Below are positions 1 to 64,000 of a stretch of DNA of 64,000 bases, one piece after another. Origin of the DNA: a virus; the IMG/VR virus record IMGVR_UViG_3300046536_000173, positions 19,471 to 83,470 of that record, one strand, 5' to 3'. The translations under genes were made by a program, and so were the position numbers. Positions within the stretch are counted from its first letter, which is position 1, and every line of letters begins with the position of its first letter. Below the pieces are notes generated by a model. That model had not been told where the DNA came from and did not search any database. It worked only from the letters and a program-made list of their open reading frames with translations.

Positions 1-1
1 C

Positions 2-772
2 GCCTCCCAGCAATTCGACGCGTCCGGTCTGTCCTGGGGCAGCGGCGCGTGGTTCCAGCAATTGCAACCCGGATCGTGGCGGGGCGTGGGTTTCGTGCTC
101 GACGCCGGGGACACCGCCGCCGGTCGTCGCGTCGCGATCCACGAGTATCCGTATCGCGACACCGCCTGGGCCGAGGATTTGGGCAAGCTGCCGCGCCGCT
201 TCACCGTGCAAGCCTTCGTCGTCGGCGACGACTGCTATCAGCAACGCGACGCGATGCTTCGCGCCGTCGAGCAATCCGGGGCCGGGACGCTCGTGCATCC
301 GACGCTGGGCAGCGTGCAATGCGTGCTCCTCGAATTCTCGTGCGCCGATCGGCGCGAGCGAGGCCGCGTCGTCGAGTTTCAATTCGCCTTCATCATCGCG
401 GGCGATGTGCAATTCCCCTCGACCGCGATCGCCACCGTGCAAGGTGTCCTGGGCGCCGCCTCGAAGCTCAACATCGCCTCCGCGTCCGACCTTGGCTCGA
501 CGCTCCAGAGCATCGGCGCCGTCGCGAAACAGGTCACCTCGACCGTGAGCAAGTACGCTGGTATCGCGACGGGGTTGGTCGGAGACGCGACCCGGATATT
601 CAACAGTGTGCGCGGCCTCGTGGGTTTCCACGGACGCTATGCGACCGGAAGCCGCTCAACCCTCCAGTCTGTCAACCGAACCGTGCAAGGCGCTCTGAGC
701 GCCGCCACGACGGCGCGGACGCTGGTCAACACGTCCGCGTCGCTCGTGACCCGCCTCGCGAGCTTCCTGTGA
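2..772 (+). CDS. DNA circularisation protein, N-terminal part (Mu gpN-like), 5' end cut by window
   Basis: The frame is open from the window edge and matches the homologue at 39265-40146 from about its residue 38, so only the start is missing. It carries the DNA-circularisation N-terminal domain: a PGSWRGVGF segment, then a beta-rich region with a conserved EYPYRD and RRFTVQAFVVGDDCYQQRDA. The C-terminal part is rich in Ala and Thr and probably helical. Members of the family are tail/baseplate proteins of Mu-like phages (gpN); the circularisation name is historical. The usual C-terminal half of the family is encoded by the next gene, which overlaps by 4 nt. Confidence 0.8.
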   Translation, partial: ASQQFDASGLSWGSGAWFQQLQPGSWRGVGFVLDAGDTAAGRRVAIHEYPYRDTAWAEDLGKLPRRFTVQAFVVGDDCYQQRDAMLRAVEQSGAGTLVHPTLGSVQCVLLEFSCADRRERGRVVEFQFAFIIAGDVQFPSTAIATVQGVLGAASKLNIASASDLGSTLQSIGAVAKQVTSTVSKYAGIATGLVGDATRIFNSVRGLVGFHGRYATGSRSTLQSVNRTVQGALSAATTARTLVNTSASLVTRLASFL

Positions 773-1335
773 GCGAGCAAAGCGACGCCTTCGCCGCCGC
801 CGCCGCAGCGCTCGCCGACGCGCTCGCCGCCTCCGCGAACGATCCCGCCGACGCGATCCGCATGTTGCTACCGCTCGCTGGTTTCATCCCGCCGCCGGTC
901 GCCGGAACCGGCCCGCTCGCCGCGAACGCGCAAGCCGCGCAAGACGCGGTGGCGTCGAACCTCCGATGCGCCGCGTGCGCCGCCCTGGCGACGGCCTCGA
1001 CCCGCTATCTGCCCGCCAGCTATCAGGACGCCCAGGCGTTGCGCGTGACCGTGTGCGGTGCCCTCGACGCCGAGGTGACCCGTGCGGGCGACGCGGGCCG
1101 GGACGCGACCTATCAGGCGCTCCGCGAGCTTCGCGCCGCCGTCGCCCTCGACCTCGCCGTGCGCGGCGCCAACCTCGCGTGGCTGGTCGAGATCGTGACC
1201 CGCCAGCCGATGCCGTCGCTCGCCGAAGCCTGGAGCCTCTACCGCGACACGCCGCGCGAACCGGGGCTGGTCGCGTCCGCCGACCCGCCGCATCCGCTGT
1301 TCCTCCCGACGAGTTTCCCGGCGCTCAATCAATGA
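769..1335 (+). CDS. Circularisation protein C-terminal-like tail protein (188 aa)
   Basis: The GTG start overlaps the stop of the previous gene (GTGA). The protein is helical and rich in alanine. It has features found at the C-terminus of full-length Mu gpN-like circularisation proteins: an N-terminal ALAAS..DPADAIRML segment, a central SYQDA.ALR..VCGALDAE segment, a RGANLAWLVE segment, and a closing PPHPLFLPTSF. The same arrangement recurs at 40143-40709, so the split is a stable trait, not a sequencing error. Assignment is from segment resemblance and position. Confidence 0.65.
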   Translation: MSEQSDAFAAAAAALADALAASANDPADAIRMLLPLAGFIPPPVAGTGPLAANAQAAQDAVASNLRCAACAALATASTRYLPASYQDAQALRVTVCGALDAEVTRAGDAGRDATYQALRELRAAVALDLAVRGANLAWLVEIVTRQPMPSLAEAWSLYRDTPREPGLVASADPPHPLFLPTSFPALNQ

Positions 1336-2594
1336 GCGACGCGATCGGCGCCATCGCGCACGGTGTCGCGCCCCGCCCGCCGCCCGGATCGTCGGATGTC
1401 CTGTCGTTGACCGTGGGCAATCAGACCGTGACCGGCTGGCAACGCGTCTCCGTGACGCGACCGCTCGCCGCGATCCCCGCGAGCTTTTCGATCGAGGTGA
1501 CGGAGCGCTATCCGTCCGCCGCCGACATCGACCTGAAGCCCGGGCATCCGTGCACCGTCAAGATCGGCTCCGATCTCGTGCTGACCGGATACGTTGACCG
1601 CTACGCGTCGAGCATCAGCGCCGCGCAGCACACGATCCGCGTCGAGGGACGCAGCATGTCCGCCGATCTGGTGGATTGCTCCGCGCTTGTCGCGGGCACG
1701 AGCGCCGGAAGCGCCTCGACGCCGGGGCTTCAGGTGCTCAACGGATCGACGCTCGACATCGTGCGCAAGCTCGCCGCGCCTTACGGGGTCACCGTGCAAT
1801 CGACGGCTGGCGACGGCATCCAGGTGCCGCAATTCAACATCAACCTGGGCGAAACCGTGTGGGAGATCGTCGATCGGATCACGCGCTATTCGGAAATGGT
1901 CGCTTATGACATGCCAGACGGCTCGATCATGCTCGCGAAAGTGGGCACGACGCCGATGGCGTCGGGTTTCAAGGTCGGAGTGAACGTTGAAGCCGCCGAC
2001 GTGATGTTTTCGACCGATCAGCGCTATTCCGAATACGAAGGGCATCTGATGTCGATGATGGCGCTGGGCACCGATGGCGGGGTGAATTCGCCAGGGGTCG
2101 GTGAGATCATCCGCGACGATGAAATGACCGCGCTGCGCCGCCCGGACGGAAGCCCGCGCTTCCGCAAGCTCTACATCATCAGCGAGCAATTCGTGATGGG
2201 TCAGCCGCTCGCCGGAAAGCGCGCGATCTGGGAGAAAAATCGACGCTACGGCCAGAGCTTCAACTTCACCGTGACATGCGACGCGTGGCGCGACACCGCC
2301 GGAAAGCTCTGGTCGCCAAACTATCTCGCGCCGATCGACGCCGAAGCGCTGAAGCTAAAGCATCGCGACTGGCTGATCGGCACCGTCACCTATCTCCGCG
2401 ACGAAAGCGGACAACACGCCCGCCTGTCGCTGTGGCCCCCGGAGGCATTCAGCGTCGAGCCGACATCGCCGAACGTGCTGGTCACGCAAGACGATGTGAA
2501 CCGCAACAACGCGACGAAGCCGAACCCGCCCGCCCCGCCCGCGCCCGCCCAATCGAAGGGCACGGCCTTGCCGCCTGGACAGATCGACACATGA
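1332..2594 (+). CDS. Baseplate hub protein (Mu gpP/gp44-like)
   Basis: This 420-aa protein starts at an ATG that overlaps the previous stop (ATGA). It has the hub features of Mu gpP: an N-terminal beta-rich domain ([18 protein letters not shown]), TERYP, GYVDRY, an [16 protein letters not shown] segment, [17 protein letters not shown], and a C-terminal [19 protein letters not shown] tail. It is predicted to form the trimeric hub that joins the tube to the spike. The homologue at 40706-41956 is very close except in the region before NINLGE and at the extreme C-terminus. It sits in the baseplate operon between circularisation protein and spike. Confidence 0.85.
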
Positions 2595-4360
2595 CCGCCG
2601 CCGCGCGCCTGTATCGCCGCGTGATGATGTCGGTGATGCCGATGAAAATCACCGCGACCGACGACAGCGGTCCCGTGCACCGTGCCCAGGTCCGGGGCTT
2701 CCCGAACGAAACGATCGACGCGATGCCGATCCTCCAGATTTACGGTCTCGCCTCGCACGCCATGCCGGGATCCGATGCGATGGCGATGTTCGGCAGCGGC
2801 GACCGATCGAACGGCGTCATCGTCGCGACCGGCAATCAAAAGCATCGGCTGCGCAACCTGAAGTCGGGCGAGGTCGCGCTGTATGACGACAACGCCTCCG
2901 TGCTGAAGCTCGCCAACGGCGGCAACGTCGAGATGACCGCGAAGGGCACGCACACGACGAACGTCCCGACCGTCGTCGTCAACGCGAAGGATGGCGTCAA
3001 GGTCACGACCCCGCTTGTCGATGTGCAGGGGCGGCAAACGATGGCGCATCCGCCCGTCGCCTCGAATGAGGTCGTGACGAAAGCGTATTGCGACGGCAAC
3101 CGGGGCAGCGGATCGCCCGGACCCGCTGGCCCGCCTGGGCCCGAGGGACCGCCTGGACCGACCGGACCGCAAGGCCCGCAAGGCAACACGGGCGCCGCCT
3201 CGACCGTGCCCGGACCCGCAGGCCCGCAGGGGCCGAAGGGCGATCCCGGAGCGACGGGCTCGACCGGATCGCAGGGACCGCAAGGTGCGACCGGAGCGAC
3301 CGGACCACAAGGGCCGCAGGGTGCGAGCGGCATTCCGACCGACGCGCCGTATGACAATTACGCTTACATGCGCGTCAACGCGTCGTGGCAAACCGGGGGC
3401 ACGCTGGCTGGAAGCCTGACCGTCAACGGCAACTTCAACGCCATCGGCAGTTCCGCCGCCGCGTATTTTTACCTCAACCCCACGGGCGGGAGCATTCAGG
3501 GCGACGCGAACTATACTTACTTCTACCAGGACAGCGGCAACTGGCACTGGCGTTACCAGCGCTCGACCGGGATGATGAATTACATCCGTGGCGGCGACTG
3601 GGCGAACCTGTTCCAGGTTGACGGCGGCGGCAGTATTTGGAACCCCGGAAGCGCCACGAGCGGCAACGCGACGACCGGACGGATGCGCGCGACCAACGGA
3701 GTCATGAGTAGCAATGGCCTGATGTATGTCGCCGACAACGACGCTTACTATTTTGGCCGTGGTGGCGACGGCACCTGGACGATCACCGATGGCGGTGTGG
3801 CGAACCTCTATTACAACGGCGGCAACCTGACCGTGAATGGTCGGTTGGCCTGTCAATCGACGGGCGTTTGTTACTCCAACGTCGGGGCGCAGGGCTTCAA
3901 CTTTCGCTGGGACGGCGCGAACTTTTTCATCCGCGCGGACAACTCGGTTGAGTGGGCGCTTCAACCCTGGAGCGACGAGCGAGTTAAAGGGGATATCGCG
4001 CCGTCAACGTTCGATTGCCTCGCCGCCGTTCAAAAAATGCCGCTCTATCAATTCCGCTTTCGCCACGCGCCGGACCCGGCCAAGGCACTTAGCGCCGAGG
4101 TGCCGGAGGGCGCGCCGCTGGTGCCGGTCGGCTTCATCGCGCAGCGCGCCGACGAGGCATTCCCTGGCAGCGCCTTTCGGGGCACCGAAGCCGGGGGCAG
4201 CGTGGGCGGTGCGACGACCTTTTGGCAGATGGACCTCAACGTTGTTTCCGCCGCGCTGTGCGGCGCGGTGAAGCAGCTTGACGCGCGCAACGCCGAACTC
4301 GCCGACACCGTGCGACAGCTATCCGCGCGCCTCGCTCAACTTGAACAAGGGAGACCCTGA
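2591..4360 (+). CDS. Baseplate spike (gp45/gpV-like) fused to collagen-like repeats and a fibre with S74 chaperone
   Basis: This 589-aa protein has three parts. Residues 1 to about 170 resemble Mu gp45, the baseplate assembly/spike protein ([37 protein letters not shown], a beta-helix-like [16 protein letters not shown]). Residues about 174-251 are Gly-X-Y triplets with one AASTVPGP interruption. The rest is a fibre ending in an intramolecular chaperone of the peptidase S74 type, with the catalytic-type Ser-Asp in [10 protein letters not shown] and [12 protein letters not shown], then a terminal coiled coil. In Mu-like phages gp45 is a short spike without a fibre. The homologue at 41953-43800 shares the first two parts but has another C-terminus. 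ATGA overlap with the hub gene. Confidence 0.8.
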
Positions 4361-4361
4361 C

Positions 4362-4712
4362 ATGGCCGCTTTGATCATTCCGAACATGACGCCATTCGGC
4401 TCGATGACAAATCAGGCAACCTCGCGCCTGATCAACCTCAACGCGACGATCGAGCGCCTGAAGGATGCGATCGCCACCGCGAGCGCTGGCTACACGGGCA
4501 CACCGGGCACGCAATTCGAGGCCGCGCCGATGGGCGTCGGGGCGCCGCCGCCCGCGCCGAACAATTTCGGGGTGCAACCCGACCCGGAAGCTCTGGGCGA
4601 GAACGGCACCGACTACGCCTACGCGGTCGGGGTGTTGACCGAACAGTGGGCACTGTTCTGGGCCGCCGCCGAAGCCTCGATCAATCAACTCGACAATGGC
4701 GGGACGCTCTAA
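4362..4712 (+). CDS. Hypothetical protein, 116 aa, unit 1 only
   Basis: The ATG follows a good ribosome site (AAGGGAGA) just after the spike/fibre gene. The protein has a hydrophobic N-terminus, a Pro/Ala-rich middle (VGAPPPAPNNFGVQP), and a possible C-terminal helix rich in Trp and Ala. No homologue exists at the matching place in unit 2, where gp46 follows the spike directly. It may be an accessory partner of the fibre that was gained or lost with it. Family not recognised. Confidence 0.5.
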   Translation: MAALIIPNMTPFGSMTNQATSRLINLNATIERLKDAIATASAGYTGTPGTQFEAAPMGVGAPPPAPNNFGVQPDPEALGENGTDYAYAVGVLTEQWALFWAAAEASINQLDNGGTL

Positions 4713-4739
4713 GCGCGAGCGCGGAGGAGACGCGCGCCG

Positions 4740-5384
4740 ATGCCAGGGTGGATCGGGTCTTCAACGCAATGGGACCACGGTGCGACGACCTGGGATACCG
4801 TATGGGACCCGACCGGGCTGGAGGTCCCCACCGCCGAAGGCCCGGTACTGCCCGCGAACTGCGCTGGCGACGTTTATATTCGATGGGACAACAGCAACGC
4901 GATCGGCGACTGGACCCTCGCCGTGGGCGATCTCCAGACCGGGCAAGACCTGGAGACGGCATGTCTCGTGTCGCTGTTCACCGACAAGCTCGCGACGCCC
5001 GACTTCGTGCCGACCGATGGAAGCTCCGACCGTCGCGGCTGGTGGGCCGACCCTTACAACGACCAGCCGCTAGGCTCGAACCTTTGGCAACTGGAGCGCG
5101 CGAAGAAAACCCGCGACACGCTCGCGATCGCGCGCCGCTATGCCGAAGAATCGTTGCTCTGGCTCGTCGATGACGGCGTGGCGAAAGAGGTCATCGTGAA
5201 CACCTCCTGGCTCGGCACCGCGATCGGATCGACCTTGCTGGGCATCGGCATCGCGATTGTAAAGCCGGATGGCTCGCTGACCCGCTTTACCTTCGGTTGG
5301 GCGTGGGAAGGGCTCGCGGTCCTGCCGTCGCCCGTGCGCGTGCCGCCGCCGCCGATGCAACGTCAACGCGCGCTGGTGAGGTAA
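4740..5384 (+). CDS. Phage GP46 family baseplate protein
   Basis: This 214-aa protein matches Mu gp46, a baseplate wedge component: [55 protein letters not shown], and an EESLLWLVDDGVAK segment. The homologue is at 43797-44402. The N-terminal 40 residues differ between units: unit 1 has an extra W-rich stretch. It is followed by gp47 after 6 nt, as in Mu. Confidence 0.85.
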   Translation: MPGWIGSSTQWDHGATTWDTVWDPTGLEVPTAEGPVLPANCAGDVYIRWDNSNAIGDWTLAVGDLQTGQDLETACLVSLFTDKLATPDFVPTDGSSDRRGWWADPYNDQPLGSNLWQLERAKKTRDTLAIARRYAEESLLWLVDDGVAKEVIVNTSWLGTAIGSTLLGIGIAIVKPDGSLTRFTFGWAWEGLAVLPSPVRVPPPPMQRQRALVR

Positions 5385-5390
5385 GATCAC

Positions 5391-6503
5391 ATGCCGTTCG
5401 CCCGACCGACCCTGACCGCGCTCCGCACCGCCGCGATCGAGGACATCACGACATCAGGCGTCCCCGGCCTCGACGGGCTGTTGCGCAACGCGGTGTTGCG
5501 CGTGCTCGCCTGGGTGATGTCGGGCCTTGCGTATAGCGTTTACGGTTACCTCGATTGGATCGCCCGACAGTCGGTCCCGTTCACCGCGACGGATGAATAT
5601 CTCGAAGCCTGGGCGGGCCTGATCGCGATCTACCGCAAGGACTCAACGCCCGCGACCGGAGCCGCCAGCTTCACCGGAGCGCCGGGGCTTGTCGTGCCGC
5701 TGGGATCGACCCTGACCCGCCAGGACGGCACCCCCTACATCGCCACCGACGACGCCACCGTTGACCCGACGGGCAACGTGCTCGTGCCGATCATCGCCGC
5801 CGTGAACGGCGCCGCGACTGATTGCGACACGAACACCCCGATCAGCCTCGACCCGCCGATCGCGGGCATCAATTCCGGGGGCGTGACCTGGGGTCCGACG
5901 ACCGGAGGTTCCGACCAGGAAACGACGGACGAATTGCGGACCCGGATGCTGTTCAAATACGCCATGCCGCCGCAGGGCGGGTCCGCGTCCGATTACATCG
6001 AATGGGCGCTTGAGGTGCCGGGGTGCACGCGCGCATGGATCGAAGGGGAGGGGCACGGGCCGGGTAGCGTCGTCGTTTATCCGATGTTCGACATCGTGAA
6101 CGCCGCCGCCGGGGGCTTCCCGGAGGGGACCGATGGCGGGGCCGCGCTGGAAACGCGCATCCTGCCCGCGACGGGCGATCAGTTGGCCGTCGCCGATTAC
6201 ATCTTCCCGCTGCGCCCGGTGACCGCGCTGGTGTTCGTCGCCGCACCGGACCCGCTCGTGATCAACGTCACGCTCGCCGCGCTCGAACCCAACACCGTCG
6301 AGATCGTCGGGCAGATCACCGCTTCGCTCAACGACATGTTTCTCGCGCTCGGCGAAGTCGGCGGCGTTATTTACCCCTCACAGCTATACGAAGCGATCTC
6401 TCTCACTCCAGGCGTCAACCATTTCGTGATGCAGGCGCCGATCGCCGCCGTCACCGCGACCGCTGGTCAGCTTCCCGTACTGGGCACGCTGACGGTGCTC
6501 TAA
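5391..6503 (+). CDS. Baseplate J family protein (Mu gp47-like)
   Basis: This 370-aa protein has the start typical of Mu gp47 baseplate J proteins (PFARPTLTALRTAAIEDI, PGLDGLLRNAVLRVLAWVMSGLAYS), then YLDWIA, the long variable middle, and PPQGGSASDYIEWALEVPGC. It forms the outer wedge of the baseplate with gp46 and gp48. Nearly colinear with 44407-45519. Confidence 0.9.
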   Translation: MPFARPTLTALRTAAIEDITTSGVPGLDGLLRNAVLRVLAWVMSGLAYSVYGYLDWIARQSVPFTATDEYLEAWAGLIAIYRKDSTPATGAASFTGAPGLVVPLGSTLTRQDGTPYIATDDATVDPTGNVLVPIIAAVNGAATDCDTNTPISLDPPIAGINSGGVTWGPTTGGSDQETTDELRTRMLFKYAMPPQGGSASDYIEWALEVPGCTRAWIEGEGHGPGSVVVYPMFDIVNAAAGGFPEGTDGGAALETRILPATGDQLAVADYIFPLRPVTALVFVAAPDPLVINVTLAALEPNTVEIVGQITASLNDMFLALGEVGGVIYPSQLYEAISLTPGVNHFVMQAPIAAVTATAGQLPVLGTLTVL

Positions 6504-6506
6504 GCC

Positions 6507-7121
6507 ATGCCCGCGCCGACCTTCAGCCCGACCGATTACCTCTGGCAGTTTCAACGCCTCCTCCCGCGTGGCCGCGTCTGGCATCGCGGCTGGGGCACCG
6601 TGCAAGCCGCCGACATCCTGACTCTCATGCCGACCTGGGCACGGTTGAGCGCGCGCGCGAACGATCTCATCGCCGACGTTTTCCCGTGCACGACGACCGA
6701 CCTGTTGCCGGAATGGGAAGCCTCGCTCGGCCTGCCCGATCCGTGCACTGGCCCGCTCGACTCAATCCAGGAACGCGTCGCCGCCGTGTGCGCGAAGTTC
6801 ACCGCGCGCGGCGGGCAGTCGGTCGCTTACTTCATCGCCGTGTGCGAGACGTTGGGTTTCGAGGGTGTCACGATCGACGAATTCCCCGCGACATCCGACA
6901 TCGAAGCGCCTCCGGTCTTTACGTGGCGCGTCAACATTCACACGTCGACGCAGACCGTGTGGTTCCGCGCCGGGGTCTCGACCGCCGGCGATCCGCTCGC
7001 ATCCTGGGGAAGCAATGTCCTGGAGTGCACGCTTGAGCTTCTGAAGCCCGCGCACACGAACATCATTTTCGCTTATCACGACGACGACGCAACAACGTCC
7101 GACGCCGCCGCGTCCGCATAG
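6507..7121 (+). CDS. gp48 family (YmfQ-like) baseplate wedge protein
   Basis: This 204-aa protein starts with a motif of the DUF2313/YmfQ (Mu gp48) family: LWQFQRLLPRGRVWHRGWG, then MPTWARL, FPCTTTDLLPEWEASLGLPDPC. It follows gp47 by 3 nt. It closes the baseplate operon and links to the fibres. The C-terminus differs from the unit 2 version at 45519-46199, which carries extra IWD repeats. Confidence 0.85.
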   Translation: MPAPTFSPTDYLWQFQRLLPRGRVWHRGWGTVQAADILTLMPTWARLSARANDLIADVFPCTTTDLLPEWEASLGLPDPCTGPLDSIQERVAAVCAKFTARGGQSVAYFIAVCETLGFEGVTIDEFPATSDIEAPPVFTWRVNIHTSTQTVWFRAGVSTAGDPLASWGSNVLECTLELLKPAHTNIIFAYHDDDATTSDAAASA

Positions 7122-7130
7122 GGGCCGATA

Positions 7131-8615
7131 ATGCACCGCATCGACAATTCGACCGCCGTCACCGTGATGCCGATCCGCAAGCCCGCTGGCACCGAAGGGT
7201 TCTTCACTCAAGGTAACCAAACGTCTGGCCAGCTCGCGACGATCGTCGAGGCCGACATCCTCAACGCGCTGATGATGGAGATCGCGAACGTCGTCACACG
7301 CGCGGGCATCGCGCTGAACAAGCTCGACGACACGCAGCTATGGGCCGCGATCAACGCGCTGATCAACGCCTCCCGCCTGGGGTTCATGCCTGTCGAGCAA
7401 GGCGGCGGATACCTCCAGGGCAGCAACAAAGTCCGCATCGGTTGGGCGACGGACGGCAGCGGACTGAAAGCGCAGGTCGATGCGACCGACCTGGGGCCGA
7501 TCGCGTTCCTCCAGCGCGCGCAAACCTTCACCGCGACGCAGAGCTTCCAGACCGTCAATGTGACGACGATCAACGGCGGAACCTTCAGCGGATCGTCGAT
7601 CTATTCAAGCGGCGCGATGACCGCCGCCGGAACCGTGACGGGCGGAACCGTCAACAGCAATGGCAACATGACCGCGAGCGGTGGAATGTATGCGGGCTAT
7701 ATTGCCTCGACCGGCAACATCAACGCAGCCGGAACCTTCACGGGTGGCGCCGTGTCGGTCACGGGCGGCGTCAACGGCAACGGACAGGTTCGCGGCGGTT
7801 CGATAATGAGCGCGGGCGGCATTTTCTATGTCGCCGACAACCTCGCTTACTATGTCGGGCGCGGCGGGGACGGAGCGTGGCGGTTCGTCGAAAACGGCAA
7901 CGTCACTTGCACGATCGACGGCGCTGGCAACCTGACCTCCGCTGGTGCCATCGCGTGCACCTATCTGACCAGCCACGGCGGCGGGAGCTTCGCGGGCGAC
8001 GTATGGTCGGGTGGTGCCCTTACCTCGACCGGCAACACGAACGTCGGCAACTCGATCGTCATTCAACACGATGTCATCTTCGCCAACGCGACCAATCCGG
8101 GCCGATCTTCCCTGTTCGGCAACGGCGATCTTGGCTCGCTGATCCTGAATGTCTCGGGCGGCGGCGAGTGCGCGATCCGAGGCTATCGGTCGGCGGGTGA
8201 AACGCAGGTCATCGCGAATGGCGTGATCGGCCTCCGGATCGTGAACAACGGAGATGCCTACTTCATCGCCAACGTATTTGGCGCCGCGTTCAACCCTTCA
8301 GACACGCGCATCAAGGAACAGAGCGCGCCTTATACGCGCGGACTCGCCGACGTGCTGCGCATGACGCCCAAAGCCTACAAGCTGAAGCGCGACCTGGACG
8401 GGCCGCTTCATGTGAGCATCGATGCGCAAGCATTGCTGGAAACCATCCCCGAAGCCGTGGTCGAGCGCGATTGCACGGAACAAGACGGGCTGGCCGATCA
8501 GCTTTTCATTCAACCCGACTTCGTGAATTACGCCATGCTCAACGCCATAAAAGAGATGGCCGCGACGATCGACACGTTGACCGCCCGCGTCGCCGCGCTC
8601 GAAGGGGCGCGCTGA
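7131..8615 (+). CDS. Tail fibre with C-terminal S74-type chaperone domain
   Basis: This 494-aa protein has a short N-terminal attachment segment (MHRIDNSTAVTVMP, KPAGTEGFFTQGN) that recurs in the fibre at 48277-49113. It is followed by a long repetitive beta region rich in G, N, S and T (GGTVNSNGNMTASGG type repeats). The last 120 residues resemble the S74 self-cleaving trimerisation chaperone: NPSDTRIKEQSAPYTRGLAD, then a closing coiled coil. Receptor binding is the expected role. The body differs from both fibres of unit 2. Confidence 0.75.
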   Translation: MHRIDNSTAVTVMPIRKPAGTEGFFTQGNQTSGQLATIVEADILNALMMEIANVVTRAGIALNKLDDTQLWAAINALINASRLGFMPVEQGGGYLQGSNKVRIGWATDGSGLKAQVDATDLGPIAFLQRAQTFTATQSFQTVNVTTINGGTFSGSSIYSSGAMTAAGTVTGGTVNSNGNMTASGGMYAGYIASTGNINAAGTFTGGAVSVTGGVNGNGQVRGGSIMSAGGIFYVADNLAYYVGRGGDGAWRFVENGNVTCTIDGAGNLTSAGAIACTYLTSHGGGSFAGDVWSGGALTSTGNTNVGNSIVIQHDVIFANATNPGRSSLFGNGDLGSLILNVSGGGECAIRGYRSAGETQVIANGVIGLRIVNNGDAYFIANVFGAAFNPSDTRIKEQSAPYTRGLADVLRMTPKAYKLKRDLDGPLHVSIDAQALLETIPEAVVERDCTEQDGLADQLFIQPDFVNYAMLNAIKEMAATIDTLTARVAALEGAR

Positions 8616-8842
8616 TGTCCGATCCGTCGTCGCCGACGCCTCCAGCCGCGCCGCACAGCAGCGTCATGGTGTCAATCAGCGAGCGGCTGATTCGCGTGCT
8701 CCCGCCCGCCTTCATCGCGCTTCTGGTGATCAACGTGCTGTTTATCGGGGTCATCGCCTGGGTGTTCGACCACAACGCCGAAACCCGCAACGCGCTCCTG
8801 ACCAGGATCGTCGAGCGCTGTTTGCTGCCGCCGCCCCGCTAG
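8615..8842 (+). CDS. Small single-pass membrane protein at end of tail operon
   Basis: This 75-aa protein has its ATG overlapping the stop of the fibre gene (TGATG). It has a disordered N-terminus, one strong membrane segment (about residues 28-50: LPPAFIALLVINVLFIGVIA), then a charged C-terminus ending in CLLPPPR. The homologue at 49355-49570 occupies the same place. It could be a holin- or spanin-like protein, since no other lysis gene follows, but the sequence does not prove this. Confidence 0.6.
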   Translation: MSDPSSPTPPAAPHSSVMVSISERLIRVLPPAFIALLVINVLFIGVIAWVFDHNAETRNALLTRIVERCLLPPPR

Positions 8843-8877
8843 ATCGATCTGGCGCGCCCGGCTGGAGCCGCCACACG

Positions 8878-8921
8878 CCGCAAAGCAAAAGGGGTGCCCG
8901 CTTGGACACCCCTCGCCGTCG
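8878..8921 (-). terminator. 44-bp sequence repeated at 49680: leftward terminator and possible att core
   Basis: A GGGGTG...CACCCC hairpin (8891-8912, with two further C-G pairs past a bulge) is followed on the minus strand by TTTTGCTTT. That makes a good intrinsic terminator for the leftward int transcript. All 44 bases recur exactly at 49680-49723, while the flanking sequence differs. It lies at the border between the tail operon of one prophage and the int operon of the next, the place of the att site in lambda-like phages, so it may also be the att core. Confidence 0.65.
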
Positions 8922-8945
8922 TCGCCCCGTGGGGTCTTCCAGGGA

Positions 8946-10301
8946 CTAAGCCGCCCTCCTCAACTCGACGACGTTGGTCGCGTCGGTCTCGACCAGCCCG
9001 ACCAGCGCCGACGCGGACGGAGCGCCGTCGAGCAATTGATTCGCCCATGCCGTCGCCAGCGCCCGCCGCTGCGCGACGAATGTCGCCTTGTTGTACCGCC
9101 CCTCGACCTCGCCGAACGCCTTATGCGCGAGCATGACATCGATCACGCGCCCCGCGCCGGGGTCCGCTTCGTTATTGATCGTCGAGAACGTCGCCCGCCA
9201 GCCGTGCACCGTATGCCGCCCCGTCAACCCGACGCGCGGAAGCGCGCGCCCCATGACTTCATTCAGGCACGACCGCTCGACGCTGCCGCGCATCCCCTGA
9301 CCTGGAAATACGAAGTCGGAGGAGACGCCCGCCGCGACCTGGAGCGCGCGCGCCGCCCGGAACACGTCCGTCGCCTGGGGCGCGAGCGGGATGACGTGCT
9401 CGCGCTTGTGTCCGCGCCGTCCCTTCATACGGGCGGCGGGGATCTTCCACGTCATGCCGTCCGCCGTCTCGACAAGCTCGCTCCACCGCGCCTCGACGCC
9501 CTCCAGCTTACGGACAGCCGTCAACGCGATCAGCCGATGCGCGAGCTTCGAGAACGGACCCGACGCGCTCGCCTCCACCGCCCGCAACACCGCCCGCGCC
9601 TCCTCGATCGTCTCGACGTGCGCGCGACTGACCTCGCGCGGATCGCCCGCGACGCGCTTCGGCAAATCCGCCGCGATCGCCCGTACCGGGTTTTCCGTGA
9701 CCAGCTTCCTCCGCAACGCGTAATCGAACAGCAATTGCAAATTCTGTTGCACATGCACCGCTTGCGCGCGGAGCGCCGGTCGATCGCCGCGCGCCTTCGT
9801 CAGGCCGATGATCAGCGCCTCGACCTCGCTCGCCGTGACCCGTGCGATCGGACGATCGCCGATCACCGGGTAAATGTGATTCCGAAGCCGAAGCTCGACG
9901 TTGCGCGTATGCGTCGCCGACCAGCCGCGCGCCTCCTGGGAGATGTCGAACCACGCCGCCCCGACGACGCGCACCGTCGCCGCGTCCGCCTCGCGCCGCG
10001 TCGCGCGCGCCTCCTGCCGATCGTGCGCCGGATCGCCGCCTTCGCGGATTGTGCGCCGCAATTCGTCGCGCTTGCCCTTCGCCTCGACGATCCCGAGATC
10101 GGGCCACCGCCCAATGATCGTCGCCTGATGCTTGCCCGCGACGTGGTAGTGCACCTGCCACGACTTCGCGCCGCCCGCGCCGACCAGCAAGTAAAGCCCG
10201 CCGCCGAAGCGGAGCTTGGCCCCCGCCTTCGCCGCCTTTATGTCCGCGCCCGTCGCGAGCTTGCCCGCTTGCCGCGCCGCGTCCTGAATGGTAGTGGTCA
10301 T
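8946..10301 (-). CDS. int: Tyrosine integrase (P4-like)
   Basis: This 451-aa site-specific recombinase has an N-terminal DUF4102-like arm-binding region (residues 25-95, RFGGGLYLLV..WQVHYHVAGK), a core-binding SAM-like domain (about 110-205), and a catalytic domain with R264 (TAVRKLEG), H366-x-x-R369 (HGWR), H393 (LAHK) and the nucleophile Y403 (GRYNKATF). All key residues are present. It would catalyse integration and excision of unit 2. The ATG has an upstream AAAGGGA. A strong hairpin lies just upstream. It is the last gene of the leftward cluster and is homologous to 50332-51675. Confidence 0.95.
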   Translation of the reverse strand: MTTTIQDAARQAGKLATGADIKAAKAGAKLRFGGGLYLLVGAGGAKSWQVHYHVAGKHQATIIGRWPDLGIVEAKGKRDELRRTIREGGDPAHDRQEARATRREADAATVRVVGAAWFDISQEARGWSATHTRNVELRLRNHIYPVIGDRPIARVTASEVEALIIGLTKARGDRPALRAQAVHVQQNLQLLFDYALRRKLVTENPVRAIAADLPKRVAGDPREVSRAHVETIEEARAVLRAVEASASGPFSKLAHRLIALTAVRKLEGVEARWSELVETADGMTWKIPAARMKGRRGHKREHVIPLAPQATDVFRAARALQVAAGVSSDFVFPGQGMRGSVERSCLNEVMGRALPRVGLTGRHTVHGWRATFSTINNEADPGAGRVIDVMLAHKAFGEVEGRYNKATFVAQRRALATAWANQLLDGAPSASALVGLVETDATNVVELRRAA

Positions 10302-10329
10302 GTGTGAATCCCTTTCGTTGGAATGCAGA

Positions 10330-10357
10330 ACGGGCGCCCCTGCCAGGGAGCGCCCGT
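10330..10357 (-). terminator. GC-rich hairpin just upstream of int
   Basis: ACGGGCGC pairs with GCGCCCGT over 8 bp around a loop with further internal pairing. It lies between the stop of the secreted-protein gene and the int ribosome site. The same hairpin is at 51707-51735, where a T-rich run follows on the minus strand. It probably limits leftward readthrough into int, so int may be expressed only when transcription is antiterminated. Confidence 0.6.
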
Positions 10358-10364
10358 TTCGTTG

Positions 10365-10676
10365 TCAGTCATTGCAAGAGGAAGGCCGGGGCTGTTCGTT
10401 GCACCGCCCCGACTCCCGATTGAACTTCCGCCAGCGCGCCGCTTCCGCTTCCTCGGCCCGTTGCTTTTGCTCACGTGCCGCCTCGAATTCCCGCCTGGAG
10501 ATCGAGGGGACGTTTGTGAAGCAGACGATCCGCCAATCACCGTTGACGATGATCCGCGTTTCGTCATTCGGGCAGACCCACAGTCCATCTGCCCGCTGGT
10601 GCGGGACCATCTGCGCCTGGGCGGTCGCGAACGTGCCGACCGCCAGGACCGCCGCGAGGAGCGTCGCGCGGATCAT
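10365..10676 (-). CDS. Small secreted protein, 103 aa
   Basis: The ATG overlaps the stop of the previous gene (ATGA). Residues 1-21 look like a Sec signal peptide (basic MIRA, hydrophobic LLAAVLAVGTF, cleavage-type ATAQA). The mature part has four cysteines (VCPND, VCFTN, RCNEQ, SSCND), which suggests two disulfides in the periplasm, and a charged EQKQRAEEAEAARWRK helix. It lies in the int cluster, so it could be a lysogenic conversion or superinfection factor. Unit 3 lacks it. Family not recognised. Confidence 0.65.
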   Translation of the reverse strand: MIRATLLAAVLAVGTFATAQAQMVPHQRADGLWVCPNDETRIIVNGDWRIVCFTNVPSISRREFEAAREQKQRAEEAEAARWRKFNRESGRCNEQPRPSSCND

Positions 10677-10957
10677 CGACCCGCGTCCGCCGTGAGCCGC
10701 GCCAGCTTCGCCGCGCAGCGTGCGCAGATCGGAACCGCCCCGAGGATCGGATGCGCCGCCGTCGCCGTCGCCGGGTTGTCGCACAGCGCGAACCATTTGC
10801 ACTTGGCTGGAGCCGCTTCGTCGATCGCCGCGATCTCGCGATCCCGCCGCCACTTCGCCTCGGCGCGCGTCATGCCGTCCCATTTCACGCGCCCATCGAC
10901 CATGACGCACCATTGGTGCCCGTCGTCGCCCCCGATCTGTCGGATCGTCACGCGCAT
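10673..10957 (-). CDS. Small zinc-ribbon-like phage protein, 94 aa
   Basis: The C-terminal half holds a four-cysteine pattern (CKWFALCDNPATATAAHP, then ICARCAAK), likely a zinc ribbon. A related protein sits at 51743-51970 with the same Cys pattern but another N-terminus. It lies in the leftward operon between two other small proteins; function unknown. Confidence 0.65.
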   Translation of the reverse strand: MRVTIRQIGGDDGHQWCVMVDGRVKWDGMTRAEAKWRRDREIAAIDEAAPAKCKWFALCDNPATATAAHPILGAVPICARCAAKLARLTADAGR

Positions 10958-10960
10958 CGA

Positions 10961-11200
10961 TCAGCCCTCGCCCGCGTTGAGCTTCGCGACGATCGCATCG
11001 ATCGCCGCCTGTTCGCCCGCGCAAGCGACCATCCGCAGATCGCGCGCCGCGTGCCCGTGCTCGCGATAGTCCGCGCGCTCGGCCTCGACCTCCGCTTTCG
11101 CCCATGAGCCGAACGCGACGCCCCACCGCTCGCCGGGTTCATACCGTGAGAGGAGGACGTGATACTTGCGCGTCGCCGTCGTTGCTGTTTTCGTCGTCAT
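10961..11200 (-). CDS. Hypothetical early protein, 79 aa
   Basis: The first gene of the int cluster, preceded by GAAAGGGA. The first eight residues (MTTKTATT) are shared with the protein at 51974-52204, but the rest differs, so the start and leader are conserved while the body was exchanged. It is hydrophilic and charged. Function unknown. Confidence 0.6.
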   Translation of the reverse strand: MTTKTATTATRKYHVLLSRYEPGERWGVAFGSWAKAEVEAERADYREHGHAARDLRMVACAGEQAAIDAIVAKLNAGEG

Positions 11201-11258
11201 GTTGGAGTCCCTTTCATGCGGAAATCATGCGGAGCAGGATGTCATACCCTGTCGTCAC

Positions 11259-11275
11259 ATTGCATTCCGTGCAAG
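11259..11275. promoter_or_regulatory. Operator-like palindrome
   Basis: ATTGCATTCCGTGCAAG is a near copy of the 17-bp operator found at the two early promoters. On the minus strand TTGCAC would serve as a -35 box, with AGGGTA 18 bp further on as a weak -10, driving the gene at 11200. Unit 3 has the same site at 52264-52280 with the full CTTGCA half. Confidence 0.6.
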
Positions 11276-11463
11276 GGGAGGTGGACGCTTATGGCTGAAA
11301 ACACAAGGAAATGTCGCGCCCTGTCGGACCCTGACGTTGCACCCCGCGATGTGTTCAACAACGCCGGATGATGGTCTAAGTGGCTGTGGCAGTAGGGTTT
11401 CCGCCGATCCATGCGATCGACCATGCGAGAAAACATGCGAACGCGCATGGGTGCCACGTTCAC

Positions 11464-11480
11464 CTTGCATGGATTGCAAC
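11464..11480. promoter_or_regulatory. Operator-like palindrome, degenerate
   Basis: CTTGCATGGATTGCAAC matches the operator family except for the last base. The unit 3 copy at 52469-52485 is identical. No good -10 box is spaced correctly on either strand, so it may act as an auxiliary repressor site. Confidence 0.5.
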
Positions 11481-11483
11481 CGA

Positions 11484-11615
11484 TCAGCGCTGATCGAGGC
11501 CGGTTCCCCGCGCGAGCCGCCGATACGCCGCAAGCTCCGCGCGATCGAACCCCCACGAGACGAACGACCCGACCAGCGCGCCGAACGCGAACGCCGCGAG
11601 GAGCGCGTAAATCAT
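11484..11615 (-). CDS. Tiny membrane protein, 43 aa
   Basis: The ATG overlaps the stop of the preceding gene (ATGA). The N-terminus is a membrane segment (MIYALLAAFAFGALVGSFVS), followed by a basic/aromatic cytoplasmic tail (DRAELAAYRRLARG). It is the last gene before the control region. No counterpart in unit 3. Confidence 0.55.
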   Translation of the reverse strand: MIYALLAAFAFGALVGSFVSWGFDRAELAAYRRLARGTGLDQR

Positions 11616-11959
11616 CCCCCGCCCTGCCACCGCATGAACGCCGCGAGCGCTGCCGCTTCCGTCTCCGTGAGCGGAGCATCATCCTCCATCGCCGCGAACA
11701 GCTTCGCGGAATCCTCCGCGTCGATGACGCGCCGACCGTCGTCGAGCACGGAGCAACGCAGATCGACGCCGAATACGCTGATCACGCCCGACCATACCGC
11801 TTTGGGGATCTGACCCGGACCACGCATCCGCGCCGGGGTCACAACGCGATCATTGCACGCGCGGCAACATCGTCCCTCCGCCACCGGCTCCGCGTTGTGC
11901 CCGCGCGCCCAGCCGCTGGCCCGCACCGCGATCTCGCACCCGCATATGACGCAGATCAT
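11612..11959 (-). CDS. Two-part early protein: N-terminal zinc finger plus regulatory-like domain, 115 aa
   Basis: Residues 1-45 hold a C-x2-C...C-x2-C zinc-binding pattern with GHNAEPVAEGRCC, a module common in phage early proteins. Residues 50-115 (PKAVWSGVISVFGVDLRCSV) match the whole protein at 52991-53212. Unit 2 thus has a fused form, or unit 3 lost the zinc part. Starts and stops overlap on both sides, which implies translational coupling. Confidence 0.65.
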   Translation of the reverse strand: MICVICGCEIAVRASGWARGHNAEPVAEGRCCRACNDRVVTPARMRGPGQIPKAVWSGVISVFGVDLRCSVLDDGRRVIDAEDSAKLFAAMEDDAPLTETEAAALAAFMRWQGGG

Positions 11960-12183
11960 GGCCTCCCCCTTCGCTCGCGAACCTCAACCGTGGGCGCCAA
12001 GCGCGCGACCTCCTCGATCGAGCACGGCTTGCGCCATTGCGCGCTTGTGAACTCGCGTCCGACTTCCGCCGTCATCTCGCCATCCGATACCGCGATCACC
12101 GCCTCGGTGGTGCCGCACATGTCGAAGATTCGATCGCGGGTGGCTTCGATCCGTCTCCGCATTGTCGGGGTCCAACGGACCAC
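11956..12183 (-). CDS. Hypothetical early protein, 75 aa
   Basis: A GTG start conserved with the unit 3 homologue (53424-53639) was chosen. The conserved part is RIEATRDRIFDMCGTTE and a C-terminal QWRKP.SIEEVARLAPTVE. The frame stays open upstream, so a longer form is possible. Function unknown. Confidence 0.55.
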   Translation of the reverse strand: MVRWTPTMRRRIEATRDRIFDMCGTTEAVIAVSDGEMTAEVGREFTSAQWRKPCSIEEVARLAPTVEVRERRGRP

Positions 12184-12261
12184 CGGGATCGGGCGTGCTT
12201 TGGCGAGGTCATGCAGCGCTAGACTCAGATGCCAAAGCGGTCGGCCCGATGCGTAGACGCT

Positions 12262-12393
12262 TCATTCAAGACCAATGTTCACGGTCAAGCACGCCGATAC
12301 GCTGTCGCCCGCCCACCAATAGTGGCCCTCGACGATCTGGCGCTCCGGGTCGAACACCGGATGCGACAACGCGAATTCGATCTGTGATCTCAT
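12262..12393 (-). CDS. Conserved small protein, 43 aa
   Basis: ATG with a strong GAGGAGGAAAG ribosome site. The protein is nearly identical to 53712-53843: IEFALSHPVFDPERQIVEGH, then WWAGDSVSACLTVNIG. Strong conservation at this length between otherwise diverged units supports a real gene. Function unknown. Confidence 0.65.
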   Translation of the reverse strand: MRSQIEFALSHPVFDPERQIVEGHYWWAGDSVSACLTVNIGLE

Positions 12394-12614
12394 GCTTTCC
12401 TCCTCCTCGATGATCGCCCCGCTGGAGCCGCTGGGCGCGTCGCACGCGGGTCGGGGGCCGCGCCCGCTGTCGTCGTGTCCCGCCCTGGCACGAGCCAGCC
12501 GTGGGCCTCCTCGCAGCGTAGGCACCATCCCTGGTCCGGCTTGCCCGTCGCGATCTCGCCCGGAGCGACCGCCATCGACTTACGCCCGCAGTCGGTGCAC
12601 CGGGGCAGTGTCAA
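12390..12614 (-). CDS. Zinc-binding small protein with TTG start, 74 aa
   Basis: The TTG overlaps the previous stop (TTGA). The homologue at 53840-54103 uses GTG at the same codon. Cysteines CTDCGRKS and WCLRCEEAHGWLVP form a four-Cys zinc site. The C-terminus is Ala/Pro-rich and basic. Probably an early DNA- or protein-binding factor; role unknown. Confidence 0.65.
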   Translation of the reverse strand: MTLPRCTDCGRKSMAVAPGEIATGKPDQGWCLRCEEAHGWLVPGRDTTTAGAAPDPRATRPAAPAGRSSRRRKA

Positions 12615-12829
12615 TCCTCCTCCTCCCCGTCGTCGCCGACATAGAAGTTCGCTTCGCCCTCCGGGCACTCCTCGCGAAGCAACACGAGACAGCGCCGCAC
12701 GCTTGCGGGGCCGGTGCCGAATGACTCCGTCGAATGACCGCACCGCTCGCACGTCGCCGATACGCCTTCGACTTCGCGCCCGTCGTCGTTTTCCAGGTCG
12801 ATGAAATCGATCGAGCACGAGACTTTCAC
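12611..12829 (-). CDS. Small protein with zinc-like cysteines, 72 aa
   Basis: The GTG overlaps the stop of the tiny upstream gene. It carries CERCGHSTESFGTG and RRCLVLLREECPEGEANFYV, a pattern I recognise from small conserved phage proteins of unknown function, and an acidic tail. Unit 3 lacks it: there the membrane gene is followed directly by the zinc protein. Confidence 0.65.
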   Translation of the reverse strand: MKVSCSIDFIDLENDDGREVEGVSATCERCGHSTESFGTGPASVRRCLVLLREECPEGEANFYVGDDGEEED

Positions 12830-12915
12830 GGCACCCGCATCGCCTCGATCGTCAACAGCACGATCCCGACCCATGCGACCGCGAGGAACGCGACCAGAGC
12901 GAGGAGCCGCGCCAT
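12826..12915 (-). CDS. Tiny membrane protein, 29 aa
   Basis: This is almost only a membrane helix (LLALVAFLAVAWVGIVLLTI) ending in EAMRVP. A 31-aa counterpart at 54100-54195 ends in IEAVRVL, so both position and C-terminal signature are conserved. It is coupled to the next gene by GTGA overlap. Confidence 0.55.
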   Translation of the reverse strand: MARLLALVAFLAVAWVGIVLLTIEAMRVP

Positions 12916-12921
12916 CGCGCG

Positions 12922-13236
12922 TCAATGCGCCCCGTGCGGGCCGGGTTGCTCCGCGAGGATCGACAGCATCATTCGCCCGAAGCGCTCCATATCGCCCGCC
13001 GTGTCCGCGTCGATGCCTGTCGGATGATCGATCAGCTGGTCCGCATACCATTGGACCTCTGGCAGGGTCAGCGCTGCCGTCGTGTCGCCGATCGTAAACA
13101 AAAGATGATGCGCGCCGCGCCCCGTCTCGACCGGAACGGCCATCATCGTTTCCAGGTGAAACACCTGACCCGCGAGCCGGAACGCGCGCAACAGCGCGAG
13201 CATCCCGACATGGCCGCGCAACGCTTCAGTCCGCAT
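12922..13236 (-). CDS. Conserved early protein, 104 aa
   Basis: Homologous to 54197-54502 over its length: RGHVGMLALLRAF, GRGAHHLLFTIGDT, LTLPEVQWYADQLI, ERFGRMMLSIL, and an invariant PGPHGAH end. It overlaps the upstream gene by 11 nt. Function unknown. Confidence 0.65.
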   Translation of the reverse strand: MRTEALRGHVGMLALLRAFRLAGQVFHLETMMAVPVETGRGAHHLLFTIGDTTAALTLPEVQWYADQLIDHPTGIDADTAGDMERFGRMMLSILAEQPGPHGAH

Positions 13237-13441
13237 CGATCGCCGCCTTCTTCGTCGGGTAGAGCATGTCCGCGACAAGCTGCGCCGCGCGCATGGTCTG
13301 AAACGGCTTGTCGCAGCACGGGCACCGATCAAGCGGAAGCCGCTCGCTGGGCGGTGGCATGATCACAAGCCCGTCGATCCCCTCGACAATCGCCAGCCCG
13401 TCGCAACGCTTACCGTCGGTCGTCCATCGCTCCTCGCTCAT
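13226..13441 (-). CDS. Conserved small protein with CPCC motif, 71 aa
   Basis: Start at the ATG of MSEERW. It contains KRCDGLAIVEGIDG, then DRCPCCDKPF, a likely half zinc site, and a C-terminal ADMLYP segment. Homologous to 54492-54722. Function unknown. Confidence 0.6.
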   Translation of the reverse strand: MSEERWTTDGKRCDGLAIVEGIDGLVIMPPPSERLPLDRCPCCDKPFQTMRAAQLVADMLYPTKKAAIDAD

Positions 13442-13634
13442 GTTCGCGTTCCCTCTCAAGGTGGTTCAAAACCGCGTCCATCACGTCGATGCGGCGATCC
13501 GCCCGCCGCCGGTTCATCCGCCCCTCGCGACACGCGCGCCCGTAAACCTCGCGCCGCATCTGACACTCGCGCTGAATCTCCTCGATCATGTCGTCGATCG
13601 AGACAGGGTGGCGGGGGAGGAGATCATCCGACAT
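13410..13634 (-). CDS. Basic helical early protein, 74 aa
   Basis: Highly conserved with 54688-54912: PVSIDDMIEEIQREC, YGRACREGRMNRRRADRRID, VMDAVLNHLE. Strongly basic in the middle, probably two helices. Overlaps both neighbours. Function unknown. Confidence 0.65.
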   Translation of the reverse strand: MSDDLLPRHPVSIDDMIEEIQRECQMRREVYGRACREGRMNRRRADRRIDVMDAVLNHLEREREHERGAMDDRR

Positions 13635-13902
13635 CGCGCCGCCTCCGCTTGTCGCCCGCCGCCTGGGCCTCGCGCAGCCGCGCGACGTAGGCGTTGTAAT
13701 CGCTCGCCCGCCAGCGTGGGGTGTTGTGCCCGAGCATCAACGGCGCGGGGAACGCGCCTTCCCTCACGAGCCGTTGCACCGTCCGCTGGGTGACGTGCAG
13801 CAATTGCGCGACCGTGCGCTGATCGATCAGCCGGGGGACGATCGCGCTCGCCGCGCCCGCGTCCGCCTCGATCTCGACCGGAGCCGTCCGCGCCGCCATC
13901 AC
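13624..13902 (-). CDS. AlpA/excisionase-like helix-turn-helix protein
   Basis: This 92-aa protein has a MerR/AlpA-type winged helix: VAQLLHVTQRTVQRLVREGAF, APLMLGHNTPRWRASD, ending in a basic tail. Such proteins act as excisionases or regulators of int. It lies in the same leftward operon as int, which fits an Xis role. The unit 3 homologue (54902-55156) has the same fold but a different recognition helix. Confidence 0.7.
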   Translation of the reverse strand: MMAARTAPVEIEADAGAASAIVPRLIDQRTVAQLLHVTQRTVQRLVREGAFPAPLMLGHNTPRWRASDYNAYVARLREAQAAGDKRRRRDVG

Positions 13903-14144
13903 GCAGCCGCCGACGCCGCGCCTCGCAGGTGCGGCATCATCGGGGGTTCGTCCGCTTCCGCTTCCGCTTCCGGTGCATCGACCTGGGCGATCACCGGCAT
14001 GTCGCGCAACCGCGCCTTGACGTAATCGACGACGAACTCGCGCCGATCCTGGTGTAGCGTCGCGACCAGATCGAACACGCGCGAGATCACGAGCAATTCG
14101 TGATCATGGGTCAGCTTGCCGCGCGTCGGTTGTTTCGTGCTCAT
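13899..14144 (-). CDS. Conserved early protein, 81 aa
   Basis: Nearly identical to 55153-55392: RGKLTHDHELLVISRVFDLV, LHQDRREFVVDYVKARLRDM, and a C-terminal PPMMPHLRGAASAAA. It is coupled by ATGA to the RecT gene, so it may assist recombination; function unknown. Confidence 0.65.
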   Translation of the reverse strand: MSTKQPTRGKLTHDHELLVISRVFDLVATLHQDRREFVVDYVKARLRDMPVIAQVDAPEAEAEADEPPMMPHLRGAASAAA

Positions 14145-15412
14145 GTGCTTTTGCTCCCCTTCAGGATTGCCCGCCGTGTCGCGATCGCTTCGTTCAACCG
14201 ATCCTGGTCGGGCGGAAAGTCGATCGCCGCGCGCGTCTTCGCCCGCCATTCCGCGCTGGTCGCCAGCGCGTCGAGCGCGATCAGGTCCATCGCCTCGACC
14301 TCCGCGAGCAATTCGAGGATCGGATCGTCTGGCCATCCCTCGACGCCTGGAGGATTGCCGCCGCCCGGGTCGAAGCCCGGAGGAGCGCCGCTGTCGAAGC
14401 CTGGAGGAGCGGGCCAATCGGGCGGGGGCGGCTGCTCCGCGACCTTGCGCACACGCTCGCGCGCCGTGCTGATCATCCTGGTGATCTGATCGCGGATCAG
14501 CGTCGGCGCCGTTGCGAGCGAAGCGACCACGCGCTCGTGCCGCTCGATCGCCGCGACCCGCGCCTCCGTCGTCGCCGCCATGAGGAGCGCCGACAGGTTC
14601 CGCAGCCATAGCGTGCCGTTGCCTTCCATGAGCGGAGCGAAGCCCTCCAGCGCGTCGCCAGAGGGCGGCGGTGGGGGTGGTTGCTCCACGACCTTGCGAT
14701 CGCGCTCCGTCATGCCAGGATCACCGTGGTCGATCGTGCCCTCGATCGTCACGCCGCCCGTGTCGGTCTCGTGGTCTTCCATCTCCTCGGCGGTGTAGCC
14801 CAGGCCCTCCTCGGGGAACGCCGCGCGCAACGTCGCCGCCTTCGTGCACTTGTGCAGCATTTGCCGGGGCGCCTTCGACCATCGGTCGTTGGGAACCTCC
14901 GTGCGGAAGCCCGCGCGCGCGTAGCATTCCTCGAAGAACAATTGCTCGGTGAACGCGCGACGCTCGCCGCCGACCAGCCGCCAGACCGTCACCGCGCACG
15001 ATGTCGGATAGGTCATCGTAATCTCGACCGCGCGCTTGCTGCCGTCGTCGTTGTCTATCGTGCCGCGAAAGGTGCGCTCGACCGCCGGTCCCCATTGCGG
15101 CAGGTCCATCCCCGCCCATGCTCCGGTGCGCGAAGCCGTGATCTCGACTTCGTTGATCCCTTGCATCACGACCTGGACGCGCCGCTTTAGCTTCGCGTTC
15201 CACATAGGGACTATGTGACAGGGCCTTTTGAACGGATCGAGACGACGCACCGCGCAGTATTCGACGACCGCCATGATGATCTCGGTCGTCTCGGCGGACG
15301 GATACAGATCGCACAGTGTCCGCCAGGACGCGTCGGTGCCGCCGAATATCGCGGGCTTGGTGTAGCGTGGCGCGACCGTCATCGCCTGCCGCTCGCGAGC
15401 TTGCTGCGCCAT
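14141..15412 (-). CDS. RecT/Bet-family single-strand annealing protein
   Basis: This 423-aa protein has the RecT/Bet core in residues 1-210: YPSAETTEIIMAVVEYCAVR, RLDPFKRPCHIVPMW, QVVMQGINEVEITASRTGAW, then RQMLHKCTKAATLRAAFPEE. The family anneals ssDNA in phage recombination and replication. The rest is a long Pro/Gly-rich linker with charged helices, diverged from unit 3. No Exo or RecE partner is adjacent, so a PD-(D/E)XK or VRR-NUC protein encoded to the right may serve. It follows the Gp157 gene by 2 nt. Confidence 0.85.
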   Translation of the reverse strand: MAQQARERQAMTVAPRYTKPAIFGGTDASWRTLCDLYPSAETTEIIMAVVEYCAVRRLDPFKRPCHIVPMWNAKLKRRVQVVMQGINEVEITASRTGAWAGMDLPQWGPAVERTFRGTIDNDDGSKRAVEITMTYPTSCAVTVWRLVGGERRAFTEQLFFEECYARAGFRTEVPNDRWSKAPRQMLHKCTKAATLRAAFPEEGLGYTAEEMEDHETDTGGVTIEGTIDHGDPGMTERDRKVVEQPPPPPPSGDALEGFAPLMEGNGTLWLRNLSALLMAATTEARVAAIERHERVVASLATAPTLIRDQITRMISTARERVRKVAEQPPPPDWPAPPGFDSGAPPGFDPGGGNPPGVEGWPDDPILELLAEVEAMDLIALDALATSAEWRAKTRAAIDFPPDQDRLNEAIATRRAILKGSKST

Positions 15413-15414
15413 CG

Positions 15415-15957
15415 TCAGAGCTTCCTGATCCGCAATACCTGTCCCGCGTTCGACAGCACCGCGCCGGGGACGACGACGCCTTGCTCCAGATCGTCGATCA
15501 GCGGGGTCCGCATCAGGATTCGCTCGGTCTTGAAGTATTCATCGGGCACAAGCTGTTCGTCGGTGAGCACGAGCGACGCGCGCCCCGCCGCGATGCTCGC
15601 CGCGCCCCATTTCGCGCGCCGCGCCTTCGTTTCGGTCGCGTTCATTAAATCCTCGATCACCTTGCGCACCGTCTCCGCGCGCGCCCGATACCTGTCCCGC
15701 CGGTTGACCATCTCGCGCCGCAGATCGTCCGCCTCGACCTCGCGCCGCTCGATCCACACGAGCGCGTCGATCGAGCGATCGAGCAAGACATCGGGGTGCG
15801 GCATCTCCGCGTCGGCCAGCGCCGCCCGGATCACCTCCTCATCCTCGGTGATCGAGGGGTCGAGGGCATACATCTCGCGCAATTGCTGCCACGCTGACAC
15901 GACGCGCTCCAATTGACCCGCCGAGGGAACCCGTGGTGCGTTGTTGCTGTCCGACAT
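15415..15957 (-). CDS. Siphovirus Gp157 family protein, first gene of the leftward operon
   Basis: This 180-aa protein has a long charged coiled coil (about residues 60-125, VEADDLRREMVNRRDRYRAR) and then the family signature VLTDEQLVPDEYFKTE. Gp157 proteins have been linked to phage resistance and recombination, but no activity is firmly established. The ATG is preceded by AGAGGAG, and the operator/promoter PL lies 30-60 bp upstream. Close to 57115-57657. Confidence 0.8.
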   Translation of the reverse strand: MSDSNNAPRVPSAGQLERVVSAWQQLREMYALDPSITEDEEVIRAALADAEMPHPDVLLDRSIDALVWIERREVEADDLRREMVNRRDRYRARAETVRKVIEDLMNATETKARRAKWGAASIAAGRASLVLTDEQLVPDEYFKTERILMRTPLIDDLEQGVVVPGAVLSNAGQVLRIRKL

Positions 15958-15987
15958 GCCGCCGCGCTCCTCTGAACCGGAGCGAGG

Positions 15988-16018
15988 AGGTTAGGCCGAA
16001 CCTTGCACGGCATGCAAG
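15988..16018 (-). promoter_or_regulatory. Leftward early promoter PL with operator
   Basis: On the minus strand TTGCAT (16017-16012) and TAACCT (15993-15988) are separated by 18 bp. The -35 box lies inside a palindrome, CTTGCACGGCATGCAAG (16002-16018). Repressor or Cro binding there would block RNA polymerase. The same arrangement with the same -10 is at 57691-57721. Confidence 0.75.
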
Positions 16019-16094
16019 TCTGGAGATGACCGGAGAGGACGACGACGCCCGACTTCACGCGTCGCGCGAGCGTGTTGACGTGGGCTTGCGCGGA

Positions 16095-16622
16095 CTAATT
16101 GTGGCGGGCTAGCGTCCTGCGCTTTGTCAAACGCCGATGGGAGGAGCCGGATGATTTTTTCGTCGATCGTTCCTCATGCGCATCATGTGCATCATTTGGT
16201 ATTGTTCGCGGTCGGTTCCTGCCGCTGGGCGGTTCCTCATCCGCGAGCGCTCGATTGGCTCGCGCGAAAAGTTCGCTTTGACGTTGCCAGTAATCCGCCG
16301 CGTCCAATAATTCGGGGTTGCCGGCCTTCAAGGCGCGATACAGCCATTGCACCAGATGTTCCGACAACACTCCCGCGACCAGATAATTCGGATCAACCCG
16401 AAAAAGCAGGGAAATCCGAAGCAGATCGACGAACTTAGGCAGGTTCGCGCCCGCCTCCCATCGACCATACATCGCCGGACTGACCCACAACCGCTTGGCC
16501 CATCGCGCCTTGGTGTGATGCTCCGCGCCGAACCTCTCCCCGTATGCCTTGCGCAGCTACCGCAACCGCTCGCCGAAGCCCCTCATCAATAACTTGTCGC
16601 CGCTCTCCTGGCGTTCTGGCAT
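16095..16622 (-). pseudogene. Phage repressor (XRE-type) interrupted by an amber codon
   Basis: The coding frame from the ATG at 16622 reads like the intact repressor of unit 3, but codon 22 is TAG (16557-16559) where unit 3 has TTG. Reading past it gives the XRE helix-turn-helix (KARWAKRLWVSPAMYGRWEAG) and a shared central region (WLYRALKAGNPELLDAADYW). A restart at the internal ATG at 16490 would remove the first HTH helix. A single-base sequencing error, or an amber suppressor in the host, would restore it. The C-terminus diverges from unit 3. Confidence 0.75.
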
Positions 16623-16701
16623 TGCATAAACCTCAAAGCACTGGACACGAACTATCGGCCCGCGCGCGCGAGCTTGTGAGTGTTATCCTGATCGGTCGGA
16701 A

Positions 16702-16716
16702 TCACCGAAGCGGTGA
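16702..16716. repeat. Inverted repeat between repressor and PR
   Basis: TCACCGAAGCGGTGA is an inverted repeat with 6-bp arms. It lies between the repressor start and PR. It does not resemble the operator family and has no counterpart in unit 3. Possible binding site of another regulator, or a small hairpin in the repressor leader. Confidence 0.3.
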
Positions 16717-16759
16717 ACTCTAGATCGTCGCGCCGCACAACCGCAAGCCACAACGTGGG

Positions 16760-16790
16760 CTTGCACGCCATGCAAGTGCTGGCCTAGTGT
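16760..16790 (+). promoter_or_regulatory. Rightward early promoter PR with operator, leaderless
   Basis: TTGCAC (16761-16766) and TAGTGT (16785-16790) are spaced by 18 bp. The -35 box is inside the palindrome CTTGCACGCCATGCAAG (16760-16776). The cro ATG begins 6 nt after the -10 box, where transcription should start, and there is no ribosome site, so the transcript is probably leaderless. Unit 3 has the same geometry at 58507-58543. Confidence 0.75.
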
Positions 16791-16795
16791 GTGGT

Positions 16796-17053
16796 ATGCG
16801 ACACGACCGGATCATCGAACTGTTTGGTGGCAACGTCGCGCTTGGCGATCTGGTTGGTCGCAGCGATAGCGCCGTATCGCGTTGGCGCGTCAACGGCATC
16901 CCGCCGCAATACTGGCTGATGATCGTCGCGCTGTCGCGCAGGCACGCGAGCGAGCAAGTCTCTTTCGAGATGATCGCCGCTGGTCCACCGGTCCGGGCCT
17001 TCGCCGTCCGCCCCAAGATAACCAAGGGCAGAACTCCCGAAACGGTGGCCTAG
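16796..17053 (+). CDS. Cro-like regulator, 85 aa
   Basis: A short helix-turn-helix protein: RIIELFGGNVALGDLVGRSDSA with VSRWRVNGIPPQYW as the recognition helix and wing, typical of Cro/YdaS-type regulators. It is transcribed divergently from the repressor, directly at PR. The C-terminal 30 residues are basic (RPKITKGRTPE). It should bind the CTTGCA-N5-TGCAAG operators. Close to 58543-58803. Confidence 0.8.
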   Translation: MRHDRIIELFGGNVALGDLVGRSDSAVSRWRVNGIPPQYWLMIVALSRRHASEQVSFEMIAAGPPVRAFAVRPKITKGRTPETVA

Positions 17054-17057
17054 CGTT

Positions 17058-17120
17058 GTGGGGCGCGCACCTTTCCGACTGACCGCGCCGATTCTGATCG
17101 AGGATGGGCGGGCACCATGA
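17058..17120 (+). pseudogene. N-terminal remnant of the VRR-NUC gene cut by an HNH gene
   Basis: The GTG frame encodes 20 residues whose RAPFRLTAPILIED matches the N-terminus of the intact unit 3 gene at 58807 ([14 protein letters not shown]). It then ends in a stop that overlaps the HNH start (ATGA). It marks the insertion point of the HNH gene. Confidence 0.7.
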
Positions 17121-17605
17121 CCCGGCCCGGACGCCCTCTCGACCAACGCTTTTGGCGGTATGTGTCTTGCGAACCGAATAGCGGATGTTGGCTCTGGGAT
17201 GGAGCGTGTGACCGCAAGGGGTATGGCCAGCTTCGCCTTGGAACAGGCGCGCTACGCTACGCGACGCATATAGCGTTGGAATTAGCGGGGCGGGAACTTC
17301 CACTAGGGATGCTCGCCTGTCATCGATGCGATGTCCCTTCGTGCGTCAATCCCGACCACCTTTTCGTCGGCACGCCCCTTGATAACACCACCGATATGAT
17401 TGTCAAGGGTCGCTTTACTTACGACCCCGCACTGCGACCGCGAGGGTCCAGGGTTGGCGGTGCCAAACTGCACGAGCGAGACATCCCGGTTATCCGGCAG
17501 CGTCTAGCAGCGGGTGAGGCATTGCCTACTGTCGCTGCGACTTATGACGTTACCCCGACCGCGATTTGGTATGTCAAATGCGGAAAGACGTGGCGCCATG
17601 TTTAA
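17117..17605 (+). CDS. HNH homing endonuclease
   Basis: This 162-aa protein has an N-terminal EPNSGCWLWDGA segment, the HNH core LACHRCDVPSCVNPDHLFVG and DNTTDM, and a C-terminal HTH-like part (VAATYDVTPTAIWYVK), typical of free-standing HNH homing nucleases of phages. It sits inside what is one gene in unit 3. It overlaps the remnant before it and the gene after it, so it does not break translation. Confidence 0.85.
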   Translation: MTRPGRPLDQRFWRYVSCEPNSGCWLWDGACDRKGYGQLRLGTGALRYATHIALELAGRELPLGMLACHRCDVPSCVNPDHLFVGTPLDNTTDMIVKGRFTYDPALRPRGSRVGGAKLHERDIPVIRQRLAAGEALPTVAATYDVTPTAIWYVKCGKTWRHV

Positions 17606-18020
17606 GCTCATCGCGCCCGTCATGCCTGAAGATGACCTCCAAGCATCGTTGGCGCAGACGCTCGACCAGCTATTGAAGCCGCCAGCGATGTGGTGGGCGA
17701 TGCCGATCGGGCACATCCAGCTAACGCGCCCACAAGCCGCCAAACTGACCCGCATCGGTCTGAAGCGAGGACTCCCCGACATCCTCGTGTTGCACGGGGT
17801 CTTGCACGGGATCGAACTGAAGCGCCCCGGCGAGGGGTTGAGCCGCGCCCGCTGGGTGCCGACCCGGAGCGGAGGCCGACGCTTCGTCGAGGGCCAGCGC
17901 GAGGTGTTCCCGCGCCTGGAGGCGGCGGGGATGAAGCTCGCTACCTGTCACAGCGTCGTCGCCGTGCTCGACCAGCTTACCGCGTGGAAAATTCCCTTGC
18001 GTGGAAGGATCGCCGCATGA
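17598..18020 (+). CDS. VRR-NUC domain nuclease
   Basis: This 140-aa protein carries the VRR-NUC core: [27 protein letters not shown], a [20 protein letters not shown] segment and AVLDQL. The catalytic D and E-x-K are visible. The family cleaves branched or structured DNA. The first 25 residues (KLIAPVMPEDDLQASLAQTL) diverge from unit 3 but mimic its start, so the N-terminus appears to have been restored or replaced together with the HNH gene. The ATG overlaps the HNH stop. Confidence 0.8.
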   Translation: MFKLIAPVMPEDDLQASLAQTLDQLLKPPAMWWAMPIGHIQLTRPQAAKLTRIGLKRGLPDILVLHGVLHGIELKRPGEGLSRARWVPTRSGGRRFVEGQREVFPRLEAAGMKLATCHSVVAVLDQLTAWKIPLRGRIAA

Positions 18021-18190
18021 GCAATCAACCGACACCATCAAACCCACGTCGCCCGTTGCCGGGGCCTAATAAGGTGCCGCAACCACGGCCCGATCCGCCC
18101 AGACGACCGGAGAAGGCGCCACCTCCTCCGCCTCCCCGCTACCAACCGCCAGCGCCGAGGCCACACGAGCGCCGCGACAGGCCCTTGTGA
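18017..18190 (+). CDS. Proline-rich small protein, 57 aa
   Basis: ATGA overlap with the nuclease gene. More than a third of the residues are proline, in NPRRPLPGPNK and PPPPPPRYQPPAPRPHE. Probably disordered. Unit 3 has a ParB-like gene at this place instead. It could be a leftover spacer; real expression is uncertain. Confidence 0.4.
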   Translation: MSNQPTPSNPRRPLPGPNKVPQPRPDPPRRPEKAPPPPPPRYQPPAPRPHERRDRPL

Positions 18191-18191
18191 G

Positions 18192-18800
18192 GTGGTGGAT
18201 TACTCGATCGCCGCGATCCCCACTGAGTACAGGGGCCGCACATATCGCAGTCGCCTCGAAGCGCGGTGGGCCGCGTTTTTCGATCGCCTTGGTCTCGCGC
18301 ATGAATACGAACCGTTCGACCTGGGCGCGTGGTCGCCCGACTTCCTTTTGACCGACATCGACACGCTGGTCGAGGTCAAGCCGCTGACCGAATTCGATGC
18401 TGAAGCCTGGGCGAAAATCGCGGCGGCTTGCAAGGAACGAAACATCAAAAATGGTCTGTTGCTAACGCGCGTCGCGCCGCAGCTATATCGCAACGTCGTC
18501 GAGTTAGGTTGGGTTGCGATCCCCTGGCATGAGGATGGGGCAATCCCGCACCGGGCTTTGTTGGGTTGGGTTCCAAACCGGGAACATCCCCGGTTCGACG
18601 CCAAGATCGTCACTCTCATGCAACATCCCTTTGGGTGGGCGACGACGACCGGCTTCGGACACGTTTTCGAGGATGGGTTTCGACCGTCGGGGGATGATCT
18701 GGAGCGATTAAACTGGCCGGAACCCTATCCCGACCATGCGATGGGCCTCTGGGCGCGCGCGACCTCCGACGTTCAATGGCGACCGGATGGGGACGCATGA
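18192..18800 (+). CDS. PD-(D/E)XK-like nuclease, 202 aa
   Basis: The N-terminal half has the features of a restriction-endonuclease fold: YRSRLEARWAAFFDRLGL, EYEPFDLGAWSPDFLL, then LVEVKPL, i.e. E, D and E-x-K in order. Such proteins are common next to phage replication genes. The C-terminal half is unknown. GTG start after the previous stop. Present only in unit 2. Confidence 0.65.
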   Translation: MVDYSIAAIPTEYRGRTYRSRLEARWAAFFDRLGLAHEYEPFDLGAWSPDFLLTDIDTLVEVKPLTEFDAEAWAKIAAACKERNIKNGLLLTRVAPQLYRNVVELGWVAIPWHEDGAIPHRALLGWVPNREHPRFDAKIVTLMQHPFGWATTTGFGHVFEDGFRPSGDDLERLNWPEPYPDHAMGLWARATSDVQWRPDGDA

Positions 18801-18803
18801 TCC

Positions 18804-19361
18804 GTGTCAAAGCTCCGCTGGGCAAAATGGTTCTGGGCTGACTGGTCGAACGACACCGCCCTGAATCTGTGCTCGATCCCGGCACGCGGATTGTGGATGT
18901 CGTTGCTTTGCATAGCAGCGCAGGGCGAACCCTACGGCACGGTGACGATCAAAGGGCACGTTCCGACGACCGGGGAACTGTTCAGCCTGATCGCTCCGAG
19001 GGGCACGCGACGCCGCGAATTCGATCACTGGCTGGCTGAACTGGAGGAGCGCGGGGTGATCCAGCGCGACCCGACGGGAGCCATATGGAGTCCACGCATG
19101 AGCCACAGCGGAACCGTATCTTTGGCAAGAACCAGTGCGGCAAAGCAACGCTGGAAAGGTCAGGGGAAAAGCCAAAAACAACAAAATTTGCATGAGCAAA
19201 CACACGGAAACGGCGCCGATTTGCATGAGCAAAAAGAGGTTTTGCATATGGTAGAAGCAGAAGCAGAAGCAGAATCCCCCTTAATCCCCCCAAATTCAAA
19301 ACGTGGTCGGAAGCCGAAGGATGGCCCCTGGACCTCCCTCGCCAAGCACGGGGTGAACTGA
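18804..19361 (+). CDS. Putative replication initiation protein, 185 aa
   Basis: GTG start. Residues 1-100 resemble the N-terminal winged-helix domain of phage replication proteins: KWFWADWSNDTALNLCS, ARGLWMSLLCIAAQGEPYG, LAELEERGVIQRD. The C-terminal part is low-complexity and its DNA carries iteron-like repeats (19186-19250), as in lambda O where the origin lies inside the gene. Unit 3 encodes an unrelated DUF1376 protein at the same place. Confidence 0.6.
   Translation: MSKLRWAKWFWADWSNDTALNLCSIPARGLWMSLLCIAAQGEPYGTVTIKGHVPTTGELFSLIAPRGTRRREFDHWLAELEERGVIQRDPTGAIWSPRMSHSGTVSLARTSAAKQRWKGQGKSQKQQNLHEQTHGNGADLHEQKEVLHMVEAEAEAESPLIPPNSKRGRKPKDGPWTSLAKHGVN
19186..19250. repeat. Iteron-like repeats inside the replication gene (candidate origin)
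   Basis: ATTTGCATGAGCAAA occurs at 19186-19200 and 19219-19233, and TTTGCATATGG follows from 19241. The stretch is much richer in A and T than its surroundings. Each repeat contains the imperfect inverted repeat TTTGCATGAGCAAA. Placement in the initiator gene is typical for lambdoid origins. Confidence 0.5.
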
Positions 19362-19903
19362 TGCGCGACCTCGCCCCGACAAAGCGACCGCCCGTCGCAA
19401 CCGTGCGCGAATGGACGATCGCCCTCGGCATCCTGACGGCGGGCCAGATGACGCGCGCCGACGCCGAGATGAAGCTGGCGGCTTATGTGCCGCTACTTCA
19501 GGACAACTTCCCCGCCGCCGCGTTCACGCAGGACTCGCTTCACCACGTCGCCCGCCAGTGCAAGTGGTTCCCGTCCTACGCCGAGGTGATCGAGCACCTT
19601 GGCGCTTGGTGGAAAGAACGCCGCCCGCCGTTCCCCGCGATCGCGCCGCCGCCCCCGCCGCCGCCTCGACCGGAGCCGACACCGGAGGAGATCGAGCACG
19701 TCCGCCAGCTATGCGCGCAAGTCGTCGGCGAGCTTCGTGCATCCGCGATCGACAAGGACACGGTGGGCCGACCGCTTCCGACCGGGCCGATCGAGCCGCG
19801 TCCGCGATACCTGCCGCCCGACGTGCTCGATCGCATCAACCCCTTGCCGAACGGGCGGAAGCGCGCCGCGCAACCGGAGCCGCCACCGGAGCCGCCGACA
19901 TGA
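19361..19903 (+). CDS. Putative replication accessory protein (helicase-loader-like), 180 aa
   Basis: A homologue of 61221-61748. The shared part is an all-helical N-terminal domain (ADAEMKLAAYVPLLQDNFPA, LHHVARQCKWFPSYAEVIEH), a Pro-rich linker (PPPPPPRPEPTPEEIEHV) and a conserved end (PRYLPPDVLDRINPLPNGRK). The N-terminal layout resembles helicase-loader or G39P-like proteins, and it follows an initiator gene, but the assignment is inference. Confidence 0.55.
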   Translation: MRDLAPTKRPPVATVREWTIALGILTAGQMTRADAEMKLAAYVPLLQDNFPAAAFTQDSLHHVARQCKWFPSYAEVIEHLGAWWKERRPPFPAIAPPPPPPPRPEPTPEEIEHVRQLCAQVVGELRASAIDKDTVGRPLPTGPIEPRPRYLPPDVLDRINPLPNGRKRAAQPEPPPEPPT

Positions 19904-20124
19904 GCGACGACGGATTGCCGTGGGGTTACGTGCACCCCGTCGAGGGCTGGTTGCCGCTCCCGAAGGGGCCCGGGCTGATCGACCTCGGCCCGCCGCCGTT
20001 CGACGTGACGTTGCTCGATGGCCGCGTGCGCCGCGTCGTGCACAAACCCGGAGGATCAGCCGATGCCGCCACACCGCCCGCGATGGACGCTCCCGATGCG
20101 TCCGACCTACCCGACGCCCCCTAG
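19900..20124 (+). CDS. Conserved small protein, 74 aa
   Basis: ATGA overlap with the previous gene. The first 55 residues are almost identical to 61745-61966 (LPWGYVHPVEGWLPLPKGP, PPPFDVTLLDGRVRRVVHKP), and the tail is variable. Function unknown. Confidence 0.65.
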   Translation: MSDDGLPWGYVHPVEGWLPLPKGPGLIDLGPPPFDVTLLDGRVRRVVHKPGGSADAATPPAMDAPDASDLPDAP

Positions 20125-20254
20125 CGCTTGGCGCGGACCCGGAACCGCGCACCGTCCGCCGCCGCCGTCACCGCCGCCGCCGCAGATCGTCCGCAAGCCG
20201 TGCGGGCTGTGCAATCGCGTCCGAAAATGGGTCGGCCTGGAGCCGCGACGGTGA
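20063..20254 (+). CDS. Overlapping Pro-rich protein with CxxC motif, 63 aa
   Basis: The start lies within the previous gene in another frame (62-nt overlap). The C-terminal PQIVRKPCGLCNRVRKWVGL is conserved with 61908-62090, while the first part is Pro/Arg-rich. The conserved end supports a real product. Confidence 0.5.
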   Translation: MPPHRPRWTLPMRPTYPTPPSAWRGPGTAHRPPPPSPPPPQIVRKPCGLCNRVRKWVGLEPRR

Positions 20255-20469
20255 ACCCCGTCGAACAGCGCGCCGTCGAGATCGACGACACGTTGCACGA
20301 GATCGAGCGCGAGCTTCGACAGCCCGTCGAACCCTTCGAGCGCGTCGCGATCCGCCTCGCCCGTCCGCCTCACGCTGGAGCAACGCGCCGCGCAGCCGGA
20401 ACTCGGCGACGCGATCGGCCGGGTGGTCGTGCCCGTGCCGCCGCCCGAGGAAGGAGCAACCACCGATGA
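20251..20469 (+). CDS. Deletion-fused early gene, 72 aa
   Basis: The GTG overlaps the previous stop. The first 37 residues (EIERELRQPVEPFERVAIRL) match the gene at 62087-62251. At about 20361 a deletion relative to unit 3 joins this frame, out of register, to the next gene (compare 62248-62424), giving an Arg-rich C-terminus. Sequence in the other frame still encodes VRLTLEQRAAQPEL of that second gene. Confidence 0.5.
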   Translation: MNPVEQRAVEIDDTLHEIERELRQPVEPFERVAIRLARPPHAGATRRAAGTRRRDRPGGRARAAARGRSNHR

Positions 20470-20678
20470 ACCGAAATGATCCGCCGATCCGACATCAAGC
20501 GCCGTTCCACGTCTACCCCGCGCGCCGCGCCGCGTCGCCACTGTCCATCCCGGTGCCGACGCGGCCAGTCATGCGGGACGAATGGAAGCCCATGTCGCCC
20601 GGCGCATTTTCGATGTTCGTGGGCGGCTTCGCGTTCGCCATCGCGGCCATCGTCCTGGTCGCGGTCCTGTCGCGATGA
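20466..20678 (+). CDS. Small C-terminally anchored membrane protein, 70 aa
   Basis: Hydrophilic N-terminal 45 residues, then a membrane helix (FSMFVGGFAFAIAAIVLVAV) at the very C-terminus. The GGAGCAACCACCG upstream gives a moderate ribosome site. No equivalent in unit 3. Function unknown. Confidence 0.5.
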   Translation: MNRNDPPIRHQAPFHVYPARRAASPLSIPVPTRPVMRDEWKPMSPGAFSMFVGGFAFAIAAIVLVAVLSR

Positions 20679-21196
20679 GCAACCAGCCATCCGACGCGTA
20701 CCGCCAGCATCATCACGACATCGATCCGCCGCGTGTCGATGCCGTGACCTTCCGCCAGGGCTGGAGGGTGCGGACGCGCCTCGACGCGCTCCTCGCCTCG
20801 CGCCGGATCACGTCGGGCCATTGGCAAGCCGCCGTCGAGTATCGCGACGCCTGGGGCCGTGTGCTCGCTGCTGGCGGATCGCCTGGAGGCTATCGGGTCA
20901 GCGGAGCGATCGACCCGCATCATCGCGTCCTGGGCCTCCTCGCGACCGTCACGCGCCTCCGCGTGGTGCACACCGCGATCGGCGCCGACTTCGCGACGCT
21001 GTGCTTCGCGTGCGCCGTCGAGGATCGATCCTGGGCCTCGATCGCCGCCGCCCATCGCCGCAACCCGGAGACGGAGCGCGACCGCGCCGTGCGCGCGCTG
21101 CGCGCGCTGGCCTCGGCCTGGGCAGGAACGCGCCTGGGCGACCTCGACGTGTCGTCGCCCCCGCGTCATGCTCCGCGCCGTGTAGGGGGCCTCTGA
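20675..21196 (+). CDS. Putative late regulator with C-terminal HTH, 173 aa
   Basis: A homologue of 62421-63041. Shared parts: VTFRQGWRVRTRLDALLA, HWQAAVEYRDAWGRVL, LLATVTRLRVVH, FATLCFACAVEDRSWASIAA, then a recognition-like helix before RAVRALRALASAW. The end looks like a sigma region 4-type helix-turn-helix, and the architecture recalls DUF6456-type phage proteins. It is the last gene before the non-coding block preceding the late genes, which fits a late-gene activator. Confidence 0.55.
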   Translation: MSNQPSDAYRQHHHDIDPPRVDAVTFRQGWRVRTRLDALLASRRITSGHWQAAVEYRDAWGRVLAAGGSPGGYRVSGAIDPHHRVLGLLATVTRLRVVHTAIGADFATLCFACAVEDRSWASIAAAHRRNPETERDRAVRALRALASAWAGTRLGDLDVSSPPRHAPRRVGGL

Positions 21197-21651
21197 GCGC
21201 CGGGAAAGGGCATGGCGCCTATCGCGACCCGGAGATTGTGCGCAAGTCTCGACCGGGACCGAATCGGGAACGCCCCGGATTCCCGCGCAACCCGAGAATC
21301 GGGGCTTTCAGGGGACCGCGATGGGAGCGGCCCCGCCCCCGTCCAGGGATCGCGGCGGCGGCGATTTAAGTGCCCGCACACTCATGGATCGGGAAAGGTG
21401 ACCCTGGCGCGAACCCTGTCCGGGCGCGGCCAAAGGGTGCATCGATCACGTAACAATTGAGGCGGTGTGACGAACGAAGTCCCAAAAGTTTAGGACGGCG
21501 GTCCCCTCGGTGAGACGATGGGCGGATCGCTCCAGCGTTTCCGCCGGTTTCCGGGTCGCGATCCTGATTGACGCCTTTCCGCGATCGGTGGTAGCGATTC
21601 GGGCATCCTCGCAGCCGTTGCGTGTATCGCCCCGGCCCGAGCTTCCCGAAC
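21197..21651. promoter_or_regulatory. Conserved non-coding block between early and late genes
   Basis: There is no convincing gene in these 455 bp. Several blocks are identical to unit 3 (63070-63345): AAGTGCCCGCACACTCATG at 21368, AAAGGGTGCATCGATC, ACAATTGAGGCGGTGTGACG with the following AACGAAGTCCCAAAA, and TTCCGCGATCGGTGGTAGCG. The variable parts between them contain indels. Late promoter, cos/pac site or a small RNA are the candidates. Confidence 0.5.
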
Positions 21652-21981
21652 ATGCACCCCATCCGATACGAGCGCGGCGCGGTCGTGCGCTGCAATTCCC
21701 GCACCTGGATCGTCTGGACCTACTCGCGAGGGCAGGGAATCTGCGATCCGATCGCGCTCCCCGTGATGCCGCAAACCGGGCCGCGCCATCGCTCGCAAGC
21801 GCGCCTCGACCTCGGTGGGCGTGCGGTCCTGGTGCATCTCCTCGACCGCGTGACGTTGCCGCGCCTCGACTGTGAACACGTCGGCCAATGCACGCCCGAC
21901 ATCGTGTCGAGCCTCGCCGCGAGTATGCAACGCGCGATCGACGCGCACGAAGCTGATCGCCCCCGGAGCGCCGTCGCATGA
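21652..21981 (+). CDS. Possible MazF/PemK-fold protein, 109 aa
   Basis: Starts with YERGAVVRCNSRTWIVWTY, continues with DPIALPVMPQTGPRHRSQ, then RAVLVHLLDRVTL, and ends in a helix (CTPDIVSSLAASMQRAID). The order of beta strands and the terminal helix recall PemK/MazF-type SH3-like proteins, but the match is by eye and weak, and no antitoxin is adjacent. Homologue at 63368-63691. Confidence 0.4.
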   Translation: MHPIRYERGAVVRCNSRTWIVWTYSRGQGICDPIALPVMPQTGPRHRSQARLDLGGRAVLVHLLDRVTLPRLDCEHVGQCTPDIVSSLAASMQRAIDAHEADRPRSAVA

Positions 21982-22055
21982 GCGGCCCATGGCTGTTCGT
22001 GATAGCGATGGCCTTGGTGCTTGCCCTCGATCGCCTTTCGCTGGTCTGCCCCTGA
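21978..22055 (+). CDS. Tiny hydrophobic protein, 25 aa
   Basis: ATGA overlap with the previous gene and TGATG overlap with the HNH gene. Nearly all of it is one hydrophobic helix (WLFVIAMALVLALDRL). Absent from unit 3, where the two flanking genes touch. Possibly only a coupling peptide. Confidence 0.35.
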   Translation: MSGPWLFVIAMALVLALDRLSLVCP

Positions 22056-22387
22056 TGCCGATCGCCTCGCCGGTCTATCATCCGCCCGGTTGGCAGTCGC
22101 GCGCCGATCGACGCCGCGCGCACGACCAGAGCAAGGTGCGGCACTATTCCAACGCCCGCTGGCTCCGTCTCCGCGCCGCGTATCTCGCGACGCATCCATT
22201 GTGCGAGTGCGGATGCAATCGCCCCGCGACCGTCGTCGATCATCGCAAGCCGCATGGCGGCGACGACGCGCTGATGTATGCCTGGGACAACCTCCAGGCG
22301 ATGACGAAGCCGTGCCACGATCGCAAGACGGCGACGCAAGACGGTGGGTTCGGTCGCGCCTCGCGCGCCTCGGTCGGTGCGCGATGA
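22055..22387 (+). CDS. HNH endonuclease next to the packaging genes
   Basis: This 110-aa protein has the packaging-type HNH pattern: RHYSNARWLRLRAAYLATHP, CECGCNRPATVVDHRKPHGG, DNLQAMTKPCHDRKT. In HK97-like phages a small HNH protein near the terminase stimulates cos cleavage. It is followed by ParB-like, accessory and terminase genes. Almost identical to the partial gene at 63691. Confidence 0.8.
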   Translation: MPIASPVYHPPGWQSRADRRRAHDQSKVRHYSNARWLRLRAAYLATHPLCECGCNRPATVVDHRKPHGGDDALMYAWDNLQAMTKPCHDRKTATQDGGFGRASRASVGAR

Positions 22388-22474
22388 TGACGCGATCGAC
22401 CCCCATACGGTGTCCGAAACCGGGATCGATCGTGTGCACTGACCGCGCCCCAACTGATTTTTTAGCTTTCCAAT

Positions 22475-23116
22475 ATGGGCCAGACTGAAGCCGCCGCTTG
22501 GCCCGCCGACCAGATCGAGCGCCGCGACGTGTCCGCGCTCGTGCCGCACGTCCGCAACGCCCGGAAGCACGGCCCCGCGCAGATCGCGGAGATCGCCGGC
22601 CTGATCCGCGAATGGGGCTGGACCGTGCCGATCCTGATCGACGAAGCGAACGGGATCATCGCGGGGCACGGGCGCGTGCTCGCCGCGCAGCAATTGAACA
22701 TCGCCGACGTTCCCGTTGTCGTCGCGCGCGGATGGAGCGACGCGCAAAAGCGCGCATACATGATCGCCGACAACGAAGTGACCGCGCACTCGACCTGGAA
22801 TACGGAGCTATTGCGCGTCGAGCTGGCCGACCTCGCGCAACAGGGCATCGACCTGGAGACGATCGGCTTCAGCGCCGCCGACCTCGCCGCCAAGGGATCG
22901 AGCGAGGGCGAGCTTCCGCAAGCGCTCCAGCTTGAACCCGCCCGCGAGTATTGCGTGATCATGTGCGCCGACCTCGACGAATGGGAACGCCTCAAAGTCG
23001 CGTTGTCGCTGACTCCCGTCCGACGCGGCGGATACAAGCGCGGGTCCGTGCTTGACGACGTGAGCACGCAACGCGTCGTGACCGCCGCCGCCGTCCTGAA
23101 GCTGATCGAGGGGTAA
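22475..23116 (+). CDS. ParB/Srx-domain protein
   Basis: This 213-aa protein begins with a ParB-like nuclease domain: LVPHVRNARKHGPAQIAEIA, LIREWGWTVPILID, NGIIAGHGRVLAAQ, WSDAQKRAYMIADNE. The C-terminal 70 residues are unknown. Such proteins commonly stand before phage terminases; some single-domain ParB proteins are nucleases or work in DNA modification gene sets. It is separated from the HNH gene by 87 bp with a T-rich run (GATTTTTTAG) that holds no gene. Confidence 0.8.
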   Translation: MGQTEAAAWPADQIERRDVSALVPHVRNARKHGPAQIAEIAGLIREWGWTVPILIDEANGIIAGHGRVLAAQQLNIADVPVVVARGWSDAQKRAYMIADNEVTAHSTWNTELLRVELADLAQQGIDLETIGFSAADLAAKGSSEGELPQALQLEPAREYCVIMCADLDEWERLKVALSLTPVRRGGYKRGSVLDDVSTQRVVTAAAVLKLIEG

Positions 23117-23119
23117 GAC

Positions 23120-23389
23120 ATGTCCGACACGCCGCAACCAACGATCGACACGACCGACCCGCGCGCCACCATCGACAGCGCTTCCGACGCGCGCACCGTC
23201 AACAACGTGGTGCGCCATCAATACCGCGTGCTGTCCGACGCCGAAAAAGACCAGATGGGCGCCCTCAAAGACCTGGGGCTTGCCTTCATCGAGCAATGCG
23301 ACGCGATCGGATCGAGCCGCGAACTGGCTCTGGCGAAAACGAACGCGGAGATGGCGGTGATGTGGGCCGTGAAACACGTCACGCGATGA
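23120..23389 (+). CDS. Acb2/Tad1-like protein, anti-defence candidate
   Basis: This 89-aa protein has a disordered N-terminus and then a helical hairpin core: VVRHQYRVLSDAEKDQMGAL, KDLGLAFIEQCDAIG, SRELALAKTNAEMAVMWAVK, HVTR. It resembles the Acb2 (T4 Vs.4-like)/Tad1 group, which bind the cyclic nucleotide signals of CBASS or Thoeris and so block host immunity. The identification is by eye from the R-x-L-S...K-x-x-G...A-x-T pattern. It follows the ParB-like gene by 3 nt. Confidence 0.6.
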   Translation: MSDTPQPTIDTTDPRATIDSASDARTVNNVVRHQYRVLSDAEKDQMGALKDLGLAFIEQCDAIGSSRELALAKTNAEMAVMWAVKHVTR

Positions 23390-23568
23390 CAGCCTGGGAA
23401 GATCGTATGCGCGCCGCGCTCCTCGCCTGTGAGGCGCAGTTTCACGCATACGCCGATCATCATCTGGCGAAGGAACCGCCCGATCGCGACAAAGCCGCGA
23501 TCAACGTCCGATGGGCGATCGACTGCCACGAAGCCGCGATGCCGCCCGACCGGGTCGTGCTCCGTTGA
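23386..23568 (+). CDS. Hypothetical protein, 60 aa
   Basis: ATGA overlap with the Acb2-like gene. An acidic, helical protein (WEDRMRAALLACEAQFHAYA, then DKAAINVRWAID). It is sandwiched between the anti-defence candidate and the glycosyltransferase. Function unknown. Confidence 0.55.
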   Translation: MTAWEDRMRAALLACEAQFHAYADHHLAKEPPDRDKAAINVRWAIDCHEAAMPPDRVVLR

Positions 23569-24314
23569 CGAAGCCGAAGCGCCGCGCCTCCTCGATCCAT
23601 GTCGCGGTCCCCTCGAAAGGCAGGGCTGGCAGGGTGCGCACGCAAGCCGTGATCCCGTCGTGCACGATCTATGCGCCCGCGCTCGAAGCCGCCGCCTACC
23701 GCGCCGCAGGGGGCCGCAACGTCGTGCCCGTGCCCGACACCGTGCGCGGGATCACCGCGACGCGAAACTTCATCCTCGACAACGCGCCCTCGACGCGCGT
23801 CGTGATGATCGACGACGACGTGAAAACGCAGGGCTGGACGCATCTCCTCCCGCGCTCCGCGCACAAGCTCCATCTCGACGAAGCGACGTGGCTCGCCGAA
23901 TTCCGCAAGCTGTTCGAGGTGACGGAGAGTCTTGAATTCCGCATCTGGGGCGTGGCGACCGAAAGCGCGACGCGCTCCTGTTACCCGTGGGCGCCCTTCC
24001 GCTGGCGCGCGTATGTCACCGCGTCGTGCATGGGGATCGTCAACGACGATCGCGCGCCCCGCTTCGACGAAACATATCCCGTGAAAGAGGATTACGAACT
24101 CTGTGCCCGGTGCATCCGCGATGATGGCGGGGTCGTTGCGGCGCAGTATCTATTCTGGGAGAACGCGCACTGGCACGACAAGGGCGGATGCAACGACTAT
24201 CGCACGCAATCGATGGAGCGCGACGCGATCCGCCGCCTTTGCAAAACCTATCCGGGCCTCGTGCGCGCCGTCGAGCGCGCGTCGAACGCCTGGGCGATCG
24301 AGATCGGACCCTGA
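23565..24314 (+). CDS. TET-associated-type glycosyltransferase (TAGT-like)
   Basis: The TTG start overlaps the previous stop. This 249-aa protein has a GT-A-type layout: IHVAVPSKGRAGRVRTQAV, CTIYAPALEAAAYR, GITATRNFILDNA, the metal-binding VVMIDDDVK (about residue 80), a central YPWAPFRWRAYVTASCMGIV, YPVKEDYELCARCI, and NAHWHDKGGCNDY. It resembles the TAGT family, predicted to glycosylate hydroxymethylated bases in phage DNA. No TET or hydroxymethylase gene is visible in the window, so the acceptor is unknown. A plain phage glycosyltransferase is the alternative. Confidence 0.6.
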   Translation: MTKPKRRASSIHVAVPSKGRAGRVRTQAVIPSCTIYAPALEAAAYRAAGGRNVVPVPDTVRGITATRNFILDNAPSTRVVMIDDDVKTQGWTHLLPRSAHKLHLDEATWLAEFRKLFEVTESLEFRIWGVATESATRSCYPWAPFRWRAYVTASCMGIVNDDRAPRFDETYPVKEDYELCARCIRDDGGVVAAQYLFWENAHWHDKGGCNDYRTQSMERDAIRRLCKTYPGLVRAVERASNAWAIEIGP

Positions 24315-24318
24315 TCAC

Positions 24319-24549
24319 ATGAGCGACATCACCACATCACCGTTGGTCGCGGATGGTGGCCTTTGCTTGTTCCAGGCGATCGAGCCGACGCACTGGCTCA
24401 CGTTCGCGTCGTGCGGCCTACGGATCAACATGGCCACGGGTGAGGTCGTGATCCCGGATGGTCTCGCGCTCAACGAAGCCTCCCGGCAATTCTGGGAACA
24501 ATTGGGGCGCTTTCATCCGCTCGCCCCGATCGGGTTTGGTGATCGCTGA
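24319..24549 (+). CDS. Hypothetical protein, 76 aa
   Basis: Short beta-rich sequence (CLFQAIEPTHWLTFASCGLR, TGEVVIPDGLALNEAS) ending in an aromatic tail. It overlaps the small terminase start by one base. Function unknown. Confidence 0.5.
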   Translation: MSDITTSPLVADGGLCLFQAIEPTHWLTFASCGLRINMATGEVVIPDGLALNEASRQFWEQLGRFHPLAPIGFGDR

Positions 24550-25064
24550 TGGGACGCCGCCCGAAGCCGACCGCCTTGCACAAGCTCCACGGCACATACA
24601 ACGCGACGAACCACGGACGCGACCGCGCGCAAGAGCCGGTGCCGATGGGCGACCTGGAGGAGCCGCCGCCCGACCTGACCGAAAGCCAGGAAGCCGGATG
24701 GCGCTACGCGATCGCCAACATGCCGAAGGGCGTCGTCAAGCTGATCGATCGCGGCATCCTGAAGGTCTGGATCGAAGCGGAGGATCGCCACAACACCGCG
24801 CGCCTCATGCAAGCGATGCTCGACCAGGACACGAAACTAAAGCTCCTGGTGAAAGGCCCGAACGGGCTGGAGCCGTCGCCTTACAACGTGATCCTCGACA
24901 AGTGCGCGCAAACCATGTTCCGCGCCGCGCAGGAATTGGGCTTCTCGCCCGCCGCGCGTCCGCGCCTGAAGCTCTACGCGCCGCCGCCCGACTCACAAGC
25001 CGCCGCCGACGTGCGCGCCGACCCGTGGGCCATGCTGCAGGTAATCCCTGGTGGCAAGGCGTAA
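24549..25064 (+). CDS. Terminase small subunit, P27 family
   Basis: This 171-aa protein starts with GRRPKPTALHKLHGTYNATN, a family hallmark, followed by a linker (EPPPDLTESQEAGWRYAI), helical parts, and a C-terminal LGFSPAARPRLKL typical of P27 (phi105) small terminases. It recognises the packaging site and recruits the large subunit, whose gene overlaps by 14 nt. Confidence 0.9.
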   Translation: MGRRPKPTALHKLHGTYNATNHGRDRAQEPVPMGDLEEPPPDLTESQEAGWRYAIANMPKGVVKLIDRGILKVWIEAEDRHNTARLMQAMLDQDTKLKLLVKGPNGLEPSPYNVILDKCAQTMFRAAQELGFSPAARPRLKLYAPPPDSQAAADVRADPWAMLQVIPGGKA

Positions 25065-26793
25065 GCCTCCCGCGCCTCCTCCTCCCGGTGATGATCCGCG
25101 CCGCTTCACGCGCGACGCGCTCGACTATGCGAAGCGCACCGCCGACGATCCCGCCGCCGCCTCGATCCACGCCCGCGCCGCGTGCGAGCGCTTCATCCGC
25201 GACCATGCCGAAGCATCGAAGCGCGACACCCGCTGGTCGTTCGACGACACCGCCGCGATCCGCGCGATGGTGTTCGCGACTCAAATGCCCAACATCAAAG
25301 GCCCGGAAGCGAACAAGCCGATCCGCCTGATGGACTGGCAAAAGTTCGCATATAGTAACATTTTCGGGTTCCTGGAGCGTGGCACGACGACCCGCCGCTT
25401 CCGACAGGCGGGCATCTTCGTTCCGAAGGGTAACGGCAAAACAACGATCTCCGCGCCGCTCGCGATGTATATGACATTCGGCGAGGGCGAGGGTGGAGCG
25501 GAGGGCTACGCCGCCGCCGTCACAAGAGATCAGGCCCGCATCCTGTTTGACACCGCGTCGAACATGGTCCGCCGCTCGCCCGACATGCAACGCGCCTGGG
25601 GCGTCGGCGTGCTGACGAATTCGATCTTCCAGGAACGCACCGCCTCGCGCTTCATCCCGATCTCCTCCGACGCGAAGGCGCTCGACGGCCTCAACGTCGC
25701 CGTCGCCGTGTGCGATGAAATCGGATCGCACCGCACGAGCGAAGTCTATGACGCGCTGATAACCGCGATGGGCAAGCGTCATCAGCCGTTCCTCCTGTCG
25801 ATCTCGACCGCGACCAGCAACAGCGCCGGGATCGGAAAACAGGTCTGGGATTACGTGCTCCGCGTCGTGCAAGGCGGGCAGGATGACGATCGGCTGTTCG
25901 GCATCATCTATTCGATCGACGACCAGGATGATCCGTGGGACGAAGCGACCTGGGTCAAGGCAAATCCGGGCTGGGGCCATAGCGTGCAACCGGACGCGAT
26001 CCGCGCGATCATGCGACAGGCCCGCAACAACCCCGCGCAAGAGATGTCCGCCCGGACGCGGCACCTCAACGTGTGGGTCGGCGCCGACGAAGCGCTTTTC
26101 TCAACGCGCGCATGGAACGCGTGCGGCGACGCCTCGCTTCAAATCGCCGCCTTCGAGGGCCGCGAATGTTACATCGGCGTCGATCTCGCCTCGCGCGCCG
26201 ACCTCGCCGCCGTCGTCGCGGTGTTCCCGCAAACCGTCACCGTCGAGGGCCGCGACGCGCTGATGTTCACGGTGTTCGCGCGCTGTTACCTCAACGAAGC
26301 CGCCGTGATGGAAGCGCGCAACCCGTCATATCCGGGGTGGGCCGCGAACAACGAATTGATCATCACGCAAGGCAACGAAACCGACTTCCACACGATCGAG
26401 GCCGACATCCTCGACATGAATTCGCGCTTCCGCCTGATGTCGCTCGCCTTCGATCCCTTCAACAGCGTGCACATGGCGCAACGCCTGACCGCGCGCGGTG
26501 TGCCGTGCCGCGAATTCCGATCGAACGCGCAAAACTTCAGCCCCGCGACGCGTGAACTCGAAGCCGCGATCCGGGGCAGTCGCATTCAACACGACATGAA
26601 CGGCCCGCTGGGCTGGTGCATCGGAAACGTCGTCGGCCACACCGACGCCCGCGACAACGTGTATCCGCGCAAAGCACGCCCGGAGAACAAGATCGACGCC
26701 GCGATCGCGCTGATCATGGCGATCGCGCAAGCGACCGATCTCGCCGCAGCGCCCTCCGTTTACGAGACAAGGGGGTTGATCACACTCGGATGA
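25051..26793 (+). CDS. Terminase large subunit (Terminase_1, HK97-type)
   Basis: This 580-aa GTG-started protein has the ATPase Walker A at about residue 124 (VPKGNGKTT), the Walker B at about 217 (VAVCDEIG), the C motif region (LLSISTATSN), and the nuclease part beginning with GVDLASRADLAAV (about 376) and ending with DAAIALIMAIA. It cuts and pumps DNA into proheads. It is followed by the portal with a 4-nt overlap. Confidence 0.95.
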   Translation: MARRKPPAPPPPGDDPRRFTRDALDYAKRTADDPAAASIHARAACERFIRDHAEASKRDTRWSFDDTAAIRAMVFATQMPNIKGPEANKPIRLMDWQKFAYSNIFGFLERGTTTRRFRQAGIFVPKGNGKTTISAPLAMYMTFGEGEGGAEGYAAAVTRDQARILFDTASNMVRRSPDMQRAWGVGVLTNSIFQERTASRFIPISSDAKALDGLNVAVAVCDEIGSHRTSEVYDALITAMGKRHQPFLLSISTATSNSAGIGKQVWDYVLRVVQGGQDDDRLFGIIYSIDDQDDPWDEATWVKANPGWGHSVQPDAIRAIMRQARNNPAQEMSARTRHLNVWVGADEALFSTRAWNACGDASLQIAAFEGRECYIGVDLASRADLAAVVAVFPQTVTVEGRDALMFTVFARCYLNEAAVMEARNPSYPGWAANNELIITQGNETDFHTIEADILDMNSRFRLMSLAFDPFNSVHMAQRLTARGVPCREFRSNAQNFSPATRELEAAIRGSRIQHDMNGPLGWCIGNVVGHTDARDNVYPRKARPENKIDAAIALIMAIAQATDLAAAPSVYETRGLITLG

Positions 26794-28172
26794 AATCACC
26801 CGTCGCACGCCTGATCAACGCGATGCGCCTCGGCCTCGCCGATCGCCCGACCGCCACGCGCACCGAACCGTCGATCGAGACGAAGGACAGCGCCGCCGTG
26901 ACCTCGACGCTGGGCGGTCTGGGCTGGCCGCAGCCGATGCTATACGCCGCCCTCGGTGGCTACGCGTCGAACACCGGAGTCCCGGTGACGCCCTTCACCG
27001 CGCTCCAGGCATCGGCGGTTTACGCGTGCATCCGCATGATCAGCCAGGACATGGCCATGCTGAAGCCGTTCATCCGCCGCACGCTGGTCGGTGGGGGTTA
27101 TCGCCGCGAGCTTCAGCATCCGCTCGCGAAGCTGTTTCGCCGTCCGAACCGCTGGCAAACCGGGTTCGAATTCGTTTCATACATGTGCACGTCGCTTTGC
27201 CTCCGTGGCAACGCCTTCATCGTCGTCGAGCGCGACAAAGACGCGAACCCGGTGGAGCTTGTCCCGATCGCGCCCGACCGTTGCTCGATCATGCTGTCGG
27301 AGGATGGCGAGCTTTGGTATCGCATCAACAGCCGCCGCCTGGGTTACGGGCTGGTCGTGCCGCCCGATGACATGATCCACCTTAAAAACATGTCGCTCGA
27401 CGGCTACATGGGCGCCTCGCCGATCGCGCTCGCGCAAGACATCGTGGGCCTCGCCCTCGCGACGCAACAGCATGGCGGCATCCTGTTCCGCCAGGGCGGA
27501 CAGATCGGCGGCGTCGTGTCGCATCCCGGCAAGCTGTCGAAGGAAGCATCCGATCGCGTCGCGAATTCGTGGCGCGAGACGCACGCCGGAGTCCAGAACG
27601 CGCACAAGGTCGCGATCCTGGAGGAAGGGATGACCTTCAACAAAGTCGCGATCACGAACGAAGAGGCGCAATTCCTGGAGACGCGCCGCTTCCAGGTGCA
27701 AGAGATCGCCCGCCTGTATGGCGTGCCGCCGCACCGCCTCGGCGAACTCGACAAGGCGACGTTGAACAACATCGAACAGCAAAACCAGCAATACGTTGAC
27801 AGCGCGTTGAAGCCGATCGCGAACGCGATCGAGCAATTGTTCGATCATCATCTCCTGTTCGACGACGAACGATCGATGCTCGAATGTAAGTTCGACTTCG
27901 ACGACATGACGCGCGGCGACATGTTGACCCGCTTCAACGCGTATCAGGTCGGAACCCTCAACGGCTGGCTGTCGCGCAACGAAGTCCGCGCCCGCGAAAA
28001 CATGAACCCGATCGAGGATGGGCACGGCGACGAATACCGCGTGCCGCTCAATACCGCCGTCCCCTCCGACAACCTCGCGCAAGTGACGACCGCGCCAAGC
28101 GTGACCGATGACGCGCCGGGGGCGAACGCGACCACGCCGGAACCTGGAGCGCCCGACGATGCAGATAATTAG
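26790..28172 (+). CDS. Portal protein, HK97 family
   Basis: This 460-aa protein has the family landmarks: TPFTALQASAVYACIRMISQ, PLAKLFRRPNRWQT, YMCTSLCLRGNAFIVVERD, VPPDDMIHLKNMSLDGYMG, RRFQVQEIARLYGVPPHRLG, and NGWLSRNEVRARENMNPI. It forms the dodecameric DNA gate of the head. ATGA overlap with the terminase. Confidence 0.95.
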   Translation: MKSPVARLINAMRLGLADRPTATRTEPSIETKDSAAVTSTLGGLGWPQPMLYAALGGYASNTGVPVTPFTALQASAVYACIRMISQDMAMLKPFIRRTLVGGGYRRELQHPLAKLFRRPNRWQTGFEFVSYMCTSLCLRGNAFIVVERDKDANPVELVPIAPDRCSIMLSEDGELWYRINSRRLGYGLVVPPDDMIHLKNMSLDGYMGASPIALAQDIVGLALATQQHGGILFRQGGQIGGVVSHPGKLSKEASDRVANSWRETHAGVQNAHKVAILEEGMTFNKVAITNEEAQFLETRRFQVQEIARLYGVPPHRLGELDKATLNNIEQQNQQYVDSALKPIANAIEQLFDHHLLFDDERSMLECKFDFDDMTRGDMLTRFNAYQVGTLNGWLSRNEVRARENMNPIEDGHGDEYRVPLNTAVPSDNLAQVTTAPSVTDDAPGANATTPEPGAPDDADN

Positions 28173-28854
28173 CGCGACGCAATTCAAGAGCTTGAACCGT
28201 GGCCGCAACGTCACGCGCTCGACGATCGCCGTGCGCAAGCAGATCATCGCCCCCGCCGAAGGTCTGGAGCGCGGAGACACGCGCGCGCTGCGCTTCACGA
28301 TCTCGACCGCCGATGTCGATCGCGAACAGGACACGATCGCGATCGCCGGATGGGATCTGACGAACTTCAAGCGCAACCCCGTCGTGCTCTGGGGACACGA
28401 CGCCTCGCGCCTCCCGATCGGTCGCGCCTTCGATGTCTCGATCGAGGGCGGCGCGTTGAAAGCCTCGATCGAATTCATCCCCGCCGACACGCCCGAAGGC
28501 GGCGCTTTCGCCGAGTCCGTCTATCGCCTCGCCCGCGCCGGTTTCATCGCCGCGACCTCCGTCGGGTTCCGCCCCCTGAAATGGGACTACACGCGCGACG
28601 CCGCGCGCGGAGCCGACGACTGGTTTCCGGGGATCGACTTCGAGGAACAAGAGCTTGTCGAGCTTTCCGTCGTCACCGTGCCCGCGAACCCGGAGGCGCT
28701 GATGGACGCGCCCGCGCCGGGTGAGGGCACGGCAACCGCGTCCGACACCCCGCCCGTCTCGGGCGAGGAGGTGACAGCCTTCAACGAAGAACAAACAAGA
28801 GCACGAGCACGCCGCCGACGCGCGCTCCAACTGGCACTGGCAACGACCGACTGA
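28159..28854 (+). CDS. Prohead protease, HK97 family
   Basis: This 231-aa serine protease (U35/S78-type) has TISTADVDREQDTIAIAGWD, the catalytic His in NPVVLWGHDASRLPIG, the Ser in IAATSVGFRPLKW, and ELSVVTVPANPEAL. It cleaves the delta domain of the capsid protein during maturation. ATG inside the portal gene end (14-nt overlap). Confidence 0.9.
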   Translation: MQIISATQFKSLNRGRNVTRSTIAVRKQIIAPAEGLERGDTRALRFTISTADVDREQDTIAIAGWDLTNFKRNPVVLWGHDASRLPIGRAFDVSIEGGALKASIEFIPADTPEGGAFAESVYRLARAGFIAATSVGFRPLKWDYTRDAARGADDWFPGIDFEEQELVELSVVTVPANPEALMDAPAPGEGTATASDTPPVSGEEVTAFNEEQTRARARRRRALQLALATTD

Positions 28855-28908
28855 AATCGGATCAACGCGCCGCGCGATCCCGCGCCGCGCACACATAGGA
28901 CAATCGCA

Positions 28909-30459
28909 ATGGCTGGCTTGTCAGAAAAACACCGTGACCTAAAGCGTCGGCGCGCTGAAATCGTCGAGAAAATGGGCGCCATCGTCAACAAAGACACGGA
29001 CGAAACGCCGATCGACGAAGCCGGATCGACGACCTTCGACGAACTGTCGGCGGCACTCGCCGCGATCGATCAACGCCTCCAGCGCGTCGCCGCCGCGATG
29101 CAAGCCGCCGCCGAAGGGGCGACGGACGCGAACGGAGACGACGACAGCGACACCGAAGCCGACGACGACGACAAGAGCCTCGCCCGTGGCGGTTTCCGCG
29201 TGCGCGAAGGTGGCCGGCGAACCCCCGCGCAAGCGAAGCGCGATCCCGATGCGGGCCTGAAGGAAAAGCGGGGCGTGAAAGCCGCGCGCTTCGTGCTGGG
29301 CCTGATGCACGCGCGCTATAACAAGGTTTCGATGCAAAAGGCGTCGGAATTCATCGCGACCCGCTTCGGCGACGACATCGTTGCGCGCGCCCTCAACAGC
29401 GGCGTGACGGGCGAAGGCGGCGCGCTGATCCCGCAAGACTTCATGGCGGACCTGATCGAACTGTTGCGCGCCTCGACCGCCGTTCGCGGATCAAACCCGA
29501 TGGAAATCGGGATGCCGATGGGCAACATCACGATCCCGCGCCTCGCCGGAGGAGCGACCGCCGCGTATCAGAACGAACTTGACGACATCGCCGTGTCGCA
29601 AGAGCGCTTCGACGACGTGAACCTTGTCGCGAAAAAGCTCACGGCGATGGTTCCCGTGTCGAACGATCTGATCCGCCGCGCGCCGATCGGAGTCGAGGAG
29701 GTGGTGCGCGACGATCTCGTGCAAACCGTCGCCCGCCGCGAGGATTTGGCGTTCCTCCGTGGTGACGGAACCGACAAGGGTCCGATCGGAATGCGGCATC
29801 TCGCCTTGCCCGCGAACATCATCACGATCGCGCCGATGCCCGCGACGCCCGCGCCCGGAGATCAACTGACCGCCATCCTCGCCGCCGCGTCCGCCGCGAT
29901 CCTGACGTTGCAAAACGGCATGTCGCGGATGCTTCGCCCGACCTGGATCATGGCGCCGACGATGGCCCGCTTCATCGCGACCGCCCGCGACTCCGTTGGC
30001 GGGTTCTACTTCAAAGACGAGATGGCGGCGGGGACATTCGAGGGCTACCCCGTCAAATTGACGCAGCAAATCCCGACGAACTTGGTCATGAGCACATACA
30101 CGAAGGCGTCGGAAATTTACTTCGTTGACATGGCGGATTTTATCATCGCCGACACATACAACGTCGTCGTCGATGCCTCCGATGTCGCCGCATACAACGA
30201 CGGCGTGTCGATGGTCTCCGCTTTCCAGCGCGATCAATCGCTGTTCCGTGTCATCGCGGAGCACGATTGCAACATGCGGCACCTTCAGTCGCTCGTGGTG
30301 TTGCTCGTGCAAGACTGGGCCTTCAGCGGAATGCCGGGGTCGCCTGGGGCGCCTTACTCGACGCAACCCCTCAACCCCACATGGTCGCAAGCCGGAGCCA
30401 TCAGGCCCGCCCTGGCGACCGGCGCGAACGCGCCGCCGCCACTCAAAGACCCGGCATAA
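28909..30459 (+). CDS. Major capsid protein, HK97 fold
   Basis: This 516-aa protein has an N-terminal charged coiled coil (about residues 1-115: HRDLKRRRAEIVEKMGAIVN) that serves as the scaffolding delta domain. The capsid domain starts near GVTGEGGALIPQDFMADLIE, with NITIPRLAGGATAAY, KLTAMVPVSNDLIRRA, AFLRGDGTDKGPIGM, and VDASDVAAYNDGVSMV. The C-terminal 40 residues are Pro-rich and unusual. It follows protease and portal as in HK97. Confidence 0.95.
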   Translation: MAGLSEKHRDLKRRRAEIVEKMGAIVNKDTDETPIDEAGSTTFDELSAALAAIDQRLQRVAAAMQAAAEGATDANGDDDSDTEADDDDKSLARGGFRVREGGRRTPAQAKRDPDAGLKEKRGVKAARFVLGLMHARYNKVSMQKASEFIATRFGDDIVARALNSGVTGEGGALIPQDFMADLIELLRASTAVRGSNPMEIGMPMGNITIPRLAGGATAAYQNELDDIAVSQERFDDVNLVAKKLTAMVPVSNDLIRRAPIGVEEVVRDDLVQTVARREDLAFLRGDGTDKGPIGMRHLALPANIITIAPMPATPAPGDQLTAILAAASAAILTLQNGMSRMLRPTWIMAPTMARFIATARDSVGGFYFKDEMAAGTFEGYPVKLTQQIPTNLVMSTYTKASEIYFVDMADFIIADTYNVVVDASDVAAYNDGVSMVSAFQRDQSLFRVIAEHDCNMRHLQSLVVLLVQDWAFSGMPGSPGAPYSTQPLNPTWSQAGAIRPALATGANAPPPLKDPA

Positions 30460-30477
30460 TCGGAGGAGCTTCGCACA

Positions 30478-31203
30478 ATGCCAGACGATCGAAACGACGC
30501 GCCGCGCTTCGTCCCCCTCGGCTCGATGCCGGGGGGGTTGGAATTCCCCCCGCGACGCTATCCGCCCGACCCGCGACATCTCGACATCCCGCGCACGTTC
30601 GACCCGCGCGCGTCGGTGCAGCTTGAACGCAGCGCGCGCGACATCGCGGCGGGCAAGCCTGGAGCCGCCGCGCGCGAGGATGCCGATCGCGCGACGCCGG
30701 AGAACCCGACCGGACGCGCGACGCCGGGGAACCCAAGTGGCGAACCCGCGCCGACCGGGGTCGAGGGCGCGACGGAGCGCGAAACGCCCGTGACCTTCAA
30801 TCAGCATTTCGCCAGCTATAACGCTGGCGAAACCGCCGCCTTCAGCGCCGACGAAGCCGCCCGCCTCGCCGACCTCGGCGTGACCGGCGAAGCGCCGCCC
30901 GCTGGAGCCGCGCCCGTCAACACGACGGTCCCCGCCGTCACGCAAGCCGCCGACGTGCTGTCGTGCACGATGGGGACGTGGGACGGGGAGCCGACCGCCT
31001 ACGCCTACGCCTGGACCCTCGACGGCGCGTCGGTCGGAACCGACAGCGACACGCACACCGTCACGAGCGCCGAAGCGGGCCAGACCGCTGTTTGCACCGT
31101 CACCGCGACGAACGCGACCGGATCGACCGCCGCGCCGCCCTCGACGGGTGTCGTCGTCACCGATCCAGCCGGAGCGACGCGAAGCGGGAGGCATAGGTCG
31201 TGA
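30478..31203 (+). CDS. Ig-like domain protein, probable head decoration, 241 aa
   Basis: Residues 1-105 are disordered and Pro/Arg-rich. A middle part (FNQHFASYNAGETAAFSADE) looks like capsid-accessory proteins. Residues about 150-230 look like an Ig-type beta sandwich (CTMGTWDGEPTAYAYAWTLD, then TVTSAEAGQTAVCTVTATNA). Ig domains on capsid decorations are common and often bind carbohydrates. Located just after the capsid gene. Confidence 0.65.
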   Translation: MPDDRNDAPRFVPLGSMPGGLEFPPRRYPPDPRHLDIPRTFDPRASVQLERSARDIAAGKPGAAAREDADRATPENPTGRATPGNPSGEPAPTGVEGATERETPVTFNQHFASYNAGETAAFSADEAARLADLGVTGEAPPAGAAPVNTTVPAVTQAADVLSCTMGTWDGEPTAYAYAWTLDGASVGTDSDTHTVTSAEAGQTAVCTVTATNATGSTAAPPSTGVVVTDPAGATRSGRHRS

Positions 31204-31412
31204 GCGCGACCGTGGTTCCGGGCACACTGGTCCATATGCGGACCTTGCGCCGCTTCGCGCATTACACGGCGGGCGAGCTTATCGCCGTTCCGTTCGATGC
31301 CGCGCGCGACCTCGACGCGAAGCGCCTCGCGCAGCCGTTGCAATTGTTCGTGCCGGGGGCGGAGGGCGACGCGCAGCCCGTCCGCCAGCCGACCGGCGTC
31401 GTGCGGAAATAG
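31200..31412 (+). CDS. Small head-region protein, 70 aa
   Basis: GTG start overlapping the previous stop. The sequence is beta-rich (VHMRTLRRFAHYTAGELIAV, then PLQLFVPGAEGD). It lies between the decoration and connector genes. Function unknown. Confidence 0.5.
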   Translation: MSATVVPGTLVHMRTLRRFAHYTAGELIAVPFDAARDLDAKRLAQPLQLFVPGAEGDAQPVRQPTGVVRK

Positions 31413-31417
31413 CGCCG

Positions 31418-32050
31418 ATGTATGGCGGGTTGCGCGTCGTCGAGGCCCCCGCGACGGAGCCGGTATCGATCGAGCTTGTCCGCCAGCATTGCCGCATCGA
31501 CGCGGACTATGACGACGAACTGGTGGCGATGTATGTGACCAGCGCGCGGCAAGAGGCGGAAGCCTACTTAAACCGCGCGCTGTTCACGCAACGCTTGCGA
31601 TACAACATCACCTGGGCGCCGCCGCCGACCGCGACGCCGCTCGTGCCGCAATCGCTGATCGTGTTTCCGCTCAACTGGCCCCCGCTCGTGAAAGCGCCGA
31701 TCGAGCTTCCGCGCCCGCCCGCGATCTCCGTCGAGCAAATCACCTGGGGACCGCTCGACGACATGCAAATCGCCGACCCGGAGGATTACACGCTCAACCT
31801 GGGCGTCGATCCCGCATATGTCTCCGTCAAACCGCAATTGCTGCCACGCATCCCGCAACAGTCGATGGTGATCGACTTCACGGCGGGCTATGACGCCGCC
31901 GATCCGCTCGCGATCCCGACGCCGATCCGCATGGCGATCCTGACCGGCGCCGCGCACCATTACGAAAACCGGGGCGACGTGTCCGCCGACATGCCGCCCG
32001 CGTTTTACCGCCTCCTCGACCCGTTCCGGGTCTGGACCTTCAGCGGATGA
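31418..32050 (+). CDS. Head-tail connector (gp6-like)
   Basis: This 210-aa protein begins with EPVSIELVRQHCRIDADYDD and LVAMYVTSARQEAEAYLNRA, the signature of HK97 gp6/SPP1 gp15-like connectors, and ends with IRMAILTGAAHHYENRGDVS. A long insertion lies in between. It forms the ring below the portal. Confidence 0.85.
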   Translation: MYGGLRVVEAPATEPVSIELVRQHCRIDADYDDELVAMYVTSARQEAEAYLNRALFTQRLRYNITWAPPPTATPLVPQSLIVFPLNWPPLVKAPIELPRPPAISVEQITWGPLDDMQIADPEDYTLNLGVDPAYVSVKPQLLPRIPQQSMVIDFTAGYDAADPLAIPTPIRMAILTGAAHHYENRGDVSADMPPAFYRLLDPFRVWTFSG

Positions 32051-32169
32051 CCGGATCGCCCCGCCGCTTCAGCCGCGCGCGGATCGAGCTTCTGGCAACC
32101 GCCGCCGTCGCGCTCCTGGGGGTGCTCGTGCTCCTCCTCGACCTCCTGACGGGTGTCGATGCCCGATAA
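32047..32169 (+). CDS. Tiny membrane protein, 40 aa
   Basis: ATGA overlap with the connector gene. Basic N-terminus (SPRRFSRARIE) followed by a membrane helix (LATAAVALLGVLVLLLDLL). An odd place for a membrane protein; function unknown. Confidence 0.45.
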   Translation: MTGSPRRFSRARIELLATAAVALLGVLVLLLDLLTGVDAR

Positions 32170-32641
32170 CCCGACCGGCGCCCTGACGGCCTCCACGGGG
32201 ATCGGCGCGCTGCGCTCGCTCGTGACCCTGTATCGCCGCGACCAGGAACCCGCCGCCGACCTCGCGCTGCAGGAACGGCTGGTGCCGATCGCCACCGTGC
32301 ACGCCTCGATCGAGCCGACGTTCGCGAGCACGTTTTACGCCTCGACGCAGGTCGACCAGCCGGTGACGCACATGATCACGATCCGCTGGCAAGAGTATTT
32401 GCCGACGATCGATGTCATCGTGCGCTCGACGAAGCGCCCCGACACGGACGGCATCCGATCGGAGCTTTTCCGCGTGCGCCGCTCGAAGGAAGTCGGAGGC
32501 CGCAAGCGCTTCCTTCAGATCGAGTGCGAGCTTGAACACGCCCGGATCACGCCCGACGACCGCGACGGAACCCGCAACGCCCTGTTGACCGAACCCTATG
32601 ACGGCGCCGGGGCCGCGCCGCCCGGAGTGAACCCGACATGA
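32159..32641 (+). CDS. Head closure protein (SPP1 gp16-like)
   Basis: This 160-aa protein fits the head-tail adaptor family: SLVTLYRRDQEPAADLALQE, VDQPVTHMITIRWQEYLPTI, RSELFRVRRSKEVGGRKRFL, QIECEL. A GTG two codons upstream is another possible start. Position after the connector is as expected. Confidence 0.75.
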   Translation: MPDNPTGALTASTGIGALRSLVTLYRRDQEPAADLALQERLVPIATVHASIEPTFASTFYASTQVDQPVTHMITIRWQEYLPTIDVIVRSTKRPDTDGIRSELFRVRRSKEVGGRKRFLQIECELEHARITPDDRDGTRNALLTEPYDGAGAAPPGVNPT

Positions 32642-32805
32642 CGCTGATCCTGGTCATCGTGCTCGTGCTCCTCCTCGCCGGGGGCGGCTACGGATGGCGC
32701 GCCGGATATTACGGCGCGAGCGACCCGCTGGGCATCATCCTGATCGTCATCCTGTTGGTGCTCGTGTTTGGCCTCGTGCGCGGACCTCACTGGGGCTGGT
32801 GGTGA
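32638..32805 (+). CDS. DUF3309-like double membrane-helix protein, 55 aa
   Basis: ATGA overlap on the left and GTGA overlap on the right. Two hydrophobic helices (LILVIVLVLLLAGGG and GIILIVILLVLVFGLV) flank a Gly/Tyr-rich loop (YGWRAGYYGASDP). It resembles small DUF3309-type proteins. It might act in lysis, but it sits inside the head operon. Confidence 0.5.
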   Translation: MTLILVIVLVLLLAGGGYGWRAGYYGASDPLGIILIVILLVLVFGLVRGPHWGWW

Positions 32806-33323
32806 GCGATCTGAAGCTGACCGTCACAAGCTGGGGCACCGTCGCGCTCGACAAGCGCGAATTGCGCGCCCTCATGCGCGCGGCCGGCAATGACGTGAAA
32901 AGCAAAACCGCCCGCCTGATCAACAAAAGCCAGGGCGGGGGCCGGAGCTATTTCGGACCCGCTGGACGCTATACCGCGTCGTCGCCTGGAGCGCCGCCCG
33001 TGCGCGTGTCCGGGGATCTCCGATCGAGCTTGCGGACCTATCCCTTCAAGTCGGGCGAGGGCTTCGCCGTCCGCGCCCGCGCCCCCTACGCGACGCCGCT
33101 CGAAGCCGGGGCCTTTGGCGGGGCGCCCGGAAGCTCGAAGCGCCGCGAGCATCGCAAGCTGTCCGCGCCGATCCGCAAAGCGCGCGCCAAGTCGCGGGGC
33201 GAGGGCCGCGAGATGGAGCCGCGCCCGTTCCTCGATCTCGTGATGACGCGGGAAGCGCCCGACCTCGATCGCCGCGTGCGCAAAGCGCTCGAAGGCGCGT
33301 TGACCTGGAAAGAGTCGAAGTGA
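32802..33323 (+). CDS. Tail completion/neck protein (HK97 gp10-like)
   Basis: This 173-aa protein has LRALMRAAGNDVKSKTARLI, the family-typical ASSPGAPPVRVSGDLRSSLR, AVRARAPYATPLEAGAFGG, and EPRPFLDLVM. HK97 gp10-like proteins join the tail to the head. GTG start. Confidence 0.8.
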   Translation: MSDLKLTVTSWGTVALDKRELRALMRAAGNDVKSKTARLINKSQGGGRSYFGPAGRYTASSPGAPPVRVSGDLRSSLRTYPFKSGEGFAVRARAPYATPLEAGAFGGAPGSSKRREHRKLSAPIRKARAKSRGEGREMEPRPFLDLVMTREAPDLDRRVRKALEGALTWKESK

Positions 33324-33964
33324 ACGCGCTCGCGCCGCCCTCGATCATGGGCATATTCATCGCGCAATTGCGCCTGTGCGCGCCGATTTTCGGCGGACGC
33401 GTCGCCGGAGCCGCCGAATTTTACGCGGGCCTCAAGAATTACAACACGTCGCTCGCGCTGCCCGCCGCGTATGTGCTCCCGCTCGGCCAGGAAGCCGAAG
33501 CGAACACGATCCTGGGCGGCGGGTTTCAACAGATCGTGCACAAGTCGATCGGTGTCGCCGTCGAACTCGACGCGCAGACCGATCGACGCGGACAGGCGCC
33601 GACGATGAACTTCGAGGAGATCGAGCTTCAGCTTTTCGCCTCCGTGCTCAACCTGTTCATTCCCGGATGCCGCATGTCGAAAGGCATCTGGTTCCAGGGT
33701 GCCCGATACCTCGACCTCGACCGCGCGCGTCTGTTCTACCAGTGGGAATTTTGCGCCGACCTGATGATCACCGACATCGACGGGGTGCAACCCCTCTCGG
33801 TGCCGCTGGAGCATGTCGAGGTGGACATTCACAACGCGCCGGGGGCCGTGGGCGTGCCCGGAAGCATCCCCGCCGCCGTCGTCGTCGTGCCTACCGGCGA
33901 GCCGCCCTATCCGCCGCCGACCAATGGGCCTTGGCCCGACCCTGACACATCAACGGAGGATTGA
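33320..33964 (+). CDS. Putative tail terminator, 214 aa
   Basis: Located between the gp10-like protein and the DUF2635/sheath genes, where Mu-like phages encode the tail terminator (gp37-like). Recognisable parts are a GIFIAQLRLCAPIFGGRVAG start, AYVLPLGQEAEAN, and VGVAVELDAQ-like strands. The Pro-rich C-terminus is not typical. Function follows mainly from position. GTG start overlapping the previous stop. Confidence 0.6.
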   Translation: MNALAPPSIMGIFIAQLRLCAPIFGGRVAGAAEFYAGLKNYNTSLALPAAYVLPLGQEAEANTILGGGFQQIVHKSIGVAVELDAQTDRRGQAPTMNFEEIELQLFASVLNLFIPGCRMSKGIWFQGARYLDLDRARLFYQWEFCADLMITDIDGVQPLSVPLEHVEVDIHNAPGAVGVPGSIPAAVVVVPTGEPPYPPPTNGPWPDPDTSTED

Positions 33965-33967
33965 ATC

Positions 33968-34171
33968 ATGCTGGTAAAGCCCGTGGCCGGTCGCACCGTG
34001 CGCGATCCGCACTCGCTGGCGGTGTTGCCGGAGGAAGGTCGCGAAGTTCCCGACAACGACGCCTTTTGGCTCCGTCGCCTTCGTGACGGCGACGTGACGA
34101 CCGAACAGCCAACGGCACGCGCCGCGCCGCGAGGGCACGCGCGACACGAACCCGCGCACAGGGAGTCCTAA
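33968..34171 (+). CDS. DUF2635 family protein (Mu gp38-like)
   Basis: This 67-aa protein begins MLVKPVAGRTVRDPHSLAVL and continues PEEGREVPDNDAFWLRRLRD, the classical DUF2635 pattern. The family always precedes the sheath gene in Mu-like tail operons; its role is unknown. Confidence 0.85.
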   Translation: MLVKPVAGRTVRDPHSLAVLPEEGREVPDNDAFWLRRLRDGDVTTEQPTARAAPRGHARHEPAHRES

Positions 34172-34174
34172 GCG

Positions 34175-35647
34175 ATGGCGATCAATTTCACCTACTATCC
34201 GACATCGAACCGGGTTCCGGGCGTCTATGTCGAGATGGACCCTTCGCAGGCGAATTCCGCGACGGTCCTTCAAAACACGTTGCTGATCGGGCAGATCACG
34301 ATCACCGGGACAGCGGTCAGCAACCATCCCGTGCTGATCGAAAGCAAAGCGCAATTGCTCACGCTTTGCGGCGCCGGATCGATGCTCAACGCGATGGGAA
34401 GCCGCTACCTCGACCGCGATCCCTTCGGCCCGCTTTACATCCTCCCCGTCGAGGATGACGCCGCCGCCGTCGCCGCGACCGGATCGATCGCGATCGCCGG
34501 TCCCGCGACCAAATCTGGCACGTTGAACGTCTACGTCGGCGGGTTGCGCGTCCGCTCGCTTGTCTCCAGCGGAGACGCCGCGACCGCGATCGCGACCGCG
34601 CTCGCCGCCGCGATCAACGCGACGGAGAACATCGAAGTCACCGCGACCGCCGCCGCCGCCGATGTCACGTTGACCTCGATCGGTAAGGGCGACGCTTTCA
34701 ACGGTATCGACATCCGCGCGAACTATCTCGGCGCCGCTGGCGGCGAATATGACGTGCCGGGTGTCACGTTGACGATCACGCCAATGGCGGGCGGCACCGG
34801 CAATCCGGGCATCGGGGGCGCGCTCGCGAACCTGTCGGATCAGCCCTTCGACTTCATCATCACGCCATACACGGACACGTCGAACCTCGACGCGCTCAAG
34901 GGCATGTTGGCCGACGACGTGGGCCGCTGGTCTTGGGAACAGATGATCTATGGCGGGGCCTTCGCCGCGTATCGCGGAACGCTCGGCGAGTGCACGACGT
35001 TCGGCAACGGTCGCAACGATCAACACATGTCGATCGTCGCATACAACGACAGCCCCGATCCGCCCTGGATTTGGGCGACCGAGATCGGAGCCGCGTCCGC
35101 CGCGAGCTTGCGCGTCGATCCGGGCCTTCCGCTGCAATACATCAACACGACGCTGAAGGCGCCGCCGATCCCCTCCCGCTGGACCTTGGGCGAGCGCAAC
35201 ACGCTCCTGTATGACGGCATGAGCACGTTCCGCACCGGAGACGACGGAACGGTGATCGTCGAGCGCATGGCGACGACCTATCAAAAGAACGCCGCCGGAG
35301 CGACCGACAACGCATACCTCGATGTCGAAACGATGTATGGCCTGATGTTCGTCGCGCGCGACCTGTCGAACTATCTCCTGACCCGCTACGCCCGGAAAAA
35401 GCTGGTCAGCGATCAAACGATGATCCTGGCCGGGTCGAATTGCGTCAACGCGCCGATGATCCGCGCCTCCGTCATCGCCGAATATCGCGCGATGGAGTCG
35501 GCGGGCTACGTGCAAAACTCACGCGCGTTTTCGCAAAACGTCATCGTCGAAAACGCGGGCAACGGACTGGTGAAAATCCTCGCGCCCGTCGATCTCGTGA
35601 ACCAGCTTCGCCAGATCGCCATTTTGTTGCAATTCCGCAAGAGCTAA
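34175..35647 (+). CDS. Tail sheath protein (Mu gpL-like)
   Basis: This 490-aa protein starts INFTYYPTSNRVPGVYVEMD, a Mu gpL signature, and has LGLI-type strands, a polymorphic domain with many Ala/Thr, and a conserved C-terminal domain (NAYLDVETMYGLMFVARDLS, NYLLTRYARKKLVSD, NGLVKILAPVDLVNQLRQIA). It forms the contractile sheath, so the phage is a myovirus. Confidence 0.95.
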   Translation: MAINFTYYPTSNRVPGVYVEMDPSQANSATVLQNTLLIGQITITGTAVSNHPVLIESKAQLLTLCGAGSMLNAMGSRYLDRDPFGPLYILPVEDDAAAVAATGSIAIAGPATKSGTLNVYVGGLRVRSLVSSGDAATAIATALAAAINATENIEVTATAAAADVTLTSIGKGDAFNGIDIRANYLGAAGGEYDVPGVTLTITPMAGGTGNPGIGGALANLSDQPFDFIITPYTDTSNLDALKGMLADDVGRWSWEQMIYGGAFAAYRGTLGECTTFGNGRNDQHMSIVAYNDSPDPPWIWATEIGAASAASLRVDPGLPLQYINTTLKAPPIPSRWTLGERNTLLYDGMSTFRTGDDGTVIVERMATTYQKNAAGATDNAYLDVETMYGLMFVARDLSNYLLTRYARKKLVSDQTMILAGSNCVNAPMIRASVIAEYRAMESAGYVQNSRAFSQNVIVENAGNGLVKILAPVDLVNQLRQIAILLQFRKS

Positions 35648-35660
35648 GGGGGAACCCGCG

Positions 35661-36032
35661 ATGCCGATGATCGCATGCGAACGACTGGCCGGTATCACCG
35701 GCCTGACAATCGACGGAAACGCTTACATGGTCGTTTCCGATGTCACATGGTCCCCCGCGCGGTGGAAGCGCGAGACGCTTGTCGGCCTCGACAGCGTGCA
35801 CGGGTTCAGCGAAGTGCCCTTGCAAGGCTTCATCGAAGCGACGTTGCGCGACAGCGGCGCGATCACCGTCGGCGACTTCAACGACATGCGTTGCGTCGAG
35901 GTCATGGTGACGCTCGCGAACGGCAAGGTCGTGTCGGGGGCGAACATGTGGAACACCGCCGCGCTTGAAGTGCGCGCCGCCGAAGGCACGTTTCAGGTGC
36001 GCTTCGACGGCATCGACGTATCGGAGTCATAA
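35661..36032 (+). CDS. Tail tube protein (Mu gpM-like)
   Basis: This 123-aa protein has the family core AGITGLTIDGNAYMVVSDVT, RETLVGLDSVHGFSEVPLQG, FIEATLRDSGAITVGDFNDM, and EVRAAEGTFQVRFDGIDV. It polymerises to the inner tube. Confidence 0.9.
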   Translation: MPMIACERLAGITGLTIDGNAYMVVSDVTWSPARWKRETLVGLDSVHGFSEVPLQGFIEATLRDSGAITVGDFNDMRCVEVMVTLANGKVVSGANMWNTAALEVRAAEGTFQVRFDGIDVSES

Positions 36033-36035
36033 ACA

Positions 36036-36368
36036 ATGGACGCGATCACGAGCGAATTCGAGACGATCGGGGAGGAGCCGATCGCGCGCACCCTCGACAT
36101 GGACATCGACGTGACGTTTCAGAAAAAGCGCTTCACGTCGTTGCACCTGGAGGAGCCGACCGGCAAGCAATTGGAACGCGCGGAGATCGAATTGAACACC
36201 GCGAACCCGAACGCTTACACGATGCGCCGCTATCAGATCGCTTTGATCGCCTCCGTCGCCGGGGTGCCGCGCGAGGTCGTGCTTGAACTGAAGTTCACGC
36301 AAATAAACGAGGCTTTCGATTTTTTGTCCGAATTGCTCGCGCCTTCCCCGAGGGATGGCGCGACCTGA
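36036..36368 (+). CDS. Tail assembly chaperone (Mu gp41-like), zero-frame product
   Basis: This 110-aa protein has FQKKRFTSLHLEEPTGKQLE, YTMRRYQIALIASVAGVPRE, VVLELKFTQINEAFDFLSEL. It lies between tube and tape measure, the position of the frameshifting chaperone pair in Mu-like and lambda-like phages. A TTTTTTG site at 36320-36326 permits a -1 shift into a second frame. Confidence 0.85.
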   Translation: MDAITSEFETIGEEPIARTLDMDIDVTFQKKRFTSLHLEEPTGKQLERAEIELNTANPNAYTMRRYQIALIASVAGVPREVVLELKFTQINEAFDFLSELLAPSPRDGAT

Positions 36369-36508
36369 TCGCGGACCTGACGCGGTTCTGGGGCTGGGGT
36401 CCGCATGACGCCTGGAGCCTGACCGGAACCGAATTGATCTGGTGGGCTGAACAGTCGCACCGGATCGCCGACCGCGAGCGCGCCGCGCAGGAACAGGCTC
36501 GAAGGTAA
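36320..36508 (+). CDS. -1 frameshift extension of the tail chaperone
   Basis: At T-TTT-TTG (36320-36326; zero-frame codons TTT TTG) a -1 shift leads into an open frame. It encodes FPEGWRDLIADLTRFWGWGP, then HDAWSLTGTELIWWAEQSHR, ending at TAA just before the tape measure ATG. The Trp-rich content and length are those of the second chaperone product. It has no start codon of its own near its beginning, which favours frameshifting. Confidence 0.75.
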   Translation, partial: FFVRIARAFPEGWRDLIADLTRFWGWGPHDAWSLTGTELIWWAEQSHRIADRERAAQEQARR

Positions 36509-39268
36509 ATGGCCGGTTATTCCGTCACCTATACCGTTGTCGATAACGCAACGAAGCAGATCGACGCGATCAACCGTCGCATCGCGCAAACACGCGCGCC
36601 GCTCGACCGCCTGTCGCGCCAGATGTCGCGCTTCATCGACGTGTCGGGGCTGCGCAAGGTCGCAACGGGGTTCGAATGGATCGGCAAAGCCGCGTCGAGC
36701 GTGCTGCGCACGTTGACATCGATCATCCCGGTCATGGGGACCATCGTCGGCGCCGCCTCGATCGCCGGAATGGCCAAACTCGTGTCGAGCTATGCCGATT
36801 GGTCGCGCGAGCTTGTGCGCGCCGCCGACAACATCGGCACGACGACGCAAAAGCTCCAGCAATTCCAGGATGCGACGCGCCTCGCCGGGGGCAACGCCTC
36901 CGACATGACGGAAAGCCTCAAAGGGCTGCACGACAAGCTCGCCGACTTCAACATCGGCGGCGCGAACGCCGCCGCCACCGGGCAGTGGGCGAACAAGCTC
37001 AAAATCAACCTGAAGGACGCGAACGGGGTCATCCGTTCCTCGACCGACCTGTTGCCCGAACTGATCCGCAAGATCAACGAATTACCCGATCCCGCCGATC
37101 GCGCCGCCGCCGCGAACGCGCTCCTGGGATCGTCTGGCGAAAAGCTGATTCAGACGTTCCGCCAGTCGAGCAAGAGCTTCGACGCATGGGCCGACGACGT
37201 TAAACGATACAAAGATTTAACGGATGATCAGAAAAGCAGCCTCCAGCGCTTCGCCGAAGCGCAGGGCCGCATCGGTGTCGCCTTCGACCGCCTGGGGCAA
37301 CAGATCGCTCCGGTGATCGCGAAACATCTCGGGCCGTTGCTGGAGAAGTTCGCGATCTTCGTCGAACAGAACACGCCCGCGATCCTCGCCGCCGTCGATC
37401 AACTGTCGGAACGCTTCGCCAAATGGCTCGCCGACCCGGAGACGGCGAAAGCCTTCACCGCTGGCATCAAAGCCGTCGCCGACTCGCTCGTGTGGGTCAG
37501 CAACAACCTCGACACCGTGAAAACCGCCGTCGAGGTCATCGCCGGATTGTTCGCGGCGAAGTGGGCGATCGGGATCGCGTCGTCGATCGCCACCGTCGCG
37601 CAAGCCTTCGGTGTCGTCGGTGTCGGAGGAGCCGCCGGTCTGGGCATCCTGGGCGCTCTGGGCCTGATCATCTGGTTGTCGATCGAGATCGTCCGACACT
37701 GGGATGAAATTAAACAAGCGGGCGTCGATCTCGCCGACGCGGTGGGCAAGAGCTTCGAGCGCGTCAAGAAAACGATGTCCGACTTCTGGGAAGGCAAGCA
37801 CGACCCAAGCGAGATGCCGAAGCCGGGGGAGGTGCCAAGCTATCCGAAGCAACCCGACTTCGTTCCCGGTGGCGCCTGGACACCGAAGCCGAGCGACAAC
37901 ACCGAACCCGGAGGAGCCTGGGCGCGCCCGCCTGGAGCGATCCAGAAGCAAAGCGCGAGCGGCGGATACCTGCCCGGAGGGGTGACGCCCGCCGCGTATC
38001 ATCCCGGAGGCCCCGCCGCCGCTGGCATCGCCGGGGGCAGCGAATTCTGGGACAGCATGGCGCGCGCCGTGACGAAGGGTTTCGAGGATGCTTTCGACCA
38101 TATCACCGGAACCGGGGGCATGGGCGGAGGAGGAGCCGGAGGAGGAGGCTACACGCCCGCCGCGTATCGCGTGCCCGTGCAAGCCGGAGCGCCGTCGCCG
38201 AACGTGCAACAGGCGATCGTCCGCCCGCCTGGAGCCGGAGGAGGGGTTGGCGGCGGCAGCGCCGGAGGATCAGGCGGCATCGACGCGCCAGCCGGAACGC
38301 CGATCGCGCGAACCGGACTCGCGACCGTTACCTCCGCGAGCGGTCGCAAGTTCCAGGTCGATGCGCGCTTCGCGCCGAACTTCCAGGGCTTTATTGACGA
38401 TTACGAAAAGGCCGGAGGGCAGATCGGACCCGACAGCGGCACGCTTGGCGAGCGTCCGCACAACGCGAGCGGCCATCCGATCGGTGCCGCGATCGACATC
38501 AATCAGATCGGGCGCGGGGTTCGCAGCAAGCGCGCGATCTCGCTCGACCCGAGGATCGAGGATGCGCTCGCGAAAAAATGGGGGATGGTCTCGGGCAATT
38601 CGTGGCGATCGAACGACCAGGGGCATTTTGGCATCGAAAGCGTCGAAGCCGCGCGCCGCGCGCTGATCGACAAAGGCGTTGCCGTGCCGAACCAAGCCGC
38701 TGGCGGCGCGGCGATCCAGACCGGATGGAACGCCAACAATCCGATGAACCTCACGCCCGGATCGAACTGGCACGGCGGACGCGCGACCACACCGGGCGGA
38801 CTGCCGATCCGCACCTATGGATCGATGGAGGAGGGCGTCGCCGACAGCGTGCGCAAGCTGGTCGAGTATCAGCAAAAGCGACACCTCGCGACGGTGGACA
38901 TGATGGCGCGCGAGTGGAACAAGACCGCGACGCCTGAGTATGTGAACAAGCTCGCCGACGCCCTGCACGTCGGAAAGGATCAGCCGTTCGACATCCGCGA
39001 TCCCGACAAAGCCGCCGCCTGGGTGCGTGCCGCGCAGCCGCAGGAAACCGGACCCGGACGGTTGACGGAAGCGCAGATCGCCGCTGGTGTTCGCACCGGC
39101 CTCGCCCCGCCCGTGACCGTGCCGCCGCCGCAACCGCCGAACGGCGCCGTCGATGTTTCGATCACGCATAAAAACGCGCCGCCGAATTCCGCCGTCACCG
39201 CGACCGGATCGGGCGCCGTCAACGTCGCGCCCGTGCGCGTCGAGCATCAGGCGATGGAGTCGATATGA
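36509..39268 (+). CDS. Tape measure protein with M15-type peptidase and a second muralytic-like domain
   Basis: This 919-aa protein starts with coiled-coil tape measure sequence (VDNATKQIDAINRRIAQT), hydrophobic stretches (about 60-100 and 355-395), and a Gly/Pro-rich linker (about 430-600). Residues about 600-720 resemble a zinc D,D-/L,D-carboxypeptidase: HNASGHPIGAAIDIN and SNDQGHFGIES carry the H...D...H ligands. Residues about 740-870 begin NNPMNLTPGSNWHG and end with a helical part, recalling phage murein-hydrolase modules. Length would set the tail length. The enzymes probably open the wall during injection. Confidence 0.8.
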   Translation: MAGYSVTYTVVDNATKQIDAINRRIAQTRAPLDRLSRQMSRFIDVSGLRKVATGFEWIGKAASSVLRTLTSIIPVMGTIVGAASIAGMAKLVSSYADWSRELVRAADNIGTTTQKLQQFQDATRLAGGNASDMTESLKGLHDKLADFNIGGANAAATGQWANKLKINLKDANGVIRSSTDLLPELIRKINELPDPADRAAAANALLGSSGEKLIQTFRQSSKSFDAWADDVKRYKDLTDDQKSSLQRFAEAQGRIGVAFDRLGQQIAPVIAKHLGPLLEKFAIFVEQNTPAILAAVDQLSERFAKWLADPETAKAFTAGIKAVADSLVWVSNNLDTVKTAVEVIAGLFAAKWAIGIASSIATVAQAFGVVGVGGAAGLGILGALGLIIWLSIEIVRHWDEIKQAGVDLADAVGKSFERVKKTMSDFWEGKHDPSEMPKPGEVPSYPKQPDFVPGGAWTPKPSDNTEPGGAWARPPGAIQKQSASGGYLPGGVTPAAYHPGGPAAAGIAGGSEFWDSMARAVTKGFEDAFDHITGTGGMGGGGAGGGGYTPAAYRVPVQAGAPSPNVQQAIVRPPGAGGGVGGGSAGGSGGIDAPAGTPIARTGLATVTSASGRKFQVDARFAPNFQGFIDDYEKAGGQIGPDSGTLGERPHNASGHPIGAAIDINQIGRGVRSKRAISLDPRIEDALAKKWGMVSGNSWRSNDQGHFGIESVEAARRALIDKGVAVPNQAAGGAAIQTGWNANNPMNLTPGSNWHGGRATTPGGLPIRTYGSMEEGVADSVRKLVEYQQKRHLATVDMMAREWNKTATPEYVNKLADALHVGKDQPFDIRDPDKAAAWVRAAQPQETGPGRLTEAQIAAGVRTGLAPPVTVPPPQPPNGAVDVSITHKNAPPNSAVTATGSGAVNVAPVRVEHQAMESI

Positions 39269-40146
39269 GCGGCATCCTGGGCCAGATCAGCGGAACGATC
39301 AGCGGGGTCAATCGCGTCGTCTCGGCGGGCGGATCGCTGATCAACGATGTCGCCCGCCTGGGGCAGAGCTTCGGCGCCTCGCAATTGTTCGACACGTCGG
39401 GCCTGTCCTGGTCGGGCGGAACGTGGGCGCAGCAATTGCAACCCGGAAGCTGGCGCGGCGTGGGCTTCGTGCTCGACGCCGGAGACACCGCCGCAGGCCG
39501 TCGCGTCGCGATCCACGAATACCCCTATCGCGACGACACCTGGGCCGAGGATTTAGGCAAGCTCCCGCGCCGCTTCACGATCCAGGCGTTCCTGGTCGGC
39601 GACGACTGCTATCAACAGCGCGACGCGATGCTTCGCGCCGTCGAGCAATCCGGCGCCGGAACGCTCGTGCATCCGACGCTTGGCTCGATTCAATGCGTGC
39701 TCCTCGAATTCGCATGCGCCGATCGCCGCGAACGGGGCCGCGTCGTCGAGCTTCAATTCGCCTTCATCCTCGCCGGCGACGTGAAATATCCCTCGACCAT
39801 CATCGCCACCGCGCAAGCCGTCGCCGGAGCCGCCGCGAACCTCAACATCGCTTCCGCTTCCGACCTGGGCTCGACGCTTCAACGGATCGGCACCGTCGCG
39901 AAAGCCGCCATCAACACCGTGACGCATTACACCTCGATCGCGACCTCGATCGTCGGCGACGCGACGCGGGTGTTCAACAGCGTGCGCGGCCTGACCGGAT
40001 TTTTCGGACGCTACGCGACCGGAAGCCGCAACACGCTGCAAAAGGCGAGCGCGACCATCGGCGGGCTTTTGAGCGCCGCGACGACCGCGCGATCCGCCGT
40101 CACGGGTGGCGCCGCCCTGGTCAACCGTCTCGCGAGCTTTCTGTGA
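39265..40146 (+). CDS. DNA circularisation protein, N-terminal part (Mu gpN-like)
   Basis: This 293-aa protein is the complete homologue of the gene cut at the window start. It has an amphipathic N-terminus (GILGQISGTISGVNRVVSAG), then PGSWRGVGFVLDAGDTAAGR, and RRFTIQAFLVGDDCYQQRDA. The ATG overlaps the tape measure stop. See 40143-40709 for the separated C-terminal part. Confidence 0.85.
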   Translation: MSGILGQISGTISGVNRVVSAGGSLINDVARLGQSFGASQLFDTSGLSWSGGTWAQQLQPGSWRGVGFVLDAGDTAAGRRVAIHEYPYRDDTWAEDLGKLPRRFTIQAFLVGDDCYQQRDAMLRAVEQSGAGTLVHPTLGSIQCVLLEFACADRRERGRVVELQFAFILAGDVKYPSTIIATAQAVAGAAANLNIASASDLGSTLQRIGTVAKAAINTVTHYTSIATSIVGDATRVFNSVRGLTGFFGRYATGSRNTLQKASATIGGLLSAATTARSAVTGGAALVNRLASFL

Positions 40147-40709
40147 GCACGGAGTCCGACGCCTTCGCCGCCGCCGGGGTCGCGCTCGCCGAAGCCCTCG
40201 CCGCGTCCGCCGCCGATCCCGCCGACGCGATCCGCATGTTGCTGTCGCTCGCCGCCTGGACACCGCCCGCCATCCCCGGCGCGGGTCCGCTCGCCGCCCG
40301 CGCCCGCGACGCCGCCGACGCGATCGCGTCGAACCTCCGATGCAGCGCGTGCGCCGCCCTGGCCACGGCCACGCTCACGTATGGGCCGGTCAGCTATCAG
40401 GACGCGATGTCGCTCCGCGTCGCCGTGTGCGACGCCCTGGACGCCGAAGCGACCCGCGCAGGCGACTCCGGTCGCGATGCCACCTTCCGCGCGTTGACCG
40501 ATCTGCGAACCGCCGTCGCTATGGACCTCGCGGTGCGCGGCGCGAACCTCGCGTGGCTGGTCGAGATCGACACGCGCCAATCGATGCCATCGCTCGCCGA
40601 AGCCTGGACGCTTTACCAGGACACGCCGCGCGAGCCGGGGCTTGTCGCGTCCGCCGACCCGCCGCATCCGCTGTTCCTGCCGACCAGCTTCGCGGCGTTG
40701 AACAAATGA
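40143..40709 (+). CDS. Circularisation protein C-terminal-like tail protein (188 aa)
   Basis: Homologous over its whole length to 769-1335 with the same GTG overlap. It has SYQDAMSLRVAVCDALDAE, RGANLAWLVEIDTRQSMPSL, and [16 protein letters not shown]. It probably remains bound to the N-terminal part in the baseplate. Split genes in both units argue against a frameshift error. Confidence 0.65.
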   Translation: MSTESDAFAAAGVALAEALAASAADPADAIRMLLSLAAWTPPAIPGAGPLAARARDAADAIASNLRCSACAALATATLTYGPVSYQDAMSLRVAVCDALDAEATRAGDSGRDATFRALTDLRTAVAMDLAVRGANLAWLVEIDTRQSMPSLAEAWTLYQDTPREPGLVASADPPHPLFLPTSFAALNK

Positions 40710-41956
40710 GCGCCGCGATCGGCGCCATCGCGCACGGTGTCACGACGCACGGCCCGCCACCCGGAGCCGCCGACGTGCTGTCGTTGACCGTGGGCAATCA
40801 GACCATCACCGGATGGCAGCGCGTCTCCGTGACCCGCCCGCTCGCCGCGATCCCCGCGAGCTTTTCGATCGAGGTGACGGAGCGCTATCCGAACGCCGCC
40901 GACATCGACCTGAAGCCGGGGTTTCCGTGCACCGTCAAGATCGGTTCCGATCTCGTGCTGACCGGATACGTTGACCGCTACACGTCCGCGATCAGCGCTT
41001 CACAGCACACGATCCGCGTCGAGGGCCGGAGCATGTCGGAGGATCTGGTCGATTGCTCCGCCGTCGTCAAAAAAACGAGCGCGGGCAACACGCCGACGCA
41101 AGGACTCCAGATACGCAACGGCGACGTGCTCTCGATCGTGCGCGCGCTCGCCGCCCCTTACGGCGTGACCGTCCAGTGCGACGCGCCGGGGCCTTTCAGG
41201 GCAATTCCCCAATTCAACATCAACCTGGGCGAAACCGTGTGGGAGATCATCGACCGGATCACGAGATATTCAAAGCTGATCGCTTACGACATGCCGGATG
41301 GCTCGATCATGCTTTCCGAAGTCGGAAAGGTGTCGATGGCGTCCGGGTTCAGGATCGGAGTCAACGTCGAGACCGCCGACGTGATGTTTTCGACAGATCA
41401 GCGTTATTCCGAATATGAAGGCCACCTGATCGCGATGATGTCGCTCGGCACCGACGCGGGCGAAAACTTTCCGACTGTTGGCGAGATCGTGCGCGACGAT
41501 GAAATGGCCGCGCTGCGCCGCCCGGACGGAAGCCCACGCTTCCGCAAGCTCTACGTCATCAGTGAACAATTCGACATGGGTCGTCCGATCGCGGGCGACC
41601 GTGCCGCCTGGGAGAAAAATCGCCGCTGGGGCCAGAGCTTCAACTTCAGCGTGACGACCGACGCGTGGCGCGACGCATCGGGTAAGCTGTGGTCGCCGAA
41701 CTATCTCGCCCCGATCGACGCCGAAGCGCTGAAGCTGAAGCATCGCGACTGGCTGATCGGCACCGTGACCTATCTGCGCGACGAAAGCGGACAGCACGCG
41801 CACCTGTCGCTGTGGCCGAAAGAGGCTTTCACCGTCGAGCCGACATCGCCGAACGTGCTGGTCACGCAAGACGACGTGAACCGCAACAACGCGACGAAGC
41901 CGAACCCGCCCGCGCCACAGCACAAAATGCTGACCGAGGAGGAGATCAGCCTTTGA
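40706..41956 (+). CDS. Baseplate hub protein (Mu gpP/gp44-like)
   Basis: This 416-aa protein parallels 1332-2594: [74 protein letters not shown]. Differences cluster around 41050-41200 and at the C-terminus, which ends in LTEEEISL instead of a Pro-rich tail; these ends face the different spikes. Confidence 0.85.
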
Positions 41957-43800
41957 CCGCGACCGCGCGTCTGTATCGCCGCGTGATGATGTCGGTGATG
42001 CCGATGAAAATCACGGCGACCGACGACACCGGGCCGATCCACCGCGCACAGGTGCGCGGGTTCCCGCTTGAAACAATCGACGCGATGCCGGTGCTCCAGA
42101 TTTACGGCCTCGCCTCGCATGCCGAACCGGGATCCGATGCGATGGCGATGTTCGCCTCCGGCGACCGATCGAACGGCGTCATCGTCGCGACGGGCAATCA
42201 AAAGCATCGCTTGCGCAACCTGAAGTCGGGCGAGGTCGCGCTTTACGACAACACCGACAATCAAAGCGTGCTGAAGCTCGCCAACGGCGGCAACATCGAG
42301 GTTAGCGCGAGCACGAAGCACACGACGACGGTCCCGACCGTCGAGGTCAACGCGAAGGAAGGGGTCAAGGTCACGACGCCGCTGGTCGATGTCCAGGGGC
42401 GGCAAACGATGTCGCACGATCCCGTCGCGTCGAACGAAGTCGTCACGAAGTCATATTGCGACGCGAACCGGGGAGGAGGATCAGCGGGACCGCCCGGACC
42501 TCCCGGCCCGACCGGACCGCAAGGGCCGCAGGGACCGGCTGGACCCGCTGGAGCGACCGGACCCGCTGGCGCCGCCTCGACCGTGCCCGGACCCGCTGGA
42601 CCCGCTGGAGCGAAGGGCGATCCCGGAGCGACCGGAGCGCCGGGACCAACCGGAGCGACGGGGCCGCAGGGAGTCGCCGGAACGCCCGGAGCCGCTGGCG
42701 CGACCGGAGCGCAAGGCCCGAAGGGCGACACGGGATCGCAAGGGACGCAGGGACCGCCTGGGGCGGACTCGACCGTGCCAGGACCAACCGGACCCGCTGG
42801 CGCGCAAGGCCCGCAGGGCGTGCCAGGAACGCCGGGGGCTACGGGATCGACCGGACCGCAGGGCGTGCCCGGAGCGGACTCGATCGTGCCCGGACCACAA
42901 GGCCCGCAGGGTGTCCAGGGCGTGCCCGGAACGCCTGGAGCCACCGGAGCGCAGGGACCGATCGGACTGACCGGCGCGCCTGGAGCCGACAGCACCGTGC
43001 CCGGACCACAGGGACCGCAAGGCCCGATCGGACTGACCGGAGCGACGGGACCGAAGGGCGACACCGGGGCCACGGGGACGCAGGGACCGCCTGGAGCCGA
43101 CAGCACCGTGCCCGGACCAACCGGAGCGACGGGGCCGCAGGGTGTCCAGGGCGTCGCCGGAACGCCCGGAGCGACGGGAGCGCAGGGACCGAAGGGCGAC
43201 ACCGGAGCGACCGGAGCCGCCTCGACCGTTCCCGGCCCGCAGGGGCCGAAGGGTGACACGGGCGCGACGGGGCCAGCCGGAAGCACCGTGGCATCTGGCG
43301 TATCGTTCGCGCCCGCTGGGAACGTCGCCGCGACGAACGTGCAGGGCGCGATCGCCGAGGTGGACGCGGAGAAGGTCGCCAAGAGTGGCGACGTGATGAC
43401 CGGGAACCTTAAAATCTCCGTGGCCGACAACGCCCTTGGGCTACTGGTCAACGGCGCGACCACAGGTGTCCGCTTCGTCGCGGGCCCAGGTGGCATATCA
43501 ATCGAAGGTGTAGATAATAGCGGGGTCGGTTCCTATCAGCCGCTCAATTTCTATGGGTCGGTAATTAAATTCAATCAGGCTGTTACGCTGATCGCCGATC
43601 CCGCCGCCCCGTTGGAAGCGGCGACGAAACAATACGTTGACAACACGATCACCGCCCGGATCGGACACTCGCAATGGGATGGCGTCGGCCTCGCCGAGAC
43701 GCGCCCCGGAGACGACGCGCCGCCCGACCTGATCGCCGAGATGCGCGCGACGATCGCCGACCTCGCCGCCCGCGTCGCCGTGCTGGAGGCTCGCGCATGA
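41953..43800 (+). CDS. Baseplate spike (gp45-like) with long collagen-like domain, TTG start
   Basis: The TTG overlaps the hub stop (TTGA). This 615-aa protein has a spike domain (1 to about 170, close to unit 1) and collagen-like Gly-X-Y repeats of about 270 residues (about 176-449). The repeats are interrupted at intervals by ADSTVPGP or AASTVPGP, after which the triplet phase is kept. A C-terminal domain ([20 protein letters not shown]) ends in a coiled coil ([15 protein letters not shown]) for trimerisation. There is no S74 chaperone, unlike unit 1. It is probably a long flexible trimeric fibre emerging at the tail tip. Confidence 0.8.
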
Positions 43801-44402
43801 CCGGGTGGATCGAGGGCATCGTCGGATTGCCCGTCCCCGCCGCCGATGTCTCGCCGCCGCCCGTCGCCGACTGTCGTGGCGACATCTTCATCCTGTGGGA
43901 CAACCGCAACGCGCAAGGCGACTGGAGCCTCGCCGATGGCGACCTCCAGACCGGGCAAGACCTCGAAACCGCGTGTCTCGTGTCGCTGTTCACGGACAAG
44001 CTCGCGACGCCCGACTTCACGCCGACCGACGGCACGAGCGATCGACGCGGGTGGTGGGCCGACGTTTACAGTGACACGCCGCTGGGATCGAACCTGTGGC
44101 AGCTTGAACGCGCCAAAAAGACCCGCGACACGCTGGGCCTCGCGCGCCGCTACGCCGAAGAGTCGCTTCAGTGGCTCGTCGAGGATGGCGTGGCGAAACA
44201 GATCGCCGTCAACACGTCCTGGCTGGGCGAAGCGATCGGCTCGACGCTCCTGGGCATCGGCATCGCGATCCTGAAGCCGGATGGCAGCGTGACCCGCTTC
44301 ACCTTCGGCTGGGCGTGGCAAAGCCTCGCCGCGCTGCCCTCGCCCGTGCGCGTGCCGCCGCCGCTGATCGCGCAACCCGTCCCCGTCGCCGTGAGGAGAT
44401 GA
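43797..44402 (+). CDS. Phage GP46 family baseplate protein
   Basis: This 201-aa homologue of 4740-5384 shares [40 protein letters not shown] and the C-terminal PSPVRVPPP. The N-terminal segment ([20 protein letters not shown]) is different. ATGA overlap with the spike. Confidence 0.85.
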
Positions 44403-44406
44403 CCCG

Positions 44407-45519
44407 GTGCCCTTCGCCCGCCCGCCTCTGACGACGCTCCGCAATCAGGCGGTGCAGGACATCACGACCTCCGGGGTTCCCGGCCTCGACGGACTGTTGC
44501 GCAACGCCGTTTTGCGTGTGCTCGCCTGGGTGATGTCGGGCCTCGCATATAGCGTTTACGGTTACCTCGATTGGATCATGCAACAGTCGGTTCCGTTCAC
44601 CGCGACCGACGAATATCTCGAAGCCTGGGCCGCGCTGATCGGAATCTATCGGAAGGATGCGACGCCCTCGACCGGGTTCGCGCAATTCGTTGGAACGCCG
44701 GGGCTTGGTCTCGCGACCGGCATCGGACTGACCCGCCAGGACGGCACCCCCTACACCGTGACGGAAGGCGCCTTCGTCGATGCTGGCGGCTTCGTCACCG
44801 TGCCCATCCTCGCCGCCGTGATGGGCGCCGCGACGAACGCCGACGCGCCCGTGCCGATCGCGATCGACAGCCCGGTGCCGGGGATCAATTCCGGGGGCAT
44901 GACCGTGGGTCCGCTCACGGGCGGATCGGACCAGGAATCAACCGAAGCGTTCCGCTCGCGCATGTTGCTGAAGTATCGCGCGCCCCCGCAAGGCGGATCG
45001 GAAGCCGATTACATCGAATGGGCGCTCGAAGTGCCGGGATGCTCGCGCGTGTGGATCACCGCCAGCGGCTACGGGCCGGGGACCGTCATCGTCTATCCGA
45101 TGTTTGACGACGCCGAAGCCGCGAATGGTGGCTTCCCTGTCGGATCGGACGGATGCGCGACGGAGGAAACGCGCGGCGTGACCGCGACCGGCGATCAGCT
45201 TGCCGTCGCCGATCACATCTGGCCGGTGCAGCCGATCACCACGCTCGTGTATGTCTCCGCGCCCGTGCCGTTCCCGATCGACGTGACCTTGCATGTGCTC
45301 GATCCGAACACGCCCGAGATGCAAGCGGAGATCGTGCTCGCGTTGCAAGACATGTTCCTGATCGTCGGCGAGGTCGGAGGCACGGTCTATCCCTCCGACA
45401 TGTATCAGGCGATCCTGGCGACGCCGGGGATCAATCACTTTTCGATGGCGCTTCCCGCTGATCCCGTCGTCGCGCCGCCTGGAGCGCTTCCGATCATGGG
45501 CGCGTTGACGGTCACGTAA
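44407..45519 (+). CDS. Baseplate J family protein (Mu gp47-like)
   Basis: This 370-aa protein has exactly the length of the unit 1 copy. GTG start; PGLDGLLRNAVLRVLAWVMS, YLDWIMQQSVPFTATDEYLE, GMTVGPLTGGSDQES, ADYIEWALEVPGCSRVW. Part of the baseplate wedge. Stop and gp48 start overlap by one base (TAATG). Confidence 0.9.
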   Translation: MPFARPPLTTLRNQAVQDITTSGVPGLDGLLRNAVLRVLAWVMSGLAYSVYGYLDWIMQQSVPFTATDEYLEAWAALIGIYRKDATPSTGFAQFVGTPGLGLATGIGLTRQDGTPYTVTEGAFVDAGGFVTVPILAAVMGAATNADAPVPIAIDSPVPGINSGGMTVGPLTGGSDQESTEAFRSRMLLKYRAPPQGGSEADYIEWALEVPGCSRVWITASGYGPGTVIVYPMFDDAEAANGGFPVGSDGCATEETRGVTATGDQLAVADHIWPVQPITTLVYVSAPVPFPIDVTLHVLDPNTPEMQAEIVLALQDMFLIVGEVGGTVYPSDMYQAILATPGINHFSMALPADPVVAPPGALPIMGALTVT

Positions 45520-46199
45520 TGCTCGCCCCGGTTTATTCGACCTTCGACTATCTGCAACAATTCCTCCGCCTCCTCCCGCGTGGCCGCGTCTGGCATCGCG
45601 GCTGGGGCGCCGTGCAATCCGCCGATCTGTTGACCCTCATGCCGACCTGGGTGCGGCTGCACATGCGCGCGAACGACGCGATCATCGAGGCGTTCCCGTG
45701 CACGACGACGGAGATGCTACCGGAATGGGAAGCCTCGCTTGGCCTCCCCGATCCGTGCACCGGCCCGCTGGCGACGCTCCAGGCGCGCACCGCCGCCGTG
45801 TGCGGAAAGTTCGTCGGGCGCGGCGGATCGTCGATCGAATACTTCGTGCATCTCGCCGCGAGCCTGGGCTATCAGATCACCGTCGAAACATTCAAACCGT
45901 TCTATGCTTCGCAGGGGCGCGCGGGCGATCCGCTCTATGACGAAGCCTGGGCCTATACCTTCCGCATCATCGTCGAGGGCGAGGATACCGTCGTCTGGTT
46001 CCGCGCCTCCGCGTCCGCCGCGCAAGAACCGCTCGCCGATTATCTGTCCGACCTCCTGCAATGCGTCGTCGAGCGACTGAAGCCAGCGGGTTCGCACATC
46101 ATCTGGGCATACCGGATCGACGCCGCGATCTGGGACGACGGCAAGTCGATCTGGGACGTTGGCGACTCGATCTGGGATCAAAAGGTGGCAAGCACATGA
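45519..46199 (+). CDS. gp48 family baseplate protein with C-terminal IWD repeats
   Basis: Residues 1-190 match the gp48 family (LLPRGRVWHRGWGAVQSADL, CTTTEMLPEWEASLGLPDPC). The last 30 residues contain three copies of an xIWDxGxS-like unit (AAIWDDGKSIWDVGDSIWDQ), absent in unit 1. Such Trp-Asp repeats probably dock the next gene's fibre. Confidence 0.85.
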   Translation: MLAPVYSTFDYLQQFLRLLPRGRVWHRGWGAVQSADLLTLMPTWVRLHMRANDAIIEAFPCTTTEMLPEWEASLGLPDPCTGPLATLQARTAAVCGKFVGRGGSSIEYFVHLAASLGYQITVETFKPFYASQGRAGDPLYDEAWAYTFRIIVEGEDTVVWFRASASAAQEPLADYLSDLLQCVVERLKPAGSHIIWAYRIDAAIWDDGKSIWDVGDSIWDQKVAST

Positions 46200-48073
46200 C
46201 CTCGCAAATCGACATCACGAAGCCGATCTTCGGCACGCCGACGACGCAAAGCGTGCGAGACAATTTCACGACCGCGCATAATGAGATCACGACGTTGCAA
46301 GGTCAGGTCGCCGGTTCGCCGTTCCTCCCGCTCGCCGGGGCGCGGATGACTGGCGTCATGTATCTGTTCAACGATCCGACCGACGCGATGATGCCCGCGA
46401 CGAAAGGTTACGTTGACGCGAACGCTGGCGTCGGCGGCGGCGGCATCCCGGAAGCGCCCGCCGACAGCTTTTATTATGGCCGATACAACGGGGCCTGGGC
46501 CGCCGTGCTGGGCCTCGCCGGGGGAACCCTGACCGGCCCGCTGATCCTCGCCGCCGATCCGACGAACCCGCTTGGCGCTTGCTCGAAGCAATACGCGGAC
46601 GCGATCGCCGCCGCTCATCTGACCGACGCGCCGAACAACACGAACACCTACGGGCGCAAGGGCGCCGCCTGGGTCGGGGTGCTGCCGATCGTCGGAGGCC
46701 AGATCAGCGGGTCCGTGTCGATCGGCACCGTCGCCATCCCCGGCGATGTCAGTGTCCCGACGCTGTTTTCCAACGCGCAAACCTTCGCGCTCAACGCCGG
46801 GGTAAGCTGGAACGTCTACGGCGCGACGGGCGCGAACCCCTTCAAGTATCTCGCCGCTGGCTACGCGGGCGGCGTCGGTGTCACGCCAGCTGGCGACATG
46901 GCTTTTTCAGTTTACGCGTCTGGCGCGGCGGGTGGGGCGCTGACCGGAGGGGTGAGCTTCCTGTTCAATTACAAGGGCAACATGACGCTGCCCAACGCCG
47001 CGATTGTCCCGACCGACTCTTTCAAGCCGGGGTGGTTGAGCGCGAACGAATTCGTCACGATCGGGCACTATTGTTTCAACTCCTACATTCCCGCGCCGGG
47101 GACCGCCTGGAAATTTTTGCAAGCCGGGTATTGCGCGCAATTCTGGCAGGACGCCGCGACCGGCAACGTGACCCTCAACATCTCATCAGCCAGCGGCGCC
47201 GCTGGAGGAGCGGTCGGATCGGTCTGTTCGGTCCTGTGGGACAAGTCGGGAAATTATTACCTCGACGGAAATATCAATGGGGGGCAAGGCATCATGGCCC
47301 GCGCCTCCGGCGGCAACGCCTTCGTCGGTTCCTACCAAACCGCCGGAACCATGGCGAACGTCGGTTTTTGGAACTACAACAATACCCTTTATTTCGGCAA
47401 CGCGGACGGCAACGGGGCGCCCTCCGCGTCGAGGGGCTACATCGACCCGAGCAGCAATCTTTATATGACCGGCGCCCTGTATGGGGGCGCCGGGCTTTTT
47501 GTCGGAGCGTTGGGTTCCCAGTTCGGCGTTTATTCAAACCCCGCCGATCGCATCATGCAAATGGCGACGGGCTGGTATTGGGATTGGCAAATCTCCAGCG
47601 GCACGCTTATGTGGTATTCCCCTTCGGGGCCGCTTCTGAACATGCGCCTCGCGCCCGACAATTTGGCGTGGAACGCTATTGGCCCGATGGGCGGCAACGG
47701 TGCATATGTCAACATCTCCGACGAACGCGCGAAAACGGATGTCGCGCTCGCGACGGTGGGTCTCGCCGAGGTGTTGAAGCTGGAGCCGATCAACTTCACG
47801 CGCATCGCGCATCAACCGCCCGCCGACGCGATGATGGAGGACGGTTCGCCGGTTCCGACCGGATCGCATCCGCCCGAGATCGGTTTCAGCGCGCAACAGG
47901 TCCGGCCGATCATCCCCGAAGCCGTGCGCGTGATCGGATCACCGTTGCCCGATGGTAGCGGCACACTCGACACCGACACGCCGACGCTCGCGACGACCGA
48001 CACCGCGATCCTCGCCGCCGTCGTCAACGCGATTAAGAACATCGACGCGCGCCTTGTCGCGAAAGGGATATGA
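46196..48073 (+). CDS. Tail fibre with C-terminal S74-type chaperone
   Basis: This 625-aa protein begins ITKPIFGTPTTQSVRDNFTT, a fibre N-terminus, followed by two short LAADPTNPLGACSKQYADAI-type repeats known from phage fibres. Next is a long G/N/A-rich beta body, and then ISDERAKTDVALATVGLAEV with PEIGFSAQQVRPIIPEAV, the S74 intramolecular chaperone. ATGA overlap with gp48. Confidence 0.8.
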   Translation: MTSQIDITKPIFGTPTTQSVRDNFTTAHNEITTLQGQVAGSPFLPLAGARMTGVMYLFNDPTDAMMPATKGYVDANAGVGGGGIPEAPADSFYYGRYNGAWAAVLGLAGGTLTGPLILAADPTNPLGACSKQYADAIAAAHLTDAPNNTNTYGRKGAAWVGVLPIVGGQISGSVSIGTVAIPGDVSVPTLFSNAQTFALNAGVSWNVYGATGANPFKYLAAGYAGGVGVTPAGDMAFSVYASGAAGGALTGGVSFLFNYKGNMTLPNAAIVPTDSFKPGWLSANEFVTIGHYCFNSYIPAPGTAWKFLQAGYCAQFWQDAATGNVTLNISSASGAAGGAVGSVCSVLWDKSGNYYLDGNINGGQGIMARASGGNAFVGSYQTAGTMANVGFWNYNNTLYFGNADGNGAPSASRGYIDPSSNLYMTGALYGGAGLFVGALGSQFGVYSNPADRIMQMATGWYWDWQISSGTLMWYSPSGPLLNMRLAPDNLAWNAIGPMGGNGAYVNISDERAKTDVALATVGLAEVLKLEPINFTRIAHQPPADAMMEDGSPVPTGSHPPEIGFSAQQVRPIIPEAVRVIGSPLPDGSGTLDTDTPTLATTDTAILAAVVNAIKNIDARLVAKGI

Positions 48074-48074
48074 A

Positions 48075-48290
48075 ATGGAACCGCAACCGATACAACCCGA
48101 TCAGCCGATCACGATCACGCTCGACGCGCAGCAATGGAACATGGTCCTGGGTGCGCTCGGTGAAGCGCCCTGGCGCCTCGCGTCTCCGCTGATCAATCGG
48201 ATCATGGAACAAATCCAGGCCGTGCAGCAATCGCCCGCCGCGCCGCGCGCCGCCAAACCGAACGGAGCCGACGAACATGCACCGCATTGA
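48075..48290 (+). CDS. Small fibre-associated protein, 71 aa
   Basis: IQPDQPITITLDAQQWNMVL and GALGEAPWRLASPLINRIME resemble small proteins commonly encoded after phage fibres. It overlaps the next fibre gene by 14 nt. Absent from unit 1. Confidence 0.6.
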   Translation: MEPQPIQPDQPITITLDAQQWNMVLGALGEAPWRLASPLINRIMEQIQAVQQSPAAPRAAKPNGADEHAPH

Positions 48291-49113
48291 CAATCCGTCC
48301 GCCTCGACCTCGCTCCCGACGCCGAAGCCGTTCGGTCCCGAAGGCTACTTCACACCGGGCAACATCAACGTCGGGCAATCCGCGACGATCGTCGAATTCG
48401 ACTGGCTCAACTCAATACAAGAGGAACTGATGTCGATCGTCTCGCGTGGCGGTCTGACATCGGACAAAGCCGATAACACGCAGGTATTGAGGGCACTGGC
48501 GAACCTGTTCACTGGCGCCTATTCGATGATCACGATCACGCAATCGTTGCTGGTGCCGAACTACGCGACGCAAATCGCGTTCCGCCTTGTCGGCGCCGGG
48601 GGCGGAGGCGCGCACGCGCAAAGCGACGGGACCAACTATCGCTCCGGCGGCGGGGGCGGGTCCGGGGGCTACGCTGAAGCGCAACGCCCCGTCGTGCCCG
48701 GATCACTGTTGACCGCGATCGTCGGCGTCGGCGGCACCGTCGAGGCCCCTGGCACCGCGACCTCGCTCGCCTTCCCGTCGAATTGGAGCGTGACGGCGGA
48801 CGGCGGACAGCCCTCGCTCTGGGACGTTCCGACCAATTCGCACGGCGGCATCGGCGGGTCCGCCAGCGGTGGCGACCTCAATTCATATGGCAGCTTCGGA
48901 GGAGACGGCATCGCGTCCGGTGTCTACGCCTCGACCGGATACGGCGGACCCGGTGTCTGGGGCGGCGGCGCCCGCGCCGGAAACGGAGGGGGCGCGCCCG
49001 GACTCGGACCTGGAGCCGGAGGAGCCGGAGCCTATGACACACAGAACCTCAACACGTATTACGCGGGCGGACACGGAGCCGGGGGCATGATCCAGTATAG
49101 GTGGTTGCCATGA
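48277..49113 (+). CDS. Second tail fibre, glycine-rich tip
   Basis: The N-terminus (MHRIDNPSASTSLP, KPFGPEGYFTPGN, ATIVEFDWLNSIQEELMSIV) is shared with the unit 1 fibre at 7131. The C-terminal 170 residues are Gly-rich (GAGGGGAHAQSDG, GGGGGSGGYAEAQR, GAPGLGPGAGGAGAYD) and end in IQYRWLP, like polyglycine receptor-binding tips. 278 aa, no chaperone domain. Confidence 0.75.
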   Translation: MHRIDNPSASTSLPTPKPFGPEGYFTPGNINVGQSATIVEFDWLNSIQEELMSIVSRGGLTSDKADNTQVLRALANLFTGAYSMITITQSLLVPNYATQIAFRLVGAGGGGAHAQSDGTNYRSGGGGGSGGYAEAQRPVVPGSLLTAIVGVGGTVEAPGTATSLAFPSNWSVTADGGQPSLWDVPTNSHGGIGGSASGGDLNSYGSFGGDGIASGVYASTGYGGPGVWGGGARAGNGGGAPGLGPGAGGAGAYDTQNLNTYYAGGHGAGGMIQYRWLP

Positions 49114-49355
49114 CGACCTATGCTTGCGTCCGCGCCGGGTTCGTGACGCAGACCTTCACGCCCCTGCCCGAGTGGGAACATCTCGATCCAGCTGACCTGT
49201 TCGCGCTGCGCGCCGAATGGGTGCGCATCGACGGCCTCGACCCGCGCCCGTCCTACGGCTGGCGCTACGCCGATGGCACCTTCACGCCGCCGAATGGCTT
49301 CGAGGATGTCGCCGCGCTGATCGCCGCCATGATCGCCTTGCAAGCGTCGCCGTAA
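49110..49355 (+). CDS. Fibre accessory protein, 81 aa
   Basis: ATGA-linked to the fibre. Contains TYACVRAGFVTQTFTPLPEW and PRPSYGWRYADGTFTPPNGF, the latter a pattern common in small fibre-assembly proteins. Absent in unit 1. Confidence 0.55.
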   Translation: MTTYACVRAGFVTQTFTPLPEWEHLDPADLFALRAEWVRIDGLDPRPSYGWRYADGTFTPPNGFEDVAALIAAMIALQASP

Positions 49356-49570
49356 TGGCCGACCCATCGATCGCGCCGTCGTCGAACAGCATTTTGATCT
49401 CGGTCAGCGAAAAGCTCATCCGCGTGTTGCCGCCCGCGTTCCTCCTCCTGATCGTTCTGAATGTGCTTTTCCTCGGTGTCATCGCCTGGGTGTTCGACCA
49501 CAACGCCGACGTGCGGAACGTCATGCTGACCAAAATCATCGACCGCTGTTTGCTGCCGCCGACGCGCTGA
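49355..49570 (+). CDS. Small single-pass membrane protein
   Basis: Homologue of 8615-8842: LIRVLPPAFLLLIVLNVLFL and GVIAWVFDHNADVRNVML, with the conserved CLLPPTR end. One TM segment with a conserved HNA motif after it. Its place at the end of the late operon and the lack of any other candidate suggest a lysis role, unproven. Confidence 0.6.
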   Translation: MADPSIAPSSNSILISVSEKLIRVLPPAFLLLIVLNVLFLGVIAWVFDHNADVRNVMLTKIIDRCLLPPTR

Positions 49571-49679
49571 AGCCGGAACACGTCGCGAACTTTCGACGCC
49601 TCACGTCGAGCCTGGGGCCGATCGATCGCACCGTCGCCCGTTAGATCGCCCTGGCGCGCCCGCCTGGAGCCGCCTGGAG

Positions 49680-49723
49680 CCGCAAAGCAAAAGGGGTGCC
49701 CGCTTGGACACCCCTCGCCGTCG
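49680..49723 (-). terminator. Second copy of the 44-bp junction sequence
   Basis: Identical to 8878-8921, including the GGGGTG/CACCCC hairpin (49693-49714) and the T-rich minus-strand tail. It lies 110 bp after the last tail gene and before the stop of the last leftward gene of unit 3. The 49571-49679 stretch before it holds no gene. Confidence 0.65.
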
Positions 49724-49739
49724 CCGCCGTGCGCAGCCT

Positions 49740-50141
49740 TCAGTGTCGCGTGTCGGTGGGGTCAGAGATCGCCGAGGCCGGAACGAGACGGACGAACCGC
49801 ACGAGCGGGACAAGCTGCGCGAGCATGATCCGTGGGTCCGCCGTCGTGTATCCGCCCGGATGATGCGCAGCCGATCCGCCCTCGATCTCGCGCCCGACGA
49901 CGATCCCGTTCCCCGCGAGCGGCGCGTCGTCGAGCCGGAGCGCGAAGCGGAAGCCGACAGTCGGCGACTTCAACAGCCCTTCGTCATCGACATACAGCAC
50001 GTCGCCGGAGGGCCACGCGTGCGCGATGTCGATGTATCCGCCGATCAGCTTGCGCGCGTCGATCAGCATCGCCGAACCGTGCGCGACCTCGACCTCCGAG
50101 ATCGTCCGCTTCGTCGCGTCGATGAACCATGCGCGGGGCAT
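49740..50141 (-). CDS. DUF3846-like protein, 133 aa
   Basis: RTISEVEVAHG, LIGGYIDIAHAWPSGDVLYV, DDEGLLKSP, DDAPLAGNGIVVGREIEGG match the DUF3846 layout of phage and plasmid proteins of unknown function. It is the last gene of the unit 3 int cluster; no counterpart in unit 2. Confidence 0.65.
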   Translation of the reverse strand: MPRAWFIDATKRTISEVEVAHGSAMLIDARKLIGGYIDIAHAWPSGDVLYVDDEGLLKSPTVGFRFALRLDDAPLAGNGIVVGREIEGGSAAHHPGGYTTADPRIMLAQLVPLVRFVRLVPASAISDPTDTRH

Positions 50142-50335
50142 CAGACCTCCTCCCCGTCGTCGCTCGCCTGTCGATCGATCTCCTCGGCGCGCTCCAAAAA
50201 TTTCCGACTGAAAAGCGCTTTCAGCATGACACGCTGATCCGCTGGAGCGCGCGCGAGGATGATCCCTTCGATCCCCGTCATCTGAAGCTGAAGGATGCGA
50301 ACTTCGCGCCAGAGCGCTTCGATGTCATCGCTCAT
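50141..50335 (-). CDS. Hypothetical helical protein, 64 aa
   Basis: The ATG overlaps the int stop (ATGA). Helical (IEALWREVRILQLQMTGIEG, ALFSRKFLERAEEIDR). Unit 3 only. Function unknown. Confidence 0.55.
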   Translation of the reverse strand: MSDDIEALWREVRILQLQMTGIEGIILARAPADQRVMLKALFSRKFLERAEEIDRQASDDGEEV

Positions 50336-51675
50336 GCCGCCCTCCTCATCTCGACGACGTTCGTCATGTCCGCCTCGACCAGCCCGACCAGCGCCGACGC
50401 GGACGGCGCGCCCGCGAGCACCTGATCCGCCCATGCGCTCGCGAGCTTGCGCCGCTCCGCGATGAACGTCGCTTTGTTGTATCGCGCCTCGACCTCGCCG
50501 AACGCCTTATGCGCGAGCATGACATCGATCACGCGATACGCGCCCGGATCAGCTTCGTTGCACAGTGTCGAGAACGTCGCCCGCCAGCCGTGCACGACAT
50601 GCCGCCCCGCCAGCCCGACGCCCGGAAGCGCCCTTTCCATCACGTCGTTGAGCACCGCCGCCGACATGCTGTCGCGCTTGTTCTGACCCGGAAACACGAA
50701 GTCGGAGACGATGCCCGCCGCCGCCTGGAGATCGCGCGCCGCCCGGAACACGTCCGCCGCCTGGAGCGACAGCGGAATGACATGATCGCGCTTCTGACCG
50801 CGCCGCCCCTTCATCCGCTCGCCGGGGATCTTCCACGTCATGCCCTCCGCGCCGTCGCTGATCTCCGACCACCGCGCGCCGATCCCTTCGAGCTTGCGGA
50901 CAGCCGTCAACGCGATCAGCCGATGCGCGAGCTTCACGAACGGGCCGGCGCTCGACGCCTCGACCGCCGCCAGGACTCGCCGCGCCTCCTCGATCGTCTC
51001 GACGTGCGCCCGACTGACCTCGCGCGCGTCGCCCCTGATCCGCTTCGGCAAATCCTCCGCGATCTTGCGCACTGGATTGACCGCGAGGAGATCGCGCCGC
51101 ACCGCGTAGTCGAACATCAATTGCATGTGCTGGCGGACGTGCACCGCTTGCGCCCGGAGCTTCGCCCGCACGAGCGACAACACGACCGCCTCGACCTCGA
51201 CCGCGCCGACCCGCCCGATCGCCCGATCCCCGATCACCGGATAAACGTGCTTCGTCATCCGCTGCGCGACCATCCGCGCATACGGTGGCGACCAGCCGCG
51301 CGCCTCCTGGGCCGTCTCGATCCACGCCGCCCCGATGACCCGCACCGTCGCCGCGTCGCCGTCACGCCGCACCGCGCGCGCCTCCTGACGGTCCTGGGCC
51401 GGATCGCCCCCGTCGCGCACCGTGCGCGCGATGTCGTCGCGCTTCGTCCGCGCCTCGACGATCCCGAGATCGGGCCAACGCCCGATGATCGTCGCCTGAT
51501 GCTTGCCCGCGACGTGGTAGTGCACCTGCCACGACTTCGCGCCGCCCTTGCCGACCAGCAAGTAAAGCCCGCCGCCGAAGCGGAGCCGCGCCCCCGCCTT
51601 CGCCGTCTTAATGTCCGCGCCCGTCGCCAGCTTACCCGCTTGCCCCGCCGCGCCCTGAGTGGTAGTGGTTGTCAC
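50332..51675 (-). CDS. int: Tyrosine integrase, GTG start
   Basis: This 447-aa homologue of the unit 2 integrase has the full catalytic set: TAVRKLEG (Arg), HGWR (His and Arg), LAHKAFGEVE (His), ARYNKATF (Tyr). An open frame continues upstream but includes the terminator hairpin, so the GTG matching the unit 2 start was chosen. Similar arm-binding and core-binding regions suggest it uses the same att sites. Confidence 0.95.
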   Translation of the reverse strand: MTTTTTQGAAGQAGKLATGADIKTAKAGARLRFGGGLYLLVGKGGAKSWQVHYHVAGKHQATIIGRWPDLGIVEARTKRDDIARTVRDGGDPAQDRQEARAVRRDGDAATVRVIGAAWIETAQEARGWSPPYARMVAQRMTKHVYPVIGDRAIGRVGAVEVEAVVLSLVRAKLRAQAVHVRQHMQLMFDYAVRRDLLAVNPVRKIAEDLPKRIRGDAREVSRAHVETIEEARRVLAAVEASSAGPFVKLAHRLIALTAVRKLEGIGARWSEISDGAEGMTWKIPGERMKGRRGQKRDHVIPLSLQAADVFRAARDLQAAAGIVSDFVFPGQNKRDSMSAAVLNDVMERALPGVGLAGRHVVHGWRATFSTLCNEADPGAYRVIDVMLAHKAFGEVEARYNKATFIAERRKLASAWADQVLAGAPSASALVGLVEADMTNVVEMRRAA

Positions 51676-51706
51676 CTGTGAATTCCTTTTCGTGTTGAAA
51701 AAGCGA

Positions 51707-51735
51707 ACGGGCGCCCCCGCCAGAGGAGCGCCCGT
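51707..51735 (-). terminator. GC-rich hairpin just upstream of int
   Basis: ACGGGCGC (51707-51714) pairs with GCGCCCGT (51728-51735). On the minus strand a CTTTTT run follows, so it is a fair intrinsic terminator between the small gene and int. Confidence 0.65.
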
Positions 51736-51742
51736 TTTGTTG

Positions 51743-51970
51743 TCAGTCTCGCGCCACGCTCCACCGTGCGACGCGCGCCGCGCACTTCGCGCAGATCGGA
51801 ACCGCCCCGAGTGTCGGATGCGCCTCCGTCGTCGTCGCCGCCCCGTCGCACAACAGGAACCATTGGCACCGCGCCGCCGCTTCCGCCGCCGCCTCCAGAT
51901 CGTCCGCGTGAACATCTTGCATCGACATCCCGCCGTGGATCGCGTCCGGTAGCTCCATCCTGATTGCCAT
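51743..51970 (-). CDS. Small zinc-ribbon-like protein, 75 aa
   Basis: The C-terminal half (CQWFLLCDGAATTTEAHPTL, AVPICAKCAARV) is the same four-Cys module as in 10673-10957; the N-terminal half is unrelated. Unlike unit 2, no secreted protein gene follows before int. Confidence 0.6.
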   Translation of the reverse strand: MAIRMELPDAIHGGMSMQDVHADDLEAAAEAAARCQWFLLCDGAATTTEAHPTLGAVPICAKCAARVARWSVARD

Positions 51971-51973
51971 CGA

Positions 51974-52204
51974 TCAGCCCTCCCCTCTGATCTGTTTCGC
52001 GCTCCAGCCCTCGACCTCGCGCCGGAACATGACGAACGCCGTCACCTTCCGCGCCTCCTCGATCGTCGCGCCCGCCCGGAGGATGAATGCCGAGATCGCG
52101 CCGGTCGCGTCCGCGATCGGACCCGTGTATGCAAGCACGTCGTCGAGCGTCGCGAACGCGAGCGCCCCGTTGTCAGTCGCCGCCGTTGCTGTTTTCGTCG
52201 TCAT
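51974..52204 (-). CDS. Hypothetical early protein, 76 aa
   Basis: Shares the start MTTKTATAATDNG with the unit 2 gene at the same place, but the body is different: FATLDDVLAYTGPIADATGA, ARKVTAFVMFRREVEGWSAK. A ribosome site (AAAGGTGA) lies upstream. Function unknown. Confidence 0.6.
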   Translation of the reverse strand: MTTKTATAATDNGALAFATLDDVLAYTGPIADATGAISAFILRAGATIEEARKVTAFVMFRREVEGWSAKQIRGEG

Positions 52205-52494
52205 GTTGGAGTCACCTTTCATGCGGAATTCATGCGATCGAGGATGTCATACCCTGTCACCGCCTTGCATTCCGTGCAAGGCTGGGTGCGCGCATGAGGC
52301 TGAAAATGCAAGAGAATGTCACCGCCAGACATCGCCTGACATGTCACCCCGCAATGTGGTGAACAACGTCGGATGATGGTCTAAGTGGCTGTGGCAGTAG
52401 GGTTTCCGTCGAAGCGCGCGCCCGATCATGCGAGGCATCATGCGAGGCCGCATGGGTGCCCCGTTGGCCTTGCATGGATTGCAACCGCCGCCGC
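52205..52494. promoter_or_regulatory. Conserved intergenic control region, attP-like
   Basis: The counterpart of 11201-11483. Operator-like palindromes at 52264-52280 (CTTGCATTCCGTGCAAG) and 52469-52485. CATGCG hexamers at 52220, 52231, 52427 and 52439, and inverted at 52449. The invariant 39-bp block is at 52370-52408. No gene is seen in these 290 bp. Confidence 0.55.
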
Positions 52495-52716
52495 TTACCA
52501 GCCGGGGTCGGTGGTCCTCACGAGGAGCGACCAGCCCTTGCGCCGATCGTTCCAACGCGCCCGAAAGAACGCCTTCAGATCGCCGCGCATCAACGCCGTC
52601 TCGCGCGCGTCGAGTCCGCGCATCTCCTCGCGCTCGCGCCCCGCCGCGTAAATCAACGCCGGTCCCTCGCCGGAGGGCAGGGGTGTTTGCACCTTGACGA
52701 TCTCGACGCCTGTCAT
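52495..52716 (-). CDS. Hypothetical early protein, 73 aa
   Basis: The second ATG was chosen because GGAGGT lies at proper spacing and it forms ATGA with the previous stop. GPALIYAAGREREEMRGLD, then DLKAFFRARWNDRRKGWSLL. Unit 3 only. Function unknown. Confidence 0.55.
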   Translation of the reverse strand: MTGVEIVKVQTPLPSGEGPALIYAAGREREEMRGLDARETALMRGDLKAFFRARWNDRRKGWSLLVRTTDPGW

Positions 52717-52994
52717 AGCCATACCTCCTCGATCTCGGGCGGGTCGTTCGCGTCGCGCGCCGCCAGCACCAAACCCGGAGGCAGCAACCCGCGCAATTCG
52801 TGCAACGTGTCATGGGTCACGACGAAGCGCGTCGGTCGCAATGCGGGCAAGACGATGTGCATCCGCGCGACCCATGCGCCGGGGTATTCGCGCGTGACCG
52901 GGCGGTAAACGACCCACACGGGGAGCCGCGCCCGCAAGCGCCAATGGAGCCGCGCGAAGTATCCGGGGTCGCCGACGCGGACGGGTTCGATCAT
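52713..52994 (-). CDS. Hypothetical early protein, 93 aa
   Basis: Starts at the ATG of MIEPVRVGDPGYFARLHWRL. Basic and aromatic, with WVVYRPVTREYPGAWVARMH and an acidic end. ATGA overlap on both sides. Unit 3 only. Confidence 0.55.
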   Translation of the reverse strand: MIEPVRVGDPGYFARLHWRLRARLPVWVVYRPVTREYPGAWVARMHIVLPALRPTRFVVTHDTLHELRGLLPPGLVLAARDANDPPEIEEVWL

Positions 52995-53212
52995 CGCCCG
53001 CCCTGCCAACGCATGAACGCGTCGAGCGCTTCCGTCTCGGCCTCCGTGGGCGGTGCGTCATCCTCCATCGCCGCGAACGCCACGAACAGCTTCGCGACAT
53101 CCTCCGCGTCGATGATGCGCCGACCGTCGTCGAGCACGGCGCAACGCAGATCGACGCCGAACACGGGGAACACGCCCGACCATACCGCCTTGGGGATCTG
53201 ATCGTCGCTCAT
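52991..53212 (-). CDS. Early protein, short form of the unit 2 two-part protein, 73 aa
   Basis: IPKAVWSGVFPVFGVDLRCA and VLDDGRRIIDAEDVAKLFVA match the C-terminal half of 11612-11959. The zinc finger is absent here. Function unknown. Confidence 0.65.
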   Translation of the reverse strand: MSDDQIPKAVWSGVFPVFGVDLRCAVLDDGRRIIDAEDVAKLFVAFAAMEDDAPPTEAETEALDAFMRWQGGR

Positions 53213-53427
53213 CCCGCCCATGTGGCGCGAACGCGGCGCCACCCCCACGGCGTCCGAAACACCCCTGGCGGGGCCTTGGGCGCGCTCCTGTTTCCCGCTG
53301 CCGTCAACTTGTCACGCAACCGATGGTGCAGCACGAGACGCAAGGCACGCGCCTTCCCCCTCGGGAACGGCTTCCCGAGTAGCCTCATGCGGCTGAAGTA
53401 ACGCCAGACCCCGGTGTGCTGTTTCAT
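53209..53427 (-). CDS. Basic hypothetical protein, 72 aa
   Basis: Very basic (RMRLLGKPFPRGKARALRLV, LHHRLRDKL), ending in PWGWRRVRATWAG. ATGA overlaps at both ends put it in the operon. Unit 3 only; it lies between two genes that are adjacent in unit 2. Confidence 0.5.
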   Translation of the reverse strand: MKQHTGVWRYFSRMRLLGKPFPRGKARALRLVLHHRLRDKLTAAGNRSAPKAPPGVFRTPWGWRRVRATWAG

Positions 53428-53639
53428 GGCCGACCCCTTCGCTCGCGAACCTCGACGGTCGGCGCCAAGCGCGCGACCTCCTCGATCGACAGCGGCTTGC
53501 GCCATTGGATCGTGACGCGGACATGATGGTCGGGGAAGTCGTCGGCCTCGATCAGCCGCTCCGTCGTGCCGCACATGGACATGATCCGATCGCGGATCGC
53601 CTCGATCTTGCGCACCGTCATCCGGCTCCAACGGAGCAC
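53424..53639 (-). CDS. Hypothetical early protein, 71 aa
   Basis: Homologue of 11956-12183: KIEAIRDRIMSMCGTTERLI, TIQWRKPLSIEEVARLAPTV. The conserved GTG was used; an in-frame TTG upstream would add 13 residues. Function unknown. Confidence 0.55.
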   Translation of the reverse strand: MLRWSRMTVRKIEAIRDRIMSMCGTTERLIEADDFPDHHVRVTIQWRKPLSIEEVARLAPTVEVRERRGRP

Positions 53640-53711
53640 GGGCACTGGCCCCGTCCGCTCCTGATGGCACAAGCTCAAATGCCACAGGGGACGCCCGCCA
53701 GCGTAAACGGC

Positions 53712-53843
53712 TCACTCCTCGCCGATGTTGACCGTGAGGCAAGCCGACACCGTGTCGCCCGCCCGCCAATAATGGCCGGCGACGATCTGGCGCGCCGGAT
53801 CGAACACCGGATGCGACAGCGCGAATTCAATTTGCGATCTCAT
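53712..53843 (-). CDS. Conserved small protein, 43 aa
   Basis: Near-identical to 12262-12393 (IEFALSHPVFDPARQIVAGH). Ribosome site GGAGGAAAG. Function unknown. Confidence 0.65.
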   Translation of the reverse strand: MRSQIEFALSHPVFDPARQIVAGHYWRAGDTVSACLTVNIGEE

Positions 53844-54103
53844 GCTTTCCTCCGCTTGCCCTTGTGAACCTTCCGCCGCCTCCGCGCCTCCTGGGAGGGG
53901 CTACGCGGGCCTGGGCCGTCGAGCGCTGTCGTCGTGCTCCGGTTGGGCACAAGCCAGCCGTGGGCCTCCTCGCAGCGCTGGCACCATGCCCGGTCGGGCT
54001 TGCTCGCCCGGATCAGAATGTCGCCGGGTCCGCGCTCCTCGATCTCGCCCGGAGCGACCGACATCGACTTGCGTCCGCAGTCGTCGCACCGGGGCAGGGT
54101 CAC
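53840..54103 (-). CDS. Zinc-binding small protein, 87 aa
   Basis: GTG start overlapping the previous stop. RCDDCGRKSMSVAPGEIEE, then WCQRCEEAHGWLVPN, with a 10-residue insertion relative to unit 2. Basic C-terminus (EARRRRKVHKGKRRKA) suggests nucleic-acid contact. Confidence 0.65.
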   Translation of the reverse strand: MTLPRCDDCGRKSMSVAPGEIEERGPGDILIRASKPDRAWCQRCEEAHGWLVPNRSTTTALDGPGPRSPSQEARRRRKVHKGKRRKA

Positions 54104-54195
54104 AACACGCGCACCGCCTCGATCGCCAATAGCGCGACGAAGGCCCACACGATCGCGCACAACAGCACGATCCCGATCAGGCGTGGCAACGTCAT
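54100..54195 (-). CDS. Tiny membrane protein, 31 aa
   Basis: One hydrophobic helix (LIGIVLLCAIVWAFVALLAI) ending in EAVRVL. Counterpart of 12826-12915 with a different helix but the same end, so the anchor and tail rather than the exact sequence are kept. Confidence 0.55.
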   Translation of the reverse strand: MTLPRLIGIVLLCAIVWAFVALLAIEAVRVL

Positions 54196-54196
54196 C

Positions 54197-54502
54197 TCAA
54201 TGCGCCCCGTGCGGGCCGGGGGCTTCCTTCAGGATCGACAGCACGAGCCGCCCGAAGCACTCCAGGTCGCCCGCAGCTGGCCCGTGGGTCTGGGTGATCA
54301 TTTGATCCGCGAACCATCGGGCTTCCGGCAGCGTCATCGCCGCCGCCGTGTCGCCGATCCGCATCACGAGATGATGGGCGCCTTGCGCCGCATCCGTGGG
54401 TGTGGCGATCAGCGCTTCGAGCGCGAACACGTCGCCCGCTTCGAGCACCGCGCGCATGATCGCCAGCATCCCGACATGGCCGCGCAACGCGTCAATCCGC
54501 AT
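54197..54502 (-). CDS. Conserved early protein, 101 aa
   Basis: Homologue of 12922-13236: LRGHVGMLAIMRAVLEAGDV, GAHHLVMRIGDTAAAMTLPE, and the invariant PGPHGAH end. Function unknown. Confidence 0.65.
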   Translation of the reverse strand: MRIDALRGHVGMLAIMRAVLEAGDVFALEALIATPTDAAQGAHHLVMRIGDTAAAMTLPEARWFADQMITQTHGPAAGDLECFGRLVLSILKEAPGPHGAH

Positions 54503-54722
54503 CGCTCCGCGCCTCCTCCGTCATCGGGTAGAGCATGTCCGCGACCAGCTTCGCGCCGCGAAGGCCCATGTCGTTGCGCGGAAAGGGTTCATCGCAACAC
54601 GGGCACCGGGAGATCGGAAGCCCTTCGTCGCTGGGCATGATCACGAACCCGTCGATCCCCTCGACGACCGCGAGGCCGTCGCACCGTTTACCGCCGCTCC
54701 AGCGTTCCCGCTCCTCGCTCAT
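54492..54722 (-). CDS. Conserved small protein with CPCC motif, 76 aa
   Basis: Homologue of 13226-13441: KRCDGLAVVEGIDGFVIMPS, RCPCCDEPFPRN. Start at the ATG of MSEERERW, not the longer form. Function unknown. Confidence 0.6.
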   Translation of the reverse strand: MSEERERWSGGKRCDGLAVVEGIDGFVIMPSDEGLPISRCPCCDEPFPRNDMGLRGAKLVADMLYPMTEEARSDAD

Positions 54723-54912
54723 GTTCGCGCGCCCCTTCAAGATGTTTCAACACCGCATCCATCACGTCGATGCGTCGATCCGCCCGTCGCCGGTTCATCC
54801 GCCCCTCGCGACACGCGTTCCCGTAAACGAAGCGCCGTTGCTGGCACTCGCGACGGACCTCCTCGATCATGTCGTCGATCGAGACGGGATAGGGGAGGAG
54901 ATCACCGGACAT
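54688..54912 (-). CDS. Basic helical early protein, 74 aa
   Basis: Homologue of 13410-13634: PVSIDDMIEEVRRECQQRRF, REGRMNRRRADRRIDVMDAV. Overlaps both neighbours. Function unknown. Confidence 0.65.
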   Translation of the reverse strand: MSGDLLPYPVSIDDMIEEVRRECQQRRFVYGNACREGRMNRRRADRRIDVMDAVLKHLEGAREHERGAGTLERR

Positions 54913-55156
54913 CGCGCCCTCGCCGTGGCTTGTGCTCGCGCCGCGCGCGGAGCTTGTCGAGGTATCCCGTGACATCGCTCGCCGACCATCGCGCCGACCG
55001 TCCGATCAGCATGGGCCGGGGGAATTCGCCGACGTGCACGAGCCGCATGAAATGCCGCTTCGAGATGTCGAGGATGCCCGCGATCTGATCCGCGTCGCAG
55101 ACCTTCGGCACCGACACCGTGCCGCCCTCCTCGACCTCGCCGCCCGCCGACATCAC
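54902..55156 (-). CDS. AlpA/excisionase-like helix-turn-helix protein
   Basis: This 84-aa protein contains DADQIAGILDISKRHFMRLV, HVGEFPRPMLIGRSARWSAS and DVTGYLDKLRAR, the classical AlpA/helix-turn-helix 17 pattern. The recognition helix differs from unit 2, while the operon position is the same. Likely excisionase or int regulator. Confidence 0.75.
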   Translation of the reverse strand: MMSAGGEVEEGGTVSVPKVCDADQIAGILDISKRHFMRLVHVGEFPRPMLIGRSARWSASDVTGYLDKLRARREHKPRRGRDVR

Positions 55157-55392
55157 GCCGCCGCCGAAGCCGCGCCTCGCAAGTGCGGCATCATCGGGGG
55201 TTCGTCCGCCTCCGGCTCCGGTGCATCGACCTGGGCGATCACCGGCATGTCGCGCAACCTCGCCTTGACGTAATCGACGACGAACTCGCGCCGATCCTGA
55301 TGCAACGTCGCGATCAGATCGAACACGCGCGAGATCACGAGCAATTCGTGATCATGGGTCAGCTTGCCGCGCGTCGCTGGTTTCGTGCTCAT
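55153..55392 (-). CDS. Conserved early protein, 79 aa
   Basis: Nearly identical to 13899-14144, differing only near the start and in the Glu/Ala stretch. ATGA-coupled to RecT. Function unknown. Confidence 0.65.
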   Translation of the reverse strand: MSTKPATRGKLTHDHELLVISRVFDLIATLHQDRREFVVDYVKARLRDMPVIAQVDAPEPEADEPPMMPHLRGAASAAA

Positions 55393-56642
55393 GTGCTTTT
55401 GCTCCCCTTCAGAATTGCGCGCCGCTCCGCGATCGCTTCGTTCAAGCGATCTTCATCGGGCGGAAAGTCGATCGCGTCGCGCACCTTGGCCCGCCATGCC
55501 GCGTTGGCCGGCAACCCGTCGAGCGCGATCAGGTCCATCGCCCGGACCTCCGCGAGCAAGTCGAGGATCGGATCAGCGGGCCAAGCCTCGCCGCCTGGAG
55601 GATTGCCGCCGTCCGGGTCGAAGCCTGGATCGTCGCCGCCGTCGAAGCCTGGAGAGTCTTGCGGCGGGGGTTGCTCCGCGACCTTGCGCACGCGCTCGCG
55701 CGCCGTGCTGATCATCTTGGTGATCTGATCGCGGATCAGCGTCGGCGCGGACCTCAACGCCTCGACGACGCGCTGGTGACGCTCGATCTCCTCGACCCGC
55801 GCCTCCGTCGTCGCGGCCATGAGAGCCGCCGACAGCTTGCGCAGCCAGACCGTCGCGTTGTCATCGCCCGACAGATCGCCGCCCGCCTGGGTGCCGCCTG
55901 GAGGCCGGGGCGGGGGCGGTTGCTCGACCCGCCGATCGCGCTCCGTCATGCCCGGATCGCCGTGGTCGATCTTGCCCTCGATCGTCACGCCGCCCGTGTC
56001 GGTCTCGCGATCCTCCATCTCCTCGGCGGTGTAGCCTAAGCCCTCCTCGGGGAACGCCGCGCGCAACGTCGCCGCCTTCGTGCACTTGTGCAGCATTTGC
56101 CGGGGCGACTTCAACCAACGGTCGTTGGGAACCTCCGTGCGGAAGCCCGCGCGCGCATAGCATTCGTCGAAAAACAATTGCTCGGTGAACTTGCGGGGCG
56201 CGCCGCCGACGATCCGATACACCGTGACCGCGCACCATTGGGGATACGTCAACGGAACCTCGACCGCGCGCTTGCTGCCGTCGTCGTTGTCGATCGTGCC
56301 ACGAAACACGCGCTCGACATCCGGCCCCCATTGCGGAAGGTCCATCCCGGCCCATGCTCCGGTGCGCGAAGCCGTGATCTCGACTTCATTGATCCCTTGC
56401 ATGACGACCTGAACCTTGCGGCGCAGCTTGGAATTGAACATGGGCACTACGTGAACGGGCTTCTTGAACGGGTCCAGGCGCCGCACGGCACAGTATTCCA
56501 CAACCGCCATGATAATTTCGGGCGTCTCGGCGGATGGATACAAATCACACAATGTCCGCCATGCCGCATCCGTGCCGTTGAATATCGCGGGTTTCAGGCT
56601 GCGCGGCGCGATCGTCATTGCCTGTCGTGCTGCTTGGGCCAT
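55389..56642 (-). CDS. RecT/Bet-family single-strand annealing protein
   Basis: This 417-aa homologue of 14141-15412 has a strongly conserved N-terminal annealing domain (YPSAETPEIIMAVVEYCAVR, QVVMQGINEVEITASRTGAW, RQMLHKCTKAATLRAAFPEE) and a variable Pro/Gly linker. It is separated from gp157 by an HNH gene. Confidence 0.85.
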   Translation of the reverse strand: MAQAARQAMTIAPRSLKPAIFNGTDAAWRTLCDLYPSAETPEIIMAVVEYCAVRRLDPFKKPVHVVPMFNSKLRRKVQVVMQGINEVEITASRTGAWAGMDLPQWGPDVERVFRGTIDNDDGSKRAVEVPLTYPQWCAVTVYRIVGGAPRKFTEQLFFDECYARAGFRTEVPNDRWLKSPRQMLHKCTKAATLRAAFPEEGLGYTAEEMEDRETDTGGVTIEGKIDHGDPGMTERDRRVEQPPPPRPPGGTQAGGDLSGDDNATVWLRKLSAALMAATTEARVEEIERHQRVVEALRSAPTLIRDQITKMISTARERVRKVAEQPPPQDSPGFDGGDDPGFDPDGGNPPGGEAWPADPILDLLAEVRAMDLIALDGLPANAAWRAKVRDAIDFPPDEDRLNEAIAERRAILKGSKST

Positions 56643-57118
56643 TATCGGTTGTCCCTCTTTTTCCGCGTTTGGCGCCGGGTTGCTTCACGCGCGCAAGTCC
56701 GACAGATGCGAGCCCAATACTCGCCGCCGGTCTTGCGTTGATTGAACCACAGGCGCGTATTTTGTTCGTCGAAGGGATGACCGTGCTTGCAATGCGTCCG
56801 CGTTGAAGCGCGATAAATCCTATCCTTTGCCGCCGCGTCGCGAATGTTGTCGGCCTGAGTGCCGACGAACAGGTGATCGACGTTCACACACAACGGCACG
56901 TCGCAGCGGTGGCAAACGCTCGCACCCGCAGGGATCGCGCCGTTCGCCGCTTCCCAAGCCGCGCGATATGCAAAAACGTTTCTCCTGTCGCTGACGAACA
57001 CCGGACGATAATTGGGCTTCGCTCCTCGACGGGCGGTGTTGCTGATCGTCCCAAGCCACAGGTGGCAACCGCTGTTCGGCTCGCCGATCCACAGATCATC
57101 GAAGCTCGCCGCGCTCAC
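56642..57118 (-). CDS. HNH homing endonuclease between gp157 and recT
   Basis: This 158-aa protein has GEPNSGCHLWLGTISN, VCHRCDVPLCVNVDHLFVGT and DNIRDA as the HNH core, then a second Cys/His segment (HCKHGHPFDEQNTR, ICRTCAREATRR). It overlaps gp157 by ATGA and its TAA overlaps the recT ATG by one base, so the insertion keeps translational coupling. In unit 2 the two flanking genes are adjacent. Confidence 0.85.
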   Translation of the reverse strand: MSAASFDDLWIGEPNSGCHLWLGTISNTARRGAKPNYRPVFVSDRRNVFAYRAAWEAANGAIPAGASVCHRCDVPLCVNVDHLFVGTQADNIRDAAAKDRIYRASTRTHCKHGHPFDEQNTRLWFNQRKTGGEYWARICRTCAREATRRQTRKKRDNR

Positions 57119-57657
57119 AGCTTGCGAATCCTCAACACTGGTGATGGGTTACTTAGAACCGCACCGGGGATGACCTCGCCTTGCTCCAGATCGTCGATCA
57201 GCGGGGTTTTCATCAGGATGCGCTCGGTGCGGAAATACTTGTCGGGCACTAGCTGTTCATCGGTGAGCACGAGCGACGCGCGCCCCGCCGCCATGCTCGC
57301 GCCGCCCCATTTCGCGCGCCGCGACTTCGTTTCGGTCGCGTTCATTAAATCCTCGATCACCTTGCGCACCGTCTCCGCGCGCGCCCGATACCTGTCGCGC
57401 CGCGCGATGATCTCGCGCCGCAGATCGTCCGCCTCGACCTCGCGCCGCTCGATCCACACGAGCGCGTCGATCGAGCGATCGAGGAGCACGTCGGGGTGCG
57501 GCATCTCCGCGTCCGCCAGAGCCGCCCGGATCACCTCCTCATCTTCGGTGATCGACGGGTCGAGGGCATACATCTCGCGCAATTGCTGCCACGCGGACAC
57601 GACCCGCTCCAACTGACCCGCCGAAGGAACCCGTGGTGCAATGTTGCTGTCCGACAT
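57115..57657 (-). CDS. Siphovirus Gp157 family protein
   Basis: This 180-aa protein is almost identical to 15415-15957, with the coiled coil and VLTDEQLVPDKYFRTERILM. The last 35 residues vary slightly. First gene of the leftward operon behind PL. Confidence 0.8.
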   Translation of the reverse strand: MSDSNIAPRVPSAGQLERVVSAWQQLREMYALDPSITEDEEVIRAALADAEMPHPDVLLDRSIDALVWIERREVEADDLRREIIARRDRYRARAETVRKVIEDLMNATETKSRRAKWGGASMAAGRASLVLTDEQLVPDKYFRTERILMKTPLIDDLEQGEVIPGAVLSNPSPVLRIRKL

Positions 57658-57690
57658 GTGCCGACGCTCCTCGCTGATCTCGGTGCGAGG

Positions 57691-57721
57691 AGGTTAGGCC
57701 GAACCTTGCATGACGTGCAAG
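57691..57721 (-). promoter_or_regulatory. Leftward early promoter PL with operator
   Basis: Minus-strand TTGCAC (57720-57715) and TAACCT (57696-57691) with an 18-bp spacer; operator CTTGCATGACGTGCAAG at 57705-57721. The operator half-sites are the same as in unit 2 and only the central bases differ. Confidence 0.75.
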
Positions 57722-57816
57722 CCCTGGGATGCACGGAGCGGACAGCGCCGCGCGGAAACCATCGTCAGGCGAGCGCGTTACTTAGGGTTGCACGGGTTAA
57801 TCGCGTCGGCTAAGCG

Positions 57817-58368
57817 TCAAGATCGTTTGCGGCGGTTCGGCCCCCTCGGACGGGACACCGACGACGCGGAATCATCACGAACAACTCCAGGAGGGCCGTG
57901 TGATTTTTTCGTCGATCGTGCAGACTTTGCATTTGCAGCACGCGGGTTGGCTTCTGGTCGGAACGTGCCGCTTTCCCGTTCCGCATCCAAAAGCGCTTGA
58001 TTGGCTCGCGCGAAAAGTTCGCTTTGACGTTGCCAGTAATCCGCCACGTCCAATAATTCGGGGTTCCCCGCCTTCAACGCGCGATACAACCATTGCTCCA
58101 GATGCTCCGATAAAACGCCCTCAATCAGGTAATTCGGGTCGACCTGGAAAAGCAACGAAACCCTAAGCAGATCGACGAACTTGGGCAGATGATCGCCCTT
58201 TTCCCATCGCCCATACATCGCCGGACTGACCCATAGTCGCTTGGCCCATCGCGCCTTGCTGTGATGCTCCGCGCCGAACTTGTCCGCGTATGCCTTGCGC
58301 AGCAATCGCAATCGCTCGCCGAAGCCCTTCATCAAGAGCTTGTCGCCGCTCGCCTGTCGCTCTGGCAT
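57817..58368 (-). CDS. Phage repressor (XRE-type HTH), intact
   Basis: This 183-aa protein has an N-terminal GFGERLRLLRKAYADKFG, the helix-turn-helix (KARWAKRLWVSPAMYGRWEK), LPKFVDLLRVSLLFQVDPNY, and a central WLYRALKAGNPELLDVADYW. The C-terminus is basic and disordered, without a LexA-type protease domain, so RecA-dependent self-cleavage is unlikely. An in-frame ATG ten codons upstream (58398) is possible but has no ATG equivalent in unit 2. It should bind the CTTGCA-N5-TGCAAG operators. Confidence 0.8.
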   Translation of the reverse strand: MPERQASGDKLLMKGFGERLRLLRKAYADKFGAEHHSKARWAKRLWVSPAMYGRWEKGDHLPKFVDLLRVSLLFQVDPNYLIEGVLSEHLEQWLYRALKAGNPELLDVADYWQRQSELFARANQALLDAERESGTFRPEANPRAANAKSARSTKKSHGPPGVVRDDSASSVSRPRGPNRRKRS

Positions 58369-58506
58369 TGCATAAACCTCAAAGGCTTGGTCACGCATTA
58401 TCGCCCCGCTTTCTACGCGGGGACGACGCCGTATCATGTGCACTAACCCGCCCGCGTATCAATAGGCTTTATCCTACAACCGCCGATCGCGACTGACCTG
58501 GGCGGG

Positions 58507-58537
58507 CTTGCACGTCATGCAAGTCCGGGCCTAGTGT
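58507..58537 (+). promoter_or_regulatory. Rightward early promoter PR with operator, leaderless
   Basis: TTGCAC (58508-58513), 18 bp, TAGTGT (58532-58537); operator CTTGCACGTCATGCAAG at 58507-58523. The cro ATG starts at 58543, 6 nt after the -10 box, with no ribosome site. Confidence 0.75.
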
Positions 58538-58542
58538 GCGGC

Positions 58543-58803
58543 ATGCGACACGACCGGATCATCGAACTGTTTGGCGGCAACGTCGCGCTCGGCGAGCTTG
58601 TCGGGCGCAGCGACAGCGCCGTGTCGCGTTGGCGCGTCAACGGCATCCCGCCGAACTATTGGCCGTTGGTCGCCATGCTGTCGCGCAAGCACGCGACGAA
58701 GGAAGTCACGATCGAAAGCCTCGCCGCTGGCCCGCCGGTCAGGGGAGCTTTCCCCTACCGCGCCAGAACGACGAAGGGCCGAACCGCCGCGCCGGTGGCC
58801 TAG
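58543..58803 (+). CDS. Cro-like regulator, 86 aa
   Basis: Homologue of 16796-17053: RIIELFGGNVALGELVGRSD, SAVSRWRVNGIPPNYW. The recognition part is identical in both units, which predicts cross-regulation. Basic C-terminus. Followed after 3 nt by the VRR-NUC gene. Confidence 0.8.
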   Translation: MRHDRIIELFGGNVALGELVGRSDSAVSRWRVNGIPPNYWPLVAMLSRKHATKEVTIESLAAGPPVRGAFPYRARTTKGRTAAPVA

Positions 58804-58806
58804 CTT

Positions 58807-59241
58807 GTGGCCCGCGCGCCGTTCCGCCTGACCACGCCGATCCCGATCGAGGATGACATACACGAGGCCGTCGCCGACGCCCTCGATCTCCTCCTCCTGC
58901 CGCCCGCCGAATGGACGACCTTCCCGGCTGGGCACATGCCATTGCCGCCGCGCTTCGCCGCGAAGCTCGCCCGCCTGGGCCTGAAGCGAAACTGGCCCGA
59001 CATCCTGGTGTTGTGCGGACCCTTGCACGGCATCGAACTGAAGCGCCCCGGCGAGGGGTTGAGCCGCGCCCGCTGGGTGCCGACCCGTCGCGGAGGCCGA
59101 CGCTTCGTCGAGGGGCAGCGCGAGGCGTTCCCGCGCCTGGAGGCGGCGGGGATGAAGCTCGCGACCTGTCACAGCGTCGTCGCCGTGCTCGACCAGCTTA
59201 CCGCGTGGAAAATTCCTTTGCGTGGAAGGGTGACCGCATGA
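58807..59241 (+). CDS. VRR-NUC domain nuclease, uninterrupted form
   Basis: This 144-aa GTG-started protein contains [31 protein letters not shown], and [20 protein letters not shown]. It is the ancestral-looking arrangement; in unit 2 an HNH gene interrupts it after residue 16. Structure-specific nuclease. Confidence 0.8.
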
Positions 59242-60119
59242 GCGCAGCAATCGAGCGCACAACGCAACACGACCTCGACCTCGACGCGATCACGCTCGAC
59301 GACGAACTACAGCCGCGCGCGGAGATGGATCGCGAATTACTCGAAAGCCTCGGCGAAGCGATCGCGCTCGGGGAGCGCTTGCCGCCCGTCGTGGTGTTCG
59401 ACGACGGACGCGATCGCTGGCTTGCCGACGGATACCATCGCTGGCACGCGCATAAGGCGTTGGGTCTTGTCGCGATCGCTTGCCTGATCGTGCTGGGGAC
59501 GCGTCGCGAGGCGTTGCTTTACTCGCTGTCCGCCAATGCGACGCACGGCAAATTGCCGAATGGCCGGGATCTGGCGCGCGCGTATCGGATCGCGATCGTC
59601 AATCAACTGGTCGATCCCGTCGATCCGTCGAAGCCCGCCGAACATGTCGAGGCCGTCGCGACGATCCTCCATTGCACGCAACGATGGGCGCGATTGTTGA
59701 CCGAGGAAGCGCGCACGACAGCGAAGGCCGCGCGTGATGCGGAGGTCATCCGACAAAAGGGCGAGGGCAAGAGCAACCGTGAGATCGCCCGCGACATCGG
59801 GGTGCATCACGACACGGTGGCCGACATCATTGGCGGAAAACGGAAGGGTTCCGAAATCCGCCAGCCGTCACCTGACCCTCCCGCCCCCGATCCCGATCGC
59901 GCGGCCAAGCTGGAGGCCGCGCGATACCTGATGACCGCCGACCCGCCGAAGGAATGGCATCGGGTGCTCGAAGCGATGCGCGCGATCAACGCGCTCCGCG
60001 ATGTCTCGTGGCTATTCGCCAATCCGTACCGCCGTTTCGATCACGCACTCGGGCCGGAACTGGAAAGGGCGGCGGCCTGGATCAACGCGTTCAAAGGGAG
60101 GTTCAACGATGGCGCTTAG
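59238..60119 (+). CDS. ParB-like partition/regulatory protein, 293 aa
   Basis: The N-terminal ParB/Srx domain has [49 protein letters not shown] and [15 protein letters not shown] central HTH follows ([20 protein letters not shown]), then a C-terminal helical domain. It resembles ParB-type transcription or partition factors. Unit 2 has a different cassette here. Confidence 0.75.
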
Positions 60120-60642
60120 TTCCGAAGGCAACCTTGGCGACCTGATCGCCGACATCAAACACAAGCTCAATCCCGATGGGCGGGGCTACAAGGTGAGCAC
60201 CGCCGCTGATGCGCTGTTCGATGCCGCGCGCGTCGGTTGCGGCTATCTGACCGCGACGATGCGCGACCTCGCGCGCGCTGGCGCGACGATCAAAGTCCGC
60301 GACCACGACATGACAAGCGCCGGGAAGGCGCCACGCGGCAAAGCCCGCCAGATGGCGGACGCCGTTGGAGCCATCGCGGACGGGCAGGGCGACTTCGCGG
60401 AATGGGCCGACGACTTCGGTTGGATGGACCAGGAAACATCGCTCGACGACACGGTTGACGCGATCCGCAAGGCTTACAACGACCTGAACCTGTTTGAAGC
60501 AAAGCGGGTCGTGGGGCTGAAGCACAAAAAAGCCGCCGAGACGGAAGCGGCGGCGATGCGCTTGCAACACTTCATCGACGACCATCCCGAGTGGCAACGG
60601 CACCCGGAAATGACGCTGGGCGAGATCGCGGGCCGCGACTGA
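60109..60642 (+). CDS. Hypothetical protein, 177 aa
   Basis: Starts inside the previous gene end (11-nt overlap) with GGGAGG upstream. [20 protein letters not shown], then [20 protein letters not shown], and [20 protein letters not shown]. Mostly helical. Unit 3 only. Possibly a replication accessory factor. Confidence 0.55.
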
Positions 60643-60667
60643 CGACCGCCAGGGGGTGACCGACGCG

Positions 60668-61300
60668 GTGAGCAATTTCGACCATTGGATGCGTTTCAAC
60701 GTCGGCGACTATCTCGCCGACACCATGCACCTGAGCACGTTTCAACACGGCATGTATGTCCTTTTGATCATGCACTATTTCAAGCGCGGCGGACTGCCCG
60801 AGGATGAGGCCGCGCTTCGCCTGATCACCAAATGCCCGGTGCGACAATGGCGCTCGCAATCCGCTCCAGTGATGTCGCTTTTTCGTCGCGAAACGGGAGC
60901 ATACACGCACCCTCGAATTGATAGCACCAGGAACGAAGCGCAACGGGTTTCTGAAGCTCGCGCAAAAGCAGGGAAACAAGGCGCTTCGGCAAGGTGGGGC
61001 ATGGCAAATGCCAGACCCGCCGATGGCAATTGCCATTCCGCCGACATGGCAAGCCTCGCGGGCGCGCGCGCGCCACAGCCAGAGCCAGAGATAGAATCCC
61101 CCCCCGTAACCCCCCGCAAGCGGGGGGTGCGCGGGCGCGCTCAATCGAATGGTGGGGGAAAGAAGGAAAGCCGCAACGCCGCCTGCGACATCGGGGCGGA
61201 AATGTTCCGGGATCGGGAGAATGATGATGCGGACGCAGACGACACACATTCGGGTGGTGCGCGAGTGGCTTACCTCGCTGGCCATCCTCGCCGCCGTTAG
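60668..61300 (+). CDS. DUF1376-family replication-associated protein, 210 aa
   Basis: The GTG with AGGGGG at proper distance was chosen. Residues 1-70 match DUF1376/YdaU: NFDHWMRFNVGDYLADTMHL, FQHGMYVLLIMHYFKRGGLP, EDEAALRLITKCPVRQW. The C-terminal part is low-complexity and holds inverted repeats at 61002-61052. Such proteins stand where the initiator stands in other phages. Confidence 0.7.
   Translation: MSNFDHWMRFNVGDYLADTMHLSTFQHGMYVLLIMHYFKRGGLPEDEAALRLITKCPVRQWRSQSAPVMSLFRRETGAYTHPRIDSTRNEAQRVSEARAKAGKQGASARWGMANARPADGNCHSADMASLAGARAPQPEPEIESPPVTPRKRGVRGRAQSNGGGKKESRNAACDIGAEMFRDRENDDADADDTHSGGARVAYLAGHPRRR
61002..61052. repeat. Iteron-like inverted repeats inside the DUF1376 gene (candidate origin)
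   Basis: TGGCAAATGCCA (61002-61013), TGGCAATTGCCA (61024-61035, a perfect palindrome) and the half-site TGGCAA (61047) are spaced 22 and 23 bp, about two helical turns. This matches the position of the repeats in unit 2 (19186-19250), though the sequence differs. Confidence 0.5.
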
Positions 61301-61748
61301 CATGTCGCGCAATGAAGCCGAGATGAAGCTGGCGGCTTATGTGCCGATGCTCCTCGACCGTTTCCCCGATGCCGCCTTCACGTCCGCCAGCCTGGAGCAC
61401 GTCGCCCGTCGCGCCGTGAAAGGGTTCCCGACCTATGGCGAACTGGCCGAATGGCTGGGCGAGCATTGGAAGGAAACCCGCCCGCCGTTCCCCGCGATCG
61501 CCCCGCCGCCCGCGCCGCCGCCTCGACCGGAGCCGACGCCGGAGGAGATCGAGCACGTCCGCGCTTGCGTCGCGGAGATCACCGCCGCGTTGCGCGTGTC
61601 CGCGATCGACAAGGCCACGCAGGGGCGCCCGCTTCCGGCCGGGCCGGTCCCGCCGACGCCGCGATACCTGCCGCCCGACACGCTCGATCGCATCAACCCG
61701 TTGCCGAACGGACGCAAGCGCGCCGCGCCCCCGGATGCCGCGCCATGA
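61221..61748 (+). CDS. Putative replication accessory protein (helicase-loader-like), 175 aa
   Basis: Homologue of 19361-19903. GGGAGA precedes the chosen ATG. EAEMKLAAYVPMLLDRFPDA, LEHVARRAVKGFPTYGELAE, PPRPEPTPEEIEHVRAC, and a conserved RYLPPDTLDRINPLPNGRK end. It overlaps the DUF1376 gene by 80 nt, which suggests coupled expression. Confidence 0.55.
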   Translation: MMMRTQTTHIRVVREWLTSLAILAAVSMSRNEAEMKLAAYVPMLLDRFPDAAFTSASLEHVARRAVKGFPTYGELAEWLGEHWKETRPPFPAIAPPPAPPPRPEPTPEEIEHVRACVAEITAALRVSAIDKATQGRPLPAGPVPPTPRYLPPDTLDRINPLPNGRKRAAPPDAAP

Positions 61749-61966
61749 CCGACGACGGATTGCCGTGGGGATACGTGCACCCCGTCGAGGGCTGGCTTCA
61801 GCTTCCGAAGGGGCCGGGGCTGATCCACCTGGGTCCGCCCCCGTTCGACGTGACATTGCCCGATGGCCGCACGCGCCGCGTCGTGCACAAACCCGGAGGA
61901 TCAGCCGATGCCGCTAACCCGCCCGCCGAACCGCCCGCCGTTCCCGACGGTCCCGAGGCCCCCTGA
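61745..61966 (+). CDS. Conserved small protein, 73 aa
   Basis: Homologue of 19900-20124 (LPWGYVHPVEGWLQLPKGPG). ATGA overlap. Function unknown. Confidence 0.65.
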   Translation: MTDDGLPWGYVHPVEGWLQLPKGPGLIHLGPPPFDVTLPDGRTRRVVHKPGGSADAANPPAEPPAVPDGPEAP

Positions 61967-62090
61967 CGCGTGGCGCGGACCCGGAGCCGCGCACCGTCCG
62001 CCGCCGCTCCCGCCGTCGCCGATCGTCCGCAAGCCGTGCGGGCTGTGCAATCGCGTCCGCCGCTGGGTCGGCCTGGAGCCGCGACGGTGA
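61908..62090 (+). CDS. Overlapping Pro-rich protein with CxxC motif, 60 aa
   Basis: Overlaps the previous gene by 59 nt in another frame. Conserved end (PIVRKPCGLCNRVRRWVGLE). Homologue of 20063-20254. Confidence 0.5.
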   Translation: MPLTRPPNRPPFPTVPRPPDAWRGPGAAHRPPPLPPSPIVRKPCGLCNRVRRWVGLEPRR

Positions 62091-62251
62091 GCGCCCGCGA
62101 CGACACGATCTCCGTCGAGGTCGAGGAGACGTTGCGCGAGATCGAGCGCGAGCTTCATCAACCCGTCGAACCCTTCGAGCGCGTCGCGATCCGCATCGCC
62201 CTGGAGCGCTTCGCGGAACGCATCCCGCAGCCGGAAGGCAACTTCTGGTGA
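62087..62251 (+). CDS. Conserved small helical protein, 54 aa
   Basis: GTG overlapping the previous stop. ISVEVEETLREIERELHQPV, EPFERVAIRIALERFAERIP. Intact form of the gene that is fused by deletion at 20251-20469. Confidence 0.6.
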   Translation: MSARDDTISVEVEETLREIERELHQPVEPFERVAIRIALERFAERIPQPEGNFW

Positions 62252-62424
62252 CGAACTTCGCGACGACCGCGCGCGTCCGCCTCACGCCGGAGCGACGCGC
62301 CGCGCAACCGGAACTCGCCGACGCGATCGGGTCGGTGCGCGGTGATCAGCATGGCGTGGTCGAAGTCGAGTGGCCCGCCTTCCGCTCGTGGCACAAGGCA
62401 ACCGACCTGGAGCTTGTCGAATGA
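62248..62424 (+). CDS. Hypothetical protein, 58 aa
   Basis: GTG start overlapping the previous stop. RVRLTPERRAAQPELADAIG, then VVEVEWPAFRSWHKATDLEL. The acidic, SH3-like end resembles small phage proteins of unknown role. Unit 2 keeps only a shifted remnant. Confidence 0.55.
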   Translation: MTNFATTARVRLTPERRAAQPELADAIGSVRGDQHGVVEVEWPAFRSWHKATDLELVE

Positions 62425-63041
62425 ACAGCAACGCGCCGATCGCCGACCTGGGGCAGCACGTCGAGGCGATCGAGCCGCCCCGCGTCGATGCCTCGACCTT
62501 CCGCCAGGGCTGGAGGGTGCGGACCCGCCTCGACACGCTCCTCGCCGATGACCGGATCACGCCCGGACAGTGGCAAGCCGCCGTCGAGTATCGCGACGCC
62601 TGGGCACGCGTGCTGCAGGCCGGAGGCGGATCGTCCGAAGGCTACCGGGTCAGCGGAGGGACCGACGCGCATCATCGCATCCTGGGCCTCCTCGCGACCG
62701 TGACACGCCTCCGCGTGGTGCACGCCGCGATCGGAGCCGACTTCGCGACGCTGTGCTTCGCGTGCGCCGTCGAGGATCGATCCTGGGCCTCGATCGCCGC
62801 GACCTGGAGCGTCAACCCGGAGACGTGTCGGGACCGGACAGCGCGAGCGGTGCGCGCGCTCGCCGTAGCCTGGGCGGAGGCGCGCCGGAGCGATCCCGCC
62901 GTGTCGTCGCCCCCGCGACATGCTCCGCGCCCTGTGCGAGCTTCCTGGCGCCCGCCAGAGGGTGGGGGCGAATCGGGAACGCGCCGAGTCGAGCCGATCG
63001 ATCCGCCGTCTCCGCGCCGCCTGAATGGGACCGGCCCTTGA
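62421..63041 (+). CDS. Putative late regulator with C-terminal HTH, 206 aa
   Basis: Homologue of 20675-21196, ATGA-coupled. STFRQGWRVRTRLDTLLADD, WQAAVEYRDAWARVLQAGGG, LRVVHAAIGADFATLCFACA, then SWASIAATWSVNPETCRD as a sigma-4-like HTH. It has a longer Arg/Pro-rich tail than unit 2. Confidence 0.55.
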   Translation: MNSNAPIADLGQHVEAIEPPRVDASTFRQGWRVRTRLDTLLADDRITPGQWQAAVEYRDAWARVLQAGGGSSEGYRVSGGTDAHHRILGLLATVTRLRVVHAAIGADFATLCFACAVEDRSWASIAATWSVNPETCRDRTARAVRALAVAWAEARRSDPAVSSPPRHAPRPVRASWRPPEGGGESGTRRVEPIDPPSPRRLNGTGP

Positions 63042-63367
63042 CCCCTCCAGGGAGCGCAGCGGCGGCGATTTAAGTGCCCGCACACTCATGAACCGGGAAT
63101 GGTCGGGTCGGCGCGCGCTGCCTCCAGGCGCGGCTAAAGGGTGCATCGATCGGTAAACAATTGAGGCGGTGTGACGAACGAAGTCCCAAAACTTTAGGAC
63201 GGCTGTCCGCTCGCTGTGACCGTAGGCCGCTCGCTCCAGCTTCCCCGCCGGTTTCCGGGTCTCCAGAGCCGCGCAAGAATGTTGCGCCCTTCCGCGATCG
63301 GTGGTAGCGCTTTTGGCATCGTCGCAGCCGTTGCGCGCGTCGCACCGTCTCCGAACCCCTCGATCAT
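63042..63367. promoter_or_regulatory. Conserved non-coding block between early and late genes
   Basis: The counterpart of 21197-21651, shorter. Invariant segments AAGTGCCCGCACACTCATG, AAAGGGTGCATCGATC, AATTGAGGCGGTGTGACGAA, CCGCCGGTTTCCGGGTC and CTTCCGCGATCGGTGGTAGC are separated by variable sequence. No gene is convincing. Confidence 0.5.
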
Positions 63368-63691
63368 GTGACAATCCGCTTCGAGCGTGGCGCCGTCGTG
63401 CGCTGCAATTCCCGCACCTGGATCGTCTGGACCTATCCCGGAGGGGACGGGTTCGCCGATCCGATCGCGCTCCCCGTGATGTCCCAAACCGGGCCGCGCC
63501 ATCGCTCGCAAGAACGCCTCGACCTCGCCGGTCGGGCGATCCTCGTGCATCTCCTCGACCCGGTGAGCTTGCCCGGAGACGCTTGCGAACGGATCGGACA
63601 ATGCGCGCCCGACATCGTGTCGCGCCTCGCCGCGAGTATGCAACGCGCGATCGACGCCGCCGAACTTGAACGCCGGAGGAGCGGGATCTGA
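63368..63691 (+). CDS. Possible MazF/PemK-fold protein, 107 aa
   Basis: GTG start. Homologue of 21652-21981: IRFERGAVVRCNSRTWIVWT, DPIALPVMSQTGPRHRSQER, RAILVHLLDPVSLP, APDIVSRLAASMQRAID. It directly touches the HNH gene; the family is suggested by eye only. Confidence 0.4.
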   Translation: MTIRFERGAVVRCNSRTWIVWTYPGGDGFADPIALPVMSQTGPRHRSQERLDLAGRAILVHLLDPVSLPGDACERIGQCAPDIVSRLAASMQRAIDAAELERRRSGI

Positions 63692-64000
63692 TGCCGATCG
63701 CCTCGCCGGTCTATCATCCGCCCGGTTGGCAGTCGCGCGCCGATCGACGCCGCGCGCACGACCAGAGCAAGGCGCGGCACTACAGCAACGCCCGCTGGCT
63801 CCGTCTCCGCGCCGCGTATCTCGCGACGCATCCGCTGTGCGAGTGCGGATGCAATCGCCCCGCGACCGTCGTCGATCATCGCAAGCCGCATGGTGGCGAC
63901 GACGCGCTGATGTATGCCTGGGACAACCTCCAGGCGATGACGAAGCCTTGCCACGATCGCAAGACGGCGACGCAAGACGGCGGGTTCGGCAATCCGATGC
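63691..64000 (+). CDS. HNH endonuclease near packaging genes, 3' end cut by window
   Basis: The first 103 residues are almost identical to 22055-22387 (CECGCNRPATVVDHRKPHGG, DNLQAMTKPCHDRKTATQDG). The gene continues beyond the window. The final residues (GFGNPM) already differ from unit 2. Confidence 0.8.
   Translation, partial: MPIASPVYHPPGWQSRADRRRAHDQSKARHYSNARWLRLRAAYLATHPLCECGCNRPATVVDHRKPHGGDDALMYAWDNLQAMTKPCHDRKTATQDGGFGNPM

Follow-up and report, generated by a model that had tools for sequence, protein, structure and literature searches.

The window analysed here comprises the final 64,000 bases of an 83,470-bp virus record, which probably represents two separate homoimmune temperate phages (A and B) joined by the assembler, with phage A being a natural repressor-null mutant. 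According to this interpretation, two related temperate siphophages with cos ends would have been linked by the assembler at a sequence that they share just past cos, and the immunity repressor of phage A would recently have been interrupted by a nonsense mutation at codon 22. Retaining an intact integrase, a Cro-like gene and operators, phage A would replicate lytically without holding lysogeny, i.e., it would be a clear mutant, and a lysogen of phage B would be expected to be immune to phage A by virtue of a B repressor of the same specificity (homoimmunity).

The immunity-repressor gene of phage A (16095–16622, minus strand; assigned by translation and homology with intact relatives) is interrupted by TAG at codon 22 (16557–16559, minus strand). 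Its translation reads MPERQESGDKLLMRGFGERLR up to the stop and continues in the same frame with LRKAYGERFG. The homologous and intact repressor gene of phage B (57817–58368, minus strand) has a Leu codon at this position, in agreement with the first-pass annotation, which had reported TAG opposite a sense codon; among further relatives, codon 22 is Leu in G004, G005 and G008 and Ser in G006. The assignment as repressor is based on a helix-turn-helix (HTH) gene divergent from a Cro-like gene, with palindromic candidate operators at both early promoters, an arrangement conserved in the relatives. The phage B protein matches HTH_3 above cutoff (Pfam) as well as a transcriptional regulator family (phrog_8), and a family profile from five relatives yielded a single PDB match at E ≤ 0.1, namely the DNA-binding domain of the P22 C2 repressor (E 0.012). 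The S24 autocleavage domain forms the C-terminal part of lambda cI and P22 C2, but is not present in every phage repressor. Since no Pfam match to S24 was obtained at E ≤ 1, the protein is classed by sequence as a phage HTH repressor outside the S24 family. Relatives of the repressor were neither found in bacterial genomes nor detectable among phage records.

A structure model of the repressor is of low confidence (mean pLDDT 54) and was used solely for the positions of the helices (residues 16–31, 38–44 and 49–56). Codon 22 would accordingly lie within helix 1 (16–31) of the DNA-binding domain. Its earlier placement upstream of the HTH thus holds for the HTH helices proper (38–44 and 49–56), to which it is located 5', but not for the DNA-binding domain as a whole, inside which it falls in this low-confidence model. 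The expected amber product consists of 21 residues and is devoid of the HTH, so that the amber codon probably breaks the phage A repressor; the inactivation initially proposed is in line with this expected loss.

The TAG is the only internal stop among homologous gene pairs of phages A and B within 83 kb, once flagged stops representing gene ends, one spurious match of 28 % identity and an ORF antisense to the phage A repressor gene were set aside. Codons 23–126 display a dN of ~0.07 and a dS of ~0.42 between the A and B repressors, compared to ~0.05 and ~0.40 for the intact pair B–G004; the C-terminal tail past residue ~130 varies in all relatives. The frame past the stop is hence constrained as in intact relatives, confirming the earlier statement that it is otherwise conserved, and the stop is therefore recent, or else a base error. 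An old pseudogene was rejected, since dN/dS equals that of intact pairs.

An error in sequencing or consensus, or a minority allele, in which case the phage A repressor would be functional, is an unlikely but not negligible explanation of the TAG. In its favour are the single base in one record and the normal constraint on codons 23–126. A second copy of the repressor region of phage A was sought as an exact match in viral contigs, with records near the window possibly excluded, and none was found, so that the TAG rests on a single consensus base. Likewise, the left end of A, the cos joint and the right end of B have no exact match in viral contigs, which leaves no second assembly to corroborate either the TAG or the joint. 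Against an error argue the other conserved gene pairs, whose freedom from internal stops indicates a low error rate, and the natural existence of repressor-null mutants of temperate phages (PMC6550527).

Self-alignment of the record reveals nearly every map position twice and in the same order, at ~75–93 % identity and an offset of 39–42 kb; as genomes, A and B are ~80 % identical and ~42 kb each. Host-like DNA is not left over in the self-aligned 83 kb, which contain neither a host flank nor a host att junction. The contig opens with 99 bases that recur as an exact copy at 22904–23002 (plus strand), marking the branch point between A and B, and this repeat of exactly 99 bp is the longest among the exact repeats of at least 60 bp in the record. 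The sequence from the contig start to 22903 closes as a circle of 42,373 bp (phage A) carrying the amber-interrupted repressor gene, and the sequence after 22903 would then represent phage B, which carries the uninterrupted gene. When circle A is closed, an intact 213-aa ParB-like gene is restored; comparison of this branch-point-spanning gene with relatives gave counts that do not assign its first part to A or B. Terminal repeats of 55, 77 and 99 bp are reported to mirror assembler k-mer lengths on circular templates, and genome copies are sometimes concatenated by assemblers (PMC8116208). Closure by an exact repeat of such a k-mer length (99 bp), as found here, is shared with concatenated or k-mer-repeat contigs described for CheckV and IMG/VR, as is the genome-length duplication; in contrast to those contigs, which contain the same genome twice, the copies here are related strains (~80 % identity) (PMC8116208). 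Moreover, contig G001 (25,368 bp) from another data set, 99.996 % identical to phage B from 22900 to 48267, breaks off at 22900, i.e., within 4 bp of the branch point. Taken together, the A–B joint is most likely an assembly artefact. The view of the amber-carrying unit as a complete prophage is therefore not supported by a contig free of host DNA, in which the interrupted gene belongs to a circle closing on a 99-bp repeat, and the supposed neighbour with the intact repressor appears as a second genome starting at cos/22904.

The natural ends of these phages are evident from related contigs, located via the ParB-like protein, several of which stop exactly at the same site and without a 9-nt segment (CGCGCCCCA) that is present and crossed in the record at 22444–22452. 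The start of G002 and the end of G007 correspond to position 22453, and G004 ends near 22443. Right ends of the relatives read CTGAC and left ends ACTGATTTTTT or GAGGATTTTTT, with CGCGCCCCA absent between them. From these contig ends, the common end is assigned as the cos site, and the overhangs are probably 3', given that the segment is missing on either side. Contig G008 (43,436 bp) extends from cos to cos, with ParB, late genes, integrase, repressor and HNH endonuclease genes in this order; its first bases (CCGATCT) look like the tail of an Illumina adapter, which fits a physical terminus of the DNA. The complete motif (CTGAC-CGCGCCCCA-A) is conserved in this group of uncultured phages (G002, G003, G004, G006, G007 and G008). 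The first gene after cos is the ParB-like gene (22475–23116), shortly before that of the terminase large subunit, a place usually taken by a small terminase gene.

Since the relatives end at the same cos, the natural unit runs from cos to cos, and the second unit delineated in the first-pass annotation (~8.9–49.5 kb) appears to combine the early half of A with the late half of B. In the record, phage A lacks the ~451 bp between cos and the contig start, and phage B ends ~80 bp short of the cos-aligned position and is thus not closed. Accordingly, the contig ends are located within ~460 bp and 80–100 bp of cos; the chance of two random ends being so close is ~1e-4, with the start being also explained by the shared 99-mer. 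Apart from the unclosed phage B, the favoured interpretation is weakened by the presence of the 9-nt segment where the record crosses cos, which implies that some molecules had joined ends; these could be circles, concatemers or prophages. The junction between the integrase gene and the late genes is the same and uninterrupted in all relatives reaching that far.

Both phages possess palindromic candidate operators with the consensus CTTGCAYG-N-CRTGCAAG. The pattern CTTGCAYGNCRTGCAAG, for which none is expected by chance, was found at 16002, 16760, 57705 and 58507, each site being composed of one CTTGCACG and one CTTGCATG half-site. Per phage, one site precedes the leftward Gp157/Gam-like and RecT genes (CTTGCACGGCATGCAAG, 16002–16018, in A; CTTGCATGACGTGCAAG, 57705–57721, in B) and one the Cro-like gene (CTTGCACGCCATGCAAG, 16760–16776, in A; CTTGCACGTCATGCAAG, 58507–58523, in B). 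The Cro-like protein of A, a carph-isopro HTH protein encoded divergently from the repressor (16796–17053, plus strand), has TAG as its stop codon; that of B (58543–58803, plus strand) was assigned by homology. The tyrosine integrase genes are located at 8946–10301 in A, with an intact frame, and at 50332–51675 in B (both minus strand). Eight copies of the looser palindrome TTGCA-N5-TGCAA were found across the record (0.05 expected in a first-order Markov model), at four homologous places per phage; four sites exist at matching places in G004, G006 and G008, and two in partial relatives. Two of these operator-like palindromes, ~205 bp apart, are situated on the integrase side in A (11260–11274 and 11465–11479) and likewise in B (52265–52279 and 52470–52484), a pair also observed in the relatives.

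The half-sites of A and B are identical, as noticed previously, and the near-identity claimed for the HTH regions is reflected in the recognition-helix region, VSPAMYGRWE in both repressors. Considering the same recognition helix together with identical half-sites, a common immunity specificity of A and B is likely, and the intact repressor may well act on the operators of the other phage, as had been suggested.

The reading proposed initially is that of real tandem prophages in one chromosome, with the amber prophage silenced by the repressor of its neighbour. This arrangement is improbable, even though it would be compatible with the head-to-tail order, with the common half-sites and recognition helix, and with a cos crossed including its 9-nt segment. 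Tandem prophages should form units from attL to attR with ends unrelated to cos, whereas the relatives run from cos to cos and share the same uninterrupted integrase/late junction wherever they reach it. In addition, the contig begins exactly on a k-length copy of internal sequence, and both of its ends are located near cos, where related contigs stop. The 83 kb without host DNA point in the same direction, although this is weaker than a disproof, since the contig could sit inside a longer array.

Still less probable is that A and B are adjacent in one cell, with the null phage A stably kept solely by the B repressor in trans. A repressor-null phage with intact integrase, Cro-like gene and operators would be expected to grow lytically and needs no neighbour; the proposed dependence on trans immunity thus does not follow for a free phage. 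Least credible is a working repressor formed by readthrough with a host suppressor tRNA or by restart after the amber codon, for which the conserved frame past the stop could be quoted, since tRNA genes, including any for a phage-borne suppressor, were not found anywhere in the record, other predicted genes of A end on TAG, and the next usual starts (TTG at codon 45 and ATG at codon 51) are both within the HTH, such that reinitiation there would yield no whole domain. Stop-codon reassignment was likewise discarded, as TAG terminates other predicted genes of both phages.

Two separate phages joined by the assembler, one of them a repressor-null mutant, would have counterparts in known systems. 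Among Cluster A mycobacteriophages, MissWhite and D29 are natural isolates that derive from temperate phages but are obligately lytic, and the Bxb1 escape mutant phiTM45 carries a nonsense mutation in rep (PMC6550527). Phage A resembles the lytic Cluster A derivatives in its temperate architecture with a broken immunity repressor and other lysogeny genes kept, but is unrelated to them, and its mutation is a single codon in one metagenomic consensus. The immunity region shares with that of P22/lambda-type phages (C2/cI, Cro) the opposite orientation of the HTH repressor and Cro-like genes as well as a palindromic operator at each early promoter, yet differs in the operator sequence and in a repressor without detected S24 domain.

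Phage A therefore looks like an ordinary repressor mutant of a known kind rather than a new type of dependence. If the favoured interpretation holds, an uncultured group of temperate phages has yielded a natural repressor-null mutant, sampled alongside a phage of the same immunity, and the immunity system of this group would be clearly mapped, each genome having four operators that are also conserved in the relatives. The record also serves as a warning, as two joined genomes in a virus record can mimic a tandem prophage array and invite trans-immunity readings.

The terminase large subunit (25051–26793) shares at most ~38 % identity with phage records among the matches listed (e.g., Komagataeibacter phage phiKM1), which did not include a close cultured relative. 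The HNH endonuclease genes (22052–22353 and 63688–63989) are 97 % identical between the two phages, as opposed to 78–81 % in their surroundings, and a recent exchange between A and B is possible. A predicted 615-aa gene of B (41953–43800) contains internal direct repeats (42478–43264) of 66–71 % identity in steps of ~190–580 bp, and its homologue in A (2591–4360) has fewer of them.
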